This document shows positions 1 through 64,000 of a stretch of DNA of 64,000 nucleotides, piece after piece. The stretch is from Streptomyces sp. SCUT-3 (GTDB lineage: Bacteria; Actinomycetota; Actinomycetes; Streptomycetales; Streptomycetaceae). The notes below the pieces were generated by a model that searched no databases, was not told the DNA's origin, and was given only the letters and a program-made list of their open reading frames with translations. Where the stretch lies: assembly GCF_014083985.1 (NCBI RefSeq), contig NZ_CP046907.1, positions 1,248,501 through 1,312,500 on the forward strand, written 5' to 3'. The position numbers were made by a program, and so were the translations under genes. How positions within the stretch are numbered: the stretch's first letter is position 1; every line of letters starts with the position of its first letter.

Positions 1-1578
1 CAGCACCCGCCCCGTCCCGGCCGGCAGCCGCAGGCGCTCGGCGAGCGCGTCGTCGGGCAGGAGGACCACCCGCACGCCCGCCCACCGCGGCGCGGCCGGG
101 TCGGGCGGCGCCTCGCCCGGGCGCCCCCGCACGACCCAGGTGAAGCCCAGGGGGTCGAGGAGCCGGTGGAGTCTTCCGCCGCCGCGCAGCAGCGGGTCGG
201 GCATGCGGCGGCCCGCCGCGCCGGAGGACCCGGCCAGTACGGCCGGCGGGTTGTCGGGGTAGGCGGTCTCGAGCATCCCGACGTCGCGCCCGAGCCTCGC
301 CCGCACGGCGGGCAGCGCCAGGAGCACCGGCGCGACGGCGCCGAGCAGCCCGCGGACGGCGGCGCCCCGCGCGGTGAGCACCGCGGTGGCGCGGGTGGTG
401 CCCCGCACCATCGCGCGGGCCACCGCCCGCCGCTCCGTCCCGTAGCCGTCGAGGAGCAGGTCGGCGGCCCGCGCGCTGCCCGCCCGCCGGGCGGCCGCGA
501 TCCTCCAGAGCAGGTCGTGCGCGTCCTGCACGCCGGTGTTGAGCCCCTGCCCGCCCACCGGGCTGTGGACGTGGGCGGCGTCGCCGGCGAGGAGGACCGG
601 GCCTGCGCGGTAGCGGTCCGCGAGGCCGTGGGCCAGGTCGAACTGCGACGTCCAGACCACGTCGTGGCTGCCGAAATCGATACCCGCCCTCCGCCGGACC
701 AGTTCGTCGAGGAAGGGCTCGTCGACGGTGACCGGGCGGTCCGGGGAGGCCCCGGGGAGGTGCGCGATGATCCGCCACCGGCCCGGTTCCGGCACGGGCA
801 CGATCAGCAGCAGCCCTTCCGGTCCGAGGAAGACGTGGCCCTCGTCCTCCGGGAGCGGGGCGGTGGTGCCCACGTCGGCCAGGACGAACGTCGCCCCGGA
901 CGCGGAGCGGTCCAGCCGCAGTCCGGCCGACTCCCGGACGCGGCTGCGGCCGCCGTCGCAGCCGACCAGCCGGCGCGGGACCACCGTCTCGGCGGCGCCG
1001 TCCGCATGCACCAGGACCGCCTCGACCGGGTGGTCCGGGCCGGCCGGGTCCGCGGGGTCGGCCCGGGCGCGGAGCGCGTCGAAGGAGACCTGCCACTCCA
1101 CCGCGCCGCCCAGCTCGCCGAGGCGCTCCTCGAGGACCCGTTCCGTGGCGTACTGGGGGACAGACAGCCAGAAGGGGTGGTCGGTGTCGCCCCACGGCAG
1201 GTCGAGCAGGTCGATGCGGGCGGGGCGGCGGGCGGGACGGCGGCACCGCCCACCACCCCGCCCGCCGCCCGCGTTGAGCGCCGCGATGCGGGTGCCCTCG
1301 GCGAGGAGGCGGTCGGCCACGCCCGTCGTGTCGAGGACCTCGAGCGTGCGGGCGTGGAGGACGAGCGCCCTGGAGAAGGCGGAGCGGCCGGGCCTGCGGT
1401 CGACGATCCGCACGGTCAGGCCGTGGCGCAGCGCCTCGCAGGCGGCGGTCAGGCCCGTCGGCCCGGCGCCGACGACCAGCACGTCGACGTCGCCGCGGTC
1501 CGCCGCGGCCTCCGCCGCCGGCGGCGGGGGCCGCGCGGCGGTCCGGCGGGGGGTTCCGTGTTCCGGTTCGGGTGCCAT
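1..1578 (-). CDS. FAD-dependent aromatic-type monooxygenase, 3' end cut by window
   Basis: The frame opens at an ATG at 1578, preceded by GGGGAGA, and stays open to base 1, so the C-terminus lies outside the window. Residues 33-42 contain the FAD dinucleotide-binding motif VLVVGAGPTG. Residues 332-336 are GDAAH, followed by GGQGLNTGVQD, the second FAD motif of class A flavoprotein hydroxylases (PheA/TfdB/MhpA type). These use NAD(P)H and O2 to hydroxylate aromatic or polyketide rings; the substrate cannot be read from sequence. Residues 85-100 (RGGGRCRRPARRPARI) are an Arg-rich insertion. It lies upstream of two acyl-CoA synthetases in the opposite direction of reading, with its own ribosome site. 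Confidence 0.88.
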   Translation of the reverse strand, partial: MAPEPEHGTPRRTAARPPPPAAEAAADRGDVDVLVVGAGPTGLTAACEALRHGLTVRIVDRRPGRSAFSRALVLHARTLEVLDTTGVADRLLAEGTRIAALNAGGGRGGGRCRRPARRPARIDLLDLPWGDTDHPFWLSVPQYATERVLEERLGELGGAVEWQVSFDALRARADPADPAGPDHPVEAVLVHADGAAETVVPRRLVGCDGGRSRVRESAGLRLDRSASGATFVLADVGTTAPLPEDEGHVFLGPEGLLLIVPVPEPGRWRIIAHLPGASPDRPVTVDEPFLDELVRRRAGIDFGSHDVVWTSQFDLAHGLADRYRAGPVLLAGDAAHVHSPVGGQGLNTGVQDAHDLLWRIAAARRAGSARAADLLLDGYGTERRAVARAMVRGTTRATAVLTARGAAVRGLLGAVAPVLLALPAVRARLGRDVGMLETAYPDNPPAVLAGSSGAAGRRMPDPLLRGGGRLHRLLDPLGFTWVVRGRPGEAPPDPAAPRWAGVRVVLLPDDALAERLRLPAGTGRVL

Positions 1579-1746
1579 CGGCCGTCTCCCCGGTCTCGGG
1601 ATCGCCCGGCCCCTCCGGGGGCGGGCCCCGCCGGGTCGGCCGGGCCGCGGTGCGCCGGCGGCGGGCGGCGCGGGGTGCGCCGCCGGGCCGGCCCGGGGCC
1701 GCGGCGGCCGGGCGGGTCTCCCGGCTGCTGCCCGGAACGGGCCGCC

Positions 1747-1772
1747 GGAATCCCCGGCCAGGCGGGGATTCC
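1747..1772 (-). terminator. Hairpin after acyl-CoA synthetase
   Basis: Nine-base perfect arms (GGAATCCCC at 1747-1755, GGGGATTCC at 1764-1772) enclose an 8-base loop. It sits 26 bases past the stop of the acyl-CoA synthetase that ends at 1798. No U tract follows, as is usual in streptomycetes. Confidence 0.5.
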
Positions 1773-1797
1773 CCGCCCGGCCGGGCCCGTCACCCCG

Positions 1798-3420
1798 TCA
1801 CAGGCCCAGGGCCTCGGCGGCGGTGCGGCGCAGTTCGACCTTGCGGACCTTGCCGCTGACGGTCAGCGGGAAGCCCTCGACGACGTGGACGTACGCGGGG
1901 ACCTTGTAGTGGGCCAGCCGGCCGCGGCAGAACTCGGCGACCTCCTCGGCGGTCAGTCCGGCGTCCGGGTCGCGCAGCACGACGCAGGCGCAGACCGCTT
2001 CGCCGTAGCGCGGGTCGGGGACCCCGACGACCTGGACGTCGGTGATCGCGGGGTGCCGGTACAGGAACTCCTCGACCTCCCTGGGGTACACGTTCTCCCC
2101 GCCGCGGATGATCATGTCCTTGCTGCGGCCGACGATGTTCACGTAGCCGTCGGGGTTCATCACGGCCAGGTCGCCGGTGTGCATCCAGCCGTCGGCGTCG
2201 ACCGCCTCCGCGGTCCGCTCCGGGTCCTCCCAGTAGCCGAGCATGACCGAGTAGCCGCGGGTGCACAGCTCACCGGTGGTCCCGCGCGGCACGACCTCCC
2301 CGGTGGCCGGGTCCACCACCTGCACCTGGAGGTGCGGCAGGACGCGGCCGACGGTGGCGGTGCGGTGCTCGAGGTCGTCGTCGCGGCGGGTCTGGGTGGA
2401 CACCGGCGAGGTCTCGGTCATGCCGTAGCAGATGGACACCTCGACCATGTGCATCTCGGAGACGACCCGCTTCATCACCTCGACCGGGCAGGGCGAGCCG
2501 GCCATGATGCCGGTGCGCAGCGAGCCCAGGTCGTGGGAGGCGAAGTCGGGCAGGTCGAGTTCGGCGATGAACATCGTCGGCACCCCGTACAGGGAGGTGC
2601 AGCGCTCGGCGGCGACGGCGCGCAGGGTGGCGGCCGGGTCGAAGGCGGGCGCGGGGATCACGATGCAGGCGCCGTGGCTGGTGGCCGCCAGGTTCCCCAT
2701 GACCATGCCGAAGCAGTGGTAGAAGGGCACCGGCAGGCAGACGCGGTCCTGCTCGGTGTAGGCGACGAGCTCGCCCACCCAGTAGCCGTTGTTGAGGATG
2801 TTGCGGTGGGAGAGCGTCGCGCCCTTGGGGAAGCCGGTGGTTCCCGAGGTGTACTGGATGTTGATCGGGTCGTCGCACCCCAGGGCCGCCTGGTGGGCGG
2901 CCGGCTCGCCCGGGTCGACGGACGCGCCGTCGTCGACCAGGGCCTGCCAGGTCGGGTCGCCGATGTACACGGTCTCGCGCAGCTGCGGGCAGGAGGGGCG
3001 CACCTGCTCCACCATGGCCCGGTAGTCGCTGGTGCGGTACTCGGTGGAGGCGACCAGGAAGGAGATCCCGGACTGGTTGAGCACGTACTCCAGCTCGTGC
3101 ACCCGGTAGGCGGGGTTGATGTTGACCATGATCGCGCCGATGCGGGCGGTGGCGTACTGCACCAGCACCCATTCGGCGCAGTTGACGGCCCATATGCCGA
3201 CCCGGTCGCCGCGCCGCACGCCGCGGGCGATCAGGCCGCGGGCCACGTCGTCGACCGCCCGGCCGAACTCGGCGTAGGTCCAGCGGCGCCCGGAGGGGAC
3301 GTCGACGAGGGCGTCGCGGCCGGGGTGCGCGGCCACCGTGCGGTCCAGGTTGGCGCCGATGGTCTCGTCCAGCAGGGGCAGGTCGGTGGGGCCGGCGGCG
3401 AAGGAGAGGGTCTCGTTCAC
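1798..3420 (-). CDS. Acyl-CoA synthetase (AMP-forming), FadD-like
   Basis: 540 residues, normal for fatty-acyl-CoA ligases. It starts at GTG 3420 with AAGGAGA upstream. The P-loop-like A3 motif [11 protein letters not shown] is at 190-200, the adenylate-binding YGMTE follows in the middle third, and the C-terminal catalytic lysine is K524 in VSGKVRK. The family activates carboxylic acids to acyl-AMP and then acyl-CoA. Overall character resembles medium/long-chain FadD synthetases that feed beta-oxidation. It is the downstream member of a tandem pair with the synthetase at 3608-5296 and may share its transcript; an AlkB operon lies 4 kb away, so a role in activating alkane-derived fatty acids is possible but inferred. 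Confidence 0.9.
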
Positions 3421-3507
3421 GGGAGCGGTCTCCTTGGGTGGGCGTGCCCCGCCGGGACGCGGTGGCGTCCGTCGGGGCGGGCGCGGGGAGGGGCGGAACG
3501 GGGGGAT

Positions 3508-3555
3508 TCAGTAGTCGGAAGCCTTGACGACGACGTCGGCGCGGCCGACGTGGGT
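3508..3555 (-). pseudogene. Short remnant of an acyl-CoA synthetase A8 region
   Basis: Bases 3511-3555 match 40 of 45 positions of 3941-3985, which encode the A8 hinge of the neighbouring synthetase. The remnant translates as THVGRADVVVKASDY and stops at once (TGA 3510-3508), against TYVGRADDVFKASDY in the intact gene. It sits between two synthetase genes and has no visible start. It looks like the scar of a partial duplication or of a deleted third synthetase. Confidence 0.6.
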
Positions 3556-3607
3556 GGTGCCCGGGCGGGGCCGCGGTCCGGGCGTGCGGACCGCGGCCCC
3601 GCCCGGG

Positions 3608-5296
3608 TCACAGCGCGTCCTCGCGGTACTCGGCGTCGTTCGGCGCGCCGCCGGACTGCTCCGCGCGGGCCCGCAGCTCGATCCGGCGGATCTTCCCGGA
3701 GACGGTCTTGGGCAGGTCGGAGAACTCCAGGCGGCGGATCCGCTTGTAGGGGGCGAGCACCTTCCGGGAGTGGGCGAAGATCGCCCGGGCCGTCTCCGCG
3801 TCCGGCTCCCAGCCGGCGGCAAGGACGACGTACGCCTTGGGCACGGCCAGGCGCAGCGGGTCGGGCGAGGGCACCACGGCGGCCTCGGCCACGGCCTCGT
3901 GCTCCAGCAGGGCGCTCTCCAGTTCGAACGGGGAGATCTTGTAGTCGGAGGCCTTGAAGACGTCGTCGGCTCGGCCGACGTAGGTGATGTAACCGTCGGC
4001 GTCGCGGGAGCCGATGTCGCCGGTGCGGTAGCGGCCGCCGGCCATGACCTCGGCGTTGCGCTCGTCGTCGCCCAGGTAGCCGGTCATCAGGCCGACGGGG
4101 CGCTCGGCGGTCAGGTCGACGCAGATCTCCCCCTCGTCGCCGACGGCGCCGGTGACCGGGTCGACCAGGACGACGGAGTAGCCGGGGCAGGGGCGGCCCA
4201 TGGAGCCGGCCTTGATCGGCTGACCGGGGGTGTTGGCGATCTGCACGGTGGTCTCGGTCTGGCCGAACCCGTCGCGCACGGTCACCCCCCAGGTGCGGCG
4301 GACGTGCTCGATGACCTCCGGGTTGAGCGGCTCCCCGGCGGCGACGACGCTCTTCGGCGGGGTGGCCAGCTTGGACAGGTCTGCCTGGATGAGCATCCGC
4401 CACACGGTCGGCGGGGCGCAGAAGCTGGTGACGCCGCAGCGGCCCATCTCGGTGAGCAGCCGGTCGGCGTCGAACCGGGTGTAGTTGTGGATGAAGACGG
4501 TGGCCCCGGCGTTCCAGGGGGCGAAGACGTTGCTCCAGGCGTGCTTGGCCCAGCCCGGGGAGGAGATGTTCAGGTGCACGTCGCCGGGGCGCAGCCCGAT
4601 CCAGTACATCGTCGACAGGTGGCCGACCGGGTAGGAGACGTGGGTGTGCTCCACCAGCTTGGGCCGGGCGGTGGTCCCGGAGGTGAAGTAGAGCAGCAGG
4701 GTGTCGTCGGCGGCGGTGGGCCCGGTGGGGGTGAACTCCTCGGGGGCCCCGGCCGAGTCCCCGTAGGACAGCCAGCCCTCCGGCGCCCCCGCGCCGACGG
4801 CGATGCGGGTGTAGTCGCCGGGCACCTCGTCGAACTTGGCGGCGTCCTCGGCGCGGGCGACCACGTGCCGGGCCTGCCCGCGCTCGACGCGGTCGCGCAG
4901 GTCGACCGGGCCGAGGAGGGTGGTGGCGGGGATGAGGACGGCGCGCAGCTTCATGGCCGCCAGCATCGTCTCCCACAGCTCGGTCTGGTTGCCGAGCATC
5001 AGCACGATCCGGTCTCCGGCCCGCACGCCCTGCGCGGCGAGCCAGTTGGCGACCTGGCCGGAGCGGCGGGACATCTCCCGGAAGGAGACGCGTTCCTCGC
5101 TGCCGTCCTCCTCGACGATCCACAGGGCGGTGGCGTCGTTGCCGTCGGCCATCGGGTCGAACCAGTCCAGGGCCCAGTTGAACTCCTGCGGGCGCGGCCA
5201 GCGGAATTCACGGTGGGCGGTGTCGTAGTCCTCCCGGTGGGCCAGCAGGAAGTCGCGTGCCGCGCGGAACTGCTCCGCGCCGCTGGCTGCCGTCAT
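3608..5296 (-). CDS. Acyl-CoA synthetase, medium-chain/aryl-acid type
   Basis: 562 residues from ATG 5296, which has GGAGGAAAC directly upstream; a 20-codon longer frame (to 5356) lacks such a site and would cover a likely operator. A3 motif FTSGTTARPK at 204-213, GFGQTET mid-protein, hinge VGRADDVFKASDYKISP, and catalytic K535 in VSGKIRR. The N-terminal FNWALDWFD and GWAKHAWSN blocks are those of ACSM-type or benzoate/medium-chain acyl-CoA ligases rather than long-chain FadD. It is divergent from the GAF-LuxR gene at 5389, the usual arrangement of a pathway gene and its regulator. Confidence 0.88.
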   Translation of the reverse strand: MTAASGAEQFRAARDFLLAHREDYDTAHREFRWPRPQEFNWALDWFDPMADGNDATALWIVEEDGSEERVSFREMSRRSGQVANWLAAQGVRAGDRIVLMLGNQTELWETMLAAMKLRAVLIPATTLLGPVDLRDRVERGQARHVVARAEDAAKFDEVPGDYTRIAVGAGAPEGWLSYGDSAGAPEEFTPTGPTAADDTLLLYFTSGTTARPKLVEHTHVSYPVGHLSTMYWIGLRPGDVHLNISSPGWAKHAWSNVFAPWNAGATVFIHNYTRFDADRLLTEMGRCGVTSFCAPPTVWRMLIQADLSKLATPPKSVVAAGEPLNPEVIEHVRRTWGVTVRDGFGQTETTVQIANTPGQPIKAGSMGRPCPGYSVVLVDPVTGAVGDEGEICVDLTAERPVGLMTGYLGDDERNAEVMAGGRYRTGDIGSRDADGYITYVGRADDVFKASDYKISPFELESALLEHEAVAEAAVVPSPDPLRLAVPKAYVVLAAGWEPDAETARAIFAHSRKVLAPYKRIRRLEFSDLPKTVSGKIRRIELRARAEQSGGAPNDAEYREDAL

Positions 5297-5352
5297 GTTT
5301 CCTCCACGTTGCTGCCGGGCTACCGTGCATGCTGAGCGCTGTGATCCAGGTC

Positions 5353-5375
5353 TCACTACCCCCGGACGGGGGTGA
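5353..5375. promoter_or_regulatory. Inverted repeat, candidate operator
   Basis: CCCCCG (5359-5364) and CGGGGG (5367-5372) are separated by GA and flanked by TCAC and TGA, giving a near-perfect dyad. It lies between the divergent starts of the acyl-CoA synthetase (5296) and the GAF-LuxR regulator (5389), where the LuxR protein or another factor would bind. Assignment to LuxR is inference. Confidence 0.5.
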
Positions 5376-5388
5376 AGGGTGCGAGAAC

Positions 5389-6339
5389 GTGAGCGAAACG
5401 GGTGACATACGGGCCGCGCTGCTGGCGCTGCGGCGCACCAGCGGCCTACCGGTCGCCTTCGGCGGCGCGGTCGCCGGGTCGGGTGCCGGGACGGGCGCCG
5501 GGGCGGGGCGGCTGCGGATCGGCGAGCTGTCCGGGGCCGCGACCGGCGCGCTGCGCGGTCTCGCGGTCACCGCGGGCAACGGCCTCGGCGGCAAGGCGGT
5601 GGCGCTGTCCCGCCCGTTCGCGGTCAGCGACTACCCGGCCTCGGCGGCCATCAGCCACGAGTACGACGCGGCGGTCGGCGCGGAGGGCCTGCGGGCGGTC
5701 CTGGCGGTGCCGGTCGTGGTGGGGCGCACGGTACGGGCCGTGCTGTACGGGGCGCTGCGCGAGCCGCTGGCCCTCGGCGACCGGACCCTGGACGCGGCGG
5801 TGGCGGTGGCCCGCGACCTGGAGCAGACCCTCGCGGTGCGCGACGCCGAGCGGCGGCTGCTGGCCCGGCGGCCGTCCGCCCCGGGCCCCGGGACCGGCCC
5901 CGGGACCGACGGCGGCGCGGACGGCGGGCCGGGCACGGGCCGGGCGGCCGCCGCCGCGTGGGAGGAGGTCCGCGGGGCCCACGGCGAGCTGCGGGCCCTG
6001 GCCCGCGCGGCCGACGACCCCCTGCTGCGGGCCCGGCTGGAGGCGGTGTGCGCGCGGCTGGCGTCCGCCGCCGGCGGGAGCACCGGCGGGGACGCGCGCG
6101 CGGCCGGCGGCACCGGCACGGCACAGGCCCCGGCGGCACCGGCCGCCCCTCTCTCCCCGCGCGAACTGGACGTGCTGGTCTGCGTCGCCTCGGGGGCGAC
6201 CAACGGCGCCGCCGCGGCGGCCCTGGGGCTGCGCCCGGAGACCGTCAAGAGCTACCTGCGCTCGGCCATGCGCAAGCTGGGCGCCCACACCCGCCTGGAG
6301 GCCGTCGTCGCGGCCCGCCGCGCCGGCCTGCTGCCCTGA
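5389..6339 (+). CDS. GAF-domain LuxR-type transcriptional regulator
   Basis: 316 residues from GTG 5389 (GAAGGG upstream); earlier in-frame starts at 5257, 5329 and 5341 lack better sites and would read through the dyad at 5353-5375. Residues about 10-150 resemble a GAF sensor domain (FAVSDYPASAAISHEYDAAV and the VLAVPVVVGRTVRAVLYGA core). A low-complexity Gly/Ala linker follows, and the C-terminal 60 residues are a LuxR helix-turn-helix (LSPRELDVLVCVASGATN, then TVKSYLRSAMRKLGAHTRLEA). No receiver domain is present. Probably senses a small ligand and controls the divergent acyl-CoA synthetase. Confidence 0.85.
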   Translation: MSETGDIRAALLALRRTSGLPVAFGGAVAGSGAGTGAGAGRLRIGELSGAATGALRGLAVTAGNGLGGKAVALSRPFAVSDYPASAAISHEYDAAVGAEGLRAVLAVPVVVGRTVRAVLYGALREPLALGDRTLDAAVAVARDLEQTLAVRDAERRLLARRPSAPGPGTGPGTDGGADGGPGTGRAAAAAWEEVRGAHGELRALARAADDPLLRARLEAVCARLASAAGGSTGGDARAAGGTGTAQAPAAPAAPLSPRELDVLVCVASGATNGAAAAALGLRPETVKSYLRSAMRKLGAHTRLEAVVAARRAGLLP

Positions 6340-6387
6340 GGGGCGTCCGACAGGAGGGGGCAGACAGGAGGAAGGCCGGCAGGAGGG

Positions 6388-6409
6388 GCCCCGGCCGTCC
6401 GGCCGGGGC
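6388..6409. terminator. Hairpin between convergent genes
   Basis: GCCCCGGCC (6388-6396) and GGCCGGGGC (6401-6409) form a 9-bp stem with a 4-base loop, between the 3' ends of the LuxR gene (6339) and the TetR gene (6484). It can serve both strands. Confidence 0.5.
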
Positions 6410-6483
6410 GTCGGCCCCGGTCGTGACGGAGGGGCCGGCCAAGGAGCCCCGGGCGGTCGCCGCGCCGGGGCCCCGACGGGCCC

Positions 6484-7068
6484 TCAGGGCCGTGCGATGC
6501 GGACGGCGATCTCGGCGATCCGCCGGGCGGCGGTCTCGGGAGGCGCGGTCGGCTGGAAGACGTGGCTGACCGTCATGCGGACGAGCGTCTCGACGACCAG
6601 GTCCCGCGACTCGGCGTCGACGGTCGGCCACGCGTCCTCCGCGTATGCGGTCAGCATCGCCGAGGCGGTCTCCAGGAGGGGCTCGGTGCGGGTGGTCAGG
6701 AGTTCGAGGAGGTCGTCGTCGCCCCCTCGTGAACCGGTGAGTACGGCCTTGAGGAGCGGGTTGTCGGCGGCGGCCCGCAGCGTGTACTCGACGCCGGCGG
6801 TGACGGCGTCCCCCAGGTCGTCGGGGTGGTCGAGGAGCTGTTCCTGTATGCCGAGCAGGAACCGCTCGATCTCGCGCCGTACGAGTGCCTCGCCGATCGC
6901 CGCCTTGGTGCCGTACTCGGTGTAGAGGGTCTGCCGGCTCACCCCGGCCGTGGCGGCGATGCGGGTCATGCGCAGCCGGTCCCAGCCGCCTGCGGCGACC
7001 TGCTCGTAGGCGGCGTCCAGGAGCCGCTCCTTGAGCAGTGAGCGGACCGACTCTCGATAGCGCGTCAT
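6484..7068 (-). CDS. TetR-family repressor, likely controls the alkB operon
   Basis: 194 residues from ATG 7068. This start fits a leaderless mRNA: TAGGAT (7081-7076) lies exactly 7 bases upstream; another ATG at 7077 falls within that -10. The N-terminal helix-turn-helix reads MTRIAATAGVSRQTLYTEYGTKAAIGEALV, typical of TetR/AcrR. The C-terminal two thirds are helical and ligand-binding, ending in VRMTVSHVFQPTAPP. Divergent from the AlkB operon with a perfect inverted repeat between them, so it probably represses the operon and its own gene until an alkane- or acid-derived effector binds. Confidence 0.87.
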   Translation of the reverse strand: MTRYRESVRSLLKERLLDAAYEQVAAGGWDRLRMTRIAATAGVSRQTLYTEYGTKAAIGEALVRREIERFLLGIQEQLLDHPDDLGDAVTAGVEYTLRAAADNPLLKAVLTGSRGGDDDLLELLTTRTEPLLETASAMLTAYAEDAWPTVDAESRDLVVETLVRMTVSHVFQPTAPPETAARRIAEIAVRIARP

Positions 7069-7100
7069 CGCGACCATCCTAGCGAATTTCGCCCATCCCC

Positions 7101-7139
7101 TTGACGGTTACCGAGGGTACTGTCTAATTTCTGGACAGT
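7101..7139 (+). promoter_or_regulatory. alkB promoter overlapped by a TetR-type operator
   Basis: TTGACG (7101-7106) and TAATTT (7125-7130), 18 bases apart, make a good sigma-70-like promoter pointing to alkB. The inverted repeat ACTGTC (7119-7124) / GACAGT (7134-7139) with a 9-base spacer covers the -10. A further GAACTGT follows at 7149-7155. Binding of the divergent TetR protein here would block transcription. Confidence 0.65.
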
Positions 7140-7171
7140 TTTTCGAGAACTGTAAAGTTGGAGGTGGTGGC

Positions 7172-8422
7172 ATGGCGGAGATCGCGCAGCCCGGCGGATC
7201 GCCCGCTCGGGCGTCGAGCGCGTCGCAGGCCCAAAGGGCGCCGAGCGCGTCGCGGTCGGAGCAGGCGTCACAGGGGCGGCAGGCGACCTGGCGGGACGGC
7301 AAGAGGTACCTGTGGCTGCTCGGACTGGTCGTCCCGGCGTACCCGTTCACCGCGTGGGGCCTGGTCGAACTCACCGGCTCGGGGTTCTTCTGGTGGTCGG
7401 CGCTCCTGATCGTCTTCGGGCTGGTCCCGCTGCTGGACCTCCTGGTCGGCAAGGACTCGAACAACCCGCCCGACAGCGTGCTCGCCTGGCTGGAGGGCGA
7501 CCGCTACTACCGCTGGTGCACCTACCTCTACCTGCCGCTGCAGTACGCCGGGCTGGTCCTGGCCTGTTGGCTGTGGACGACCGGCGGCCTCTCGGCCGCG
7601 GACAGGGCGGGGCTCACGGTCACCGTCGGCGTCGTCGCGGGGCTCGGCATCAACACGGCGCACGAACTCGGCCACAAGAAGGAGTCGCTGGAGCGGTGGC
7701 TCGCCCGCATCGCGCTCGCCCAGACCTTCTACGGCCACTTCTACATCGAGCACAACCGCGGCCACCACGTCCGCGTCGCCACGCCCGAGGACCCCGCCAG
7801 CTCGCGCCTGGGCCAGACGTTCTGGGCGTTCCTGCCCCGCTCCGTGTTCGGCTCCCTGCGCTCGGGATGGCACCTGGAGAAGGCCAGGCTGGCCCGCCGG
7901 GGCAAGGGCCCGTGGACGCCGCAGAACGACGTGCTCAACGCGTGGGCGATGTCGGCGGCGCTGTTCGGGGCCCTGGCCGTCGCCTTCGGGCCCGGCGTCC
8001 TGCCGTATCTGGCCGTGCAGGCGGTCATCGGGTTCTGCCTGCTGGAGGTCGTCAACTACCTGGAGCACTACGGGCTGCTCCGGCAGAAGGGCGCCACGGG
8101 CCGCTACGAGCGCTGCACCCCCCGGCACAGCTGGAACAGCGACGACATCGCCTCCAACGTGTTCCTGTACCACCTGCAGCGGCACAGCGACCACCACGCC
8201 AACCCCACCCGCCGCTACCAGGCGCTGCGCCACTTCGAGGAGTCCCCGCAGCTGCCGTCGGGCTACGCAGGCATGATCCTGCTCGCCCTCGTGCCGCCCC
8301 TGTGGCGCCGCGTCATGGACCCCCTGGTACTGGCGCACTACGGCGGCGACGTCGCCCGCGCCAACATCCAGCCGCGCCGGCGCGCCCGGGTCCTGGCCCG
8401 CTACGGGGGTGGGGCGGCGTGA
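7172..8422 (+). CDS. alkB: Alkane 1-monooxygenase (AlkB-type integral membrane diiron enzyme)
   Basis: 416 residues from ATG 7172, with GGAGGTGG upstream. Hydroxylates the terminal methyl of alkanes with O2 and electrons from rubredoxin, in the cytoplasmic membrane. The histidine boxes are all present: HELGH at 164-168, EHNRGHH at 193-199 and HSDHH at 338-342, plus the AlkB signature NYLEHYGL near 295. Hydrophobic stretches at roughly 47-65, 72-90, 115-135, 140-160 and 255-290 fit six membrane helices. A 35-residue Ala/Ser-rich N-terminal extension precedes the first helix. First gene of a four-gene operon with GTGA and ATGA overlaps. Confidence 0.95.
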
Positions 8423-8583
8423 GCCGGTACCGCTGCCCCGTCTGCGACTACGTGTACGACGAGGCCTCCGGCGAGCCCCGCGAGGGCTTCCCCGCAGGCA
8501 CCCCCTGGGACGCCGTCCCCGACGACTGGTGCTGCCCCGACTGCGGGGTCCGCGAGAAGATCGACTTCGAGGAGACGTCATGA
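8419..8583 (+). CDS. rubA1: Rubredoxin, AlkG1-like
   Basis: 54 residues from GTG 8419, overlapping the alkB stop (GTGA). The iron is held by C6-x2-C9 and C39-x2-C42. After the second motif there are five residues between CG and DFE (VREKI), one more than in the next gene; such an Arg-containing insertion marks AlkG1-type rubredoxins, which in other bacteria are poor partners of AlkB. It may have a different electron-transfer role. Too short to be seen as an independent frame without the operon context. Confidence 0.92.
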
Positions 8584-8762
8584 ACCCCGTGAAGGTCTGG
8601 GAGTGCCTGGTGTGCGGCTTCGTCTACGACGAGGCCGAGGGATGGCCGGAGGAGGGCATCGCCCCCGGCACCCGCTGGGAGGACGTCCCCGACGACTGGT
8701 GCTGCCCCGACTGCGGAGCGGCCAAGGCCGACTTCGAGATGGTCGAGACGAGCCGTGCCTGA
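8580..8762 (+). CDS. rubA2: Rubredoxin, AlkG2-like electron donor to AlkB
   Basis: 60 residues from ATG 8580, overlapping the previous stop by ATGA. Iron ligands are C9-x2-C12 and C42-x2-C45. The tail [12 protein letters not shown] lacks the extra residue of its neighbour, the pattern of AlkG2-type rubredoxins that pass electrons to the hydroxylase. It shares the YDEA and [17 protein letters not shown] blocks with the first rubredoxin, so the two arose by duplication. Confidence 0.93.
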
Positions 8763-9954
8763 GCCCGCGCCCCGCACCGTCGCCGTCGTCGGCACCGGAG
8801 TGGCCGGCACGACCGCCGCGCTGACGCTCCGCAAGGAGGGGTTCGAGGGGCGGATCGTCCTGATCGGCGACGAGCCCCACGAGCCGTACCGCAGGCCGCC
8901 GCTGTCCAAGGACCTGCTCCGGGGCGACGTGCCCCCGGAGCGGGCCCGCCTCAAGCCGTCGTCCGCCTGGGCCGAGCAGGGCGTCGAACTGCTCACCGGC
9001 ACCGCCGTCACCGGCCTGGACGCCTCCGCCCTGCACTTCGCGGACGGCTCCCGGCTCCCCTGTGACCGGCTCCTCCTGGCCACGGGCGCCCGCCCCCGAA
9101 CCCTCCCCCGGGCGGCGGGGCTCGACCGCGTGCACACCCTGCGCACCCTCGACGACCTCCCCGCCCTGCGCGGGGACCTGGCCTCCGGCGGCCCCCTGCT
9201 CGTCGTCGGCGCGGGACTGGTCGGTCTGGAGGTGGCGGCCACCGCGCGGCAGGCGGGCTGCGAGGTCACGGTCCTGGAGGCGGCGGACCGCCCCCTCGGC
9301 CGGGTGCTGCCCCCCGTTCTCGGGCGGGCCGTCGCCGACCTGCACCGCGCCAACGGCGTACGGGTGCACACGGGGGTGGGACTGCGGAGCCTGGCCCGGC
9401 ACGGCGACACCCTCGTCGCCACCGGCCACGACGGCACCGAGTGGACGGCCGCGGCGGTGCTGGTCGCCGTCGGCACGGTGCCGGAGACCGCCCTCGCCGA
9501 GCGGGCCGGACTGGCCGTGGCCGACGGCATCGTCGTCGACCGGTACGGCGCCACCGGCGTGCCGCACGTGTACGCGGCGGGCGACGTCGCCCGCCGCCCC
9601 GACCCCGTCCTGGGCGGGCTGCACCGCGTCGAGCAGTGGAACCACGCCCAGGAGCACGGCGCGGCCGTCGCCGCGAACATGCTCGGCGGGCGCAGGCCCT
9701 TCGACGCGGTCCCGTGGGGCTGGACCGACCAGTACGGCGTCGTCCTGCAGTTCTGCGGGCACCCCGCCGTCGGCGACGACATCGCCGTGGACGGCGACCC
9801 CGGCGGCTTCGACTTCACCGCGGTCGTCCGCCGCGACGGCCGACCCGTCGGCGGCGTCGCCGCCGGGCGCCCCGCCGGGTTCCGCGCCCTCCGCGGGCTC
9901 GTCGCCGAACACTCCGTCGCCGGCCACGGCCTGCCGGCGGCCGCCCCCGCCTGA
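8755..9954 (+). CDS. rubB: Rubredoxin reductase (FAD, NAD(P)H dependent)
   Basis: 399 residues from GTG 8755, overlapping the rubredoxin stop at 8760-8762. Carries an N-terminal FAD fold ([15 protein letters not shown] at 8-22), [13 protein letters not shown] typical of ferredoxin/rubredoxin reductases, a central NAD-binding fold ([14 protein letters not shown]) and the C-terminal FAD motif YAAGDVA at 273-279. Transfers electrons from NAD(P)H through FAD to rubredoxin and so to AlkB. Last gene of the operon; a strong hairpin follows 11 bases after the stop. Confidence 0.93.
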
Positions 9955-9964
9955 AGCCGGCCGC

Positions 9965-10000
9965 GCCCGGGGCCCGCGTCCGGTCCGGCGGGCCCCGGGC
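9965..10000 (+). terminator. Terminator of the alkB operon
   Basis: Perfect 13-bp stem (GCCCGGGGCCCGC at 9965-9977 with its complement at 9988-10000) around a 10-base loop, just after the reductase stop. No U tract. Confidence 0.6.
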
Positions 10001-10187
10001 ACGGCGCCTGCGGTCCCCGCCCCGGCGCCGGGACACGTGATGATGCCGCTGCTCACAGCACCGGCCCCCGCACCTCAGCGACCGGGCTCCAACGCGGGCG
10101 TTCCCGGTCGCACCGCCGACCGGTCCGGCATCGACGCGGACGAGCCCGCCGGCCGTTTACTCGATCGACCCGCACGCGGGGCCCAGT

Positions 10188-10200
10188 TAGGTTGGCGCGA
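10188..10200 (+). promoter_or_regulatory. Leaderless -10 element of GNAT gene
   Basis: TAGGTT at 10188-10193 lies six bases before the ATG at 10200 and there is no Shine-Dalgarno sequence. This spacing is typical of actinobacterial leaderless mRNAs. The -35 is not clear. Confidence 0.5.
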
Positions 10201-10751
10201 TGACCGAACTGCGCACCGAACGTCTCGTGCTCCGCGGATGGCGGGAGTCGGACATCGCCCCGTGGGCGGCCATGAACGCCGATCCCGAAGTCCGCGAACA
10301 CTTCCCGGACCTGCTCACCCGGGAGCAGAGCGAGGCGTCAGTCGCCCGTTTCCGCACCGAGCTCGAACGGCGGGGCTGGGGGTGGTGGGCGGTGGAGGTG
10401 CGGGCCACCGGCGGGTTCATCGGGTTCGCCGGGCTCGACCCGGTGGACGACGGCCTGCCGTTCACCGGCGTGGAGGCCGGCTGGCGCCTGGCCCGCCCGG
10501 CCTGGGGTCACGGCTACGCCACCGAGGCCGCCCGGGCCGTGGTGGACTTCGGGTTCGAAAGCCTCGGCCTGGCGGAGGTCCTCGCGGTGACGACGGCCAC
10601 CAACCTCCGCTCGCAGGCGGTGATGCGCCGCATCGGCATGACCCGCGACCCGGCCGACGACTTCGACGACCCGGACGTCCCCGAAGGACCCCTGCGCCGG
10701 AACGTGCTGTACCGGCTCCGCGCCGAGGACCACCGGCCCGTCGGGCGGTAG
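10200..10751 (+). CDS. GNAT N-acetyltransferase, RimJ/RimL-like
   Basis: 183 residues. Begins MTELRTERLVLRGWRESD, the usual start of RimJ/RimL-type GNAT proteins, then WAVEVRATGGFIGFAGL and the acetyl-CoA-binding region GWRLARPAWGHGYATEAARAV near 87-107, followed by NLRSQAVMRRIGM. Transfers acetyl from acetyl-CoA to an amino group; target unknown. Stands alone between the alkB operon terminator and the XRE gene on the other strand. Confidence 0.88.
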   Translation: MTELRTERLVLRGWRESDIAPWAAMNADPEVREHFPDLLTREQSEASVARFRTELERRGWGWWAVEVRATGGFIGFAGLDPVDDGLPFTGVEAGWRLARPAWGHGYATEAARAVVDFGFESLGLAEVLAVTTATNLRSQAVMRRIGMTRDPADDFDDPDVPEGPLRRNVLYRLRAEDHRPVGR

Positions 10752-10936
10752 GGAACCCCGGGTCCCGGCGGGTGCGTGCGGGCGGGGCGGGGCGTACGGG
10801 CCGGTCGCGACGGGCCGGGACAGGGCGGGCCGGGCCGGGGCGGGCAAGGTTCTCGGCGCAGGGCGCACGACCCCGGAGGAACGGGACCCGGGCAGCGCCC
10901 GGCCCCGGGAGGACCGCGCACCTCGGGCGGGCGGGG

Positions 10937-12175
10937 TCATCCGACGACGGCGAGGTGGGCGGCCATCTCCCGCATGTCGCGGGTCAGCGTGCGCTTCCGT
11001 CTGCGGAGGATGTCGGACATCACGTGGCGCGCCATGGTCTGGTGCTTCAGCCATTCCGGGGAGGTCCGGCGCAGGGCGGTCAGCTCGTCCATCGCCTCCT
11101 GGTGGGAGCCGAGCGCGGCGTGCGCCTTGGCCACGTCGAGACGGTGACGGTTCCAACCGGCCGGACTGGGGCGGCCGTAGTGGCTCACCGACCCGGGGCT
11201 GAGGAGGCCGTCGTCGGAACGGCGCAGTACTCCGCGGGCGTCGCCGAGGACGGAGAGGTCCTCCACCGCCTTCATCTCCGCCGTCACGGGTCCGAAGGTG
11301 CTCCGGCGGTACTTGTTGTCCGTGTACTCGGTCCCCAGCGCCCCGGCTGCCGTACTCGCCATGCGCCTGGCCTCCCGGGCCACGTCGGGGCGGTTGTTCC
11401 GCACGGCTGCGGCGGCCATGCGCAGGGAAAGGTCCCCCCAGGCGGCAAGTTGGTCGGGCGATGCGGCCGAGAACTTCGGTTCGACCGCCAGGGCCGTCGT
11501 GGCTGCCAACTGCTCGCTCTCGTCGAATCGGTCCTGCCTCAGAAGGAGCCAGCACATGGTGCTCACCCCCATGGCGGCCACGAACATCCTGTCCGCCTCC
11601 CTGGCTGTCCGGATCCCCTCGGCCAGCGCGTGGTAGGCGAGGTCGTACTGGCGCACCTGCGTGAGGTAGCTGCCGGCCAGCAGCAGTGACCGGGAGCGGA
11701 TTTCCACCACCCGTTCCTGCTCCCCGTCCTTCAAGAGCTCAGCTACCGCCGCGGTGACGTTCAGCAGACTCGGCAGTTTCTTGGCCAAACCGCCGTAACG
11801 GCCTGCCCGGTGGAGCGAGTAGCCGATGTCGACCTCCCGGGAGACCGCCGACAGGTCCGGGGGTTCGACCACCTCCGACACCCTCCTCCCCGACAGGCCT
11901 ACGGGCGGCATCAACTCCCGCCGCAGTTCCACCAGGTAGCGCTGGTTGGCCTCGTCGCCGACGACCGGTTCCAGGGCCTCGGTGGTGAACAGGGCGGAGG
12001 TGGGCACGCCCAGCCCGCGGGCCAGGGCGTGCAGGGTGTCCACCCGCACCTCGCCGCCCTGCTCGACCTTGCACACCACGCTCGGCGACAGCCCGGACGC
12101 CGCCGCCAGCCCTTCCTGGGTCAGCCCCGCACGCCGCCTGTAATTCCTGACAGCGGCGGCCAGTTCGCGCGACAT
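10937..12175 (-). CDS. XRE-family regulator with TPR-like C-terminal region
   Basis: 412 residues from ATG 12175; a GTG at 12181 is two codons earlier. The N-terminal 60 residues are a Cro/CI-type helix-turn-helix (AGLTQEGLAAASGLSPSVVCKVEQGG). The remaining 340 residues are helical, rich in Ala, Arg and Leu, with repeats such as SLLLAGSYLTQVRQYDLAYHALAEGI, in the manner of streptomycete XRE-TPR regulators. No DUF397 partner gene was found on either side. Regulatory target unknown. Confidence 0.82.
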   Translation of the reverse strand: MSRELAAAVRNYRRRAGLTQEGLAAASGLSPSVVCKVEQGGEVRVDTLHALARGLGVPTSALFTTEALEPVVGDEANQRYLVELRRELMPPVGLSGRRVSEVVEPPDLSAVSREVDIGYSLHRAGRYGGLAKKLPSLLNVTAAVAELLKDGEQERVVEIRSRSLLLAGSYLTQVRQYDLAYHALAEGIRTAREADRMFVAAMGVSTMCWLLLRQDRFDESEQLAATTALAVEPKFSAASPDQLAAWGDLSLRMAAAAVRNNRPDVAREARRMASTAAGALGTEYTDNKYRRSTFGPVTAEMKAVEDLSVLGDARGVLRRSDDGLLSPGSVSHYGRPSPAGWNRHRLDVAKAHAALGSHQEAMDELTALRRTSPEWLKHQTMARHVMSDILRRRKRTLTRDMREMAAHLAVVG

Positions 12176-12481
12176 GATCACACCCGCCCTCGTTCGTCCG
12201 TGTCCGCAGGATCCCGGGTTCCCGGGCCCGCATCAACACGAACCGGTCATCACGCGCCGATCTGCCACGCTCCGTGGGACCGCGTGCCCCGACCGATATC
12301 GGACGCGGACGGGGCGTGGCCGGATGCGGCGGCGCTCGGCGGGCCCGGGGCGGACCAAAGAGCGGGCCGTGCCGTGGACCCGTGCGGCCACTGTCGCGTC
12401 ACGGCCGTCAGGGACCGGCCGAGCCGGGAACGCCTCTGCAGGAGGGCGGCTGACGCAGCCGGTGTCGCACCGGCCCGGACA
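12176..12481. other. Intergenic stretch upstream of the XRE gene
   Basis: About 306 bases with no convincing reading frame. It contains the 10-base palindrome CCGATATCGG at 12293-12302 and must hold the promoter of the XRE gene. I see no clear -35/-10 pair and no terminator for the GNAT gene ending at 12482. Confidence 0.4.
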
Positions 12482-13012
12482 TCAGTGCCTCAGCAGTCCG
12501 CCCACCCACCAGTCGTGCGGCTTGCCGTCGTTGGCAATACCGCGATTGCGCAGAGTCCCTTCGACAGTGAAGCCGAGTTTCTCGGCGACGGCACGCGACC
12601 CGGTGTTCCCGACCATGGCCCACCACTCGATGCGGTGCACGTCGAGCGTGGCCCAGCCCCAGTCGCACAGCGCCCGCGCCGCTTCCAGCGAAAAGCCTTG
12701 GCCGCGCTGCTCCTTGACCGCCCAGTAGCCGAGCTCCCAGACACCGCGGCTGACGAGGGTCAGGCAGTACGAGCCGACCAGGGCGCCGGTGTCCTTGCGG
12801 AAGGCGCCGAGCGTGTAGTCCTTGTCCTCGGCCCACTGGGAGGGCAGCTTCTCGTCGATGAGCTTCTCCGCGTCCGCACGCCGGTACGGAACCGGCACCG
12901 GCGTGTAGAACTGGATGTCTTCGTCCTGGCAGGCTTCGTACACCGCGTCCACGTCGGCAGAGGTGAAGGCCCGCAGCAGCAGACGGTCGGTCTCAATCGT
13001 CACCGGATCCAC
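12482..13012 (-). CDS. GNAT N-acetyltransferase
   Basis: 176 residues from GTG 13012; GTG 13003 is an alternative and the open frame continues to 13159 with no family similarity. Begins VDPVTIETDRLLLRAFTSAD, then GVWELGYWAVKEQRGQGFSLEAARALCDWG, the acetyl-CoA site of RimJ-like GNATs, and GNTGSRAVAEKLGFTVEGTLRNRG. Substrate unknown. It is 91 bases downstream of the VOC gene on the same strand and may share its transcript. Confidence 0.82.
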   Translation of the reverse strand: MDPVTIETDRLLLRAFTSADVDAVYEACQDEDIQFYTPVPVPYRRADAEKLIDEKLPSQWAEDKDYTLGAFRKDTGALVGSYCLTLVSRGVWELGYWAVKEQRGQGFSLEAARALCDWGWATLDVHRIEWWAMVGNTGSRAVAEKLGFTVEGTLRNRGIANDGKPHDWWVGGLLRH

Positions 13013-13103
13013 TGCGGCAGTATGAACACCGTCCGCAAGCGACGACCAGCAAATACCGCCCGGGAACCGTCGGCACCACAGGCCCCGGCGGCCCAAAGGG
13101 GGC

Positions 13104-13532
13104 TCAGTCGAGACAGAACTCGTTGCCCTCGATGTCCTGCATCGCGATGCACGAGTCATGGCCGTCGTACAGGAGTTGCACGCGTACCGCGCCGAGCGGG
13201 ACCAGTCGTGCGCATTCGGCCTCGAGCGCGGCCAGGCGCTCTTCCCCCACGAGTCCGGTACCGACTCTCACGTCGAGGTGCACCCGGTTCTTGACGACCT
13301 TGCCCTCGGGGACGCGCTGGAAATACAGTCGCGGGCCCACACCCGAGGGGTCGCTGCAGGCGAACCACGAGTCCCGGTCCTCGGAGGCCTGGGATCGGTT
13401 GAAATCGTCCCAAGTGGCGAACCCCGCCGGTGGCGGCGGTACGACGTACCCCAGCACTTCGCACCAAAAGCGAGCGAGACGCTCGGGTTCCGCACAGTCG
13501 AAGGTGACCTGTACCTGCTTGACCGATGGCAT
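13104..13532 (-). CDS. VOC (glyoxalase/bleomycin-resistance-like) protein
   Basis: 142 residues from ATG 13532. TACGGT six bases upstream and no ribosome site suggest a leaderless mRNA; the frame itself continues to 13583. Begins VKQVQVTFDCAEPERLARFWCEVLGY, the beta-alpha-beta start of VOC domains, and ends MQDIEGNEFCLD, the matching C-terminal metal-site strand. NRVHLDVRVGTG is the central strand. Function within the superfamily (lyase, dioxygenase or binding protein) cannot be decided. Confidence 0.85.
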   Translation of the reverse strand: MPSVKQVQVTFDCAEPERLARFWCEVLGYVVPPPPAGFATWDDFNRSQASEDRDSWFACSDPSGVGPRLYFQRVPEGKVVKNRVHLDVRVGTGLVGEERLAALEAECARLVPLGAVRVQLLYDGHDSCIAMQDIEGNEFCLD

Positions 13533-13709
13533 CGATGCACCGTAGCAAGGTCCTCTGCCGCTCACCTCTCCCTTTATCCGCAAGCCCGTCGCCGGTAGGA
13601 CGGCCCCTGCCGACGGCTCGGGCGTTCAGTTCGTGGCCGGAGCTCCTCCCACAGAGGCTGTCGCGCCGTACGACCGCTTCGCCGGTGGGGTGCGGGACCG
13701 GTCCGGGGC

Positions 13710-14888
13710 CTACACGGACGGGGGCGCAGGCGCAGGGGCGGGCACGGGCGGGAGGACGGACTCGGGCGCGGGTGGCGGGGGATCGTGGTGGAGGGGGCCG
13801 GTGGTGCGGCTCAGGGGCAGGCCGGTGCCGCCGCGCCGCCGGGCGACGATCTCCGCGGCGACGGACAGCGCGGTCTCCTCGGGCGTGAGGGCCCCCAGGT
13901 CCAGGCCGATCGGCGAGTGCAGCCGGGCCAGTTCGGTGCCGGTCAGGCCGGCCGCCCGCAGCCGCTCCAGCCGCTGGTCGTGGGTGCGGCGCGAGCCCAT
14001 GGCGCCGACGTAGGCCAGGGGCATCCGCAGGGCCCGCTCCAGCAGGGGCACATCGAACTTCGGGTCGTGGGTGAGGACGACGACCGCCGTCCGGGAGTCG
14101 GTCCGGGTGCGTTCCAGGTAGCGGTGCGGCCACTGGGCCACCACCTCGTCGGCCTCGGGGAAGCGGGCGGCGGTGGCGAAGACCGGGCGGGCGTCGCAGA
14201 CGGTGACCCGGTGGCCGAGGAACCTGCCCGCGCGCACCATCGCGGCGGCGAAGTCGACCGCGCCGAAGACCAGCATCCGCGGCGGCGGCACGCTGCACTC
14301 CACCAGCAGGGTCAGCGGCTCGCCGCACCGGCCGCCGTCCGCGCCGACGGTGACGGTCCCGGTGCGGCCGGCGTCGAGCAGCGCGCGGGCCGCGGCCGCC
14401 GCCGCGCCGTCCAGGCGCTCCCCGCCCAGCGTCCCGGTGACGGGGCCGCCGGGGCGCACCAGCAGCGCGGCGCCCGGCGGCGCGCCGGGGCCGTCGACCA
14501 CCCTGGCGAGCGCCGCGGTCTCCCCCGCCGCCGCGGCGGCCAGGGCACCGGCCGGCACGGCGGCGCCCGGGTCGCCGGGCAGGACCGGCTGGACGAGGAC
14601 GTCGATCTCGCCGCCGCAGGTCAGCCCGGCGGCGAAGGCGTCCTCCCCGGAGTGGCCGAAGCGCTCGCGCACCGTCCGCCCGTCCGCCAGGGAGCGGCGG
14701 CACAGTTCGTACACGGCGCCCTCCACGCACCCGCCGGAGACACTGCCGACCGCCTCGCCGTCCCGGTCCACCGCCAGTGCCGCGCCCTGGCGTCTCGGCG
14801 CACTGCCGGAGACGGCGGTCACGGTGGCGACGGCGAAGGCGCGTCCCTGCGCGCACCAGTCGGCGAGTGCGGCGGCGATGTCCAGCAC
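13710..14888 (-). CDS. XdhC/CoxI-family protein
   Basis: 392 residues from GTG 14888, which has GAGGAG nine bases upstream; the open frame runs on to 15395 without similarity. N-terminal XdhC_CoxI domain (AFAVATVTAVSGSAPRRQGAAL, SVSGGCVEGAVYE, GLTCGGEIDV) and a C-terminal Rossmann domain (MLVFGAVDFAAAMVRAGRFLGHRVTV, HDPKFDVPLLERAL, YVGAMGSRRT, IGLDLGA.TPEETALSVAAEIV). Such proteins bind molybdenum cofactor and help insert it in sulfurated form into xanthine dehydrogenase or CO dehydrogenase. No molybdoenzyme gene is nearby. The C-terminal tail is Pro-rich. Confidence 0.88.
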   Translation of the reverse strand: MLDIAAALADWCAQGRAFAVATVTAVSGSAPRRQGAALAVDRDGEAVGSVSGGCVEGAVYELCRRSLADGRTVRERFGHSGEDAFAAGLTCGGEIDVLVQPVLPGDPGAAVPAGALAAAAAGETAALARVVDGPGAPPGAALLVRPGGPVTGTLGGERLDGAAAAAARALLDAGRTGTVTVGADGGRCGEPLTLLVECSVPPPRMLVFGAVDFAAAMVRAGRFLGHRVTVCDARPVFATAARFPEADEVVAQWPHRYLERTRTDSRTAVVVLTHDPKFDVPLLERALRMPLAYVGAMGSRRTHDQRLERLRAAGLTGTELARLHSPIGLDLGALTPEETALSVAAEIVARRRGGTGLPLSRTTGPLHHDPPPPAPESVLPPVPAPAPAPPSV

Positions 14889-15147
14889 GGCGATCAGCTC
14901 CTCGGCCCCGCGTCCGGCGGACGCCTTGCCGGAATCGTCCCCGGTAACCCCGGGCGCACTCCTGCCCGGGGGTTCTGCCCGGCCGGCGGACGGACAGGGT
15001 GCGGGCAGAGTGCGGGCGGGGCGGCAAAGGAGCGCGGAGGCGCCCGTGTGCGGAACGCCCCCTAGCCGTGCCCCCCGCTCGCATGCTGAACTTCGGCCAG
15101 TCCACGGCCGGCTTTCCGGAACGCCGGCGCGCAACGGGGAGGGAACG

Positions 15148-15993
15148 GTGGCGGACACAGCCGTGTCTGGTTCGGGAACGTCCGAGGAGGAATCACCGCT
15201 CGACACCGCCGTGTGGCGCCTTCGGTCAAGGGGCTGCTGGCAGGAGGCCGCAGTCCTGCTGACCCCGTACTGCGCGGACGACCCGTCCGCCGCCGTCCGC
15301 CGCGCGGCCCTGCTGGCCGAACGCTGCATGTACACCGCCTCCGGCTGGGAGGAGGCCGAGGAGGCCCTGCGCTCGGCCGAGGCACTGGCCCGCACGGACG
15401 AGCAGCGCGGGGCCGCCGCCTGCGAGCGCGGCCACCTCGCCTACGCGGCCACCGTGATGGGGGTGCGGGACCGCTCGGACGAGGCCCGTTCCGCCCTGGG
15501 CCGCAGCGCCGCACTGCTCTCCCCCTCCGCCGCGGGCCGCCCGCTGCTCGACTTCCGGCGCGGCCTGGTCGCCGAGCACCTCTCCGGCAACGCGCCCGCC
15601 GCGCGGGCCGCCTACCACCGCGCCCACGCGGGCGCCGCCGACCGCGGCGACCTGCTGCTGTGCTCGTCCACCTGGCGGCACCTGGCGGGCCTGGCGCTGC
15701 GCGACGGCGACCTGGCCGAGGCCGGGCGCGGATTCGCCGAATCGCTGCGGCTGCGCGAGGAACTGGGCTACCTGGTCGGCATGGCGCCGGCCCTGGCCTC
15801 CCTCGCCGAGGTCCGGCCCGAGCCGGAGGCGGGCCGCCTGCGGACCGAGGCGGCCCGCCTGGTGCGCCTGCTGGACGGGATCCCCACCTGGCTGGCCGAG
15901 CAGTTGAACGTCCGTACCGACGCGGACGCGCCGCCGTCCGTCGGCCTCCCGCCCGACGCCGGCCTCCCGTCCGCCGGGGCCCCCGCCCCCTGA
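15148..15993 (+). CDS. Hypothetical helical-repeat (TPR-like) protein
   Basis: 281 residues from GTG 15148 with GGGGAGG upstream. Not recognised as a named family. Rich in Ala, Leu and Arg with helical hairpins reminiscent of tetratricopeptide repeats (for example EEAEEALRSAEALARTDEQ, AARAAYHRAHAGAADRGDL and LAEAGRGFAESLRLREELGY). It resembles the C-terminal repeat halves of LuxR/AfsR-type regulators but has no DNA-binding domain. Ends in a Pro/Ala-rich tail. Followed by a 176-base gap. Confidence 0.7.
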   Translation: MADTAVSGSGTSEEESPLDTAVWRLRSRGCWQEAAVLLTPYCADDPSAAVRRAALLAERCMYTASGWEEAEEALRSAEALARTDEQRGAAACERGHLAYAATVMGVRDRSDEARSALGRSAALLSPSAAGRPLLDFRRGLVAEHLSGNAPAARAAYHRAHAGAADRGDLLLCSSTWRHLAGLALRDGDLAEAGRGFAESLRLREELGYLVGMAPALASLAEVRPEPEAGRLRTEAARLVRLLDGIPTWLAEQLNVRTDADAPPSVGLPPDAGLPSAGAPAP

Positions 15994-16169
15994 CCTCCCC
16001 CGCCGGCCTCCCCCGCACCGGCCTGCCGAGGCTCCCGGGCCCCCTCTCGCGCGAGTTCCATTTCGCCCCTGTACGGGACGCATTGACCGGTGTAGACCGG
16101 AAAGTGACCAGTCCACCGGGGACCGGGCCGGCGGCCCGGCCCACCGCGAACGTTCGCTTGGAGGCTGTC

Positions 16170-16697
16170 ATGTCCGCAACGCCAACTCCTCCTCCGGGGG
16201 CACACGGATCCGCGCGGGAACCGGACACGGCGGGGACCTCACCGGTCGCCACGGCGAACGGGCAGGGCACGGCGCAGACCGGCCCCCCGGGAGCTCCGGA
16301 GGAAGCGGGCCGGCGCAGGTCCTTCACACTCAACCTGCCGCTGGTCACGATGCAGTTCCACTCCCCGCAGCTGTCGAAGGCGCAGCTGCAGCAGAGGGCG
16401 CAGGCGCAGATGCTGAAGGCGCAGGCCGCGGCGGCCCACGCACCGCACGTGCCCGGAATGCACCTGCCCAAGCCGCACGTGCCGCGGGCGGAGCACGTGG
16501 CCTACTACGGCGGGCTGGGCGCACTGGCACTGCTCGAGGTGATCGAGTGGCCGGTGGCCGCAGCCATCGGGGTCGGCACCGCGGTGGCGGAGCGGGTCGG
16601 CCGGACGTCCGGGGCGCAGGAACGGCCGGCGGCTCAGGAGCAGGCGCAGCAGCCCGCACCGCCGCCCTCCTCCCCCGCGGCCGCCGCCAGCGGATGA
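16170..16697 (+). CDS. Hypothetical protein with one hydrophobic segment, partner of the P-type ATPase gene
   Basis: 175 residues from ATG 16170 with GGAGG upstream. A Pro/Gly/Thr-rich N-terminus is followed by a Gln/Ala-rich helix (LSKAQLQQRAQAQMLKAQAA), a His/Pro stretch (HAPHVPGMHLPKPHVPRAEH) that could bind metal, and one hydrophobic segment (YYGGLGALALLEVIEWPVAA, about 111-130). The tail is Ala/Pro-rich. Located 97 bases upstream of the large P-type ATPase and in the same direction, so co-expression is likely. Function unknown; a link to the ATPase is inferred. Confidence 0.72.
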   Translation: MSATPTPPPGAHGSAREPDTAGTSPVATANGQGTAQTGPPGAPEEAGRRRSFTLNLPLVTMQFHSPQLSKAQLQQRAQAQMLKAQAAAAHAPHVPGMHLPKPHVPRAEHVAYYGGLGALALLEVIEWPVAAAIGVGTAVAERVGRTSGAQERPAAQEQAQQPAPPPSSPAAAASG

Positions 16698-16794
16698 CAA
16701 CGCCCCTGCCACGGCGATACTGGTGAACGAGGGGCCGTCCCCGAGCAGGGGCGGCCGCTCCGTCCCATCAGTACCGACCGACGGTGGGAGCCGC

Positions 16795-21507
<4,713 letters not shown>

Positions 21508-21559
21508 TTCACATGTCCTACCCCTTCTGCTTCATCCGCCGCAGGAGGCTTTCACCGGA

Positions 21560-21596
21560 ACGGGACGGAAAGTCCGCATCGGGACTTTCCTCCCGT
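21560..21596 (+). terminator. Stem-loop after the P-type ATPase gene
   Basis: Arms 21560-21575 and 21582-21596 pair over 15 bp with one bulged C (21566) and a 6-base loop. It lies 53 bases past the ATPase stop and 41 bases before the small ORF at 21637, so it could terminate the first or regulate the second. Confidence 0.5.
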
Positions 21597-21636
21597 ACAC
21601 CCGAACAGCCCAGAACACCGCACAGTGAGGTCCCCC

Positions 21637-21762
21637 GTGTCCGAGTTCCTGACGGCCGTGCTGGCCAAGGTCGCCCTCCTCGCCGCCGAGGCGCTGCTCC
21701 TCCACCTCGCCCGGACCCTCCTCCCCTCCCTCGTCCGCCCGGCCGGCGCGGCGACCGCCTGA
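21637..21762 (+). CDS. Small amphipathic peptide, 41 residues
   Basis: GTG 21637 with GTGAGG six bases upstream opens a 41-residue frame: VSEFLTAVLAKVALLAAEAL, then LLHLARTLLPSLVRPAGAATA. It predicts one continuous amphipathic helix with Lys and Arg on one side. Too short for a normal gene caller. It sits between the P-type ATPase and the iron-controlled reductase, before the iron box, so it is not part of that regulon. Function unknown; such Leu/Ala-rich peptides recur in streptomycetes as I recall them, but I cannot verify that here. Confidence 0.5.
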   Translation: MSEFLTAVLAKVALLAAEALLLHLARTLLPSLVRPAGAATA

Positions 21763-21859
21763 CGGGCCCCTCCCCGGCCCGGCCTCCCGCGCCCGGCCTC
21801 CTGCACCGGGCCTCCCGCACCAGGCCTCCTGCATCACCCCCCGGGGGCTCGAGATCGGA

Positions 21860-21878
21860 TAAGGTAAGGCTTACCTGT
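21860..21878 (+). promoter_or_regulatory. Iron box (DmdR/IdeR-type operator)
   Basis: A 19-base element contains AGGTAAG (21862-21868... core AAGGTAAGGCTTACCT), a symmetric match to the actinobacterial DtxR/IdeR/DmdR consensus TWAGGTTAGSCTAACCTWA. It lies 25 bases before the ATG of the FhuF-like gene and overlaps a likely -10 (GATAAG). Iron-loaded DmdR would repress transcription. Confidence 0.8.
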
Positions 21879-21902
21879 TTTCGAGTGCTTCGGGATCCGA
21901 CC

Positions 21903-22724
21903 ATGGCCGTGCCCGCCCCGCCGTCCTCGCCCGTCGGGGACTCCTACGCCCGGCTCACCGCCGCCCTCCCCACCCTGCGCGTGGAGCACGGCGCCCCGCG
22001 CCACGGCGACGGCTGGGTGAGCAGTGCCCGGCTGGCCGGGGACGGGACGGCCCTGCGCGCGACGATCGCGGTCGACGAGGCGCAGGCCCTGCGCGACTAC
22101 GGGCAAACGCCCCGCCCGGAGGTGGCCGCCAGTTTCTGCCTGCACCGCTACGCCTGGCACGCCTGCCTGCTGGTCACGGCCCCCTGGTTCCTGCAGCGCC
22201 GCGTGCCCCGGCTGCCGGTGGAGCACGTCTCGTGGCACCGCGGCGAGGGCCGGATGACCGCGCTGGTCGAGGAGTTCGCCTGCCTGCCCGGCGACCCGGC
22301 GGCCGCGCTGCCCGGGGCCCGCGTCGTCGGGGACGAGGAGGCGCTGCGCACGGCCGTGCGCGCGTCCCTCGCCGAGCACCTGGAGCCGCTGCTGGCCGCC
22401 TTCGGGCCGCACCTGCGGCGCCGCTCCCGCGCCCTGTGGGGCATGGCGACGGACGAGGTCGCCGAGGGCCTGTGGTACTTCGGCCACCTGCTGGGCGAGG
22501 AGGACAGGGCGGTGGCCGAGCTCGGCGCGCTGCTGCCCGGCTCGACACCGCCGTTCGCGGGCGGGGCCGGCTTCCGCTCGCTGCCCGGCCCGGACGGCTC
22601 CGGCCCGCGCACCCGCACCCGGATCGGCTGCTGCCTCTTCTACACGCTGCGCCCCGCCGACGCCTGCGTGACCTGCCCCCGGCTCTGCGACGCCGAGCGG
22701 ACCGCGCGACTCTCGGCTGCCTGA
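21903..22724 (+). CDS. FhuF-like (2Fe-2S) ferric-siderophore reductase
   Basis: 273 residues from ATG 21903. The C-terminus carries the FhuF cysteine pattern C243-C244-x10-C255-x2-C258 (GCCLFYTLRPADACVTCP), which binds an unusual [2Fe-2S] cluster, with an extra C262. The N-terminal 230 residues match the FhuF-type reductase fold in composition (SFCLHRYAWHACLLVTAPWFL). It probably releases iron from siderophores in the cytoplasm. The iron box just upstream supports induction under iron starvation. No siderophore genes are adjacent. Confidence 0.85.
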   Translation: MAVPAPPSSPVGDSYARLTAALPTLRVEHGAPRHGDGWVSSARLAGDGTALRATIAVDEAQALRDYGQTPRPEVAASFCLHRYAWHACLLVTAPWFLQRRVPRLPVEHVSWHRGEGRMTALVEEFACLPGDPAAALPGARVVGDEEALRTAVRASLAEHLEPLLAAFGPHLRRRSRALWGMATDEVAEGLWYFGHLLGEEDRAVAELGALLPGSTPPFAGGAGFRSLPGPDGSGPRTRTRIGCCLFYTLRPADACVTCPRLCDAERTARLSAA

Positions 22725-23130
22725 CGTACCGTCAGGAACACTCGCTCCGGCCGCCGTCACGGCCGCCCACCGCGGCTCACCGGCCGCCGTCACCGTCGCC
22801 GCCTCCGCCGCAGTCACCGTCGCCGTCCTGCGGCTCACGCGCCGTCACACCGCCGCTTCCGCAGGCGTGTCCGGATCCGGACAGGAGGTCGGCTGTTTTT
22901 ACCCCACCCGGGAATCGGTCAAACGTCCGTGCGCACGCTAGAGTGCGGTACCCCCCGTGCGAACTGGCGCGGGAGGCGGCCCAATTGCCGCTACTGTTAC
23001 CCAAAAACCGCATGTGGCCGGCCAGTGGTCCGCCAGGATGGCGCTCTCGGGCCGTACCGCGTCGGTGCCGAGGGGTGGAGCAGCCGTCCGCCGGTCCGGT
23101 CCGTGACGGAGATCGAGGCAGGGAATCCAG
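22725..23130. other. Intergenic stretch before the DUF2637 gene
   Basis: About 406 bases. The first 130 are low-complexity CCGCCGTCAC-type sequence. GTCAAA (22918-22923) and TAGAGT (22939-22944), 15 bases apart, are a weak candidate promoter for the next gene; the leader would be nearly 190 bases. No coding frame is convincing. Confidence 0.35.
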
Positions 23131-24222
23131 ATGACAATCACCGACTTGCCGCTGGAGTGGGTGCTGGCAGCGGCCGTCTCGCTGGCGGCCGTTGCGGGCG
23201 CGGCAGTGGTCGTGGTGCGCAGCCGGCGCAAGGCCGACGACACGGACCCGGCGTCCGCCGACTCGTGGGAGCGCAGCGAGGAACGGCGGCGGCGCAAGGA
23301 AATGATCTACAGCGGCGCGTCCTACGCGCTGCTGTTCTGCTGTGCGGCCGTCGCCGCGGCCCTGTCCTTCCACGGACTGGTCGGCTTCGGCCGGGAGAAC
23401 CTCAACCTCTCCGGGGGCTGGGAGTACCTGGTGCCGTTCGGCCTGGACGGGGCGGCCATGTTCTGCTCGGTGCTGGCCGTGCGCGAGGCCAGCCACGGCG
23501 ACGCCGCGCTGGGCTCCCGGATGCTGGTGTGGCTCTTCGCCGGCTCCGCCGCCTGGTTCAACTGGGTGCACGCGCCGCGCGGCTTCGGCCACGACGGGGC
23601 GCCCGAGTTCTTCGCCGGAATGTCGCTGTCCGCCGCGGTCCTCTTCGACCGGGCCCTGAAGCAGACCCGCCGCGCGGCGCTGCGCGAGCAGGGCCTGGTG
23701 CCCCGCCCGCTGCCCCAGATCCGGGTGGTCCGCTGGATCAGGGCGCCTCGCGAGACCTACCGCGCCTGGTCCCTGATGCTCCTGGAGAACGTCCGCTCGC
23801 TCGACGAGGCGGTCGAGGAGGTCCGGGAGGAGCGCCGCAGCAAGCAGGAGAAGGCGCGGCGCCGCCGCGACACCGAGCGGCTGGAGCGCGCCAGGATCAA
23901 GGCCCTCAACCGCCAGCACCGCCTGTGGAGCCGCTCGCGCGGCGGGCGTCAGGTCGAGCTGCCCGCGGCCACGGGCTCCGGGTCGAGGAACGCGTCCGTC
24001 GCCAAGGCCTCCGCGGAGCCTGCCCCAGGCGGCCAGGAGAGGGCTCCCGAACTGTCGTCGGCCGCCCGTCCGGCCCTGCGTTCCGCCCCGGCCGAGGAGC
24101 CCCGGGAGACCCCGGCCGCTCCCCGCACCATCGACCTGACCGCCGAGGACGACACGATGGCGCTGCCCCGCCTGGACTCGCTCGAGCGCAAGCTCAAGGA
24201 CCTGGAGCGGCAGTTCGGCTGA
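23131..24222 (+). CDS. DUF2637-domain membrane protein (Spd-like)
   Basis: 363 residues from ATG 23131 (CAGGGAA upstream). One N-terminal membrane segment (EWVLAAAVSLAAVAGAAVVV), then three more between about 62 and 175 (SYALLFCCAAVAAALSFHGL, EYLVPFGLDGAAMFCSVLAV, MLVWLFAGSAAWFNWVHA). The block GRENLNLSGGWEYLVPFGLDG is the DUF2637 hallmark. The C-terminal half is a charged coiled coil (EEVREERRSKQEKARRRRDTE) and a disordered Ala/Pro tail. Related domains occur in plasmid-spread proteins, but no plasmid transfer genes are close. Function unknown. Confidence 0.85.
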   Translation: MTITDLPLEWVLAAAVSLAAVAGAAVVVVRSRRKADDTDPASADSWERSEERRRRKEMIYSGASYALLFCCAAVAAALSFHGLVGFGRENLNLSGGWEYLVPFGLDGAAMFCSVLAVREASHGDAALGSRMLVWLFAGSAAWFNWVHAPRGFGHDGAPEFFAGMSLSAAVLFDRALKQTRRAALREQGLVPRPLPQIRVVRWIRAPRETYRAWSLMLLENVRSLDEAVEEVREERRSKQEKARRRRDTERLERARIKALNRQHRLWSRSRGGRQVELPAATGSGSRNASVAKASAEPAPGGQERAPELSSAARPALRSAPAEEPRETPAAPRTIDLTAEDDTMALPRLDSLERKLKDLERQFG

Positions 24223-24264
24223 CGCCCCGCCGTCCCCGCGCCGCCCTGCGGCGCCCGTCCCCTG

Positions 24265-24321
24265 CCGCACGAACGGGTCCGCCCGGCCGGTCCTCCCGGC
24301 CGGGCGGACCCGTTCGTGCGG
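24265..24321. terminator. Very strong bidirectional terminator
   Basis: Perfect 26-bp arms (24265-24290 and 24296-24321) enclose the loop TCCTC. It lies between the convergent ends of the DUF2637 gene (24222) and the HATPase gene (24332). Confidence 0.85.
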
Positions 24322-24331
24322 CCGCGCACGC

Positions 24332-24784
24332 TCAGGCGGCCTGCGCGCACAGTTCGAACCAGACGACCTTGCCCCTCGCCACCGGCCTCGCCCCCCACTC
24401 GTCGGCGAGGGCCGACACCAGCAGCAGGCCCCGGCCCGAGGTCGCGTCCTCCCCCGCGTCCCTGGGCGCGGGCAGCCGGGGGCCCCCGTCGTGGACCTCC
24501 ACCCTCAGACGCGCCTCCGGCCCGGGGGACAGGGTCGCGGTGACCGTCGCGTCGCCCCCGGAGTGCACGAGCGCGTTGGTGACCAGTTCGCTCGCCAGCA
24601 GCTCCGCCGTGTCGACGAGGTCGTGCGCGTCCCAGTGACTCAGCGCCTCGCGCAACGACCTTCGCACGTCCGCGATCGCCGTCAGGTCGTCCCCGTTCAG
24701 CCGGCGCCGTAACCGTCGCATCGCCACGGCCTGCCGGACTCCTCTCCAGTGGTCCTTCTCGCGTACCTCCGACCGACTTCTCAT
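24332..24784 (-). CDS. Histidine-kinase-like ATPase domain protein (anti-sigma/regulatory type)
   Basis: 150 residues from ATG 24784, with GGAGTGGAG just upstream; ATG 24721 would give a shorter version. A single HATPase domain: N-box LLASELVTNALVHS near 66-79, G1 box VEVHDGGPRLP, G2 box SGRGLLLVSALADEWGAR, and terminal KVVWFELCA. It has no histidine phosphoacceptor, so it is of the RsbW-like class abundant in streptomycetes, which phosphorylate or sequester anti-anti-sigma or other partners. Partner unknown. Confidence 0.85.
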   Translation of the reverse strand: MRSRSEVREKDHWRGVRQAVAMRRLRRRLNGDDLTAIADVRRSLREALSHWDAHDLVDTAELLASELVTNALVHSGGDATVTATLSPGPEARLRVEVHDGGPRLPAPRDAGEDATSGRGLLLVSALADEWGARPVARGKVVWFELCAQAA

Positions 24785-25376
24785 CTTCTCCACTCCGGAC
24801 CGGAAGGCGTCCCCGTGCGGCAGGTCCGGGCACGGTGGCGGACAGCCGCCTCGAAAGTTGCAGGTCGAACATTGACACGGAATGCATGCCCTGCCGCGCA
24901 ACCGCCCACTCGTATCCTGCGTCACACTGGGGAATTCCCTAGCGGAAACCGCGGGCGCGGGCGGACCGCATTGCGGAAGCGGCCGGCATTTTCCGTTCGA
25001 AAAGCACCGCTGGAATATGCCGTTCCGAACGTCGCCGCAGGTCAGCGCGGATTTCCTCCGAATAAACATCCAGTGCGCCGTCGACGGCGACGGATGTCGT
25101 CGCTCCTGCGGCCGCCGGGCGCGTCGGCGCACACACCGCGGAGCCCCCGGAACGTCACCGCGCTCCGGCGCCGGCGGCTCCGCGGCCCGCCCGCCCCGGG
25201 TGTCACCGGGTGCCTCCGGCCGCCGTCCCCCGCGGACACCGCCCCTCCCGCCTCCCGCCCGGCGTGCCCGTCGGCGGCACAAGGCCGGGCGCCCCGGTCG
25301 GCCCACCGGGAATGCAGCACATGAATGCCGTCCCTAGCTTGGTGATCAGTCCGGACACAACAGCCAGGGAGAAACC
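24785..25376. other. Intergenic stretch, locally lower GC
   Basis: About 590 bases between divergent genes. Bases 24850-25090 are clearly more AT-rich than the surroundings (for example GGAATTCCC, AATAAACATC). Frames on both strands lack ribosome sites and family resemblance. TTGACA occurs at 24872 on the plus strand without a matching -10. Promoters for both flanking genes must lie here. Confidence 0.35.
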
Positions 25377-26261
25377 GTGCCTCAAACCGTCTCACGCCGG
25401 GTTCTGGTGGCAGCAATGACTGTTCTGCTCTCCGGTGCCCCCGCGCTGAGCCAAGCGAAAAGCCCGGAGCGCCTCGCCCGCGACCTGTGCTCGGCAACAC
25501 GGGCGACGCAGGGCGCGCAGGCCACGACGAGGGGGAAGGTCCCGCTCGACGTCGGCCCGGTCGCACTGTGCGGCAGCAACAACGACAGCGGAGGCAGGAA
25601 CGGGCTCTGGGACAGGGTCAAGCAGTGCAGGGCGAACCACAATACGTGCCTGAAGTACACCAGCAATTACATCCTGCTGAGGGGCAGCGCACCGGCGACC
25701 AACAACTATCTGCTGATCCCCAACCTGCGCATCAAGGGCATCGAATGCCCCTACCTCTGGTCCAACGCGAATCCGCCGAAACACTATTGGCGACAGGCGT
25801 GGGACGAGGCCCACCACAACCCCGCTCACGTGAGGACCGTGAACGGGCAGGGAGTCGGGCTCGGGGTCAACGCCCTGTACAGCACCGACCACCACCGGGT
25901 CCGGACCCAGGACCAGTTGCACATCCACATGGCGAACATCCGGGCCGGCGTGCGGGGAACGCTCGACAACGCCGACGCGAGGATCACCGACCAGCCGAAC
26001 GAGTGGGCGACGTCGATCGTGCCGGTGGGCGGACGCAACTACCGCGTGCTCAAGCTGCGCCACGCCGGCGACCTGGACCGGAACCTCTTCAAGCTCCTGC
26101 ACGACCACGTGGTGGCGCGCGAGGCGGGCGGGGACATGGCGAGGCAGATGATGGTCGTGACGAGGCGGCCGAAGGGCGGCTACTACGTCCTCAACAGCGA
26201 GGCCACGCTGCCGCAGGGCCGCGGAACGAGCTCGGCCGACCGACTGCTCGACTACTACTGA
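25377..26261 (+). CDS. Secreted CDP-diacylglycerol diphosphatase-like protein
   Basis: 294 residues from GTG 25377 (CAGGGAG upstream). A Sec signal peptide covers residues 1-27 (RRVLVAAMTVLLSGAPALSQA). The mature part aligns from memory with Escherichia coli Cdh: NYLLIPNLRIKGIECPYL, YWRQAWDEA, GVGLGVNALYSTDHHRVRTQ, and the HIT-like motif QDQLHIHMANIRAGVRGTLDN with H182 and H184. Cdh hydrolyses CDP-diacylglycerol to phosphatidate and CMP. Cdh is best known from enterobacteria and is unusual here; the gene also has more A/T than its neighbours. A role outside the membrane in lipid turnover is inferred. Confidence 0.8.
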   Translation: MPQTVSRRVLVAAMTVLLSGAPALSQAKSPERLARDLCSATRATQGAQATTRGKVPLDVGPVALCGSNNDSGGRNGLWDRVKQCRANHNTCLKYTSNYILLRGSAPATNNYLLIPNLRIKGIECPYLWSNANPPKHYWRQAWDEAHHNPAHVRTVNGQGVGLGVNALYSTDHHRVRTQDQLHIHMANIRAGVRGTLDNADARITDQPNEWATSIVPVGGRNYRVLKLRHAGDLDRNLFKLLHDHVVAREAGGDMARQMMVVTRRPKGGYYVLNSEATLPQGRGTSSADRLLDYY

Positions 26262-26333
26262 GCCCGCACGGGCCTCCGCCGGGCCCGCACGGCCCGGTCG
26301 CCGGTGAGGGGCGCTCCCCCCCCCTCGCGGGGC

Positions 26334-26362
26334 GGGCGCGGCGGCCGGTGCCGCCCGCGCCC
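26334..26362. terminator. Bidirectional hairpin
   Basis: GGGCGCGGCGGC (26334-26345) pairs with 26350-26362 around CGGT, with one bulged C. It lies just beyond the stop of the PP2C-like gene (26366) and 73 bases after the diphosphatase stop. Confidence 0.5.
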
Positions 26363-26365
26363 GGG

Positions 26366-27826
26366 CTACCGCTCCCACACCACGGCGGCCGTGCGGTCCC
26401 CGCAGCCGCCCTCAGGGTGCAGCTGCACGTCCTCCAGGAACGCGGTCGGCCCCGGCGCCCGCGGGCCCTCCCAGCGCCGCGCCAGGTGCCCGGCGAACGA
26501 CGGGTCCGCGCGCAGCGGCTCGGCCAGCCCCCGGCCGCACAGCAGCAGCACGTCCCCCGGCGTGCCGACCGGGGCGAGGAAGCGGAAACCGGACCCCGGC
26601 GGGCACTCGGCGCCCCCGGGGGCCGCGGCCCGGGGCCCCGGGCCCGGAGGCGCCCCGCGCGGCGGGTCCAGGTCCTGCCAACCGCCCTCCCTCAACCGGA
26701 ACAGCCCGCCCTCCCCCGCTCCGAAGAAGACACGGGTGCGGCAGCCCGGGTCGACGGGGATCAGCAGGCAGCGCACGGCGGTCGCGTACTCCTCGGGCAG
26801 CAGGCACAGGTCGTCGCCGCGGGCGCGCAGCCGGTTGAGGCAGCGGTCCGTCAGCCGGTACAGCCCCGACCTCAGGGACGCCCTGCGGCCGGCCCGCAGG
26901 TCCTCGCCGAGCTGCTCGTGGCTGCGGCCGACGGCCTCGGTGATCCAGCGCACGGCGTCGTGCGCCGCCCGGTGCGCCTCCTGCCCCGTGCGGTCCCCGC
27001 CGGCCAGGGCGAGCAGCAGCAGCGCGTCGTCGCCCTCCCCGAAGCGGGCGGTCAGCAGCGCGTCCCCCCTCGGGCGGCCGCCGCGCCGGGCAGCGTCACC
27101 GCGCACCGAGGCCGCCCGTACGGTCAGCACCCCGTACGCGGCGCCGTCGGCGACGGTGTCGGGGACGAGGTCGGCGATCCGGTCCGGATCCGCGGCCGGC
27201 CACGCGGCCGGGCAGGGGCCGGGGACCGGCGGGCCGCCTCCTGCGGCGCCCGGCGACGGGTCCACCGGCTCCCCGCCCCACTGGCCGACGGGGCCGGCAG
27301 GGCCGGCGGAACCGGCGGGGCCGGCGGAACCGGCGGGGCCGGCGGAGGTGTGCGGCGGCCGGGTCGGTGGCTCCGCCCTGTCGGCCGGAGCGCGCGGCGA
27401 CGGCACGAACGGCGCGGGCCGCTCCGCCCCTCCCGCCGGCCGGCGCCGGGCGGGCCCGGACTCCCCGCCGGAGGTGGACTCCCCGTCGGGCCCGGACTCC
27501 CCGCCGGGGGCGGCCCCCTCCTCGGGGGCGGGCGGCCGGAGGGGCGGGGGGAGCCGGGAAGGCGAAGGCCCGGCCGGGGAGCGGCCGGGGGCCGGGGTCC
27601 ACCACGGCGGGGGCCCCGGCCCGTCCGGCCCGTCCGCCCCGTCCTCCGTCCGCGTGCCCTCGTCCTCCGCGGCCGCGGCGCCCAGCACCTCCGTGACCGA
27701 GCCGAAGCGGTCGTCGACCGTGTCCCCCCTGCGGGGCGGCGGACCGGTGTCGGGTGCGTCGTCGGAGTAGAGCTCGGCCCACCACCGGTTCTCGTCCCCG
27801 TGGTTCCTGTCCCCCTGTCGGCTCAT
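26366..27826 (-). CDS. PP2C-like phosphatase-domain protein with disordered N-terminus
   Basis: 486 residues from ATG 27826; the frame stays open to 28570 but the upstream part is antisense to the alkyltransferase. Residues 1-220 are Pro/Gly/Ser-rich, with (AGP)n repeats near 170-185. From about 225 a PP2C-type domain follows: AYGVLTVRAASVRGDAARRGGRPRGDALLTARFGEGDDALLLLALAGGDRTGQEAH, then a long helix, CLLIPVDPGCRTRVFFGAGEGGLFRL and GDVLLLCGRGL. The acidic metal ligands typical of PP2C (DGMGG) are not seen, so the domain may be inactive. Function unknown. Confidence 0.7.
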   Translation of the reverse strand: MSRQGDRNHGDENRWWAELYSDDAPDTGPPPRRGDTVDDRFGSVTEVLGAAAAEDEGTRTEDGADGPDGPGPPPWWTPAPGRSPAGPSPSRLPPPLRPPAPEEGAAPGGESGPDGESTSGGESGPARRRPAGGAERPAPFVPSPRAPADRAEPPTRPPHTSAGPAGSAGPAGSAGPAGPVGQWGGEPVDPSPGAAGGGPPVPGPCPAAWPAADPDRIADLVPDTVADGAAYGVLTVRAASVRGDAARRGGRPRGDALLTARFGEGDDALLLLALAGGDRTGQEAHRAAHDAVRWITEAVGRSHEQLGEDLRAGRRASLRSGLYRLTDRCLNRLRARGDDLCLLPEEYATAVRCLLIPVDPGCRTRVFFGAGEGGLFRLREGGWQDLDPPRGAPPGPGPRAAAPGGAECPPGSGFRFLAPVGTPGDVLLLCGRGLAEPLRADPSFAGHLARRWEGPRAPGPTAFLEDVQLHPEGGCGDRTAAVVWER

Positions 27827-27921
27827 GCCCGCATTGTCCCTCCGGCCGCCGCCGGGGGGAACGGCGCGCGTCGTCCCGTCCCGTCCGGGCCGGACGCGTC
27901 CGGGTCCGCCCGGCGGTCGCG

Positions 27922-28437
27922 CTACGGGCCGGGCCGCACGCCTGCTGCGGGAAGTGCTCCCTCCAGTGCCAGGAGGGCCCGCTTGGCCTCCAGGCCCCCC
28001 GCGTACCCGGTCAGAGTGCCGTCGGCCCCGATCACGCGGTGGCAGGGGCGCAGGACCAGCAGCGGGTTGGCCCCGACCGCGCCGCCGACGGCCCGTACCG
28101 CGCCGGGCGAGCCCGCGGCCTCGGACAACTGCCGGTAGGTGACCGTCCTGCCGTGGGGGACGGTGTCGAGCGCCTTCCAGACCCGCTCCCGGAAGGGGGT
28201 GCCGCGGGCGGCGAACTCCAGGTCGAACTCGCGCAGCTCGCCGGCGAAGTACGCCTCGATCTGCCGCGCGGCCTCCGCGAAGGCGCGGGGTTCGCGCCTC
28301 GCGCCGGGCGGCACGGGGGCCGGGCGGCGCTGCCCGGGCAGGGAGAGGGAGGTCAGCGCCGTGCCGCGTTCGCCCTCCCGGCCGGTCAGCACCAGTTCGC
28401 CGAGGGGGCTGTCCAGGGTCGTCCACAGCTCGGTCAC
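27922..28437 (-). CDS. ogt: Methylated-DNA-protein cysteine methyltransferase
   Basis: 171 residues from GTG 28437. Direct reversal of O6-alkylguanine and O4-alkylthymine in DNA by transfer to the active-site cysteine, C132 in RPCHRVI. Begins VTELWTTLDSPLGELVL, followed by the Ogt core GTPFRERVWKALDTVPHGRTVTYRQLSEAAGSPGAVRAVGGAVGANPL and GYAGGLEAKRALLALE. Length is right for Ogt with a small N-terminal domain. It lies alone on its strand; no Ada-type activator is close. Confidence 0.95.
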   Translation of the reverse strand: MTELWTTLDSPLGELVLTGREGERGTALTSLSLPGQRRPAPVPPGARREPRAFAEAARQIEAYFAGELREFDLEFAARGTPFRERVWKALDTVPHGRTVTYRQLSEAAGSPGAVRAVGGAVGANPLLVLRPCHRVIGADGTLTGYAGGLEAKRALLALEGALPAAGVRPGP

Positions 28438-28578
28438 GGGTCCTGTCCGTCCTGTCCTCACGTCGTGCCGGCCGCCCCTGCGGGGCCGGGTACGGGACCA
28501 GTGTGCCCGCCCGCGCCCGACGGGGACCGGCGGGAATCGGCCGCGGCACCGGGCCCCGCCGTTCGCACAAAGATTCCC

Positions 28579-28608
28579 GTCAACCGCGGGTTGACTTCCT
28601 TCTATAAC
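28579..28608 (+). promoter_or_regulatory. Promoter with palindromic -35 region
   Basis: The perfect dyad GTCAACC-GCG-GGTTGAC spans 28579-28595. GTCAAC (28579) and TATAAC (28603-28608) are 18 bases apart and can serve as -35 and -10; the dyad covers the -35. It drives the small membrane protein at 28678. Confidence 0.5.
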
Positions 28609-28677
28609 GGGAACATCACAGTCATGGAAAAAGTGTGGGTGCGGCGGAACGCCGCACCCTTGGGCCAGGAGGGGGCC

Positions 28678-28809
28678 ATGACCGGCACGATCCTCATCGG
28701 AATCGTCATCGTCGCGCTCGGCGTCGGCGCCGTGCTCTACACGTTCTGGCACGAAGGCAGCCCGATCCGCTCTCCGCGCAGGCGCCGTACGCACACCCAC
28801 GTGGGCTGA
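28678..28809 (+). CDS. Small single-pass membrane protein
   Basis: 43 residues from ATG 28678, preceded by the strong site AGGAGGGGG. Residues 4-22 (TILIGIVIVALGVGAVLYTF) form one membrane helix; the C-terminus is basic with RSPRRRRTHTH. Own promoter upstream and own terminator downstream. Not recognised as a named family. Function unknown. Confidence 0.65.
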   Translation: MTGTILIGIVIVALGVGAVLYTFWHEGSPIRSPRRRRTHTHVG

Positions 28810-28838
28810 CCGCCGCCCCGAGGACGCTCCACCGGGCC

Positions 28839-28877
28839 CGGCTCGGGGCCCCGCCGCACCGGCGGGGCCCCGAGCCG
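28839..28877. terminator. Bidirectional terminator
   Basis: Perfect 17-bp stem (28839-28855 with 28861-28877), loop GCACC, between the convergent ends of the small membrane protein gene (28809) and rsgA (28893). Confidence 0.8.
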
Positions 28878-28892
28878 TGTGCGCCGCGGCGG

Positions 28893-30038
28893 TCAGCGCT
28901 CCCGGCGGGGAGCGCCGCCGCGCTTGCGCTCCTGGATCTCCCGGCCCAGCGCGGTCCGCTGCTTCCACACGCGCCGCTGCTCGGCCCGCAGCCGGGCGTC
29001 GGTGCGCGCGGCGATCCGGGCGTTCTCCCTCAGCAGCTTGCGGTAGCTGTCCAGCCGCCGCTGCGGGAGCACGCCCTCCTCCACCGCGGCCAGGACGGCG
29101 CAGCCGGGCTCGGCGACGTGCCCGCAGTCGTGGAACCGGCAGTCCCCGGCCAGTTCCCCGATCTCGGAGAAGACCTGCTCGACGCCGGCCCCGGCCTCCC
29201 ACAGCCCGACGCCGCGCAGCCCCGGGGTGTCGATCAGGGCCCCTCCGCCGGGCAGCAGGAGCAGCTCGCGGCGGGTGGTGGTGTGCCGGCCCTTGCCGTC
29301 GGCGTCCCTGATCGCCTGCACCTGCTGCACCTCCTCGCCGACCAGGGCGTTGACGAGCGTGGACTTGCCCGCGCCCGACCGTCCGATGAGCACGGCGGTG
29401 GAGCCGGCCAGTGCGGCGGTGAGCACGTCCAGGCCCTCGCCGGTCTCCGAGCTGACGGCGAACACCGGCACCCCGGGGGCCGCCTCCGCCGCGTCGGCGA
29501 CCAGGTGGTGGGCGTCGGCGACCAGGTCGGACTTGGTGAGGACGAGCAGCGGCTGCGCACCGCTCTCCCAGGCCAGGGCGAGGAAGCGCTCCAGCCTGCC
29601 CGTGTCGGGGTCGTCGGACAGGGAGACGGCCACCGCGGCCAGGTCGGCGTTGGCCGCCATGACCTGGGCGTCGGACCGCTTGGAGGAGGCCGAGCGGACG
29701 AAGGCGGTGCGGCGCGGCAGCAGCGCCTCGACGGACGCCCCGGCCCCGCCGGCGGGCCGCGGGTCCAGCGCCGCCCAGTCCCCGGTGCAGACCCTGCGCA
29801 GCGGGTCGTGGGTGGAGACGGCGCCGAAGGAGGCCGTGACGGTCGCGGTGCCGCCGCCGTCGGCGGTTGCCACCTCGCACCGGCCGCGGTCGACGCGGAC
29901 GACGCGGGCGGGCACCAGGCCCCGGGCGGAGTACGGGGCGAAGTCCGCGGCGAATCCCTCGTCCCAGCCGTACCGGGTCAGCGGGTTCTCCGGGGCGTGG
30001 GCGTCGGGGGTGCGGTGTTCGGTTGTCGGGAAGTGCAA
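28893..30038 (-). CDS. rsgA: Ribosome small-subunit-dependent GTPase A
   Basis: 381 residues from TTG 30038 (GAAGGG eight bases upstream). Circularly permuted GTPase that matures the 30S subunit. The order of motifs is G4 TKSD, G5-like SSETGEG, G1 GRSGAGKST, G3 DTPGLR, after an N-terminal OB fold (CTGDWAAL). The C-terminal zinc knuckle C-x4-C-x-H-x5-C is complete (CRFHDCGHVAEPGC). The N-terminal PENPLTRYGWDE is typical of the actinobacterial paralogue. A 24-residue ORF lies 63 bases upstream on the same strand. Confidence 0.95.
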   Translation of the reverse strand: MHFPTTEHRTPDAHAPENPLTRYGWDEGFAADFAPYSARGLVPARVVRVDRGRCEVATADGGGTATVTASFGAVSTHDPLRRVCTGDWAALDPRPAGGAGASVEALLPRRTAFVRSASSKRSDAQVMAANADLAAVAVSLSDDPDTGRLERFLALAWESGAQPLLVLTKSDLVADAHHLVADAAEAAPGVPVFAVSSETGEGLDVLTAALAGSTAVLIGRSGAGKSTLVNALVGEEVQQVQAIRDADGKGRHTTTRRELLLLPGGGALIDTPGLRGVGLWEAGAGVEQVFSEIGELAGDCRFHDCGHVAEPGCAVLAAVEEGVLPQRRLDSYRKLLRENARIAARTDARLRAEQRRVWKQRTALGREIQERKRGGAPRRER

Positions 30039-30101
30039 CGGGGTGACCCTTCGGGAGGGTGCGGCCCCGGCCCGGCGCGTCGCGCCGTGGTGGAGAAGGT
30101 G

Positions 30102-30176
30102 TCAGCCGGAGGCCGCGGGGGCGGGAACGACGGTCTTCGGAACGCGGGCGCTGCCCGCCGCAATGACGGTCATCAC
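30102..30176 (-). CDS. Candidate 24-residue leader peptide upstream of rsgA
   Basis: GTG 30176 (or ATG 30173) follows AGGAGGTGAGG, the best ribosome site in this region, and opens VMTVIAAGSARVPKTVVPAP followed by AASG and a stop. Between its stop and the rsgA start there is ACCCT-CCCGA-AGGGT, a small hairpin just before the rsgA ribosome site. It may be a translated leader or a small protein; too short to judge by composition. Confidence 0.4.
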   Translation of the reverse strand: MMTVIAAGSARVPKTVVPAPAASG

Positions 30177-30246
30177 GGTCCTCACCTCCTGCTCGGCTGT
30201 GCCCGGCGCACGGCGGCACACCGCCGCCGTCCGGGCGGAGCCGACC

Positions 30247-31461
30247 CTAGTGCCCCCGCCCGCGGCGGTGCCATCCCTTTTTCCACGCCCCACCCGTCAC
30301 CGTGCTCCCGGCCCCGCCCGGCCGCCGTCGCCGGAACCGGCTGCGCACGCCGGACGGGCGCAGCAGGGCCGACCACCGGTCGGGGAGCTCCGGCAGTTCC
30401 GGGAGCCCGGGGACGACGGGCGGGGCGGCGCCGGTCCCGTCGCCGCCCTCCTGACGGGCGCGCGCCGCGCGCCGCTCCGCGATCAGGCGGACCTCCTCGG
30501 CCGCGGCCTCCTCCCGCTCGCGCAGGATCTCCTCGCGGGCCGCGGCGGTGGCGAGCGACGGCCAGGTGCGGTCCACGGCGGCGTTGAGGGCCGCGCCGAC
30601 CAGGACGGCGAAGGCCGACACGAAGATCCACAGCAGCACGGCGACGGGGGCGGCCAGCGACCCGTAGATGGTCGGCCCCTCGACCGTGTTGGTCAGGTAG
30701 AGGCGCAGCCCGAAGCTGCCCAGGACCCACATCACCAGCGCCACCAGGGCGCCGGGCAGGTCCTCGACCCACGGCGTCCGCACCGGCACCGACATGTGGT
30801 AGAGCGTGGTCAGGAAGACCACCGAGAGCACCAGCACCACCGGCCAGTACAGGACGCCCACCAGCCCCTCGCTGCGCGGCACCAGCTGGACCACCAGGTC
30901 CGGCCCGGCGAGCATCAGCGGCAGGACGACGGCGCCCACCAGCAGCGCCGCCAGGTACAGGGCGAAGGCCAGCAGCCGGGTGGCGACGATGCCCCGGCGG
31001 CCCTCCAGCCCGTACATGATGGTGATGGTGTCGACGAAGACGCTGAGCGTCCGGGAGCCGGACCACAGCGCGATCATGAAGCCGATGGAGATGACGTCCG
31101 GCCGCCCGCCGCCGAAGATGCTGTCCAGCAGGGGGCGCACCAGCTGGTCGACGCCGTCGGTGGTGAGGACGGTCGAGGACGCGGCCAGGATGTTGCGGCG
31201 GATGTCGTCGATGGTGTCGGTGCCGATGACCGTGTCGAGGTAGCCGAGGGCGCCGACGAGGCCGAGCAGCAGCGGCGGCACCGAGATCAGCGTGAAGAAC
31301 GCCGCCTCGGCCGCCAGCCCGGTCACCCGGTACTCCATGCAGGCGTCCACGGTGTCCTTGACCAGCAGCCACAGCACACGGCGCCGCGAGAAACTGCGGT
31401 ACAGCACCCGGACGCGCCGCAGCCTGCCGGTGACCTCTTCTTCTGCGCCTCGCACCTCCAT
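30247..31461 (-). CDS. YihY/BrkB-family membrane protein
   Basis: 404 residues from ATG 31461; GTG 31455, two codons on, fits a leaderless mRNA better (TACCGT six bases before it). Contains the BrkB core: CMEYRVTGLAAEAAFFTLISVPPLLLGLVG near 35-65, DVISIGFMIALWSGSRTLSVF, MYGLEGRRGIVATRLLAFALYL, and VPVRTPWVEDLPGALVALVMWVLGSFGLRLYL. Six membrane helices are visible. A cytoplasmic tail of about 120 residues is charged and ends Arg-rich. Role unknown, possibly transport; formerly mislabelled ribonuclease BN. Confidence 0.88.
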   Translation of the reverse strand: MEVRGAEEEVTGRLRRVRVLYRSFSRRRVLWLLVKDTVDACMEYRVTGLAAEAAFFTLISVPPLLLGLVGALGYLDTVIGTDTIDDIRRNILAASSTVLTTDGVDQLVRPLLDSIFGGGRPDVISIGFMIALWSGSRTLSVFVDTITIMYGLEGRRGIVATRLLAFALYLAALLVGAVVLPLMLAGPDLVVQLVPRSEGLVGVLYWPVVLVLSVVFLTTLYHMSVPVRTPWVEDLPGALVALVMWVLGSFGLRLYLTNTVEGPTIYGSLAAPVAVLLWIFVSAFAVLVGAALNAAVDRTWPSLATAAAREEILREREEAAAEEVRLIAERRAARARQEGGDGTGAAPPVVPGLPELPELPDRWSALLRPSGVRSRFRRRRPGGAGSTVTGGAWKKGWHRRGRGH

Positions 31462-31474
31462 ACGGTATCCGCCA
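31461..31474. promoter_or_regulatory. Overlapping divergent -10 elements
   Basis: TACGGT (31461-31466) is seven bases before the acyl-CoA dehydrogenase ATG on the plus strand. On the minus strand TACCGT (31467-31462) is six bases before the BrkB GTG at 31455. The two hexamers overlap in TACGGTA. Neither gene has a Shine-Dalgarno sequence. Confidence 0.5.
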
Positions 31475-33111
31475 TGGACTGCCTGACACACACCGTGACC
31501 AACCAGCCCCCGCCCCTGGCCGACTACGACGTCCACGCCGCGGACGCGGCGCTCCGGGAGGGCGTCGAACGCCACGCCTCCCCGGCGAACCTGGAGGAGA
31601 TCCGCGCCGAACTGGGGGAGCTGGGCCGCGCGGCCGGCTCGCGGCAGGCGCAGGAGTGGGGCGAGCAGGCGAACGCCAACCCGCCGGTGCTGCGCACCCA
31701 CGACCGCTACGGCCACCGGATCGACGAGGTGGACTTCCACCCCTCCTGGCACCGGCTGATGGAGCACGCCCGCGCGGCCGGGCTGACCGACGCCTGGGGC
31801 CGCGCGGACGGCCACCTGCGCCGGGCGGCGGGGTTCGTGGTGTGGTCGCAGGTGGAGGCCGGGCACGGCTGCCCGGTCTCGATGACGCACGCTGCGGTGC
31901 CCGCCCTGCGCGCCGACCCGTCCCTGGCCGCCGTGTGGGAGCCGCTGCTGACCTCCCGCGCCTACGACCCGGTCCTGGCACCCCCGGCCGGCAAGGCGGG
32001 CGTGGTGTTCGGGATGGGGATGACGGAGAAGCAGGGCGGCTCGGACGTGCGGGCGAACACCACCCGCGCCGAGCCGCTGGCCGGCGCGGGCGAGTACGCG
32101 CTCACCGGCCACAAGTGGTTCTGCTCCGCGCCGATGTCGGACGCCTTCCTGGTGCTGGCGCAGGCGCCGGGCGGCCCGACCTGCTTCCTGCTGCCGCGCG
32201 TGCTGCCCGACGGCACCCGCAACACCTTCCGCGTCCAGCGGCTGAAGGACAAGCTGGGCAACCGGTCCAACGCCTCCGCCGAGGTGGAGTTCGCCGGCAC
32301 CTGGGCGCAGCGGGTCGGCGAGGAGGGCCGCGGGGTGGCCACCATCATCGGGATGGTCTCGGCGACCCGCCTGGACTGCGTGCTGGGGTCGGCGGCCCTG
32401 ATGCGGCAGGCGGTCGCCCAGGCGGTGCACCACGCCGCGCACCGCAGCGCCTTCGGCGGCCCGCTGATCGGCAAGCCGCTGATGCTCAACGTCCTGGCCG
32501 ACCTGGCGCTGGAGTCGGAGGCGGCGACCACGACCGCGCTGCGCCTGGCCGCCGCGTACGACTCCGACGACGAGGGCGAGCGCGCCTTCCGCCGCCTCGC
32601 GGTGGCGGTGTCGAAGTTCTGGGTCACCAAGCGCTGCCCGGCGCACGCGGCGGAGGCCCTGGAGTGCCTGGGCGGCAACGGCTACGTGGAGGAGTCCGGG
32701 ATGCCCCGGCTGTTCCGGGAGTCCCCGCTGAACTCGGTGTGGGAGGGGTCGGGGAACGTCAACGCGCTGGACGTGCTGCGGGCCCTGCAGCGCGAACCGC
32801 GGGCCCTGGACGCCTTCCTCCGCGAGGTCGGCAGGGCCCGGGGCGCGGACCACCGCCTGGACGGGGCGGTGAAGGACCTGCTCACCGAGCTGGCGGACCT
32901 GGAGGGCATCGAGGTGCGGGCGCGGCGCGTGGTGGAGCGGATGGCGCTGGTGCTCCAGGGGTCGCTGCTGGTGCGGTTCGCGCCGGCCGCGGTGGCGGAC
33001 GCCTTCTGCGCCTCGCGGCTGGGCGGCGACCGGGGCGTCTCGTTCGGCACGCTCCCGCGCGGCCTGGACCTGGCGTCGATCGTGGAGCGGGCCCGACCCG
33101 TCCCCCGCTGA
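31474..33111 (+). CDS. AidB-like acyl-CoA dehydrogenase
   Basis: 545 residues from ATG 31474 (GTG 31495, at VTNQPPPL, is an alternative). Longer than typical 380-residue dehydrogenases, matching the AidB/isovaleryl-like subfamily. Shows GMGMTEKQGGSDVRANTT (flavin and substrate region), GHKWFCSAPMSDAFLVLAQA, LKDKLGNRSNASAEVEF, ECLGGNGYVEESGMPRLFRE and SVWEGSGNVNALDVLRAL. AidB proteins bind FAD and DNA and are linked to alkylation defence, with an ogt gene 3 kb away; a plain catabolic role is equally possible. Divergent from the BrkB gene. Confidence 0.9.
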   Translation: MDCLTHTVTNQPPPLADYDVHAADAALREGVERHASPANLEEIRAELGELGRAAGSRQAQEWGEQANANPPVLRTHDRYGHRIDEVDFHPSWHRLMEHARAAGLTDAWGRADGHLRRAAGFVVWSQVEAGHGCPVSMTHAAVPALRADPSLAAVWEPLLTSRAYDPVLAPPAGKAGVVFGMGMTEKQGGSDVRANTTRAEPLAGAGEYALTGHKWFCSAPMSDAFLVLAQAPGGPTCFLLPRVLPDGTRNTFRVQRLKDKLGNRSNASAEVEFAGTWAQRVGEEGRGVATIIGMVSATRLDCVLGSAALMRQAVAQAVHHAAHRSAFGGPLIGKPLMLNVLADLALESEAATTTALRLAAAYDSDDEGERAFRRLAVAVSKFWVTKRCPAHAAEALECLGGNGYVEESGMPRLFRESPLNSVWEGSGNVNALDVLRALQREPRALDAFLREVGRARGADHRLDGAVKDLLTELADLEGIEVRARRVVERMALVLQGSLLVRFAPAAVADAFCASRLGGDRGVSFGTLPRGLDLASIVERARPVPR

Positions 33112-33666
33112 CCCCCGGCGACCCCCACCGACCCCCGCCGCGCCCCCTCGCGGGTCCCGGCGGGGGCGCGGGGAAGGTCGTTTTCCGGCCGAAACACCGG
33201 CCTCCCGCCGCGCCCGCCGTCCGGCGGACTCCTCCCGCCGGCGCACGGCCCGGCGGGCCGCCCGGCGGGAGGAGCCGGGAAGGGGCCGGACGGGGAGGGG
33301 CGCGGCGGGAGGGATCGTGGCGGGAGGGGGGTTCCCCGCACGGGGGAACCGGGAACCCCCCTCCCGCAGGGCGCGGTGCGCGGTGCGGTGCCGCCCGCGC
33401 CGCGTCGCGCCGTCGGTCCGGGTGGTGCCGCGCCGACTCGGCACCACCCCGGCCCGGACATCCGGGGCCGTGACCGTTCGTCACTGTGCTGCCGGACGCC
33501 CGCGGCCGGCAACCGTTGCACCCCGTTGCAGCGTCCGCCGGGGCCCGGCGCGCGCCGCTGCAAATACGCCAATACGCGTCCCGGGGGCCGAACACGCCGT
33601 CCGCGCGCTGATTATGGTGGGAGGCACCTCCACCTTCCGGTTCACCGACGAGCCCCGGAGTGCCCG
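33112..33666. other. Intergenic stretch with GTTGCA repeats
   Basis: About 555 bases. The first 350 are GC-only low complexity with no credible frame. GTTGCA occurs at 33515-33520 and 33525-33530, and TTGCAGCG (33526-33533) is matched by CGCTGCAA at 33556-33563. These may be operator half-sites for the GAF regulator that follows. TTATGG at 33612-33617 is a possible -10. Confidence 0.4.
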
Positions 33667-34962
33667 TTGCAGGACGCACGCTCGACCGCCGGTGCGGCTC
33701 CGCCCGCCGCGCGGCCCCCGACCGGTCGTCGGCGCCCGGCCCGCTCCCCGGCCGAGGTGCGCGAGGCGGTGCTGGCCGGACAGGCGCCCCCGTACCCCGT
33801 ACGCCCGGTGATCGACGAGTCGTGGCGGCGGGTCCTGCGGTGCGGCCTCGATCCGGAGCGCGGGGCGGTCGGGAACCCGCTCGCCCTGGACGAGCTGGAG
33901 CGCCGCCGCCGCCGCAGCGGGATCGGCGCCGTCCTGCCGACGCTGCGCGAGGGCCTGCTCGGCGCGGCCGACGCCGCCCGCGCCATCGTGGTCGTCAGCG
34001 ACGCCGACGGGCGCATCCTGTGGCGGGAGGGCAACAGCGCGGTGTGCCGCCTGGCCGACGCCCTGGGGCTGACCGAGGGGGCCGACTGGACCGAGACCGC
34101 GGCCGGCACCAACGCCATAGGCACCGCGCTGGTCGTCCGGCGCCCCCTGCAGGTGCACTCCGCCGAGCACTACGTGCGCACCCACCACCCGTGGACCTGC
34201 GCGGCGGCCCCGGTCACCGACCCGCGCGACGGGCGGCTGCTGGGCACCGTCGACGTCAGCGGCCCCGCCAGCACCCTGCACCCGGCCACCCTGTCCCTGG
34301 TCACGGCCGTGGCCCGGCTCGCCGAGAGCGAGCTGGACGTGTGCCACCGGGCCGAGCTGGAGCAGCTGCGCGCGGTGGCCGCCCCGCTGCTGTCCCGGAT
34401 GCCGGGGAAGGCCCTGGTCACCGACCCGCACGGCTGGACGGCGGCCGTGGTGGGCATGGTCCCGCCGCGGCGCCTGGTCCTGCCCAGGTCCTCCGACGGG
34501 TCCGGCCGGGTCTGGCTGCCCTCCCTGGGCACCTGCACGGTCGAGCCGGTGCCCGGCGGGCACCTGGTGCGGGTGCGCGGGGACGACGCCGACGGCCCCG
34601 CCGTACCGCAGCGGGTGGTGCTGGACGTGCGCCGCGCCCGGCACTGGTCGGTCACCGTCTCCGGGGACGCCGGCAGCTGGTCGCAGGACCTGAGCCCGCG
34701 CCACGCCGAGCTGCTGGTGGCCCTCGCGGTGCACCGCCCGGGCCGCACCGCCGCCCAGCTGTCGGAGGACCTGTTCGGCACGCCCCGCCGGGAGGTGACC
34801 GTGCGCGCGGAGATGTCCCGGCTGCGCCGCACCCTGGCGGCCGTCCTGGACCACCGCCCCTACCGCTTCGCCGACCACGTCCACGTCGACCTGCGCCGCC
34901 CGGACCCTCCGGGGCTCCTGCTGCCCGGCAGCACCGCACCGGTGGTGACCGCCCTGCGTTGA
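33667..34962 (+). CDS. GAF-domain transcriptional regulator (AcoR-like sensor half)
   Basis: 431 residues from TTG 33667, with GGAG six bases upstream; the frame continues to 33376 without similarity. N-terminal SPAEVREAVLAGQAPPYPVRPVIDESWRRVLRCGLDP is the usual lead-in of AcoR-type regulators. The GAF domain (about 95-235) includes EGADWTETAAGTNAIGTALVVRRPLQVHSAEHYVRTHHPWTCAAAPVTDP. There is no AAA+ sigma-54 module; a C-terminal winged-helix-like block (RHAELLVALAVHRPGRTAAQLSEDLFG, EMSRLRRTLAAVLDHRPYRF) takes its place. Probably senses a carbon-source signal; the acyl-CoA dehydrogenase upstream is a candidate target. Confidence 0.85.
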   Translation: MQDARSTAGAAPPAARPPTGRRRPARSPAEVREAVLAGQAPPYPVRPVIDESWRRVLRCGLDPERGAVGNPLALDELERRRRRSGIGAVLPTLREGLLGAADAARAIVVVSDADGRILWREGNSAVCRLADALGLTEGADWTETAAGTNAIGTALVVRRPLQVHSAEHYVRTHHPWTCAAAPVTDPRDGRLLGTVDVSGPASTLHPATLSLVTAVARLAESELDVCHRAELEQLRAVAAPLLSRMPGKALVTDPHGWTAAVVGMVPPRRLVLPRSSDGSGRVWLPSLGTCTVEPVPGGHLVRVRGDDADGPAVPQRVVLDVRRARHWSVTVSGDAGSWSQDLSPRHAELLVALAVHRPGRTAAQLSEDLFGTPRREVTVRAEMSRLRRTLAAVLDHRPYRFADHVHVDLRRPDPPGLLLPGSTAPVVTALR

Positions 34963-34991
34963 GCGGGGCGGCGTGTGGTGGGATTGCGGGC

Positions 34992-35597
34992 ATGGACGAC
35001 GCACGGCCCGCGGGCATTCCGGTCGAGACCTCCGAGGACGTTCCCGGCGGCACGGCCGGGAGCACGCCGGGGAGCACCCTCGTGACCACCTGGTCGCTGG
35101 AGCAGACCGGCCCGGACGAGCTGCGGCCCTCGGCGGTGCCCGGGCCCGGCGCCGGGGTGCGGGTGGAGCTCGCGCAGGTGCCGCTGCCGGAGTTCAGCCG
35201 CTTCCTGTACTGCGCGGTGGGCGGCGACTGGCAGTGGACCGACCGGCTGGGCTGGGACCGCCGGCGGTGGGAGGCGTACCTCGCGCGCGGGGTGGAGACG
35301 TGGGTGGCGTACCGGCACGGCACTCCGGCCGGCTACGTCGAGCTCGACCCGCAGGACGACGGCGTCGTGGAGATCGCCTACTTCGGGCTCCTGCCCGCGT
35401 TCATCGGGCAGGGCATCGGCGGGCACCTGCTCTCCGTCGGGCTGGCCCGGGCCTGGGACATGGCCGAACGTCAGCCCCGGCGGCCGGCGACCCGGCGGGT
35501 GTGGGTGCACACCTGCAGCCTGGACGGCCCGGCAGCCCTGACGAACTATCGCAAACGCGGCATGCGGGTCTTCGAAACCGTCACCGAGGAGAAGTGA
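34992..35597 (+). CDS. GNAT N-acetyltransferase
   Basis: 201 residues from ATG 34992, 29 bases after the GAF gene. Contains FSRFLYCAVGGDWQWTDRLGWDRRRWEAYLARGVETWVAYRHGTPAGYVEL and the acetyl-CoA site IAYFGLLPAFIGQGIGGHLLS, then WVHTCSLDGPAALTNYRKRGMRVFE. The WxWTDR..W signature belongs to a streptomycete GNAT group of unknown substrate. May be co-transcribed with the GAF gene. Confidence 0.87.
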   Translation: MDDARPAGIPVETSEDVPGGTAGSTPGSTLVTTWSLEQTGPDELRPSAVPGPGAGVRVELAQVPLPEFSRFLYCAVGGDWQWTDRLGWDRRRWEAYLARGVETWVAYRHGTPAGYVELDPQDDGVVEIAYFGLLPAFIGQGIGGHLLSVGLARAWDMAERQPRRPATRRVWVHTCSLDGPAALTNYRKRGMRVFETVTEEK

Positions 35598-35611
35598 CCG
35601 AGGACACAATG

Positions 35612-35626
35612 TCTCATTGAGTGAGA
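35612..35626 (+). promoter_or_regulatory. Inverted repeat upstream of the sulfur operon
   Basis: TCTCA-TTGAG-TGAGA (35612-35626) lies in an AT-rich patch 64 bases before the leader peptide ATG. It is a candidate operator for the sulfate-assimilation operon; the regulator is not known from this window. Confidence 0.4.
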
Positions 35627-35689
35627 TTATTCGGTCCGCATCACGGACAGCGGTGGACGTTCGCGGAGACCGCGTGCCACGCTTCCGTC

Positions 35690-35773
35690 ATGTCTCGCGC
35701 TGGAATCGCCTTGGTCTGTCGGCTGCACGTCGACTACGGCCGCATGTCCAGCGCCATCTGTCCGGCGATCTGA
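35690..35773 (+). CDS. Sulfate-assimilation leader peptide
   Basis: 27 residues from ATG 35690: MSRAGIALVCRLHVDYGRMS then SAICPAI. The R-x-HVD...SSAIC pattern with paired cysteines is that of conserved short leader peptides found upstream of sulfur-metabolism genes in actinobacteria. It stops 169 bases before the sulfite reductase. Codons for Cys at positions 10 and 24 suggest that ribosome stalling under cysteine shortage controls the operon downstream; this mechanism is inferred. Confidence 0.72.
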   Translation: MSRAGIALVCRLHVDYGRMSSAICPAI

Positions 35774-35884
35774 CCGAGCAGCGCAGCACCCTCTCGCAAG
35801 CCCCCGCCACAGCGGACGCGCGGGTGCCGTCAGCCCTGCCCCGGACGCCCGGATCCCGTGCGCCGCAAGGCTGTTCGGCGTTTC

Positions 35885-35902
35885 CGCGCCACCCTTGGCG
35901 CG
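35885..35902 (+). promoter_or_regulatory. Hairpin between leader peptide and sulfite reductase
   Basis: CGCGCCA-CCCT-TGGCGCG, a 7-bp stem with a 4-base loop, ends 41 bases before the reductase ATG. It could act as part of an attenuator controlled by the leader peptide. Confidence 0.4.
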
Positions 35903-35942
35903 CACAGACACACATCCGCCCTTGGAACGAGGACGCATCGCC

Positions 35943-37640
35943 ATGGCCGCGAACCCCGCAAGTCCCGAGGCTGCACCGACCCGCCGCAAGGCCGGCCGCC
36001 ACCGCGGCGAGGGCCAGTGGGCCGCCGGCCACTTCACCCCCCTCAACGGCAACGAGCAGTTCAAGAAGGACGACGACGGTCTCAACGTGCGGACACGCAT
36101 TGAGACGATCTACGCCCGCACCGGCTTCGACTCGATCGACCCCAACGACCTGCGCGGCCGGATGCGCTGGTGGGGCCTGTACACCCAGCGCCGCCCCGGC
36201 ATCGACGGCGGCAGGACGGCCGTCCTGTCCCCGGAGGAGCTCGAGGACGAGTACTTCATGCTGCGGGTGCGCATCGACGGCGGGCGGCTGGACGTCGCCC
36301 AGCTCAGGGCGATCGCCGAGGTCTCCCAGACCTACGCCCGCGGCACCGCCGACATCACCGACCGGCAGAACGTCCAGCTGCACTGGGTCCGCATCGAGGA
36401 CGTCCCCGCGATCTGGGAGAAGCTCGAGGCCGTGGGCCTGTCGACCACCGAGGCGTGCGGCGACGTGCCCCGCGTGATCATCGGCTCGCCGGTGGCCGGC
36501 GTCGCCGCCGACGAGATCGTCGACGGCACCCCCGCCGTCGAGGAGATCACCCGGCGGTTCATCGGCAGCAAGGAGTTCTCCAACCTGCCGCGCAAGTTCA
36601 AGACCGCGATCTCCGGCTCCCCGCTGCAGGACGTGGTCCACGAGATCAACGACGTCTCCTTCGTCGGCGTGGACCACCCCGAGCACGGGCCCGGCTTCGA
36701 CCTGTGGGTCGGCGGCGGCCTGTCCACCAACCCGCGCCTGGCCGTGCGGCTGGGCGCCTGGGTGCCGCTGGAGGACGTCGCGGACGTGTGGGCCGGCGTC
36801 GTCGGCATCTTCCGCGACCACGGCTACCGCCGCCTGCGCAACCGCGCCCGCCTGAAGTTCCTCGTCGCCGACTGGGGGCCGGAGAGGTTCCGGCAGGTCC
36901 TGGAGGACGAGTACCTGCACCGGAAGCTGGCCGACGGTCCCGCCCCCGGGCAGCCGCGCGAGCTGTGGCGCGACCACATCGGCGTGCACCCGCAGAAGGA
37001 CGGCCGCTTCTACGTCGGCTTCGCCCCGCGCGTCGGACGCGTCGACGGCTCCCTGCTGGAGAAGGTCGCCGACCTGGCCGCCGCCCACGGCTCCGACCGG
37101 CTGCGCACCACCACCGAGCAGAAGATGCTGATCCTGGACGTGGCGCCCGAGCAGGTCGAGTCCCTGGTAGCCGGCCTGGAGTCCCTGGACCTGCGGGTGA
37201 ACGCCTCCCCCTTCCGGCGCGGCACCATGGCCTGCACCGGCATCGAGTTCTGCAAGCTCGCCATCGTCGAGACCAAGGGCCGCGGCGCGAGCCTGATCGA
37301 CGAACTCGAGCGCCGCCTGCCGGACTTCGACCAGCCGGTCAGCATCAACCTCAACGGCTGCCCCAACGCCTGCGCCCGCATCCAGGTCGCCGACATCGGC
37401 CTGAAGGGCCAGTTGGTCACCGACGACGACGGCAACCAGGTCGAGGGCTACCAGGTCCACCTCGGCGGCGCCCTCGGCCTCGACCCCGGCTTCGGCCGCA
37501 AGGTCCGCGGCCTGAAGGTCACCGCCGACGAACTGCCCGACTACGTCGAGCGCGTGCTGCGCCGCTTCCAGGTGGAGCGCACCGACGGCGAGCGGTTCGC
37601 CCAGTGGGCGGCCCGCGCCGACGAAGGGGCCCTGAAGTGA
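35943..37640 (+). CDS. sirA: Ferredoxin-dependent sulfite reductase (siroheme, [4Fe-4S])
   Basis: 565 residues from ATG 35943. Reduces sulfite to sulfide with six electrons. The cluster and siroheme ligand cysteines are C431, C437, C473 and C477 (CTGIEFC and NGCPNAC). The two ferrite-like halves are visible (LHWVRIEDVPAIWEKLEAVGL, RKFKTAISGSPLQD). In domain order and motifs it matches actinobacterial SirA/NirA. First structural gene of the sulfur operon; the nitrite versus sulfite choice is settled by the surrounding cys genes. Confidence 0.95.
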   Translation: MAANPASPEAAPTRRKAGRHRGEGQWAAGHFTPLNGNEQFKKDDDGLNVRTRIETIYARTGFDSIDPNDLRGRMRWWGLYTQRRPGIDGGRTAVLSPEELEDEYFMLRVRIDGGRLDVAQLRAIAEVSQTYARGTADITDRQNVQLHWVRIEDVPAIWEKLEAVGLSTTEACGDVPRVIIGSPVAGVAADEIVDGTPAVEEITRRFIGSKEFSNLPRKFKTAISGSPLQDVVHEINDVSFVGVDHPEHGPGFDLWVGGGLSTNPRLAVRLGAWVPLEDVADVWAGVVGIFRDHGYRRLRNRARLKFLVADWGPERFRQVLEDEYLHRKLADGPAPGQPRELWRDHIGVHPQKDGRFYVGFAPRVGRVDGSLLEKVADLAAAHGSDRLRTTTEQKMLILDVAPEQVESLVAGLESLDLRVNASPFRRGTMACTGIEFCKLAIVETKGRGASLIDELERRLPDFDQPVSINLNGCPNACARIQVADIGLKGQLVTDDDGNQVEGYQVHLGGALGLDPGFGRKVRGLKVTADELPDYVERVLRRFQVERTDGERFAQWAARADEGALK

Positions 37641-37816
37641 GCGAGCGCGCGGCCCCCTTCCACTGCCCGTACTGCGGCGACGAGGACCTGCGCCCCTCCG
37701 AGGAGGGGCACGGGGCCTGGGAGTGCGCCGCCTGCAACCGGGCGTTCCGGCTGAAGTTCCTCGGCCTGCTCTCCTCGGGACTGCGGGCGGGCTCCCACGA
37801 CGGAGGCGGCAAGTGA
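37637..37816 (+). CDS. Small zinc-ribbon protein in the sulfur operon
   Basis: 59 residues from GTG 37637, overlapping the reductase stop. Four cysteines in two pairs, C10-x2-C13 and C30-x2-C33 (HCPYCGDED, ECAACNR), predict a zinc ribbon; the tail FRLKFLGLLSSGLRAG is amphipathic. In streptomycetes a gene of this size sits at the same place between the reductase and cysH. No catalytic residues are evident. A role as adaptor or redox-sensing partner of the reductase is inferred only from position. Confidence 0.8.
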   Translation: MSERAAPFHCPYCGDEDLRPSEEGHGAWECAACNRAFRLKFLGLLSSGLRAGSHDGGGK

Positions 37817-38595
37817 CGGACGGCCGGCACGGCACCGACGGCAGCACCGAAACCGGCACCGGCGCCGACAGCAGCACCGGCACCGACCGCGGCACCGGAG
37901 GCACCCGCACCGCGGACGACCTCAGGCGGCTCGCCGAGCAGGCCGGGCGCGACCTGGAGGACGCGCCCGCGGAGGAGATCCTGCGCTGGGCGGCCGGCAC
38001 CTTCGGCGACCGCTTCTGCGTCACCTCCTCCATGGAGGACGCGGTCGTGGCCCACCTGGCCTCCCGGGTGCGCCCCGGCGTGGACGTGGTCTTCCTCGAC
38101 ACCGGCTACCACTTCCCGGAGACCATCGGCACCCGCGACGCGGTCGCCGCCGTGATGGACGTCAACGTCATCACCCTCACCCCCCGGCAGAGCGTGGCCG
38201 AGCAGGACGCCGAGCACGGCCCGAGGCTGCACGAGCGCGACCCCGACCTGTGCTGCGCCCTGCGCAAGGTGGCGCCCCTGGAGACGGGGCTGGCCGGCTA
38301 CGACGCCTGGGCCACCGGGCTGCGCCGCGACGAGTCCCCCACCCGCGCGGACACCCCGGTCGTCGGCTGGGACGCCCGCCGCGGCAAGGTCAAGGTCTCC
38401 CCGATCGCCCGCTGGACCCAGGAGGACGTGGAGGCCTACGTCGCCGAGCACGGCGTGCTGACCAACCCCCTGCTCACCGACGGCTACGCCTCCGTCGGGT
38501 GCGCGCCGTGCACCCGGCGGGTCGTCGAGGGCGAGGACGCCCGCGCCGGCCGCTGGGCCGGCCTCGGCAAGACCGAGTGCGGGCTGCACGGATGA
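37813..38595 (+). CDS. cysH: Assimilatory adenylyl-sulfate/phosphoadenylyl-sulfate reductase
   Basis: 260 residues from GTG 37813, overlapping the previous stop by four bases. Reduces activated sulfate to sulfite with thioredoxin. Cysteines C147-C148 and C230-x2-C233 would hold a [4Fe-4S] cluster, and the catalytic C256 is in ECGLH. The cluster pattern is that of APS-type reductases. Residues 6-33 are a Gly/Thr/Ser/Asp-rich low-complexity stretch not usual for the family. Reaction block TSSMEDAVVAHLASRVRPGVDVVFLDTGYHFPET is intact. Confidence 0.95.
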   Translation: MTDGRHGTDGSTETGTGADSSTGTDRGTGGTRTADDLRRLAEQAGRDLEDAPAEEILRWAAGTFGDRFCVTSSMEDAVVAHLASRVRPGVDVVFLDTGYHFPETIGTRDAVAAVMDVNVITLTPRQSVAEQDAEHGPRLHERDPDLCCALRKVAPLETGLAGYDAWATGLRRDESPTRADTPVVGWDARRGKVKVSPIARWTQEDVEAYVAEHGVLTNPLLTDGYASVGCAPCTRRVVEGEDARAGRWAGLGKTECGLHG

Positions 38596-38651
38596 CCACG
38601 ACGCACGACACGGCGGGCCGCACCGGCCACCACCGACCACAGGAGCGACGC

Positions 38652-39200
38652 ATGAGCGGGACGACGGACCAGGGGGCCACCATCTGGCTCACCGGTCTGC
38701 CCAGCGCCGGCAAGACCACGATCGCCCGCGCGCTGGCGGACAGACTGCGCGGGGAGGGCCACCGGACGGAGGTGCTCGACGGCGACGAGATCCGCACCTT
38801 CCTCTCCGCCGGCCTCGGCTTCTCCCGCGAGGACCGGCACACCAACGTGCGGCGCATCGGGTTCGTCGCCGAACTCCTGGCCTCCAACGGGGTGAAGGTC
38901 CTCGTCCCGGTGATCGCCCCCTACGCGGACAGCCGCGAGGCGGTGCGCAAGCACCACGAGGCCGAGGGCACCCCGTACCTGGAGGTGCACGTGGCCACCC
39001 CGCTCGAGGTCTGCTCCGACCGGGACGTCAAGGGCCTGTACGCCAGGCAGGCCGCCGGCGAGATCTCCGGGCTGACCGGGGTCGACGACCCCTACGAGGT
39101 CCCCGAGGCGCCGGACGGCCGCATCGCCACGCAGGACCTGACCGTCGAGGAGTCCGCCGCGGCGCTGCACGCGCTGCTCGTCGAGAGGGGACTGGCATGA
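38652..39200 (+). CDS. cysC: Adenylyl-sulfate kinase
   Basis: 182 residues from ATG 38652, which has AGGAGCGACGC upstream; ATG 38592, overlapping the cysH stop, is an alternative start. Phosphorylates APS to PAPS. The P-loop GLPSAGKTT is at 15-23; LDGDEIRTFLSAGLGFSREDRHTNVRRIGFVAELLA and VPVIAPYADSREAVR are the substrate blocks; KGLYARQAAGEISGLTGVDDPYE closes the domain. Translationally linked to cysD by ATGA. Confidence 0.95.
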   Translation: MSGTTDQGATIWLTGLPSAGKTTIARALADRLRGEGHRTEVLDGDEIRTFLSAGLGFSREDRHTNVRRIGFVAELLASNGVKVLVPVIAPYADSREAVRKHHEAEGTPYLEVHVATPLEVCSDRDVKGLYARQAAGEISGLTGVDDPYEVPEAPDGRIATQDLTVEESAAALHALLVERGLA

Positions 39201-40138
39201 CCACCGCAGCAGTCGGGCGGCGGGCCACGGCCGGCCCGCGCACACCGGACCACCTGGACGTGCTGGAGTCGGAGTCGGTGCACGTCTTCCGCGAGGTGGC
39301 GGGCGAGTTCGAGCGGCCGGTGATCCTGTTCTCCGGCGGCAAGGACTCCATCGTCATGCTGCACCTGGCGCTGAAGGCGTTCGCCCCGGCGGCGGTGCCC
39401 TTCGCCCTGATGCACGTGGACACCGGCCACAACTTCCCCGAGGTCCTGGAGTACCGCGACCGCACCGTCGCCGAGCACGGGCTGCGGCTGCACGTGGCGT
39501 CCGTGCAGGAGTACATCGACGCCGGGAAGCTGCGCGAGCGCCCCGACGGCACCCGCAACCCGCTGCAGACGGTCCCGCTGACCGACGCGATCCGCGAGCA
39601 CCGCTTCGACGCCGTCTTCGGCGGCGGCCGCCGCGACGAGGAGAAGGCCCGCGCCAAGGAGCGCGTGTTCTCCCTGCGCGACGAGTTCTCCCAGTGGGAC
39701 CCGCGCCGCCAGCGCCCCGAGCTGTGGAACCTGTACAACGGCCGCCACGCCCCCGGCGAGCACGTGCGCGTCTTCCCCCTGTCCAACTGGACCGAGCTGG
39801 ACGTGTGGCAGTACATCGCCCGCGAGAAGATCGAACTTCCCTCCATCTACTACGCCCACGAGCGCGAGGTCTTCTCCCGCAACGGCATGTGGCTGACCCC
39901 CGGCGACTGGGGCGGCCCCACCGAGGACGAGGCGAGGACCCTGCAGACCCGCCTGGTGCGCTACCGCACCGTCGGCGACATGTCCTGCACCGGCGCGGTC
40001 GACTCCGACGCCGCCGACGTCGGGGCCGTCGTCGCCGAGGTCGCCGCCTCCCGGCTGACCGAGCGGGGCGCCACCCGCGCCGACGACAGGATGTCCGAGG
40101 CCGCCATGGAGGACCGCAAGCGCGAGGGGTACTTCTAA
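39197..40138 (+). CDS. cysD: Sulfate adenylyltransferase subunit 2
   Basis: 313 residues from ATG 39197, overlapping the cysC stop. Makes APS from ATP and sulfate together with CysN. The PP-loop SGGKDS is at 46-51, and GGGRRDEEKARAKERVFSLRDEFSQWDPRRQRPELWNLYN and VFPLSNWTELDVWQYI are family blocks. The stop is followed after two bases by the cysN ATG. Confidence 0.96.
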   Translation: MTTAAVGRRATAGPRTPDHLDVLESESVHVFREVAGEFERPVILFSGGKDSIVMLHLALKAFAPAAVPFALMHVDTGHNFPEVLEYRDRTVAEHGLRLHVASVQEYIDAGKLRERPDGTRNPLQTVPLTDAIREHRFDAVFGGGRRDEEKARAKERVFSLRDEFSQWDPRRQRPELWNLYNGRHAPGEHVRVFPLSNWTELDVWQYIAREKIELPSIYYAHEREVFSRNGMWLTPGDWGGPTEDEARTLQTRLVRYRTVGDMSCTGAVDSDAADVGAVVAEVAASRLTERGATRADDRMSEAAMEDRKREGYF

Positions 40139-40140
40139 CG

Positions 40141-41538
40141 ATGAGCACCACCACCGTCACCGGCCCGTCCGCCGACGGGCACCCGGTCGGGGCCGCCTCC
40201 CTGCTGCGGTTCGCCACCGCCGGGTCCGTCGACGACGGCAAGTCCACCCTGGTCGGCCGGCTGCTGCACGACTCCAAGTCCGTGCTCGCCGACCAGCTCG
40301 AGGCCGTCGAGCACGCCTCCCGCAGCCGCGGCCGGGCCGCACCGGACCTGGCGCTGCTCACCGACGGCCTGCGCGCCGAGCGCGAGCAGGGCATCACCAT
40401 CGACGTGGCCTACCGGTACTTCGCCACCCCCCGGCGCCGGTTCATCCTCGCCGACACCCCCGGCCACGTGCAGTACACCCGCAACATGGTCACCGGCGCC
40501 TCCACCGCCGAGCTGACCGTCGTCCTGGTCGACGCCCGCAACGGCGTCGTCGAGCAGACCCGCCGCCACGCGGCGGTCGCCGCCCTGCTGCGCGTGCCGC
40601 ACGTCGTCCTGGCCGTCAACAAGATGGACCTGGTCGGGTACTCCGAGTCCGTCTTCGCCCCCATCGCCGACGGGTTCGCCGCGTACGCCGCGTCCCTGGG
40701 CGTGCCCGAGGTCACCGCGATCCCGATCTCCGCGCTGGCCGGGGACAACGTGGTTACCCCGTCGGCCGCCATGGACTGGTACACCGGCCCCACGCTGCTC
40801 GAGCACCTGGAGGGCGTCGAGGTCGCCGCCGCCGCCGCCGCCGGCGCCGGCGCCGGCCCGGCCCGCTTCCCCGTCCAGTACGTCATCCGCCCGCAGACCG
40901 CCGAGCACCCCGACTACCGCGGCTACGCCGGGCAGGTCGTCTCCGGCGAACTGCGCGTCGGCCAGGCCGTCACCGTCCTGCCCTCGGGCCGCACCTCCAC
41001 GATCGAGGCCATCGACGCCCTGGGGGAGCCGGTGGACGCCGCCCGGGCCCCGCAGTCGGTCACCGTCCGGCTCGCCGACGACCTCGACGTCTCCCGCGGC
41101 GACCTGATCGCGCCCGCCGACGACGCCCCCGCGACCACGCAGGACGTGACCGCCACCGTCTGCCACCTCAGCGAGCGGCCCCTGGCCGTCGGCGCCCGCG
41201 TCCTGCTCAAGCACACCACCCGCACGGTCAAGGCGATCGTCAAGGACATCCCGCACCGCCTCGACATCGCCGGCGCGGACGCCGCCGACGGCCCCGTCCG
41301 GCGCCCCGCCCCGGACGGGCTGGCGGTCAACGACATCGGGCAGGTCGTCCTGCGGGTCTCCGAACCGCTGCCGCTGGACGCCTACGCCGACTCCCGCCGC
41401 ACCGGCTCCTTCCTCCTGATCGACCCCGCCGACGGCACCACCCTGACCGCCGGCATGGCCGGCCGGGCCTTCGACGGGGCCGACGGCGAAGGGGCCGACG
41501 GGGCCGCGGAGCAGGACGCGGACGGGTGGGACTTCTGA
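40141..41538 (+). CDS. cysN: Sulfate adenylyltransferase subunit 1, GTPase
   Basis: 465 residues from ATG 40141. GTP hydrolysis by CysN drives APS formation by CysD. G1 is AGSVDDGKST at 27-36, switch region REQGITIDVAYRYF, G3 DTPGH, G4 NKMD. EF-Tu-like domains 2 and 3 follow. No APS kinase domain is fused, in keeping with a separate cysC. The linker after 225 contains an Ala/Gly run. The acidic C-terminus ends DADGWDF. Confidence 0.95.
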   Translation: MSTTTVTGPSADGHPVGAASLLRFATAGSVDDGKSTLVGRLLHDSKSVLADQLEAVEHASRSRGRAAPDLALLTDGLRAEREQGITIDVAYRYFATPRRRFILADTPGHVQYTRNMVTGASTAELTVVLVDARNGVVEQTRRHAAVAALLRVPHVVLAVNKMDLVGYSESVFAPIADGFAAYAASLGVPEVTAIPISALAGDNVVTPSAAMDWYTGPTLLEHLEGVEVAAAAAAGAGAGPARFPVQYVIRPQTAEHPDYRGYAGQVVSGELRVGQAVTVLPSGRTSTIEAIDALGEPVDAARAPQSVTVRLADDLDVSRGDLIAPADDAPATTQDVTATVCHLSERPLAVGARVLLKHTTRTVKAIVKDIPHRLDIAGADAADGPVRRPAPDGLAVNDIGQVVLRVSEPLPLDAYADSRRTGSFLLIDPADGTTLTAGMAGRAFDGADGEGADGAAEQDADGWDF

Positions 41539-41639
41539 TGGCCGGCGAGGCGTACTCGGAGTTCGCCAAGGAGGGCGGCCGCGTCGGCAGCGGCGCCCTC
41601 GGCGCGGGCCGGGGCGGAGTGGGCCGGTGTACGCGCTGA
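41538..41639 (+). CDS. Possible 33-residue coupled ORF after cysN
   Basis: ATG 41538 overlaps the cysN stop (TGATG) and opens MAGEAYSEFAKEGGRVGSGA, then LGAGRGGVGRCTR. The junction allows translational coupling, but there is no family resemblance and the Gly/Arg bias can arise from GC-rich DNA. Weak call. Confidence 0.25.
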   Translation: MAGEAYSEFAKEGGRVGSGALGAGRGGVGRCTR

Positions 41640-41706
41640 CGCGCCGCCGCTCCCCCCGCGCCCCGCGCGCCGCCGGAACCACCGGCACCGAAGGCCCGCC
41701 GACACC

Positions 41707-41735
41707 GGGCCGGCTCCCCTGACGGGAGCCGGCCC
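41707..41735 (+). terminator. Hairpin between cysN and the ABC importer genes
   Basis: Perfect 12-bp stem (GGGCCGGCTCCC at 41707-41718, complement at 41724-41735), 5-base loop, ending 21 bases before the GTG of the binding protein. It may attenuate read-through from cysDN into the importer or protect mRNA ends. Confidence 0.45.
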
Positions 41736-41756
41736 CCTCCGAGAGGACCGCCTCCC

Positions 41757-42884
41757 GTGCACACCGACCGCACCGCACCGCCCCGGTCACCGCGCCTGCG
41801 CCGCGCCCTGTCCGCCGCGCTGGTCCTCCCGCTCCTGCTGGGCGCGCTCGCCGCCTGCGGCTACGGCTCCAAGGCCCCGAAGGACGACGCCGCCCCCGCC
41901 GCGGCGGGCGGGAGGAAACTGTCGGCCGGCACGGTGCGCATCGGCCACTTCGCCAACGTCACCCACGCCACGCCCCTGGTCGGGCTCGCGGAGGGGCTGT
42001 TCGCGAAGGAACTGGGCGGCACCCGGATCAGCACCCAGGTCTTCAACGCCGGCCCGTCCGAGATCGAGGCGCTCAACGCGGGCTCCGTCGACATCGGCTG
42101 GATCGGCCCCTCCCCCGCCGTCAACGGGTACACCAGGGCCGGCGGCAAGAACCTGCGGATCGTCTCCGGCTCGGCCTCCGGCGGCGTGTCGCTGGTGGTG
42201 GCCCCGGAGAGGGTCAAGGGCCCGCACGACCTGCGCGGCAAGCGGATCGCCACCCCGCAGCTGGGCAACACCCAGGACGTCGCGCTCCTCAACCACCTCG
42301 CCGAGGAGGGCTACGAGGTCGACCCGGCCACCGGCAGGGGCGACGTGACCGTGCTGCGGGTGGACAACAAGGAGACCCCCACCCTCTTCGAGCGCGGCGA
42401 CATCGACGGCGCCTGGGTGCCCGAGCCCACCGCCTCCAAGCTGGTCGCCTCCGGCGGCAAGGTCCTGCTGGACGAGAAGGAGCTGTGGGAGGACGGCGAG
42501 TTCGTCATCACGAACGTGGTCGTCTCCCGGAAGTTCCTCGCCGAGCACCCGGACGTCGTCGAGGCCGTGCTGCGCGGCTCGGTGCGCACCAACGCCTGGA
42601 TCGCCGAGAACCCGGAGAAGGCGAAGGAGCACGTCAACGCCTCCCTGAAGCGGCTCACCGGCAAGGCGCTGCCCGCCGACGTCCTCGGCCCCGCCTTCGC
42701 GGCCGTCGAGACGACCGACGACCCGCTCGCCGCCACCCTCCGGCAGCAGGCCGACCACGCCGTGCGGGCCGGGCTGCTGGAGAAGGCCGACCTGACCGGC
42801 ATCTACGACCTGAGGCTGCTGAACAAGGTCCTGCGGGCCGAGGGCAGGCCCGAGGTCGACAGCGCCGGGCTCGGCGCCGAGTAG
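41757..42884 (+). CDS. Sulfonate-type ABC transporter substrate-binding lipoprotein
   Basis: 375 residues from GTG 41757. Lipoprotein signal with the lipobox LAAC, cysteine 34. The mature protein follows the SsuA/TauA fold: RIGHFANVTHATPLVGLAEGLFAKELGG, SEIEALNAGSVDIGWIGPSPAVNGY, RGKRIATPQLGNTQDVALLNHLAEEGY. Captures an alkanesulfonate, taurine or sulfate ester at the membrane surface. With the ATPase and permease it forms an importer that supplies organic sulfur to the pathway; exact ligand not decided. Confidence 0.88.
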   Translation: MHTDRTAPPRSPRLRRALSAALVLPLLLGALAACGYGSKAPKDDAAPAAAGGRKLSAGTVRIGHFANVTHATPLVGLAEGLFAKELGGTRISTQVFNAGPSEIEALNAGSVDIGWIGPSPAVNGYTRAGGKNLRIVSGSASGGVSLVVAPERVKGPHDLRGKRIATPQLGNTQDVALLNHLAEEGYEVDPATGRGDVTVLRVDNKETPTLFERGDIDGAWVPEPTASKLVASGGKVLLDEKELWEDGEFVITNVVVSRKFLAEHPDVVEAVLRGSVRTNAWIAENPEKAKEHVNASLKRLTGKALPADVLGPAFAAVETTDDPLAATLRQQADHAVRAGLLEKADLTGIYDLRLLNKVLRAEGRPEVDSAGLGAE

Positions 42885-42950
42885 CGAGAAGCCGGCGGCG
42901 CACCGCGGCCGCCGGCCCCAGACCCGATCCCCGACCGAGGAGGTGGCCGG

Positions 42951-43790
42951 ATGGCGACCGCGCTGACCGACAACCCGACCGCGAACGACGCCGCGAACGA
43001 CGCCGCGAACGACGCCGCGAACGGCGCGGACGCGGGCACCCCCGCCGTCCGGCTGAGCCACGTCTCCAAGTCCTTCGGGCGGCCCGGCCACGGGCAGACC
43101 GTGCTGGACGACATCAGCCTCGACGTCGCCCCCGGCGAGTTCGTCTGCCTGCTGGGCGCCTCCGGCTGCGGCAAGTCCACCCTGCTCAACCTCGTCGCCG
43201 GGCTGGACGCCCCCTCCTCCGGGGAGATCCGGGTGGCCGGCGACCGCCGCCCGGCGCTGATGTTCCAGGAGCACGCGCTCTTCCCCTGGCTCACCGCCGG
43301 GAAGAACGTCGAGCTGGCGCTGCGCCTGCGCGGCGTGCCGCGCGGCGAGCGGCGCGAGGAGGCCGAGCGCCTCCTCGAACTCGTCCGCCTGCGGGGGGCG
43401 TACGGCAAGCGGGTGCACGAGCTGTCCGGCGGCATGCGGCAGCGCGTGGCCATGGCCCGGGCGCTGGCGCAGAAGAGCAGCGTGCTGCTGATGGACGAGC
43501 CGTTCGCCGCGCTCGACGCCATCACCCGCGACGTCCTCCACGAGGAGCTGACCCGCATCTGGCAGGCCACCGGGGACGTGTCCGTGCTGTTCGTCACCCA
43601 CAACGTGCGCGAGGCCGTGCGCCTGGCGCAGCGCGTGGTGCTGCTGTCCTCGCGCCCGGGGCGCATCGCCCGCCAGTGGCAGGTCGGCATTCCGCAGCCG
43701 AGGCGCATCGAGGATGCCGCCGTGGCCGACCTGTCCGTCGAGATCACCGAGCAGCTGCGGGGGGAGATCCGCCGACATGGCCAGCACTGA
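42951..43790 (+). CDS. Sulfonate-type ABC transporter ATP-binding protein
   Basis: 279 residues from ATG 42951 with GAGGTGG upstream. Walker A GASGCGKST, Q-loop FQEHALFPWLT, signature LSGGMRQRVAMARAL, Walker B LLMDEPFAALD, H-loop VTHNVREA: complete SsuB-like ATPase. An N-terminal extension has three exact NDAA repeats (residues 12-23), encoded by a 12-base tandem repeat at 42984-43019. Overlaps the permease start by 14 bases. Confidence 0.93.
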   Translation: MATALTDNPTANDAANDAANDAANGADAGTPAVRLSHVSKSFGRPGHGQTVLDDISLDVAPGEFVCLLGASGCGKSTLLNLVAGLDAPSSGEIRVAGDRRPALMFQEHALFPWLTAGKNVELALRLRGVPRGERREEAERLLELVRLRGAYGKRVHELSGGMRQRVAMARALAQKSSVLLMDEPFAALDAITRDVLHEELTRIWQATGDVSVLFVTHNVREAVRLAQRVVLLSSRPGRIARQWQVGIPQPRRIEDAAVADLSVEITEQLRGEIRRHGQH

Positions 43791-44727
43791 GACCACCACC
43801 GCGACAGGCCCCTCCGCCCCGGGCGGGGACGGGCCGGAGCGCCCCGTCCCCGGCGGGGGGGACCGGGCCGCCGACGGCCTGGCAGGCCTGGAGGCGGGCC
43901 TGGACGCACTGGAGACCCCGGCCGCGCAGCGCACCCCGGCCGGCCGGGTGCTGCGCACCAAGGTGCTGCCGCCGGTGGCCGCCGTGCTGCTGGTGCTCGC
44001 CGCCTGGCAGCTGGCCGCACAGGCCGACCTCAAGCCGGACTACATGCTGCCCGGGCCGCTCGACGTCTGGAACGCCCTGGCCGAGGAGTGGTACCGGGGC
44101 ACCATCCTGGGCACCGTCTGGAACAGCGTCTCGCGCGGCGCGCTCGGCTTCGCCGCCTCTCTGGCCATCGGCACCCCGCTGGGCCTGCTGGTCGCCCGGG
44201 TGGGGTTCGTGCGGGCGGCGATCGGCCCGGTCCTGTCCGGCCTGCAGTCGCTGCCGTCGGTGGCCTGGGTGCCGGCCGCGATCATCTGGTTCGGCCTCAC
44301 CGACGCCACGATCTACGCGGTCGTGCTGCTGGGCGCCGTGCCCTCGATCGCCAACGGCCTGGTGGGCGGCGTCGACCGGGTGCCCCCGCTGTACCTGAGG
44401 GCCGGCCGCACCCTGGGCGCGACCGGGCTGCGCGGCGTGCGGCACGTCCTGCTGCCGGCCGCCCTGCCGGGCTACCTGTCGGGGCTCAAGCAGGGCTGGG
44501 CGTTCTCCTGGCGCTCGCTGATGGCGGCCGAGCTGATCGCCGTCTCCCCCGACCTGGGCACCGGCCTGGGCCAGCTGCTGGAGAACGCCCGGGTCCTGCA
44601 GGACATGTCGCTGGTCCTGGGCGCGATCTCGCTCATCCTGGTCGTGGGCATCGGCATCGAACTGCTGGTCTTCGCCCCCCTGGAGCGCCGCGTGCTGCGC
44701 GGCCGCGGCCTGCTGGCGAGGGGCTGA
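43777..44727 (+). CDS. Sulfonate-type ABC transporter permease
   Basis: 316 residues from ATG 43777, inside the end of the ATPase gene. After a 55-residue hydrophilic N-terminus come about six membrane helices, starting with VLPPVAAVLLVLAAWQLAAQ. The EAA-type cytoplasmic loop is RAGRTLGATGLRGVRHVLLPAALPG, as in SsuC. PSVAWVPAAIIWFGL is also characteristic. Forms the channel of the importer. Confidence 0.92.
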   Translation: MASTETTTATGPSAPGGDGPERPVPGGGDRAADGLAGLEAGLDALETPAAQRTPAGRVLRTKVLPPVAAVLLVLAAWQLAAQADLKPDYMLPGPLDVWNALAEEWYRGTILGTVWNSVSRGALGFAASLAIGTPLGLLVARVGFVRAAIGPVLSGLQSLPSVAWVPAAIIWFGLTDATIYAVVLLGAVPSIANGLVGGVDRVPPLYLRAGRTLGATGLRGVRHVLLPAALPGYLSGLKQGWAFSWRSLMAAELIAVSPDLGTGLGQLLENARVLQDMSLVLGAISLILVVGIGIELLVFAPLERRVLRGRGLLARG

Positions 44728-44732
44728 CCGCC

Positions 44733-45536
44733 GTGCACACCTCCCGCGTCCCCCTCGAAGCCGCCTCCCCCGGCCGCGTCCCCCCGGGCCCCGGGCCCGC
44801 GCTGCTCGTGGTCGCCCACGGCAGCCGGGACCCGCGGCACGCCGCGACGGTGGCCGCACTGGCCCGGCGGGTGCGCCGGTCCCGCCCGGGCCTGACGGTC
44901 GAGGTCGGGCACCTGGACTTCGACGCCCCGGACGTGCCCGGGGCGCTGGACCGGCTGGCCGCCCGCGGGCAGCGCGACGTCGTCGCGCTGCCGCTGCTGC
45001 TCACCCGGGCCTTCCACGCCAAGACCGACATCCCCGGGGTGCTGCGCGAGTACACCGCGCGGCACCCGTGGATGACGGTCCGCCGGGCCGGGGTGCTGGG
45101 CCCCGACCCGCTGCTGACCGCCGCGCTGGAGCGGCGGCTGGCCGAGGCCGGGGTGCGCCCCGGCGACGGCCCGACCGGGGTCGTCCTGGCCTCGGCGGGC
45201 TCCACCGATCCGGAGGCGGGCGCGGTGATCGCACAAGTCGCGCGGGAGTGGCGGCACACCGGTTGGTGCGCCGTGGTCCCCGCGTTCGCCTCCGCCCGCG
45301 GCCCGCGCACCGAGGACGCGGTGCGGGCCCTGCGCGCGGGCGGCGTGCGGCGGGTGGCCGTGGCGCCGTACGTGATCGCCCCCGGCTTCCTGCCCGACCG
45401 GATCCTGCGCGGGGCCCGCGAGGCCGGCGCGGACGCGGTCGCCGGCGTCCTGGGCGACGCCCCGGAACTCGCCGCCCTCCTGCTGCGCCGCTACGACGCC
45501 GCCCGCACGGCCACCCCCCTCCCCCACGCCGCCTGA
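44733..45536 (+). CDS. Sirohydrochlorin chelatase (CbiX/SirB-like)
   Basis: 267 residues from GTG 44733, five bases after the permease stop. Duplicated CbiX-type domains: LLVVAHGSRDPRHAATVAALARRV with the catalytic His near 31, DVVALPLLLTRAFHAKTDIP, then VVLASAGSTDPEAGAVIAQVAREW and RRVAVAPYVIAPGFLPDRIL. Inserts Fe2+ (or Co2+) into sirohydrochlorin. In this operon the product siroheme is the cofactor of the sulfite reductase at 35943, so ferrochelatase is the likely role. Confidence 0.9.
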   Translation: MHTSRVPLEAASPGRVPPGPGPALLVVAHGSRDPRHAATVAALARRVRRSRPGLTVEVGHLDFDAPDVPGALDRLAARGQRDVVALPLLLTRAFHAKTDIPGVLREYTARHPWMTVRRAGVLGPDPLLTAALERRLAEAGVRPGDGPTGVVLASAGSTDPEAGAVIAQVAREWRHTGWCAVVPAFASARGPRTEDAVRALRAGGVRRVAVAPYVIAPGFLPDRILRGAREAGADAVAGVLGDAPELAALLLRRYDAARTATPLPHAA

Positions 45537-45556
45537 TCGCGGCACTGCCTGCGGGG

Positions 45557-45638
45557 CGGGCGGACCGGCGTGGCGAACCGCAGAGGAAAACCGGCAAGGC
45601 GGGCAGGTTTTCTGCGTTTCGGCACCCCGGTCCGCCCG
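45557..45638. terminator. Nested hairpin between convergent operons
   Basis: Outer arms 45557-45568 and 45627-45638 pair over 12 bp. Inside, CGCAG-AGG-AAAACC (45580-45592) pairs with GGTTTTCTGCG (45606-45616) except for a 3-base bulge. It separates the sulfur operon from the PhoX gene. Confidence 0.6.
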
Positions 45639-45646
45639 GGACGGCG

Positions 45647-47752
45647 TCAGACGCCGATCGGACGGCCGTCGGCGCGCCAGACGTTCACCACGGCCGGGCG
45701 GGGCATGCGGCCGGGCCCGTCGGGCCAGGCCGAGGCCGGGTTGGCGGCGTCGGCGCCGTCGACCTCGCCGGGGTGCTGGACGGCGACCAGGACGCGGTCC
45801 TCCCGGATGACCGGGCCGCAGGTCTCGGCGCCGACCGGCACCGTGAGGAACTGCTTGACCTGGCCCCGGTTGCGGCCGGTGACCGCGACGCCGAACAGGC
45901 CGTCGTGGTTGCCCAGCGCGTTGCCGTCGGTGGAGATCCACAGGTTGCCGTGCGGGTCGAAGGCCACGTTGTCCGGGCAGGAGATCGGGCTGACCTTCTC
46001 CTTGTCGAACCCGCCGAAGTAGGTGGACGGGTCCTCCGGGTCGCCGCAGACCAGGAACAGCCGCCAGTCGAAGCGCCGCGCCCGCGGGTCGTCGTGCGCC
46101 TCCATCAGCTCCAGCACCTGGCCGTGCTTGTTGATGTTGCGCGGGTTGGCCTCGTCGGCGGCGGCGTAACCCGCCTTGCCGCGGTTGGAGTTGTTGGTCA
46201 GGGCGACGTAGACGCGGCCGGTGCGCGGGCTGGGCTCGACGTCCTCGGGGCGGTCCATCTTCGTGGCGCCGGCCTTGTCCGCGGCCAGGCGGGTGAAGAC
46301 GTACACCTCCTCGGCGGTCATGCCCTTGACGAAGGAGTGGTCGCCGGAGGCCAGCGGGATCCACTCGCCGGTGCCGTCGAACTCGCCGTCCTCGGGCAGG
46401 GTGCCGGTGCCGTCGATCTGCCCGGCCGGGCTGTTGCCGGTGAACCGGGCGACGTACAGGGTGCCCTCGTCGAGCAGCCCCATGTTGTGCTCGTGGGCGG
46501 CCCGGCTGCGGCCGTGCATCATCGGCTTCGACGCCACGAACTTGTACAGGTACTCGAAGCGCTCGTCGTCGCCCATGTAGACGACGGGGCGGCCGTGGCG
46601 GTCCAGGCGCGGCTGGGCGGCCTCGTGCTTGAAGCGGCCGAGCGCGGTGCGCTTGCGGGGCGCGGCGTCGGGGTCCATCGGGTCGAGCTCGACGACCCAG
46701 CCGAAGCGGTTGGCCTCGTTGGGCTCCTTGACCAGGTCGAAGCGGTCGTCGAACCGCTCCCACTTGCGGTCGGAGGCGCCCTTGGTGAAGCCGTAGCGGG
46801 CCAGGCGGTCCCGCGTCGTGGCGTCGGCGACCGAGGCGGCGTTGGCGAAGTACTGGTTGACGTTCTCCTCGCCGGACAGCACGGTGCCCCACGGGGTGGT
46901 GCCGCCGGCGCAGTTGTTGAGGGTGCCCAGCACGGTGCGGCCGGACGGGTCGGCGGTGGTGCGCAGCAGCTCGCTGCCGGCGGCCGGGCCGGTCACCTCG
47001 AACGGGGTGGTGGCGGTGATCCGGCGGTTGAGCCGGTGCCGGACGACCGGGGTCAGGGCGCCGGAGCGGTCGTCCTCGGCGACCACGACGACGGACAGGC
47101 CGTGGGCCGCCCAGGCGATCTCGACCTGCTCGCGGGTGGGGGCGGCGGCGTCGTAGCCGCGGAACATCAGGACCTCGTCGGTGTACTCGTGGTTGGCCAC
47201 GAGCACCTTGCGGCCCCGCTCGCCCCGCAGGTCGAACAGGTGGAGGAAGTCGTTGTTGTAGCCGAACTGGCCGGCCTGGGCGGCGGCGGTCTGCCTGTCC
47301 GGGTCGAAGGCGGGGGCGCCGCGCAGGATCGGGTCGCCCCAGCGGACGACGACGTTCTGCTCGTAGCCGGCCGGGACCGTCACCGCGTCGGCGGTGTTGG
47401 GGGCGACGGGTGCGAAGCGCAGGCCCCGGGCGCCGTCGGCGGCCGCGCCGGCGCCGGCGGCCCCGCCCGCGGCGGACGGCCCGGCCGGCGCGGCGGCGGC
47501 GTCCGTCGGGCCGCCCGTGACCGCCGCGGTGCCCGCGGCCGCCAGGGTGACGACGGCGCCGGCTCGGAGGACGGAGCGGCGCGACAGGGCGTCGGAGACG
47601 ACGTCGCCGAAGTAGGCGTTGGCCGTGGTGTTGGGTGCCTCGTGGGCACAGGCGTCACCGCACTTGAAACGGCAGGTCAGTGCCGAACGCCCGCCGACGT
47701 GGGTGGTGAGCAGCGGGAGCGTCCTGCGGCCTTCGCCGGAACCTGGTCGCAC
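45647..47752 (-). CDS. PhoX-family (DUF839) phosphatase, Tat-exported
   Basis: 701 residues from GTG 47752 (AGGAGGAAAAC upstream); the frame continues to 48949 in antisense of other genes. A twin-arginine signal lies unusually far in, RRSVLRAG at 58-65, after a conserved Cys-bearing lead (C27, C31, C35: LTCRFKCGDACAH). The catalytic region has PhoX/DUF839 blocks: VLVANHEYTDE, GTLNNCAGGTTPWGTVLSGEENVNQYF, GRFKHEAAQP, MGDDERFEYLYKFV, ISCPDNVAFDPHGNLWISTDG. Such enzymes are Ca2+-dependent secreted phosphatases or related hydrolases. Phosphate control is likely but no PHO box was identified. Confidence 0.9.
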   Translation of the reverse strand: MRPGSGEGRRTLPLLTTHVGGRSALTCRFKCGDACAHEAPNTTANAYFGDVVSDALSRRSVLRAGAVVTLAAAGTAAVTGGPTDAAAAPAGPSAAGGAAGAGAAADGARGLRFAPVAPNTADAVTVPAGYEQNVVVRWGDPILRGAPAFDPDRQTAAAQAGQFGYNNDFLHLFDLRGERGRKVLVANHEYTDEVLMFRGYDAAAPTREQVEIAWAAHGLSVVVVAEDDRSGALTPVVRHRLNRRITATTPFEVTGPAAGSELLRTTADPSGRTVLGTLNNCAGGTTPWGTVLSGEENVNQYFANAASVADATTRDRLARYGFTKGASDRKWERFDDRFDLVKEPNEANRFGWVVELDPMDPDAAPRKRTALGRFKHEAAQPRLDRHGRPVVYMGDDERFEYLYKFVASKPMMHGRSRAAHEHNMGLLDEGTLYVARFTGNSPAGQIDGTGTLPEDGEFDGTGEWIPLASGDHSFVKGMTAEEVYVFTRLAADKAGATKMDRPEDVEPSPRTGRVYVALTNNSNRGKAGYAAADEANPRNINKHGQVLELMEAHDDPRARRFDWRLFLVCGDPEDPSTYFGGFDKEKVSPISCPDNVAFDPHGNLWISTDGNALGNHDGLFGVAVTGRNRGQVKQFLTVPVGAETCGPVIREDRVLVAVQHPGEVDGADAANPASAWPDGPGRMPRPAVVNVWRADGRPIGV

Positions 47753-47958
47753 GTTTTCCTCCTGGAACCGTGGTGGTGATCGGTTCGGACGGTAGTCGCG
47801 GACGGTCGGCGGCGAGCCTCTCCGGGGTGAACGGGGAGTGAATGCGGAGTCACTTCTGGGGCAATGCGGTGACCGGCCGGTGACCGTCGGTCGCGGAAGC
47901 GGACCGGGCGCCGCCGAACGGCACCCGGTCCGCGTGCCGCACCGGGCGGCCGGGGGGA

Positions 47959-49011
47959 TCACGCCGCGGCGGGCAGCTCCGGGCGCTCCTCCTTCTCCTG
48001 CGCGTCGAAGGAGGCGAGGGTCCGGGCGAAGTCCCTGGTGGAGAGCAGCAGCTTGTAGATGATGGCGAGCTCGAAGACCAGCAGCAGGACGGCCGCGCCG
48101 ACGGTGACGGGGACGAGCGCGCCGACCGCGGGGCCGACGATGAAGACGGCCATCTGGAACTCGATGCCGCTCACCAGGTGGGTGCGGATGCGGCGGCGCA
48201 GCAGGAAGGTGCGGAACCGGGCGTACCAGGGGAAGCGGCTGCGGAACTCCTGGTGCAGGTCGACGACGCCGGTCGGCACCGGGGCGACGGCCGCACCGGG
48301 CAGGCCGGCCTCCTCCGGCCCGCCGTCGGCCGCGGCACCGGCCACGGGCACGGCCACGACACCGGCGGCGTCGGCACCGGCGGCATCGGCGTCGGCCCGG
48401 GTGCCGACCTCGGTTTCGGCCTCGGGGTTGTCGCGGAGCAGGTCCTCCATGAAGGCGACCTCCCGCTCGGCCCCGGCCCGGCGCGCCTGCCGGGCGCGGG
48501 CCTTGATCTGCTTGCGCATGCCGTGCCGGATCTTGAAGATCTGCAGGGCGTCGACGTAGCGCAGCATGTCGAGGAAGACGACGGCGAGCGCCAGCCACAC
48601 GTAGAGGACGTCCCCGGTCCGGACGTACTGGCCGCCCATCAGGGCGACGGCGCAGAACAGCACCCGCACGCGGTCGAACACGTAGTCCAGCCACGCGCCG
48701 AAGACGGACCCGGTGCCGGTCAGGCGGGCGAGCTTTCCGTCCATGCAGTCCAGCACGAAGCTGACGTGGTACAGCGCGGCCCCGGCCAGCAGCCACCGCC
48801 AGTCCCCCTGCGCGAAGCAGGCCGCCGCGCCCAGCCCCAGGACCAGCGCGGCCCAGGTGATGCCGTTGGGGGTGACCCAGCGGGCCCGCCGGGCCGTGAA
48901 GCGGACCAGTGGAGTGGCCACCGGGTCCACGAGGAGCACGGTCCACCACGCGTCCCTTTTCTTCTCGGTGACGCGGCGGACCTCGGCGAGCGGGGGTATG
49001 TCGTGCAGCAT
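47959..49011 (-). CDS. CDP-alcohol phosphatidyltransferase-family protein
   Basis: 350 residues from ATG 49011; TTG 49017 is two codons earlier. The full catalytic motif D88-x2-D91-G92-x2-A95-R96-x8-G105-x3-D109-x3-D113 is present (CMDGKLAR, then DYVFD). It transfers a phosphate-linked group from a CDP-alcohol to an acceptor in the membrane. Hydrophobic helices flank the motif; about 100 residues of Ala/Gly-rich linker (near 190-265) and a second helical part follow. Product lipid unknown. Confidence 0.88.
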   Translation of the reverse strand: MLHDIPPLAEVRRVTEKKRDAWWTVLLVDPVATPLVRFTARRARWVTPNGITWAALVLGLGAAACFAQGDWRWLLAGAALYHVSFVLDCMDGKLARLTGTGSVFGAWLDYVFDRVRVLFCAVALMGGQYVRTGDVLYVWLALAVVFLDMLRYVDALQIFKIRHGMRKQIKARARQARRAGAEREVAFMEDLLRDNPEAETEVGTRADADAAGADAAGVVAVPVAGAAADGGPEEAGLPGAAVAPVPTGVVDLHQEFRSRFPWYARFRTFLLRRRIRTHLVSGIEFQMAVFIVGPAVGALVPVTVGAAVLLLVFELAIIYKLLLSTRDFARTLASFDAQEKEERPELPAAA

Positions 49012-49046
49012 GGTCAACTTTCCTGCATGGAACGGCGTTTCACGCC

Positions 49047-49076
49047 ACGCTAGGAATTCCGTTCACTGAAAAGCAA
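49047..49076 (-). promoter_or_regulatory. Promoter of the CDP-alcohol transferase gene
   Basis: On the minus strand TTGCTT (49076-49071) and TAGCGT (49052-49047) are 18 bases apart. A small leader hairpin GGCGT-TTC-ACGCC (49034-49046) follows. The region is AT-rich relative to its surroundings. Confidence 0.5.
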
Positions 49077-49313
49077 GATGCCGGCCATACAACCTTCTTC
49101 CCTCGTCAGAGGTCTTGTGATCAACAAGGGTCCACGGAATTCCCAGGCGTCCGTGCCGTTTCCGCGTCTTTTTCCGCACCGCGGCGGCCCCTTTTCCCTG
49201 CTGCCCTCCCCCGTCCCCCCGCAATTCCCCGCGCCCGGCTCTTTCCCTGTGCGGCCCGCCCGGGTGCGAGAATGACCGGGCAAGAACGGCGGCGGGGTCC
49301 ACGGAGGTGGCGG
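49077..49313. other. Divergent regulatory region
   Basis: This stretch with the promoter above makes about 300 bases between the divergent transferase and kinase genes. It is AT-richer near 49080-49180. Nothing coding is convincing; the promoter of the kinase gene was not located. Confidence 0.3.
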
Positions 49314-50213
49314 GTGGCAGGAACGGAGCGGGGCACGGCGGTGCTGCCCTTCACCGAGGCGCAGGCCCGTTCGGTCCTAGCCGCGCTGCGCGGCGCGGAC
49401 GCCGCGGCGGACTCGAGGCTCGTCGCGTTCAGCGAGAACGCGGTGTTCGCCCTGCCGGACGGGCAGGTGGCCAAGGTCGGGCGCAGCGCGGAGCTGCTGG
49501 ACCGGGCCCGCCACGAGCTGCGGGTCTCGCAGTGGCTGGCCGGCCGGGACGTGCCCTCGGTGCGCCCGGCGGACCCGTCGGCCCACTTGGTGGACGGCCA
49601 CCCCGTCACCTTCTGGAAGCGGCTGCCGGAAGCCGTGCGCCCCGCCCGCCCGGCCGACCTGGCCCCCCTGCTCGCCCTCGTGCACTCCCTGCCGTCGCCG
49701 CCGTTCGACCTGCCCCGCCGGGAACTGCTGGGCGGCGTGGAGCGCTGGCTGCGGCTGGCCGGGGACGCGATCGACCCCGAGGACGCCCGGTTCCTGCGCG
49801 AGCGCCGCGACGGCTTCGCCCCCGCCGCGGCCGCCCTGACCCCGCACCTGCCGCCCGGGCCGATCCACGGGGACGCGCTGCCGCGCAACGTCCTGGTGGG
49901 CCCGGACGGGCCCGTGCTGGTGGACCTGGAGACGTTCTCCCTGGACCTGCGCGAGCACGACCTGGTGGTCCTGGACCTCAGCCGGGACCGCTACGGCCTC
50001 CCCGCCGCCGAGTACGACGCGTTCACCGCCGCCTACGGCTGGGACGTGCGCGAGTGGGAGGGGTGCGCGGTGCTGCGCGGCGCCCGGGAGACGGCCAGCT
50101 GCGCCTGGGTCGCCCAGCACGCCCCGGCGAACCCCGGGGCCCGGGCGGAGTTCCGCCGCCGGGTGGCCTCCCTCCGCGACGGCGACCCCACCGTCCGCTG
50201 GTACCCGTTCTGA
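49314..50213 (+). CDS. Aminoglycoside-phosphotransferase-like kinase (APH fold)
   Basis: 299 residues from GTG 49314, six bases after GGAGG; ATG 49272 is 14 codons upstream without such a site. N-lobe with AKVG lysine (LPDGQVAKVGRSAELLDRARHE), catalytic loop GPIHGDALPRNVLV near 184-197 and metal-binding VLVDLETFSL. Fits the APH/choline kinase superfamily; substrate unknown and an antibiotic-resistance role is not implied. Divergent from the lipid transferase gene. Confidence 0.85.
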   Translation: MAGTERGTAVLPFTEAQARSVLAALRGADAAADSRLVAFSENAVFALPDGQVAKVGRSAELLDRARHELRVSQWLAGRDVPSVRPADPSAHLVDGHPVTFWKRLPEAVRPARPADLAPLLALVHSLPSPPFDLPRRELLGGVERWLRLAGDAIDPEDARFLRERRDGFAPAAAALTPHLPPGPIHGDALPRNVLVGPDGPVLVDLETFSLDLREHDLVVLDLSRDRYGLPAAEYDAFTAAYGWDVREWEGCAVLRGARETASCAWVAQHAPANPGARAEFRRRVASLRDGDPTVRWYPF

Positions 50214-50218
50214 GCCCT

Positions 50219-50296
50219 CCCGGCCCGCCCCGCCCCCGCCCCCGCCCGGGCCGCCGCCCCCGCCCCCGCCCGGGCCGCCGCCCCCGCCCGGGCCGG
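50219..50296. repeat. A/T-free repetitive spacer
   Basis: Seventy-eight bases contain no A or T. CCCGCCCGGGCCGCCGCC-type units repeat two to three times. It lies between the convergent kinase gene and the Pro-rich protein gene, and the CCCGGG cores could form hairpins. Confidence 0.6.
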
Positions 50297-50319
50297 TCGG
50301 GGCCGGCGCGGGCGTGCGG

Positions 50320-50847
50320 TCAGCGGCCCGCCGCCGTCTCGATCCAGGTCAGGATCGCCCGGACGGTGTCCGGCTCGAGGTCGGCGATGGCGCGGATCGC
50401 GCTCCCGTCGCCGGGCATCGGCGGGATGCCGGCGGCGATCAGGGCCGAGTGCAGCGCCAGCCGGTGCTGGTCCTGCGGGGCGAGCAGCGACCTGCGGCGC
50501 GCCGCCCCGTCCTTCGCGGCGGGCCGTGCGGCCGGGGCCGCGTCGCCGCCGGGCGCGGAGGCCGGCACGGGGGCGGGCGGAGAGGCGGGGCCGGCGGGGG
50601 CCGCGGAGCCGGCCGGAGCGGGCGGGGCGGGCGGGGCGAGGTAGTAGCCTCCCCCCGCAGTCTGCGGGACGGGGCCGGAGGGCGCCTGCTGCCCGGAGGG
50701 CGCTGTGCCGGCGGGCGCCTCCCCGGACGGCGCCGCCCCGGGGGGTACCGTGCCCGCGGGCAGGGTCTCGGGGCAGGTGCCCAGGAGGGCGTCGAGGTCC
50801 CCCAGAGGCACGAAAACGGTGTCGTTCCATGGATGGGCCATGGTCAT
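50320..50847 (-). CDS. Hypothetical Pro/Ala-rich protein
   Basis: 175 residues from ATG 50847 with GGGAGG upstream; the frame extends to 51006 without support. Begins MTMAHPWNDTVFVPLGDLDALLG, then 90 residues of Pro/Ala/Gly-rich sequence, and a compact C-terminus QDQHRLALHSALIAAGIPPMPGDGSAIRAIADLEPDTVRAILTWIE that looks like a small helical domain. Not recognised. No signal peptide or membrane helix. Confidence 0.65.
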   Translation of the reverse strand: MTMAHPWNDTVFVPLGDLDALLGTCPETLPAGTVPPGAAPSGEAPAGTAPSGQQAPSGPVPQTAGGGYYLAPPAPPAPAGSAAPAGPASPPAPVPASAPGGDAAPAARPAAKDGAARRRSLLAPQDQHRLALHSALIAAGIPPMPGDGSAIRAIADLEPDTVRAILTWIETAAGR

Positions 50848-51049
50848 GGCGGCCTCCCGGCAGCTGAGGAAACGACAGGACCCCTTGTCAACCCCGCAAG
50901 GGGCCGACTGGTTCTGCCGGTTCCCAGGATTCACGCGATGGGCGCAACGCGGCGCCGGGACATTCGCACCTGTGCTCGGAGAGCACCAGCCGGAACGATT
51001 CCCCACCGGCGGGCCCCGGGACGGGAGCCGCCCCGGGGGCGGGGGTGCG

Positions 51050-52297
51050 TCAGGACACGGGGCGCGAGTCGGCCCAGAACCCCTCGAACTCCTCGCGGTA
51101 GACGTCGAAGAGCCCGTGCTCGCCCCCGCTGTCGCCGTGCACCAGGTCCCGGGACCGCCCCCGGCCGCCGCGCAGCACCAGCACCGGCGCCTCCATGCCG
51201 CGGGCGCGGCGCAGGTAGGACTGGACGACCGCCAGTCCGTCGGAGCCGTCGCCGTCGACGAGGTAGGCGGTGAAGCGGGGGGTCTCGTCGAAGACCCGGA
51301 TCTCGAACGCCCCGGTGTCGTGGACCCGGGAGCGGACCCGGCGCATGTGCATGATGTTCATCTCCACCGACCGGCTCAGCTCCCCCCTGCCCAGGCCGAG
51401 TTCGCGCTCGCGACGGCGCACGGCGCTGCTGGCCGGGTTGAGGAAGAGCAGCCGGACCCTGGCCCCGGACTCGGCCAGCCGCACCAGGCGCCGGCCGGAG
51501 TAGTTCTGCACCAGCAGGTTCAGCCCTATGCCGATGGCGTCCAGGCGGCGCGACCGTCCGAAGAGGTCCTCCACCGGCAGCTGCCGCTGCAGCCGCACCC
51601 GGTCCGGGTGGACCGCGACGACGTCGGCGTAGCGGTCGCCGACCAGCTCCTCGACCGCGTCGACCGCGAGCCGGTCCGAGGAGGGCGTGCCGCCGGCGGT
51701 GCCCAGCAGGGTCAGCAGCCGCTGGGCGGCCCGCTCGGCCTGCGCGAGCACGGTCCCGGACAGGTTCCGGTTGCGCGAGACGACGTGCCGGGCGACCTCC
51801 AGCTCGTCCAGCGCCAGCTCCAGTTCGCGCCGGTCCTCCAGGAACGGGTCGAAGCAGGGCCAGTGCTGGACGACCAGTTCGCGCAGCTGCGGGAGGGTGA
51901 GGAAGCTGATGACGTTGTCGTCGGCCGGGTCCAGCAGGTACCCCTTGCGCCGGCTGACCTCGCGGACGGCCGCGGCGCGCTGCACCCACTCCTGCCCCGC
52001 GGGGCCGGCCGCCGCGACCACCCACTCCTCACCGTGCACCGGCTCGTACACCGGCCGCAGCACGGCGGCCACGACGGCCCGCAGCCGCTGCTCGACCAGG
52101 TTCAGCCAGACGTACGCCCGCCCGGCCCGCCGGGCGCGGCTGCGCACCTCTGTCCACGCGTCGGTGCCCCAGTCCAGTTCCGCTCCGATCTCCGGGGGCC
52201 GGGCGACGGCCACGGCGGCGGCCGTCGGCTCGCCGCTCGGGTAGGGGTCTCCCTGGTCTCCGCCACCGGGGAGCACCAGTCCTCCCGAGGTCACCAC
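51050..52297 (-). CDS. SAV2148-type HEPN-domain protein
   Basis: 415 residues from GTG 52297 (GTG 52294 is adjacent; the frame reaches TTG 52330). It matches from memory the streptomycete SAV2148 family: ARPPEIGAELDWGTDAWTEVRSRARRAGRAYVWLNLVEQRLRAVVAAVLRPVYEPVHGEEWVVAAAGPAGQEW, DPADDNVISFLTLPQLRELVVQHWPCFDP and SYLRRARGMEAPVLVLRGG. HEPN domains are helical and often act as RNases; the R-x4-6-H motif of active ones is not clear here. Highly conserved within the genus but of unknown role. Confidence 0.82.
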   Translation of the reverse strand: MVTSGGLVLPGGGDQGDPYPSGEPTAAAVAVARPPEIGAELDWGTDAWTEVRSRARRAGRAYVWLNLVEQRLRAVVAAVLRPVYEPVHGEEWVVAAAGPAGQEWVQRAAAVREVSRRKGYLLDPADDNVISFLTLPQLRELVVQHWPCFDPFLEDRRELELALDELEVARHVVSRNRNLSGTVLAQAERAAQRLLTLLGTAGGTPSSDRLAVDAVEELVGDRYADVVAVHPDRVRLQRQLPVEDLFGRSRRLDAIGIGLNLLVQNYSGRRLVRLAESGARVRLLFLNPASSAVRRRERELGLGRGELSRSVEMNIMHMRRVRSRVHDTGAFEIRVFDETPRFTAYLVDGDGSDGLAVVQSYLRRARGMEAPVLVLRGGRGRSRDLVHGDSGGEHGLFDVYREEFEGFWADSRPVS

Positions 52298-52373
52298 CGC
52301 ACCGCCCTTTCGACCCCCGTCCACGATCAAGGAAGACTACTGCGACGGCGGCGGACGGCGCAGCCCGATGAGC

Positions 52374-53693
52374 CTACTGTCCTTCCTCCCAGCGGGGTTC
52401 GCCGTTGTAGCGCGGATCGTGCAGGTGGTCGGGCGTGATCGGGCTCATGGCGGTGACGTCGCGCGGGGCGATCTGGAAACCCTGCCAGTGGACGGGCATA
52501 GGCGCCTGGTCCTCGTCGCGGGCGATGTGGTGGAAGCCGACGTTGACCCACACCACGGGCCTGGTCAGCTCCTGCCCGTCGACGAACCGGTCGACGGTGT
52601 CGGCGCACCTCGGCTCGAACTCCCGGTTTCCGCTGGCGTACTTCTCGCACCCCTTGTACTGGGTGAAGTAGACGTCGTGCGAGGTGTACTCGTGCGGCGA
52701 GTACTTGTCGGTGTGCTGCTGGACGATCTCCCAGGAGCGGGGGTGGCCGTCTGCGTTCTTCCCGGTGTTGCTGACCACCCGCCACCAGCGGCTGGGGGCG
52801 GCGTCTCCGGCGGTCTCCTTCACCAGCCGCTTCCTGGTGGTCCTCAGCCGGGCCACGCCGTCGGCGCTGCGGCCGTCCGGCTCGGTGTCCCACTGCTCGA
52901 CCTTGGCCTTCCTGGAGCCGTCGATGTCGAAGTCGAGCCGCCAGAAGACGTTGTGGTGGTGGCTGGTGGCCTTGTCCCGGTTGCCCTTGCCGAGCGGCAT
53001 CCCGGTGGTGTCGCCGGCGTCGTAGTCGGCGGGCGAGAGGTTGCCGGTGGCGCCCTCCTTGGCCGTGACGGTGCCGTCGTCGGAGAAGTTCCACTGGGTG
53101 ATGTAGTGGTAGTAGCCGACCGAGTTGACCACGTAGACGACCAGGTCGTCGCCCTGGGCGCTGTCGGTGCGGCCGGGGTCCTCGCCGATGTCGGAGCTGT
53201 TGCCGTGGTAGGCGAACCCGCGCGGCTGCGTGGTCACGCACAGCGCCGGGACGGGCCGCTGCCCCTCGACCCTGATGTTCTTGACGGTGCCGCCGGGGCA
53301 GTCGGCGGGCGCCAGCCTCTCCGGCGTGCTGCCGAAGTAGAACGAGGTGATGTCGTTGTACTCCTGGGCGCCGTTGTCGTAGGGCACGTTGATCTGCGCG
53401 AGGCGGGCCGCGGCGAGCACCTTGATCGGCCTGCGCTCGTGCCGGGGCTGGTAGGAGACGTTCTCCAGGACCAGGCCGGCGGTGGGGCTGTTGTGCCAGC
53501 ACATCCGCCACGTGGTGCCGTTGGGGAGCTTCTTGGCGATCGCCGACCCGGGGCTGCAGCCGGTGGCGGACGGCGGGGCCGGCTCCGGGGCGGCCGGGGC
53601 GGCCTGCGCCGCGGGCCCGGCGGAGGCGCCGGTGGTCAGGACGAGGAGCGCCGGTGCCGCGAGGAGGGCGAGGCGCCGCACGGATGCGTGCAT
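52374..53693 (-). CDS. Secreted copper amine oxidase, catalytic domain only
   Basis: 439 residues from ATG 53693. A Sec signal peptide covers about 1-33 (RRLALLAAPALLVLTTGASA). The mature part is the beta-sandwich catalytic domain without N2/N3 domains (usual total 620-700 residues). By alignment of known motifs: catalytic base D114 (QEYNDITSFYFG), topaquinone precursor Y195 in GYYHY, copper ligands H245 and H247 (SHHHN) and H388 or H389 (GFHHIARDEDQAPMP). Family oxidises primary amines to aldehydes, H2O2 and ammonia. Y194 replaces the conserved Asn before the topaquinone tyrosine. Its missing domains resemble the gene upstream. Confidence 0.85.
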   Translation of the reverse strand: MHASVRRLALLAAPALLVLTTGASAGPAAQAAPAAPEPAPPSATGCSPGSAIAKKLPNGTTWRMCWHNSPTAGLVLENVSYQPRHERRPIKVLAAARLAQINVPYDNGAQEYNDITSFYFGSTPERLAPADCPGGTVKNIRVEGQRPVPALCVTTQPRGFAYHGNSSDIGEDPGRTDSAQGDDLVVYVVNSVGYYHYITQWNFSDDGTVTAKEGATGNLSPADYDAGDTTGMPLGKGNRDKATSHHHNVFWRLDFDIDGSRKAKVEQWDTEPDGRSADGVARLRTTRKRLVKETAGDAAPSRWWRVVSNTGKNADGHPRSWEIVQQHTDKYSPHEYTSHDVYFTQYKGCEKYASGNREFEPRCADTVDRFVDGQELTRPVVWVNVGFHHIARDEDQAPMPVHWQGFQIAPRDVTAMSPITPDHLHDPRYNGEPRWEEGQ

Positions 53694-53837
53694 GGGAGGT
53701 GACTCCGCTTCTTGGGATCCCCGGACGGGGAGGAGACGATGGGGTGCGCACCGGCGCCGGACGCCGCGTCCGCGCGCCACGACCGCGCGCCGCGGTCGTG
53801 CACCGCGGCTGTGCGGCGGGGCACCGGGCACACCGGG

Positions 53838-53927
53838 TGTGCCGGGTGTGCCGGGTGTGCCGGGCGTGCCGGGCGTGCCGGGCGTGCCGGGTGTGCCGGG
53901 TGTGCCGGGTGTGCCGGGTGTGCCGGG
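53838..53927. repeat. Tandem repeat, ten 9-base units
   Basis: Ten copies of YGTGCCGGG run without interruption (three T, three C, four T variants of the first base). It lies between the two genes of the split amine oxidase and seven bases past the stop of the upstream one (53935). Copy number is likely variable between strains. Confidence 0.9.
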
Positions 53928-53934
53928 CGGCGCC

Positions 53935-54804
53935 CTACGGCAGGCGCAGGGCGGTGCGGGCGCTCAGGTCGACGACCAGATGGCGCACGTCGATCCACGG
54001 CCCGTCCGCCACCCGGGTGAAAAGGCGTACGCACCGGTGCTCGCCGCACTTCGCGGCCGGCCCGGTCACGCCCTCGGGCGCGCGGTAGGTCAGGCCGCGG
54101 GTGTCCAGCTGGGCGGCCCGGGCGAGTGTCCGGCCGGTGGCGGCCCGGTAGTCCTCCTTCAGCCCCGCGCCGAGCGGGCTGTCCAGCAGGACGTCGACGG
54201 CCTCGGCCGCCTCGGCCCGCGAGGGCGGCGGCTGGGCGTTCCCGTTCCTCTCCGAGGCGACGACCTCGTGGTCCGTCAGGTCGACGGTCTTCTTCACCAG
54301 CGTGTCGTCGGAGTAGTCGTAGAAGTAGACCTCGGCGCGGCGGTGGCCGTCCCCTCCGGTGCCCCCGTCCCCGGAGGGCCGGGCGAGGGCGGTGCTGAGG
54401 TACTGGGCGTCCCCGTCCTTCCCGCGGACGTCCTCGGCGGCCGTGCGCAGTCCCCTGTCGCGCGCCAGGGCGAGGTCCCTGGCAGCCTCGATCTCGTCCG
54501 GGGTGAGGGCGTCGCGCCCGGTCCCGGTCTCCGCGGGCGGGGCGGGCTCCTCCACCACGCCGGGCGCGTCGTCCGCTCGGGACGCGCCGTCCGTGCCGGG
54601 CGCGCCGTCCGCGGACGCCGCCCGCCCGGGTCCGTCCGCCCGTCCCGGCCGGTCGGTGCCCGCCGCGCCCGCCGTCCCGTCCTGTCCCGCCGCGTTCAGC
54701 GGCACGGTCACCGCCAGCATCGCGGCGGTGCAGGTGACCGCCAGTCCCGCCCCGATCGCCGCGCGCCGCAGCACCGTGCGGCGGCGTTCCCCCCGTGGTT
54801 CCAC
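53935..54804 (-). CDS. Membrane-anchored protein resembling amine-oxidase N2/N3 domains
   Basis: 289 residues from GTG 54804 (GGGGGA upstream); a longer start at GTG 54939 has a weaker site. Residues 12-36 are one membrane segment after RRRTVLRRAA. A disordered Gly/Ala/Asp linker follows to about 95. Residues 98-225 show the amine-oxidase N2 pattern: LTPDEIEAARDLAL, AEVYFYDYSDDTLVKKTVDLTDHEVVAS, then QPPPSRAEAAEAVDVLLDSPLG. Residues 235-289 resemble the end of N3 (RCVRLFTRVADGPWIDVRHLVVDLSARTALRL). The catalytic domain is encoded by the next gene, 241 bases downstream. Confidence 0.65.
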   Translation of the reverse strand: MEPRGERRRTVLRRAAIGAGLAVTCTAAMLAVTVPLNAAGQDGTAGAAGTDRPGRADGPGRAASADGAPGTDGASRADDAPGVVEEPAPPAETGTGRDALTPDEIEAARDLALARDRGLRTAAEDVRGKDGDAQYLSTALARPSGDGGTGGDGHRRAEVYFYDYSDDTLVKKTVDLTDHEVVASERNGNAQPPPSRAEAAEAVDVLLDSPLGAGLKEDYRAATGRTLARAAQLDTRGLTYRAPEGVTGPAAKCGEHRCVRLFTRVADGPWIDVRHLVVDLSARTALRLP

Positions 54805-55085
54805 TGCTTCCCCCGTGTCCGTCGTACGTCCGGCAGGGCCGGCCCTCTCCGGGCCCGTCTCCCCTGCCCTCCTTGGGGACGCGGCCGGGCCCGGGAGGGT
54901 TGCACGGGGCGGGCGGGGCGGGCGGGTCGCGTGGGGCACGAGAGGGGCTCACGGGGGCGCGCGGCGCGACACCGATGACGGAAGACGGGCGAAAAGCGCA
55001 CGGATCGCCCCGGGCTGGGCGAGGATTTTCCCGGAACCGGTGGCCGACAGGAGCACCGGCACCGGATGACGGGAAGAGACACAGC

Positions 55086-57224
<2,139 letters not shown>

Positions 57225-57400
57225 CGCCCGCGGGCACGGCGGGGGGCGGCGGGCGGCGGGTACGGGCACGGGGGTGCGGGCGCGCCGGTGCCCGCGCCCG
57301 GCGCGTCCCGGTCCGGGCGCGCCCCCGTTCGGCCGGAAAGCGCCCCCCGGCCCGGGCCCCCGGGTGGTGAGCGGCCCGGCCACGGGGTAGTCAGAGCTTC

Positions 57401-59965
57401 ATGACGCCGACGCCCGAGCAGCACCGGCCCGAGCAGCACCGGCCCGAACCGGCCCCCGCCGGAACGGCTCCCGCAGCCCCGGCGGTGCCCACCGCGACGT
57501 ACCGGCTGCAGCTCCAGCCGGACTTCCCCCTGTCCGCGGCCGAGGCCGCCGTCCCCCGTCTGGCCGCACTGGGCGTCTCGCACCTGCACCTGTCCCCGGT
57601 GCTCCAGGCCTGTCCCGGCTCCACCCACGGCTACGACGTGGTCGACCACACCCGGATCGGCGAGGAGATCGGCGGCGAGGACGCCCTGCGCTCCCTGGCC
57701 CGCACCGCCCGCGCGCACGGCATGGGGCTGGTCGTGGACATCGTGCCCAACCACATGGCCGTCCCCGTCCCCGAGCACCTGAGCGAACCGCTGTGGGAGG
57801 TGCTGCGCGACGGCCCCGGATCCCGCTTCGCCGACTGGTTCGACATCGACTGGGCGGTGCAGGAGGGCCGGCTGCTGCTGCCCGTCCTAGGCGGCCGGCT
57901 GGGCCCCGAGCTCGGCGCCCTGGAGACCGGCACCGCCACCGTCCGGGGCCGGGAGGAGAGGGTGCTGCGCTACCACGACCACGTCTTCCCGCTGCGGCCC
58001 GGCACCGAGGACCTGCCCCTGCCCGGGCTGCTGGAGCACCAGTGGTACCGCCTGGCCTGGTGGCGGCTGGCCCGCACCGAGCTCAACCACCGCCGCTTCT
58101 TCACCATCTCCGACCTCATCGGGGTGCGCGTGGAGGACGAGGCGGTCTTCGCCGCCACCCACGGCAAGCTCCTGGAACTCGTCCGCGACGGGGTCGTGGA
58201 CGGCCTGCGCGTGGACCACCCCGACGGCCTCGCCGACCCCCGCGGCTACCTGCGCCGCCTGCACGCGGCCACCGGCGGGCGGTGGACCGTGGTGGAGAAG
58301 ATCCTCGGCCCCGGCGAACCCCTGCCCGCCGACTGGCCCTGCGCGGGCACCACCGGCTACGACGCGCTCAAGCACGTCGACGGCCTGTTCGTCGACCCGG
58401 CGGGCGCCGCCCGCCTGGCCGAGGTGTGGACCGACTTCGCCCGCCTCCCCGCCACCCTGGGCGGCAACTGGGCAGCCACCGTCGCCCGCGCCACCGGGGA
58501 GGTCGTCACCGAGGACCTGGCGACCGAGGTCGCCCGCCTGGTCCGCGCCGCCGACCGCGTCTGCTCGAAGGACCCGCAGCTGGCGGACCACGCCCCGTGG
58601 GCGCTGCGCACCGCCGTGCGGGGGCTGCTGGCGGGCATCCCCGTCTACCGCCCCTACGTCGTCCCCGGCGAGCCCGCCCCCGAACGCGACGCCGCCCTGC
58701 TGGAGGCCGCCGCAGGGCCCGCCCGCGCGGCCTTCGCCGTCCCCGAGGAGGCGCACGCGGTCGACGTCGTGCGCGACCTGGCGCTCGGGCGGCTCGGCCG
58801 CGGCCCCGACCACGACGACTTCGCCGTCCGCTTCGCCCAGGTCTCCTCCGCGCTGCGCGCCAAGGCGGTCGAGGACACCGCCTTCTACCGCTGGCACCCG
58901 CTGCTGGGCGTGAACGAGGTCGGCGGCGACCCGGCGCGCCCCGGCACCTCCCCGGAGGACTTCCACGCCTTCGCCGCCCGCATCCAGCGCGACTGGCCGG
59001 CCACCGCCACGGTGCTGTCCACCCACGACACCAAGCGCAGCGCGGACGTGCGCGCCCGGCTGGCCGTGCTGTCCGAGGTGCCCGAACTGTGGCGCGAGTG
59101 GCTGGAGAAGGAGTCCGCGGCCGACGGGCGCGGCAGGCCCGCCGCCCCGGACCGCCAGGTGGAGTACCTGGTGCGGCAGACCGCGGTCGGCCTGGGGCAC
59201 TGCGAAGCGGAACGGCTGGTGCCCGCCGTGCTGAAGTCGGTGCGCGAGGCCCGACTGCGCACCGGCTGGACCACCCCGGACCCCGACTACGAGGCCGCCG
59301 TGGAGGCGTTCGTGCGCGGCCTGTGCGAGGACGAGGAGCAGGTGGCCGCCCTGGCCTCGTTCACCGCCGTCCTGGAACCGTACGCGCACGCCAACTCCCT
59401 CGGCGCCGCCCTGGTCCACCTGACGATGCCCGGCGTCCCCGACCTCTACCAGGGCTCCGAGCGGGAGCTGCTCACCCTCGTGGACCCGGACAACCGCCGC
59501 CCGGTGGACTTCCCCCGTCCGTTCGACGCCGACGGGTTCGAACGCTCCCTGTCCCTGGGCCGGGGGCCCACCGGGAACCTGTCCGACCGCAAGCTGCGGC
59601 TGACCGCCACCGCCCTGCGGCTGCGCCGCGAGCACCCCGAGTGGTTCGGCGCCGGAGGCGGCTACGCCCCGCTGCACGCCCGCGGCCCGGCCGCCGAGCA
59701 CCTGCTCGCCTTCCTCCGAGGCGGCGGGGACGGCGGGGACGGGACGGGCGGCGGGAACGGGACGGCCGGCGGGGCGATCACCGCCGTCGTCCGGCTCTCA
59801 CGCGACCTCGCGCAGTCCGGCGGCTGGCACGACACCGTCCTGGACCTGCCCGGGGGCCCCTGGACCGACCTGATCACCGGCGCCGTCCACCCCGCCGGCC
59901 CCAACCGCGCCTCGGCCCTCTTCGCCGGCGGCCCCGCCGTCCTCCTCGTGCCCACACCCCGCTGA
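57401..59965 (+). CDS. treY: Maltooligosyl trehalose synthase
   Basis: 854 residues from ATG 57401. Converts the reducing-end alpha-1,4 bond of maltodextrins to the alpha,alpha-1,1 bond of trehalose; TreZ then releases trehalose. GH13 blocks: TYRLQLQPDFPLSAAEAAVPRLAALGVSHLHLSPVLQACPGSTHGYDVVDH, LVVDIVPNHM, DGLRVDHPDGLADP, WTVVEKILGPGEPLP and STHDTKRSADVRARL. The treZ gene is not in the window. A Gly-rich insert lies near 780. Confidence 0.96.
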   Translation: MTPTPEQHRPEQHRPEPAPAGTAPAAPAVPTATYRLQLQPDFPLSAAEAAVPRLAALGVSHLHLSPVLQACPGSTHGYDVVDHTRIGEEIGGEDALRSLARTARAHGMGLVVDIVPNHMAVPVPEHLSEPLWEVLRDGPGSRFADWFDIDWAVQEGRLLLPVLGGRLGPELGALETGTATVRGREERVLRYHDHVFPLRPGTEDLPLPGLLEHQWYRLAWWRLARTELNHRRFFTISDLIGVRVEDEAVFAATHGKLLELVRDGVVDGLRVDHPDGLADPRGYLRRLHAATGGRWTVVEKILGPGEPLPADWPCAGTTGYDALKHVDGLFVDPAGAARLAEVWTDFARLPATLGGNWAATVARATGEVVTEDLATEVARLVRAADRVCSKDPQLADHAPWALRTAVRGLLAGIPVYRPYVVPGEPAPERDAALLEAAAGPARAAFAVPEEAHAVDVVRDLALGRLGRGPDHDDFAVRFAQVSSALRAKAVEDTAFYRWHPLLGVNEVGGDPARPGTSPEDFHAFAARIQRDWPATATVLSTHDTKRSADVRARLAVLSEVPELWREWLEKESAADGRGRPAAPDRQVEYLVRQTAVGLGHCEAERLVPAVLKSVREARLRTGWTTPDPDYEAAVEAFVRGLCEDEEQVAALASFTAVLEPYAHANSLGAALVHLTMPGVPDLYQGSERELLTLVDPDNRRPVDFPRPFDADGFERSLSLGRGPTGNLSDRKLRLTATALRLRREHPEWFGAGGGYAPLHARGPAAEHLLAFLRGGGDGGDGTGGGNGTAGGAITAVVRLSRDLAQSGGWHDTVLDLPGGPWTDLITGAVHPAGPNRASALFAGGPAVLLVPTPR

Positions 59966-60008
59966 GCCCCGCCCCCTGGCTACGCCGCCCCACCCCGCCA
60001 CCCGGCGA

Positions 60009-60036
60009 CGCCGTTCCGGGACCGCCCGGAACGGCG
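60009..60036 (+). terminator. Terminator of treY
   Basis: Perfect 12-bp stem CGCCGTTCCGGG / CCCGGAACGGCG with loop ACCG, 43 bases past the treY stop. TACCCT (60038-60043) right after it may be the -10 of the kinase gene. Confidence 0.65.
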
Positions 60037-60097
60037 CTACCCTGCTCCCGTCGCGCTGCAGTGGGGCAGCGGGCGCTGTGCGTCGTCGGGGGGTGGC

Positions 60098-61921
60098 GTG
60101 GCCGGGTCAGGTGTTCGGCCGACCGAGGCGGGGGACCCGCAGTCGTTCGGCCCTTATCGCGTGCTCGGGCGCCTCGGCTCCGGGGCCATGGGACGGGTGT
60201 ACCTGGCGTCCTCGCCCGGCGGCCGGCTGGTCGCGGTGAAGACGCTGCTGGCCGAGGCGGCGGTCGGCGACGCCGACCGGGAGCGGTTCGCCCGCGAGGT
60301 GAAGCTCGCCCGCCGGGTCAAGGGCATCCACACCGTGGACGTGGTCGCCGCAGACGTCGAGGCGCGGCCGCCGTGGATGGCCACCGAGTACGTTCCCGCC
60401 CCCTCGCTCGCCGAACTGGTGCAGCAGGCCGGCACGCTGCCCGTCGGCGCCGTCGAGCGGGTGGCCGCCGGCGCGGCGGAGGCGCTGCTCTGCCTGCACC
60501 GGGCAGAGGTCGTCCACCGGGACGTCAAGCCGTCCAACATCCTGCTGCCGCCGGACGGCCCGCGCCTGATCGACTTCGGCATCTCCCACGCGGCCGACAC
60601 CACGCGGACCATGCTCACCCTGGGCACCATCGCCTTCACCTCGCCCGAGCAGGCGAGCGGCGAGCCGAGCACCACGGCCTCGGACGTCTACTCGCTGGGC
60701 GCCACACTGTTCCACCTCGCGGTCGGCCGACCGCCCTACACCGAGGTGGGCGACACGCTGCGGCTGCTGTCGCAGGTCTCGCGGGGACAGGTGGACCTGT
60801 CCGGCCTGCCGCCCGAACTGGAACCGCTGATCCTCCCGTGCCTGAGGACGGACCCGGAGGAACGCCCGGAGCCCGCGCGGATCGTCGGGCAGCTCGCCGA
60901 CGCCCTCGCGGACGGGCCGGCGCCACCGGGCGGCACGGGCTGGCTGCCCCCGGCGTGGGCCCGGCTCGTCGACGAGTACGGGCGCCGCGGGCAGGAGCTG
61001 CAAAGGGGCGCGGCCCGGGCGCCGTCACCGGACGCACCGACCGAGAACCTCAGGAACCGCGGGGCCTCCGGCTCCCCCACGCGCCCCTACACCCGCCTCC
61101 ACGACCACCCGCGCCCGGACGGGGGCCGTCCGCGTCCGCAGGGGGTTCGGCCACGCCCCGAGAGGGTGCGTCCGAGCACCGGGACCGGCTCCCCGGCAGG
61201 GGCCGTCCCCGCGGCCGCCGCGGAGACCCGGAGGACCGAGAAGGCGCAGAAGGGCTGGGGAGGCGTGTTCCTCCTCGTCGCGGCCGTCTGGTTCTTCGCC
61301 CTCTACCAGCAGAACCAGGACGACGGCACGTCAGCGGGGGCGACGAGCACGGGCTCGAGTGCGGGTTCGAGCTCGGGCGCGGGCTCGCAGGGGTACTACA
61401 CGCCGCCGCCCTCGCCCACCCCCGAGCCGGAGGACCTCGCCTTCCGGGCGGTGAGCCCCGGCGACTGCCTCGACGCCTACCGGGAGGGCGAGGACTGGAA
61501 CACCGACGTGCCCCGGACCGTCGACTGCGACGCGGCCAGCGCCTACTTCTGGGTGTCCGACACCTCGGACTCCTTCGGTTCGGACTGCCCGACGGGTGCG
61601 GGGCGCAGCTACTGGTCCCACGTGGGGACCACCGGCAGCACCACGCTGTGCGTGCAACGCCAGTTCCGCGAGGGCCAGTGCTTCGTGGCGAAGCAGTCGG
61701 ACAAGGGCGCCGTCCAGGACGGGCTGCTCACGAACGTGTGGAACTGCGACGCGGACACCGTCCCGTCGGGCTACAACCAGATACTCCGGATCACCGGCTA
61801 CTACAAGGCGCCGAAGACGATCCCGCGCGGGTTCTGCTCCGAGGACCAGTACGACCGGACCTCCTACTGGACCTGGGAGGTCGACGACGGCAAGTCCGTC
61901 CTGTGCACCACGGTCGCCTGA
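60098..61921 (+). CDS. Membrane Ser/Thr protein kinase with Cys-rich extracellular domain
   Basis: 607 residues from GTG 60098 (GGGGGG upstream). Eukaryotic-type kinase domain about 20-275: glycine loop GRLGSGAMG, K48, catalytic H140-R-D142-V-K144, D159-F-G161. A Pro/Arg-rich juxtamembrane linker leads to one membrane helix at about 389-404 (VFLLVAAVWFFALY). The outer region begins with a Ser/Gly linker and a PPPSPTPEP run, then a 165-residue domain with about nine cysteines (for example SPGDCLDAY, TVDCDAAS, RGFCSEDQYD) and many Trp and Tyr. No PASTA repeats, so it senses something else than peptidoglycan through PASTA. Confidence 0.93.
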   Translation: MAGSGVRPTEAGDPQSFGPYRVLGRLGSGAMGRVYLASSPGGRLVAVKTLLAEAAVGDADRERFAREVKLARRVKGIHTVDVVAADVEARPPWMATEYVPAPSLAELVQQAGTLPVGAVERVAAGAAEALLCLHRAEVVHRDVKPSNILLPPDGPRLIDFGISHAADTTRTMLTLGTIAFTSPEQASGEPSTTASDVYSLGATLFHLAVGRPPYTEVGDTLRLLSQVSRGQVDLSGLPPELEPLILPCLRTDPEERPEPARIVGQLADALADGPAPPGGTGWLPPAWARLVDEYGRRGQELQRGAARAPSPDAPTENLRNRGASGSPTRPYTRLHDHPRPDGGRPRPQGVRPRPERVRPSTGTGSPAGAVPAAAAETRRTEKAQKGWGGVFLLVAAVWFFALYQQNQDDGTSAGATSTGSSAGSSSGAGSQGYYTPPPSPTPEPEDLAFRAVSPGDCLDAYREGEDWNTDVPRTVDCDAASAYFWVSDTSDSFGSDCPTGAGRSYWSHVGTTGSTTLCVQRQFREGQCFVAKQSDKGAVQDGLLTNVWNCDADTVPSGYNQILRITGYYKAPKTIPRGFCSEDQYDRTSYWTWEVDDGKSVLCTTVA

Positions 61922-62000
61922 CGGGCCCAGGGGCCGTCCGCCCGGGGGCCGCCCGGGCCGGTCGGCGTGCCGCCGCGCATGCCCGTCGCGGCGGCGGGGT

Positions 62001-62024
62001 ACGCCCCCTCCCGTACGGGGGCGT
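62001..62024. promoter_or_regulatory. Inverted repeat upstream of VOC gene
   Basis: ACGCCCCC (62001-62008) and GGGGGCGT (62017-62024) flank TCCCGTAC, 34 bases before the VOC start. It may be an operator or a hairpin after the kinase gene. Confidence 0.35.
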
Positions 62025-62058
62025 CGCGGAAGCGGCCGAGGAGTGAGGGGTTTCGGAA

Positions 62059-62433
62059 GTGATTCGAAAGCTGCAGGCGGTCGCGCTGGACTGCGCCGAC
62101 CCGGTACGGCTTGCGGAGTTCTACGCGGACCTGCTCGGCGGCCGGGTGGTCCCGGACCCGGAGGAACCCGGCTGGATCGAGGTGCACGGGTTCGAGGGGA
62201 CGCCGCTGGCCTGCCAGCGGGTGGACAACTACCGGCCGCCCGAGTGGCCCGGTCAGGAGCACCCGCAGCAGGTCCACCTGGACTTCGACGTGGACGATCT
62301 CGACGGGGAGGAGAAGCGGGCCCTCGCCCTCGGTGCGACCGTACTGGAGCGGACGGACCGGATCCGCCCGGAGGCCAACTGGCGGGTCTACGCGGACCCG
62401 GCCGGCCATCCGTTCTGCCTCTGCCTCCACTGA
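62059..62433 (+). CDS. VOC-family protein
   Basis: 124 residues from GTG 62059. Typical single VOC domain: VIRKLQAVALDCADPVRLAEFYADLLGG at the start, HPQQVHLDFDVDDLDGEEKRALALGATVLE in the centre, and VYADPAGHPFCLCLH at the end. Short beta-alpha-beta repeats provide a metal or ligand pocket (His and Glu positions). Substrate unknown. Convergent with the TetR gene that follows, separated by a strong hairpin. Confidence 0.87.
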   Translation: MIRKLQAVALDCADPVRLAEFYADLLGGRVVPDPEEPGWIEVHGFEGTPLACQRVDNYRPPEWPGQEHPQQVHLDFDVDDLDGEEKRALALGATVLERTDRIRPEANWRVYADPAGHPFCLCLH

Positions 62434-62437
62434 GCCC

Positions 62438-62480
62438 GCCGGGCCGGCCCGCCGGTCCGTCCGCCGCGGGCCGGCCCGGC
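62438..62480. terminator. Bidirectional terminator
   Basis: Perfect 15-bp stem (62438-62452 with 62466-62480) around 13 bases. It lies in the 49-base space between the VOC gene end and the TetR gene end. Confidence 0.7.
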
Positions 62481-62482
62481 CC

Positions 62483-63100
62483 CTACGACGGCACGGCCGG
62501 CCCCTTGCGGGGCCGGTCGCCCGCCGCGGACCCGCAGAGCCCGTCCACGTGCGCGTCGAGGATCCGCCGGGCCTCGTCCTGGCCGAGCTGCCCGAGGAGC
62601 ACCTGGACGGTGAGGCCGTCGGCGAGGGCGAGCAGCGTGCGCGCCTCCAGTTCGGCGTCCACGGCAGTACCGGCCGCTTCCCGGACCAGGCCGGCGAGCA
62701 GTCCCTGCACCGCCGGGTAGCCGTCCCGGAGGATCCCCGCCATCGCGGGGGTGACGGCGGCGCGGGCGACGAACGCCAGCCAGACCTGCGCCTCCGGGCG
62801 CCGCTCGGCGCCGAGCAGGGCGAGGTCCCCGGCCACGCGGGCCAGGGCGGGGGCGGGCGGTGACGGTTCGTCGGCGGCCGCGCGCACCCTGGCGGCGAAC
62901 GCCTCGCTGACGTGCGCCAGGGCGAGGGCGAGCATCTCGTCCTTGGTGCGGAAGCTGCGCTGGACGGCCCCCATGGACATCCCGGCCTGCCGGGCGACGT
63001 CGCGCAGGGTGACTCCCTCCAGCCCGTGCTCGTCGGCCAGCGCGTACACCGCCTCGATCACCCGGCGCCGTCGCCGTTCGTGGTCCACCTGCTTGGGCAT
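62483..63100 (-). CDS. TetR-family regulator of the adjacent amidase
   Basis: 205 residues from ATG 63100. N-terminal DNA-binding domain MPKQVDHERRRRRVIEAVYALADEHGLEGVTLRDVARQAGMSMGAVQRSFRTKDEMLALAL is a textbook TetR helix-turn-helix. The C-terminal part (LLGQLGQDEARRILDAHVDGL) is of the BetI/AcrR-like C-terminal type. Two copies of a perfect dyad separate it from the divergent amidase gene; autoregulation and amidase control are likely. Confidence 0.9.
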   Translation of the reverse strand: MPKQVDHERRRRRVIEAVYALADEHGLEGVTLRDVARQAGMSMGAVQRSFRTKDEMLALALAHVSEAFAARVRAAADEPSPPAPALARVAGDLALLGAERRPEAQVWLAFVARAAVTPAMAGILRDGYPAVQGLLAGLVREAAGTAVDAELEARTLLALADGLTVQVLLGQLGQDEARRILDAHVDGLCGSAAGDRPRKGPAVPS

Positions 63101-63138
63101 GCCGCACCCACCGCCCGCCGTTCCGGTCCCATGCTTTT

Positions 63139-63156
63139 CCGATGCAAATGCATCGG
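63139..63156. promoter_or_regulatory. TetR-type operator 1
   Basis: CCGATGCA-AA-TGCATCGG is a perfect 8-bp-arm dyad. Its arms are identical to those of operator 2, 33 bases away centre to centre, about three helical turns. Confidence 0.78.
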
Positions 63157-63171
63157 ATGCCAGTGTACGAT

Positions 63172-63189
63172 CCGATGCACTTGCATCGG
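63172..63189. promoter_or_regulatory. TetR-type operator 2
   Basis: CCGATGCA-CT-TGCATCGG, same arms as operator 1. It lies 21 bases before the amidase GTG. TACGAT (63166-63171, plus) and TACACT (63167-63162, minus) between the two operators are possible divergent -10 elements. Confidence 0.78.
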
Positions 63190-63210
63190 AAAACGGAGGG
63201 CCGCGTCGCC

Positions 63211-64000
63211 GTGGAAACCGAACTCTGGAAGTGGACCGCCGCGGAGCTGGCCGCCGCGGTCGCCGGCGGAGAGGTCCGGGCCGCGGAGGTCGTCGAGAGC
63301 CACCTCGCCCGGATCGCCGAGGTCAACCCGGTGGTCAACGCCGTGACGCAGACGCTCGCCGACGTCGCGCGCCGCGACGCCGAGGACCTCGACCGGCGGC
63401 GCGCGACCGGCGAGCGGCCGGGCCCGCTGGCCGGCGTGCCGTTCACAGTGAAGGAGAACATCTGCATCGGCGGGGTGCCGACCACGCACGGCCTGGCGCA
63501 CTTCCGGGGGATGCGGGCCGGGGAGGACGCCCCGCCGGTGGCCCGGCTGCGGGCTGCGGGCGCGATCCCCGTCGGGCACAGCAACATGCCGGACCTGACC
63601 GTGGGCGGGATGCACCCGCGCAGCGAACTGTTCGGGGAGACGCGCAACCCGTGGCACCCCGGCCGCACCCCCGGCGGCAGCAGCGGCGGCGACGGGGCCG
63701 CCGTGGCCTCCGGCATGGCGCCGCTGGGACTGGGCAACGACTCGGGCGGCTCGATCCGCATCCCGGCCGCCTTCTGCGGTACGGCCGGGCTGAAACCCAC
63801 GTACGGCCGCTTCCCCTCCGACCACCGCATCGGCCCGGACGACCCGACCCTGGCCTCCCAGCTCGTGCCGGTGGACGGCCCCCTCGCCCGCACGGTCGGC
63901 GACCTGCGCCTGGCCTACGAGGCACTGGCCGGAACGGACCCGCGCGACCCGCGCGCCGTCCCCGTGCCGCTGTACGGGCCGGACGCCGGGACGCGGCCGA
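63211..64000 (+). CDS. Amidase (amidase-signature family), 3' end cut by window
   Basis: At least 263 residues from GTG 63211 with GGAGG eleven bases upstream; it runs off the window. The Ser-cisSer-Lys triad is visible: K81 (FTVKEN), S157/S158 (PGGSSGG) and nucleophile S181 in GNDSGGSIRIPAAFCG. The family hydrolyses amide bonds of varied substrates. Controlled by the divergent TetR regulator through twin operators. Substrate unknown. Confidence 0.93.
   Translation, partial: METELWKWTAAELAAAVAGGEVRAAEVVESHLARIAEVNPVVNAVTQTLADVARRDAEDLDRRRATGERPGPLAGVPFTVKENICIGGVPTTHGLAHFRGMRAGEDAPPVARLRAAGAIPVGHSNMPDLTVGGMHPRSELFGETRNPWHPGRTPGGSSGGDGAAVASGMAPLGLGNDSGGSIRIPAAFCGTAGLKPTYGRFPSDHRIGPDDPTLASQLVPVDGPLARTVGDLRLAYEALAGTDPRDPRAVPVPLYGPDAGTRP

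Follow-up and report, generated by a model that had tools for sequence, protein, structure and literature searches.

Copper amine oxidase encoded as a catalytic gene and a separate N2/N3-like partner gene in Streptomyces sp. SCUT-3 and other actinomycetes

The gene pair and its products

The window (the whole stretch of DNA analyzed, 64,000 nt) harbored two neighboring genes on the minus strand, whose products were designated P0002 (N2/N3-like partner) and P0001 (catalytic subunit of a copper amine oxidase, CAO). The following features were recognized, in the order of transcription:

53935..54804, minus strand: P0002 gene, N2/N3-like partner, 289 aa, GTG start (reading frame, hhalign, AlphaFold2 model, Foldseek, VIA-align)
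54697..54762, minus strand: hydrophobic stretch of P0002, residues 15–36, membrane anchor or signal peptide (hydropathy)
54514..54696, minus strand: low-complexity G/A/D-rich linker of P0002, residues 37–97 (low pLDDT, sequence)
54244..54513, minus strand: N2-like domain of P0002, about residues 98–187 (hhalign, fold)
53938..54243, minus strand: N3-like domain of P0002, about residues 188–289 (hhalign)
53833..53927, no strand: 9-bp tandem repeat, 10.6 copies, between the P0001 and P0002 genes
52374..53693, minus strand: P0001 gene, CAO catalytic subunit (enzyme domain alone), 439 aa (PF01179 match, AlphaFold2 model, Foldseek)
53598..53693, minus strand: signal-peptide-like N-terminus of P0001, about residues 1–32 (sequence and hydropathy)

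P0001 matched PF01179 with 131.1 bits (E 6.7e-38; residues 61–413 on profile positions 22–400 of 407), above the curated Pfam cut-off of 27 bits for this family, and the Pfam scan of P0001 detected no further domain. The AlphaFold2 model of P0001 (pLDDT 80.6, pTM 0.81) displayed the fold of domain D4, with AGAO 3wa2 as its top PDB match (Foldseek E 3.3e-23). P0001 was the one PF01179 place in the host genome (single contig, 6.08 Mb).

P0002 was encoded just upstream of P0001 on the same strand, with an intergenic gap of 241 bp, and its frame stayed open upstream as far as a GTG at 54939. The preliminary description had been accurate on the frame, strand and catalytic-domain-only content of the P0001 gene, on the coordinates and strand of the partner gene, on a gene order equal to the domain order (the N2/N3-like gene precedes the catalytic gene) and on a linker followed by a folded region in P0002 (linker to about residue 97, confident model from about residue 100). 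Its single membrane helix was retained in part: one hydrophobic stretch was recognized by hydropathy, with which a cleaved signal peptide is also compatible. This N-terminal stretch was longer and more hydrophobic than that of P0001 and was followed by the linker, the two together being probably a membrane anchor.

P0002 itself matched no Pfam family at E up to 10. Its 46 relatives gave PF21994 (AGAO-like_N2) in 2/46 (best 3.4e-4), PF02727 in 2/46 (best 0.091) and PF02728 (N3) in 0/46 at E up to 1; NCBIfam gave a sub-threshold match of P0002 to the primary-amine oxidase family NF008559 (E 0.047, in the N2 part), and a PDB sequence search returned no CAO match with either P0002 alone or the 46-member profile. 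The profile-profile comparison then gave the following values: the P0002 family (46 members) against the N2–N3 region of 16 full-length CAOs reached 96.2% in hhalign (E 2.5e-9, 167 columns, residues 98–288), with reversed controls at E 0.43 and 0.38 and only 1% against the CAO catalytic domain. A wider P0002 alignment gave E 3e-9 (reversed: 0.61). The family alignments were built from 46 (A3) and 47 (A4) rows, with near-copies limited. Of the profile matches to PF01179, PF02727 and PF02728 that the preliminary description envisaged, the first was found for P0001 by Pfam; for P0002, homology to N2/N3 was found by comparison with the profile of full-length CAOs, not by Pfam.

The fold pointed the same way. 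Residues from about 100 to 289 of the P0002 AlphaFold2 model were mostly above 90 pLDDT, and among the PDB matches listed by Foldseek, 50/50 were CAOs (best E 2.6e-7). VIA-align placed P0002 93–289 on HPAO 19–207 (Z 10.4, 173 residues, rmsd 4.2) and P0002 95–289 on AGAO 10–190 (Z 9.1), so that in the single-chain model both domains aligned with AGAO. The N3 half of the hhalign alignment was gapped and moved between settings, and the superpositions had an rmsd of 4–8 Å; how the two domains sit relative to each other was therefore unsure. A whole-genome search with the P0002-family profile retrieved its own family plus five weak places, and 4/4 of those fetched (all but the place in G588) were the N2 part of full-length CAOs. 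P0002 is a remote homologue of CAO domains N2 and N3, more firmly for N2 than for N3, and the N2/N3 likeness noticed beforehand was upheld by both sequence profiles and fold.

Distribution, active-site residues and cell-surface traits

Among 61 relatives, P0002 was found in seven places of six genomes, each time beside a close P0001 relative (7/7), and 18 other genomes of the same set had distant CAOs only, in long frames. In the best 80 of 363 loci (79 from Streptomyces, Wenjunlia or Actinacidiphila and one from an Actinomycetes MAG), the partner lay upstream on the same strand in a separate frame in 79, and the 80th locus started at a contig end. The intergenic gap in the 79 had a median of 58 bp, with extremes of -4 and 407 bp (start codons set by heuristic).

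The partner profile was also applied to three genome sets: (i) Streptomycetaceae, with matches in 127/394 genomes, six of these weak; (ii) the class, with matches in 33/296 genomes, comprising 13 Streptomycetaceae, 16 strong matches in five other families and four weak ones; and (iii) the phylum, sampled by few genomes per class, with matches in 19/396 genomes, six strong (all Streptomycetaceae) and 13 weak. All 16 loci from the five other families had a short CAO directly downstream of the partner, and in seven of the 16 the partner and catalytic frames overlapped by four bases (ATGA/GTGA), which indicates a putative single transcript with coupled translation. The weak phylum-survey loci that were fetched (place G725:C4:1091232 being left out) contained no full-length partner protein; in this survey, too, the profile picked out full-length CAOs by their N2 part. 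Four of 14 phylum-survey loci (L195, L197, L199 and L202) had no CAO and looked like matches to a hydrophobic or low-complexity N-terminus.

A PF01179 scan of 101 Streptomycetaceae genomes resolved 44 CAO places into two clear classes: 23 full-length CAOs, with E no higher than 1e-146, and 21 low-scoring ones between 1e-32 and 1e-43. Upstream of every low-scoring Pfam match (21/21; seven read directly as two frames and 14 paired by coordinates) lay a partner, at a distance of 187–455 bp, and 0/23 of the high-scoring places were among the partner-profile matches. The whole-genome scan gave no PF01179 match in G072 and G104, both of which carry genes of the type B described below, and thus CAOs of the most divergent kind can escape a genome-wide Pfam search. 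Co-occurrence of the two genes outside the window was borne out in each set of loci (79/80, 16/16 and 21/21): the two-gene CAO is real and widespread in actinomycetes, a form of the classical enzyme for which no description was found in the literature searched, mainly open-access.

Type B came to light through weak matches to the partner in a single genus of Streptomycetaceae. It represented another two-gene CAO (L204–L207), much more divergent than the first and again with the N2/N3-like gene in front, and it had a partner of about 220 aa, a catalytic gene product of about 285–295 aa and an ATGA overlap of the two frames in 4/4 loci. The L204 catalytic protein matched PF01179 with 37.5 bits (cut-off 27), and the type B partners matched the P0002 family with 97% (E 5e-11; reversed: 0.53) across the end of N2 and N3. 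No hydrophobic N-terminus was seen in either part of L204 or in the L207 partner. Single-chain compact CAOs were also found, namely L190 and L203 (one genome of another class) and L208–L210 (family f19); all five had Trp before the precursor Tyr. The profile recognized an N2-like region fused in front in L190 and L203 and none in L208–L210 at E up to 1. In an unrooted tree, which took in 19 of the 97 short CAOs, type B and the single-chain compact forms were joined (100/96), and the P0001 family stood apart (100/98). Two-gene CAOs thus fell into two groups that were not sisters in this unrooted tree; either two separations or one separation plus a rejoining would account for this pattern.

The residue alignment comprised 97 short, 20 full-length, five single-chain compact and four type B CAOs. 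The 97 short CAOs were those of the 80 loci, the 16 other-family loci and P0001, many of them from related species and so not 97 independent events; L021, L022 and L030 were excluded from the full-length set, as their matches were short or oddly placed. The following residues of P0001 were located:

53352..53354, minus strand: D114, catalytic base (Asp in 97/97 short and 20/20 full-length CAOs)
53109..53111, minus strand: Y195, topaquinone precursor tyrosine, preceded by Y194 instead of Asn (alignment)
52953..52961, minus strand: H245-x-H247, two copper ligands (97/97 short, 20/20 full-length CAOs)
52527..52529, minus strand: H389, third copper ligand (97/97 short, 20/20 full-length CAOs)

Y105, D114, Y195, H245, H247, H389 and M399 were each present in 97/97 short CAOs, and the three copper His, base Asp, precursor Tyr and cofactor-holding Tyr were each present in 20/20 full-length CAOs. 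D114, Y195 and H245/H247/H388-389 had been assigned correctly from the sequence alone, with H389 now identified as the third ligand and H388 beside it also invariant among the short CAOs. The catalytic residue set of the P0001 family is intact. A Cys pair, C46/C65, was present in 97/97 short CAOs and missing from the full-length set.

The position before the precursor Tyr differed between the two sets: it was W in 89, Y in seven and H in one of the short CAOs (Asn: 0/97), versus N in 19 and V in one of the 20 full-length CAOs. The position after it was mostly E in short CAOs and H in P0001, whose cofactor motif read S-V-G-Y-Y-H. P0001 thus lacked the Asn that marks PF01179 enzymes, and it is a divergent CAO variant because this Asn is replaced. 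In the cited part of a review, the Asn was termed strictly conserved, and its Ala mutant in HPAO-1 retained 5–10% of cofactor formation (PMC3382800); in the cited part of a study of AGAO, N381A had a kcat 160-fold lower and TPQ biogenesis 180-fold slower (PMC9491219). The short CAOs break this rule throughout, although the loss costs AGAO so much of its rate. Since the studied enzymes need this Asn for fast turnover (PMC9491219), the Trp form cannot simply be assumed to be active. In place of Asn, the cofactor ring may be held by a large aromatic residue; the replacement next to the cofactor Tyr would give a cofactor environment, and perhaps a rate or substrate, unlike those of the studied enzymes.

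Cell-surface traits were distributed over both subunits. The highest 19-residue mean hydropathy was at least 1.6 in 74/75 partners versus 35/75 catalytic subunits, with five partner fragments (L038, L086, L106, L114 and the missing one of L105) excluded from the count. Two loci of another family encoded catalytic subunits with an LPxTG-like sorting signal at the C-terminus, and other catalytic subunits ended in Pro/Thr-rich or Ig-like tails (Big_3_5 confirmed in L174). The enzyme would belong at the cell surface because of these N-terminal stretches, the LPxTG-like signal and the surface-type tails.

AGAO W168, whose position was confirmed and which we take to be a channel residue, aligned with P0002 W270, in a column composed of W 16, Y 7, F 2 and R 1 (n = 26; aromatic in 25/26); the P0002 positions aligned with AGAO F105 and P136–L137 were not conserved as such. 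HPAO-1 positions 155 and 156, given as conserved substrate-channel positions in the cited part of PMC3382800, fell within the stretch that VIA-align had matched to P0002. With these two positions in the aligned stretch and W270 at W168, P0002 would therefore dock and complete the amine channel.

The proposed heteromer and its alternatives

The pair quite probably encodes a heteromeric cell-surface CAO in two pieces, with the N2/N3 subunit completing the substrate channel. From the residues, domains and N-termini described above, we infer binding, export and tethering, activity and substrate as follows: P0001 would be exported, bind copper and form topaquinone from its own Y195; P0002, anchored through its hydrophobic N-terminal helix, would stay at the external membrane surface, would dock via its N2/N3-like domains at the site that these domains occupy in an ordinary CAO, and would supply one wall of the channel leading the amine to the cofactor; and the resulting cell-surface heteromer would convert primary amines to aldehyde, ammonia and hydrogen peroxide. 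A bolder version, possible but rather doubtful, makes the tethered P0002 a lid that can be taken off: the lidded enzyme would act on small amines, and the catalytic subunit alone, with its wide-open Trp-lined site, would oxidize amino groups of macromolecules. These actinomycetes would then have a bacterial equivalent of lysyl oxidase for cross-linking or marking their own surface, with hydrogen peroxide formed there, and the two-gene state would have arisen more than once among CAOs.

According to the cited part of PMC6163217, an engineered 220-residue piece of AGAO was active without N2/N3, and hence the partner might be dispensable for turnover. This result also suits an alternative in which P0002 is a membrane-bound, N2/N3-derived chaperone that would assist P0001 in folding or in acquiring copper or the quinone and then depart, never being a subunit. 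Identical gene pairing would be expected from such a chaperone, and the anchor-like helix and long linker of P0002 would fit it as well. Both domains, however, have been retained in the order and place that they have before the catalytic domain in ordinary CAOs, and the N2-like region fused in front in the compact L190 and L203 speaks for a lasting structural role; the chaperone is accordingly an unlikely account of the pair. A loss or change of function of P0001, its CAO fold now serving copper binding or adhesion only and P0002 being a leftover fragment of the front domains, is still less probable: the precursor Tyr, three His, base Asp, cofactor-holding Tyr and Met, each found in 97/97 short CAOs, are residues that a dead enzyme would lose.

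Two further alternatives fared worse. That P0002 consists of two PepSY/YpmB-like domains with a different, regulatory role, and resembles N2/N3 by fold only, is very improbable: YpmB, YpeB and CD1622 did align with P0002 96–187 (Z 6.7–7.8), but these matches spanned one domain, whereas CAOs spanned both in order with Z up to 10.4, the sequence profiles pointed to CAOs, and the pairing with a CAO catalytic gene was near-perfect. An artefact, namely an ordinary CAO gene split by a frameshift, has a negligible chance and was refuted by the survey, for although one such broken gene does exist (L196), 79 loci plus the 16 other-family loci had two frames, both with a start and a hydrophobic N-terminal stretch of their own, with gaps of up to 407 bp and sequences distant from those of ordinary CAOs.

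Comparison with known systems and genomic surroundings

CAOs are among the best-studied quinoenzymes. AGAO, ECAO and HPAO-1 have the fold of their catalytic domain in common with P0001, as well as the copper-binding His, the base and the topaquinone precursor, but they differ from the window pair in three respects: (i) N2 and N3 are part of the same chain in these enzymes and are carried by P0002 in the window pair, which has two genes and two chains; (ii) the N2/N3 part of the window pair has a hydrophobic N-terminus; and (iii) the window family lacks the Asn before the cofactor Tyr and has the extra C46/C65. The structurally characterized CAOs covered in the cited part of PMC3382800 are homodimers of one D2–D3–D4 chain. 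No single-chain N2–N3–catalytic arrangement was found in the window or in 79/80 loci, where the genes are separate and the domains are present in trans.

The engineered "mini" diamine oxidase made from AGAO is likewise a catalytic part without N2/N3, but as given in the cited part of PMC6163217 it is man-made and partnerless, with 220 residues, whereas the window pair has been kept as neighbors by evolution. Type B and the compact CAOs share the CAO catalytic residues with the window family, and type B also consists of two genes with the N2/N3-like one first; it differs in its shorter parts, in having no hydrophobic N-termini (both parts of L204, L207 partner) and in grouping with the compact forms rather than with the window family. 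YpmB/PepSY-like extracytoplasmic domains share a one-domain fold that covers half of P0002, and to our knowledge they have no pairing with a CAO. The role of N2/N3 is hard to test when these domains are fused to the enzyme, and the window pair offers them as a separate protein to add, remove or swap; since Streptomyces and related organisms commonly carry the pair, ordinary genetics can address this question.

Around the pair in the 80 loci, four to five gene families recurred (in 62, 60, 56, 54 and 48 loci), presumably, as judged by eye, encoding GlgX/TreX, TreY, a SAV2148-like protein, an exonuclease and an aminoglycoside-phosphotransferase-like protein. Representatives of these families gave one weak match in the other-family loci, of which about 4 kb on each side was covered. 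These surroundings suggest an ordinary chromosomal site rather than a pathway. A P0001 match was present in 89 plasmid records, each with less than 60% identity, and among the 20 matches listed the identity was 24–27%.

Setting and copy number of the pair, and a possible partner decay

The N2/N3-like partner gene and short copper amine oxidase (CAO) gene in many Streptomyces, as in window 47959-62046, were flanked by divergent upstream genes and a downstream gene, which we take by eye to be trehalose/glycogen-type and SAV2148-like, respectively. The gap between the window's two genes was longer than usual, probably because of a tandem repeat:
window 53833-53927, intergenic 9-bp tandem repeat of 10.6 copies, flanked by the P0001 (CAO) and P0002 (partner) genes

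Genome G022 harbored two pair copies on contigs C1 and C18 (loci L003, L007, and L032), its partners displaying 44-51% identity to P0002. In genome G205, the partner was matched twice, each time only in part, by overlapping stretches that lay in different frames (G205:C1:6053688-6054076), possibly the trace of a decaying partner gene.

C-terminal additions on catalytic subunits

Two catalytic subunits from another family carried C-terminal extensions:
L175:4777-6642, +, catalytic subunit with extension
L176:4830-6695, +, catalytic subunit with extension

In both, a linker rich in Thr and Pro led into an additional domain, which was followed by an LPxTG-like motif (LGNTG or LASTG), a hydrophobic stretch, and a basic tail; both subunits are likely sortase-anchored. 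Catalytic subunits in L174 and L177-L180 ended in Ig-like tails (Big_3_5 confirmed in L174).

Other divided and single-chain CAOs

An ordinary CAO was broken close to the N3 end, by frameshift, assembly error, or further gene separation:
L196:973-2088 and 2073-3320, +, two overlapping frames

A second, strongly divergent two-gene CAO (type B) was found at L204, L205, L206, and L207, all from one Streptomycetaceae genus; its proteins lacked hydrophobic N-termini by hydropathy (both in L204; partner in L207), and whole-genome Pfam search listed no match in two type B genomes:
L204:1296-2180 and 2180-2839, -, type B gene pair

Single-chain compact CAOs (L190, L203, and L208-L210) shared Gly-Trp-Tyr-Arg-Tyr around the cofactor tyrosine:
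L190:417-2075, +, single-chain compact CAO
L203:1357-2964, +, single-chain compact CAO
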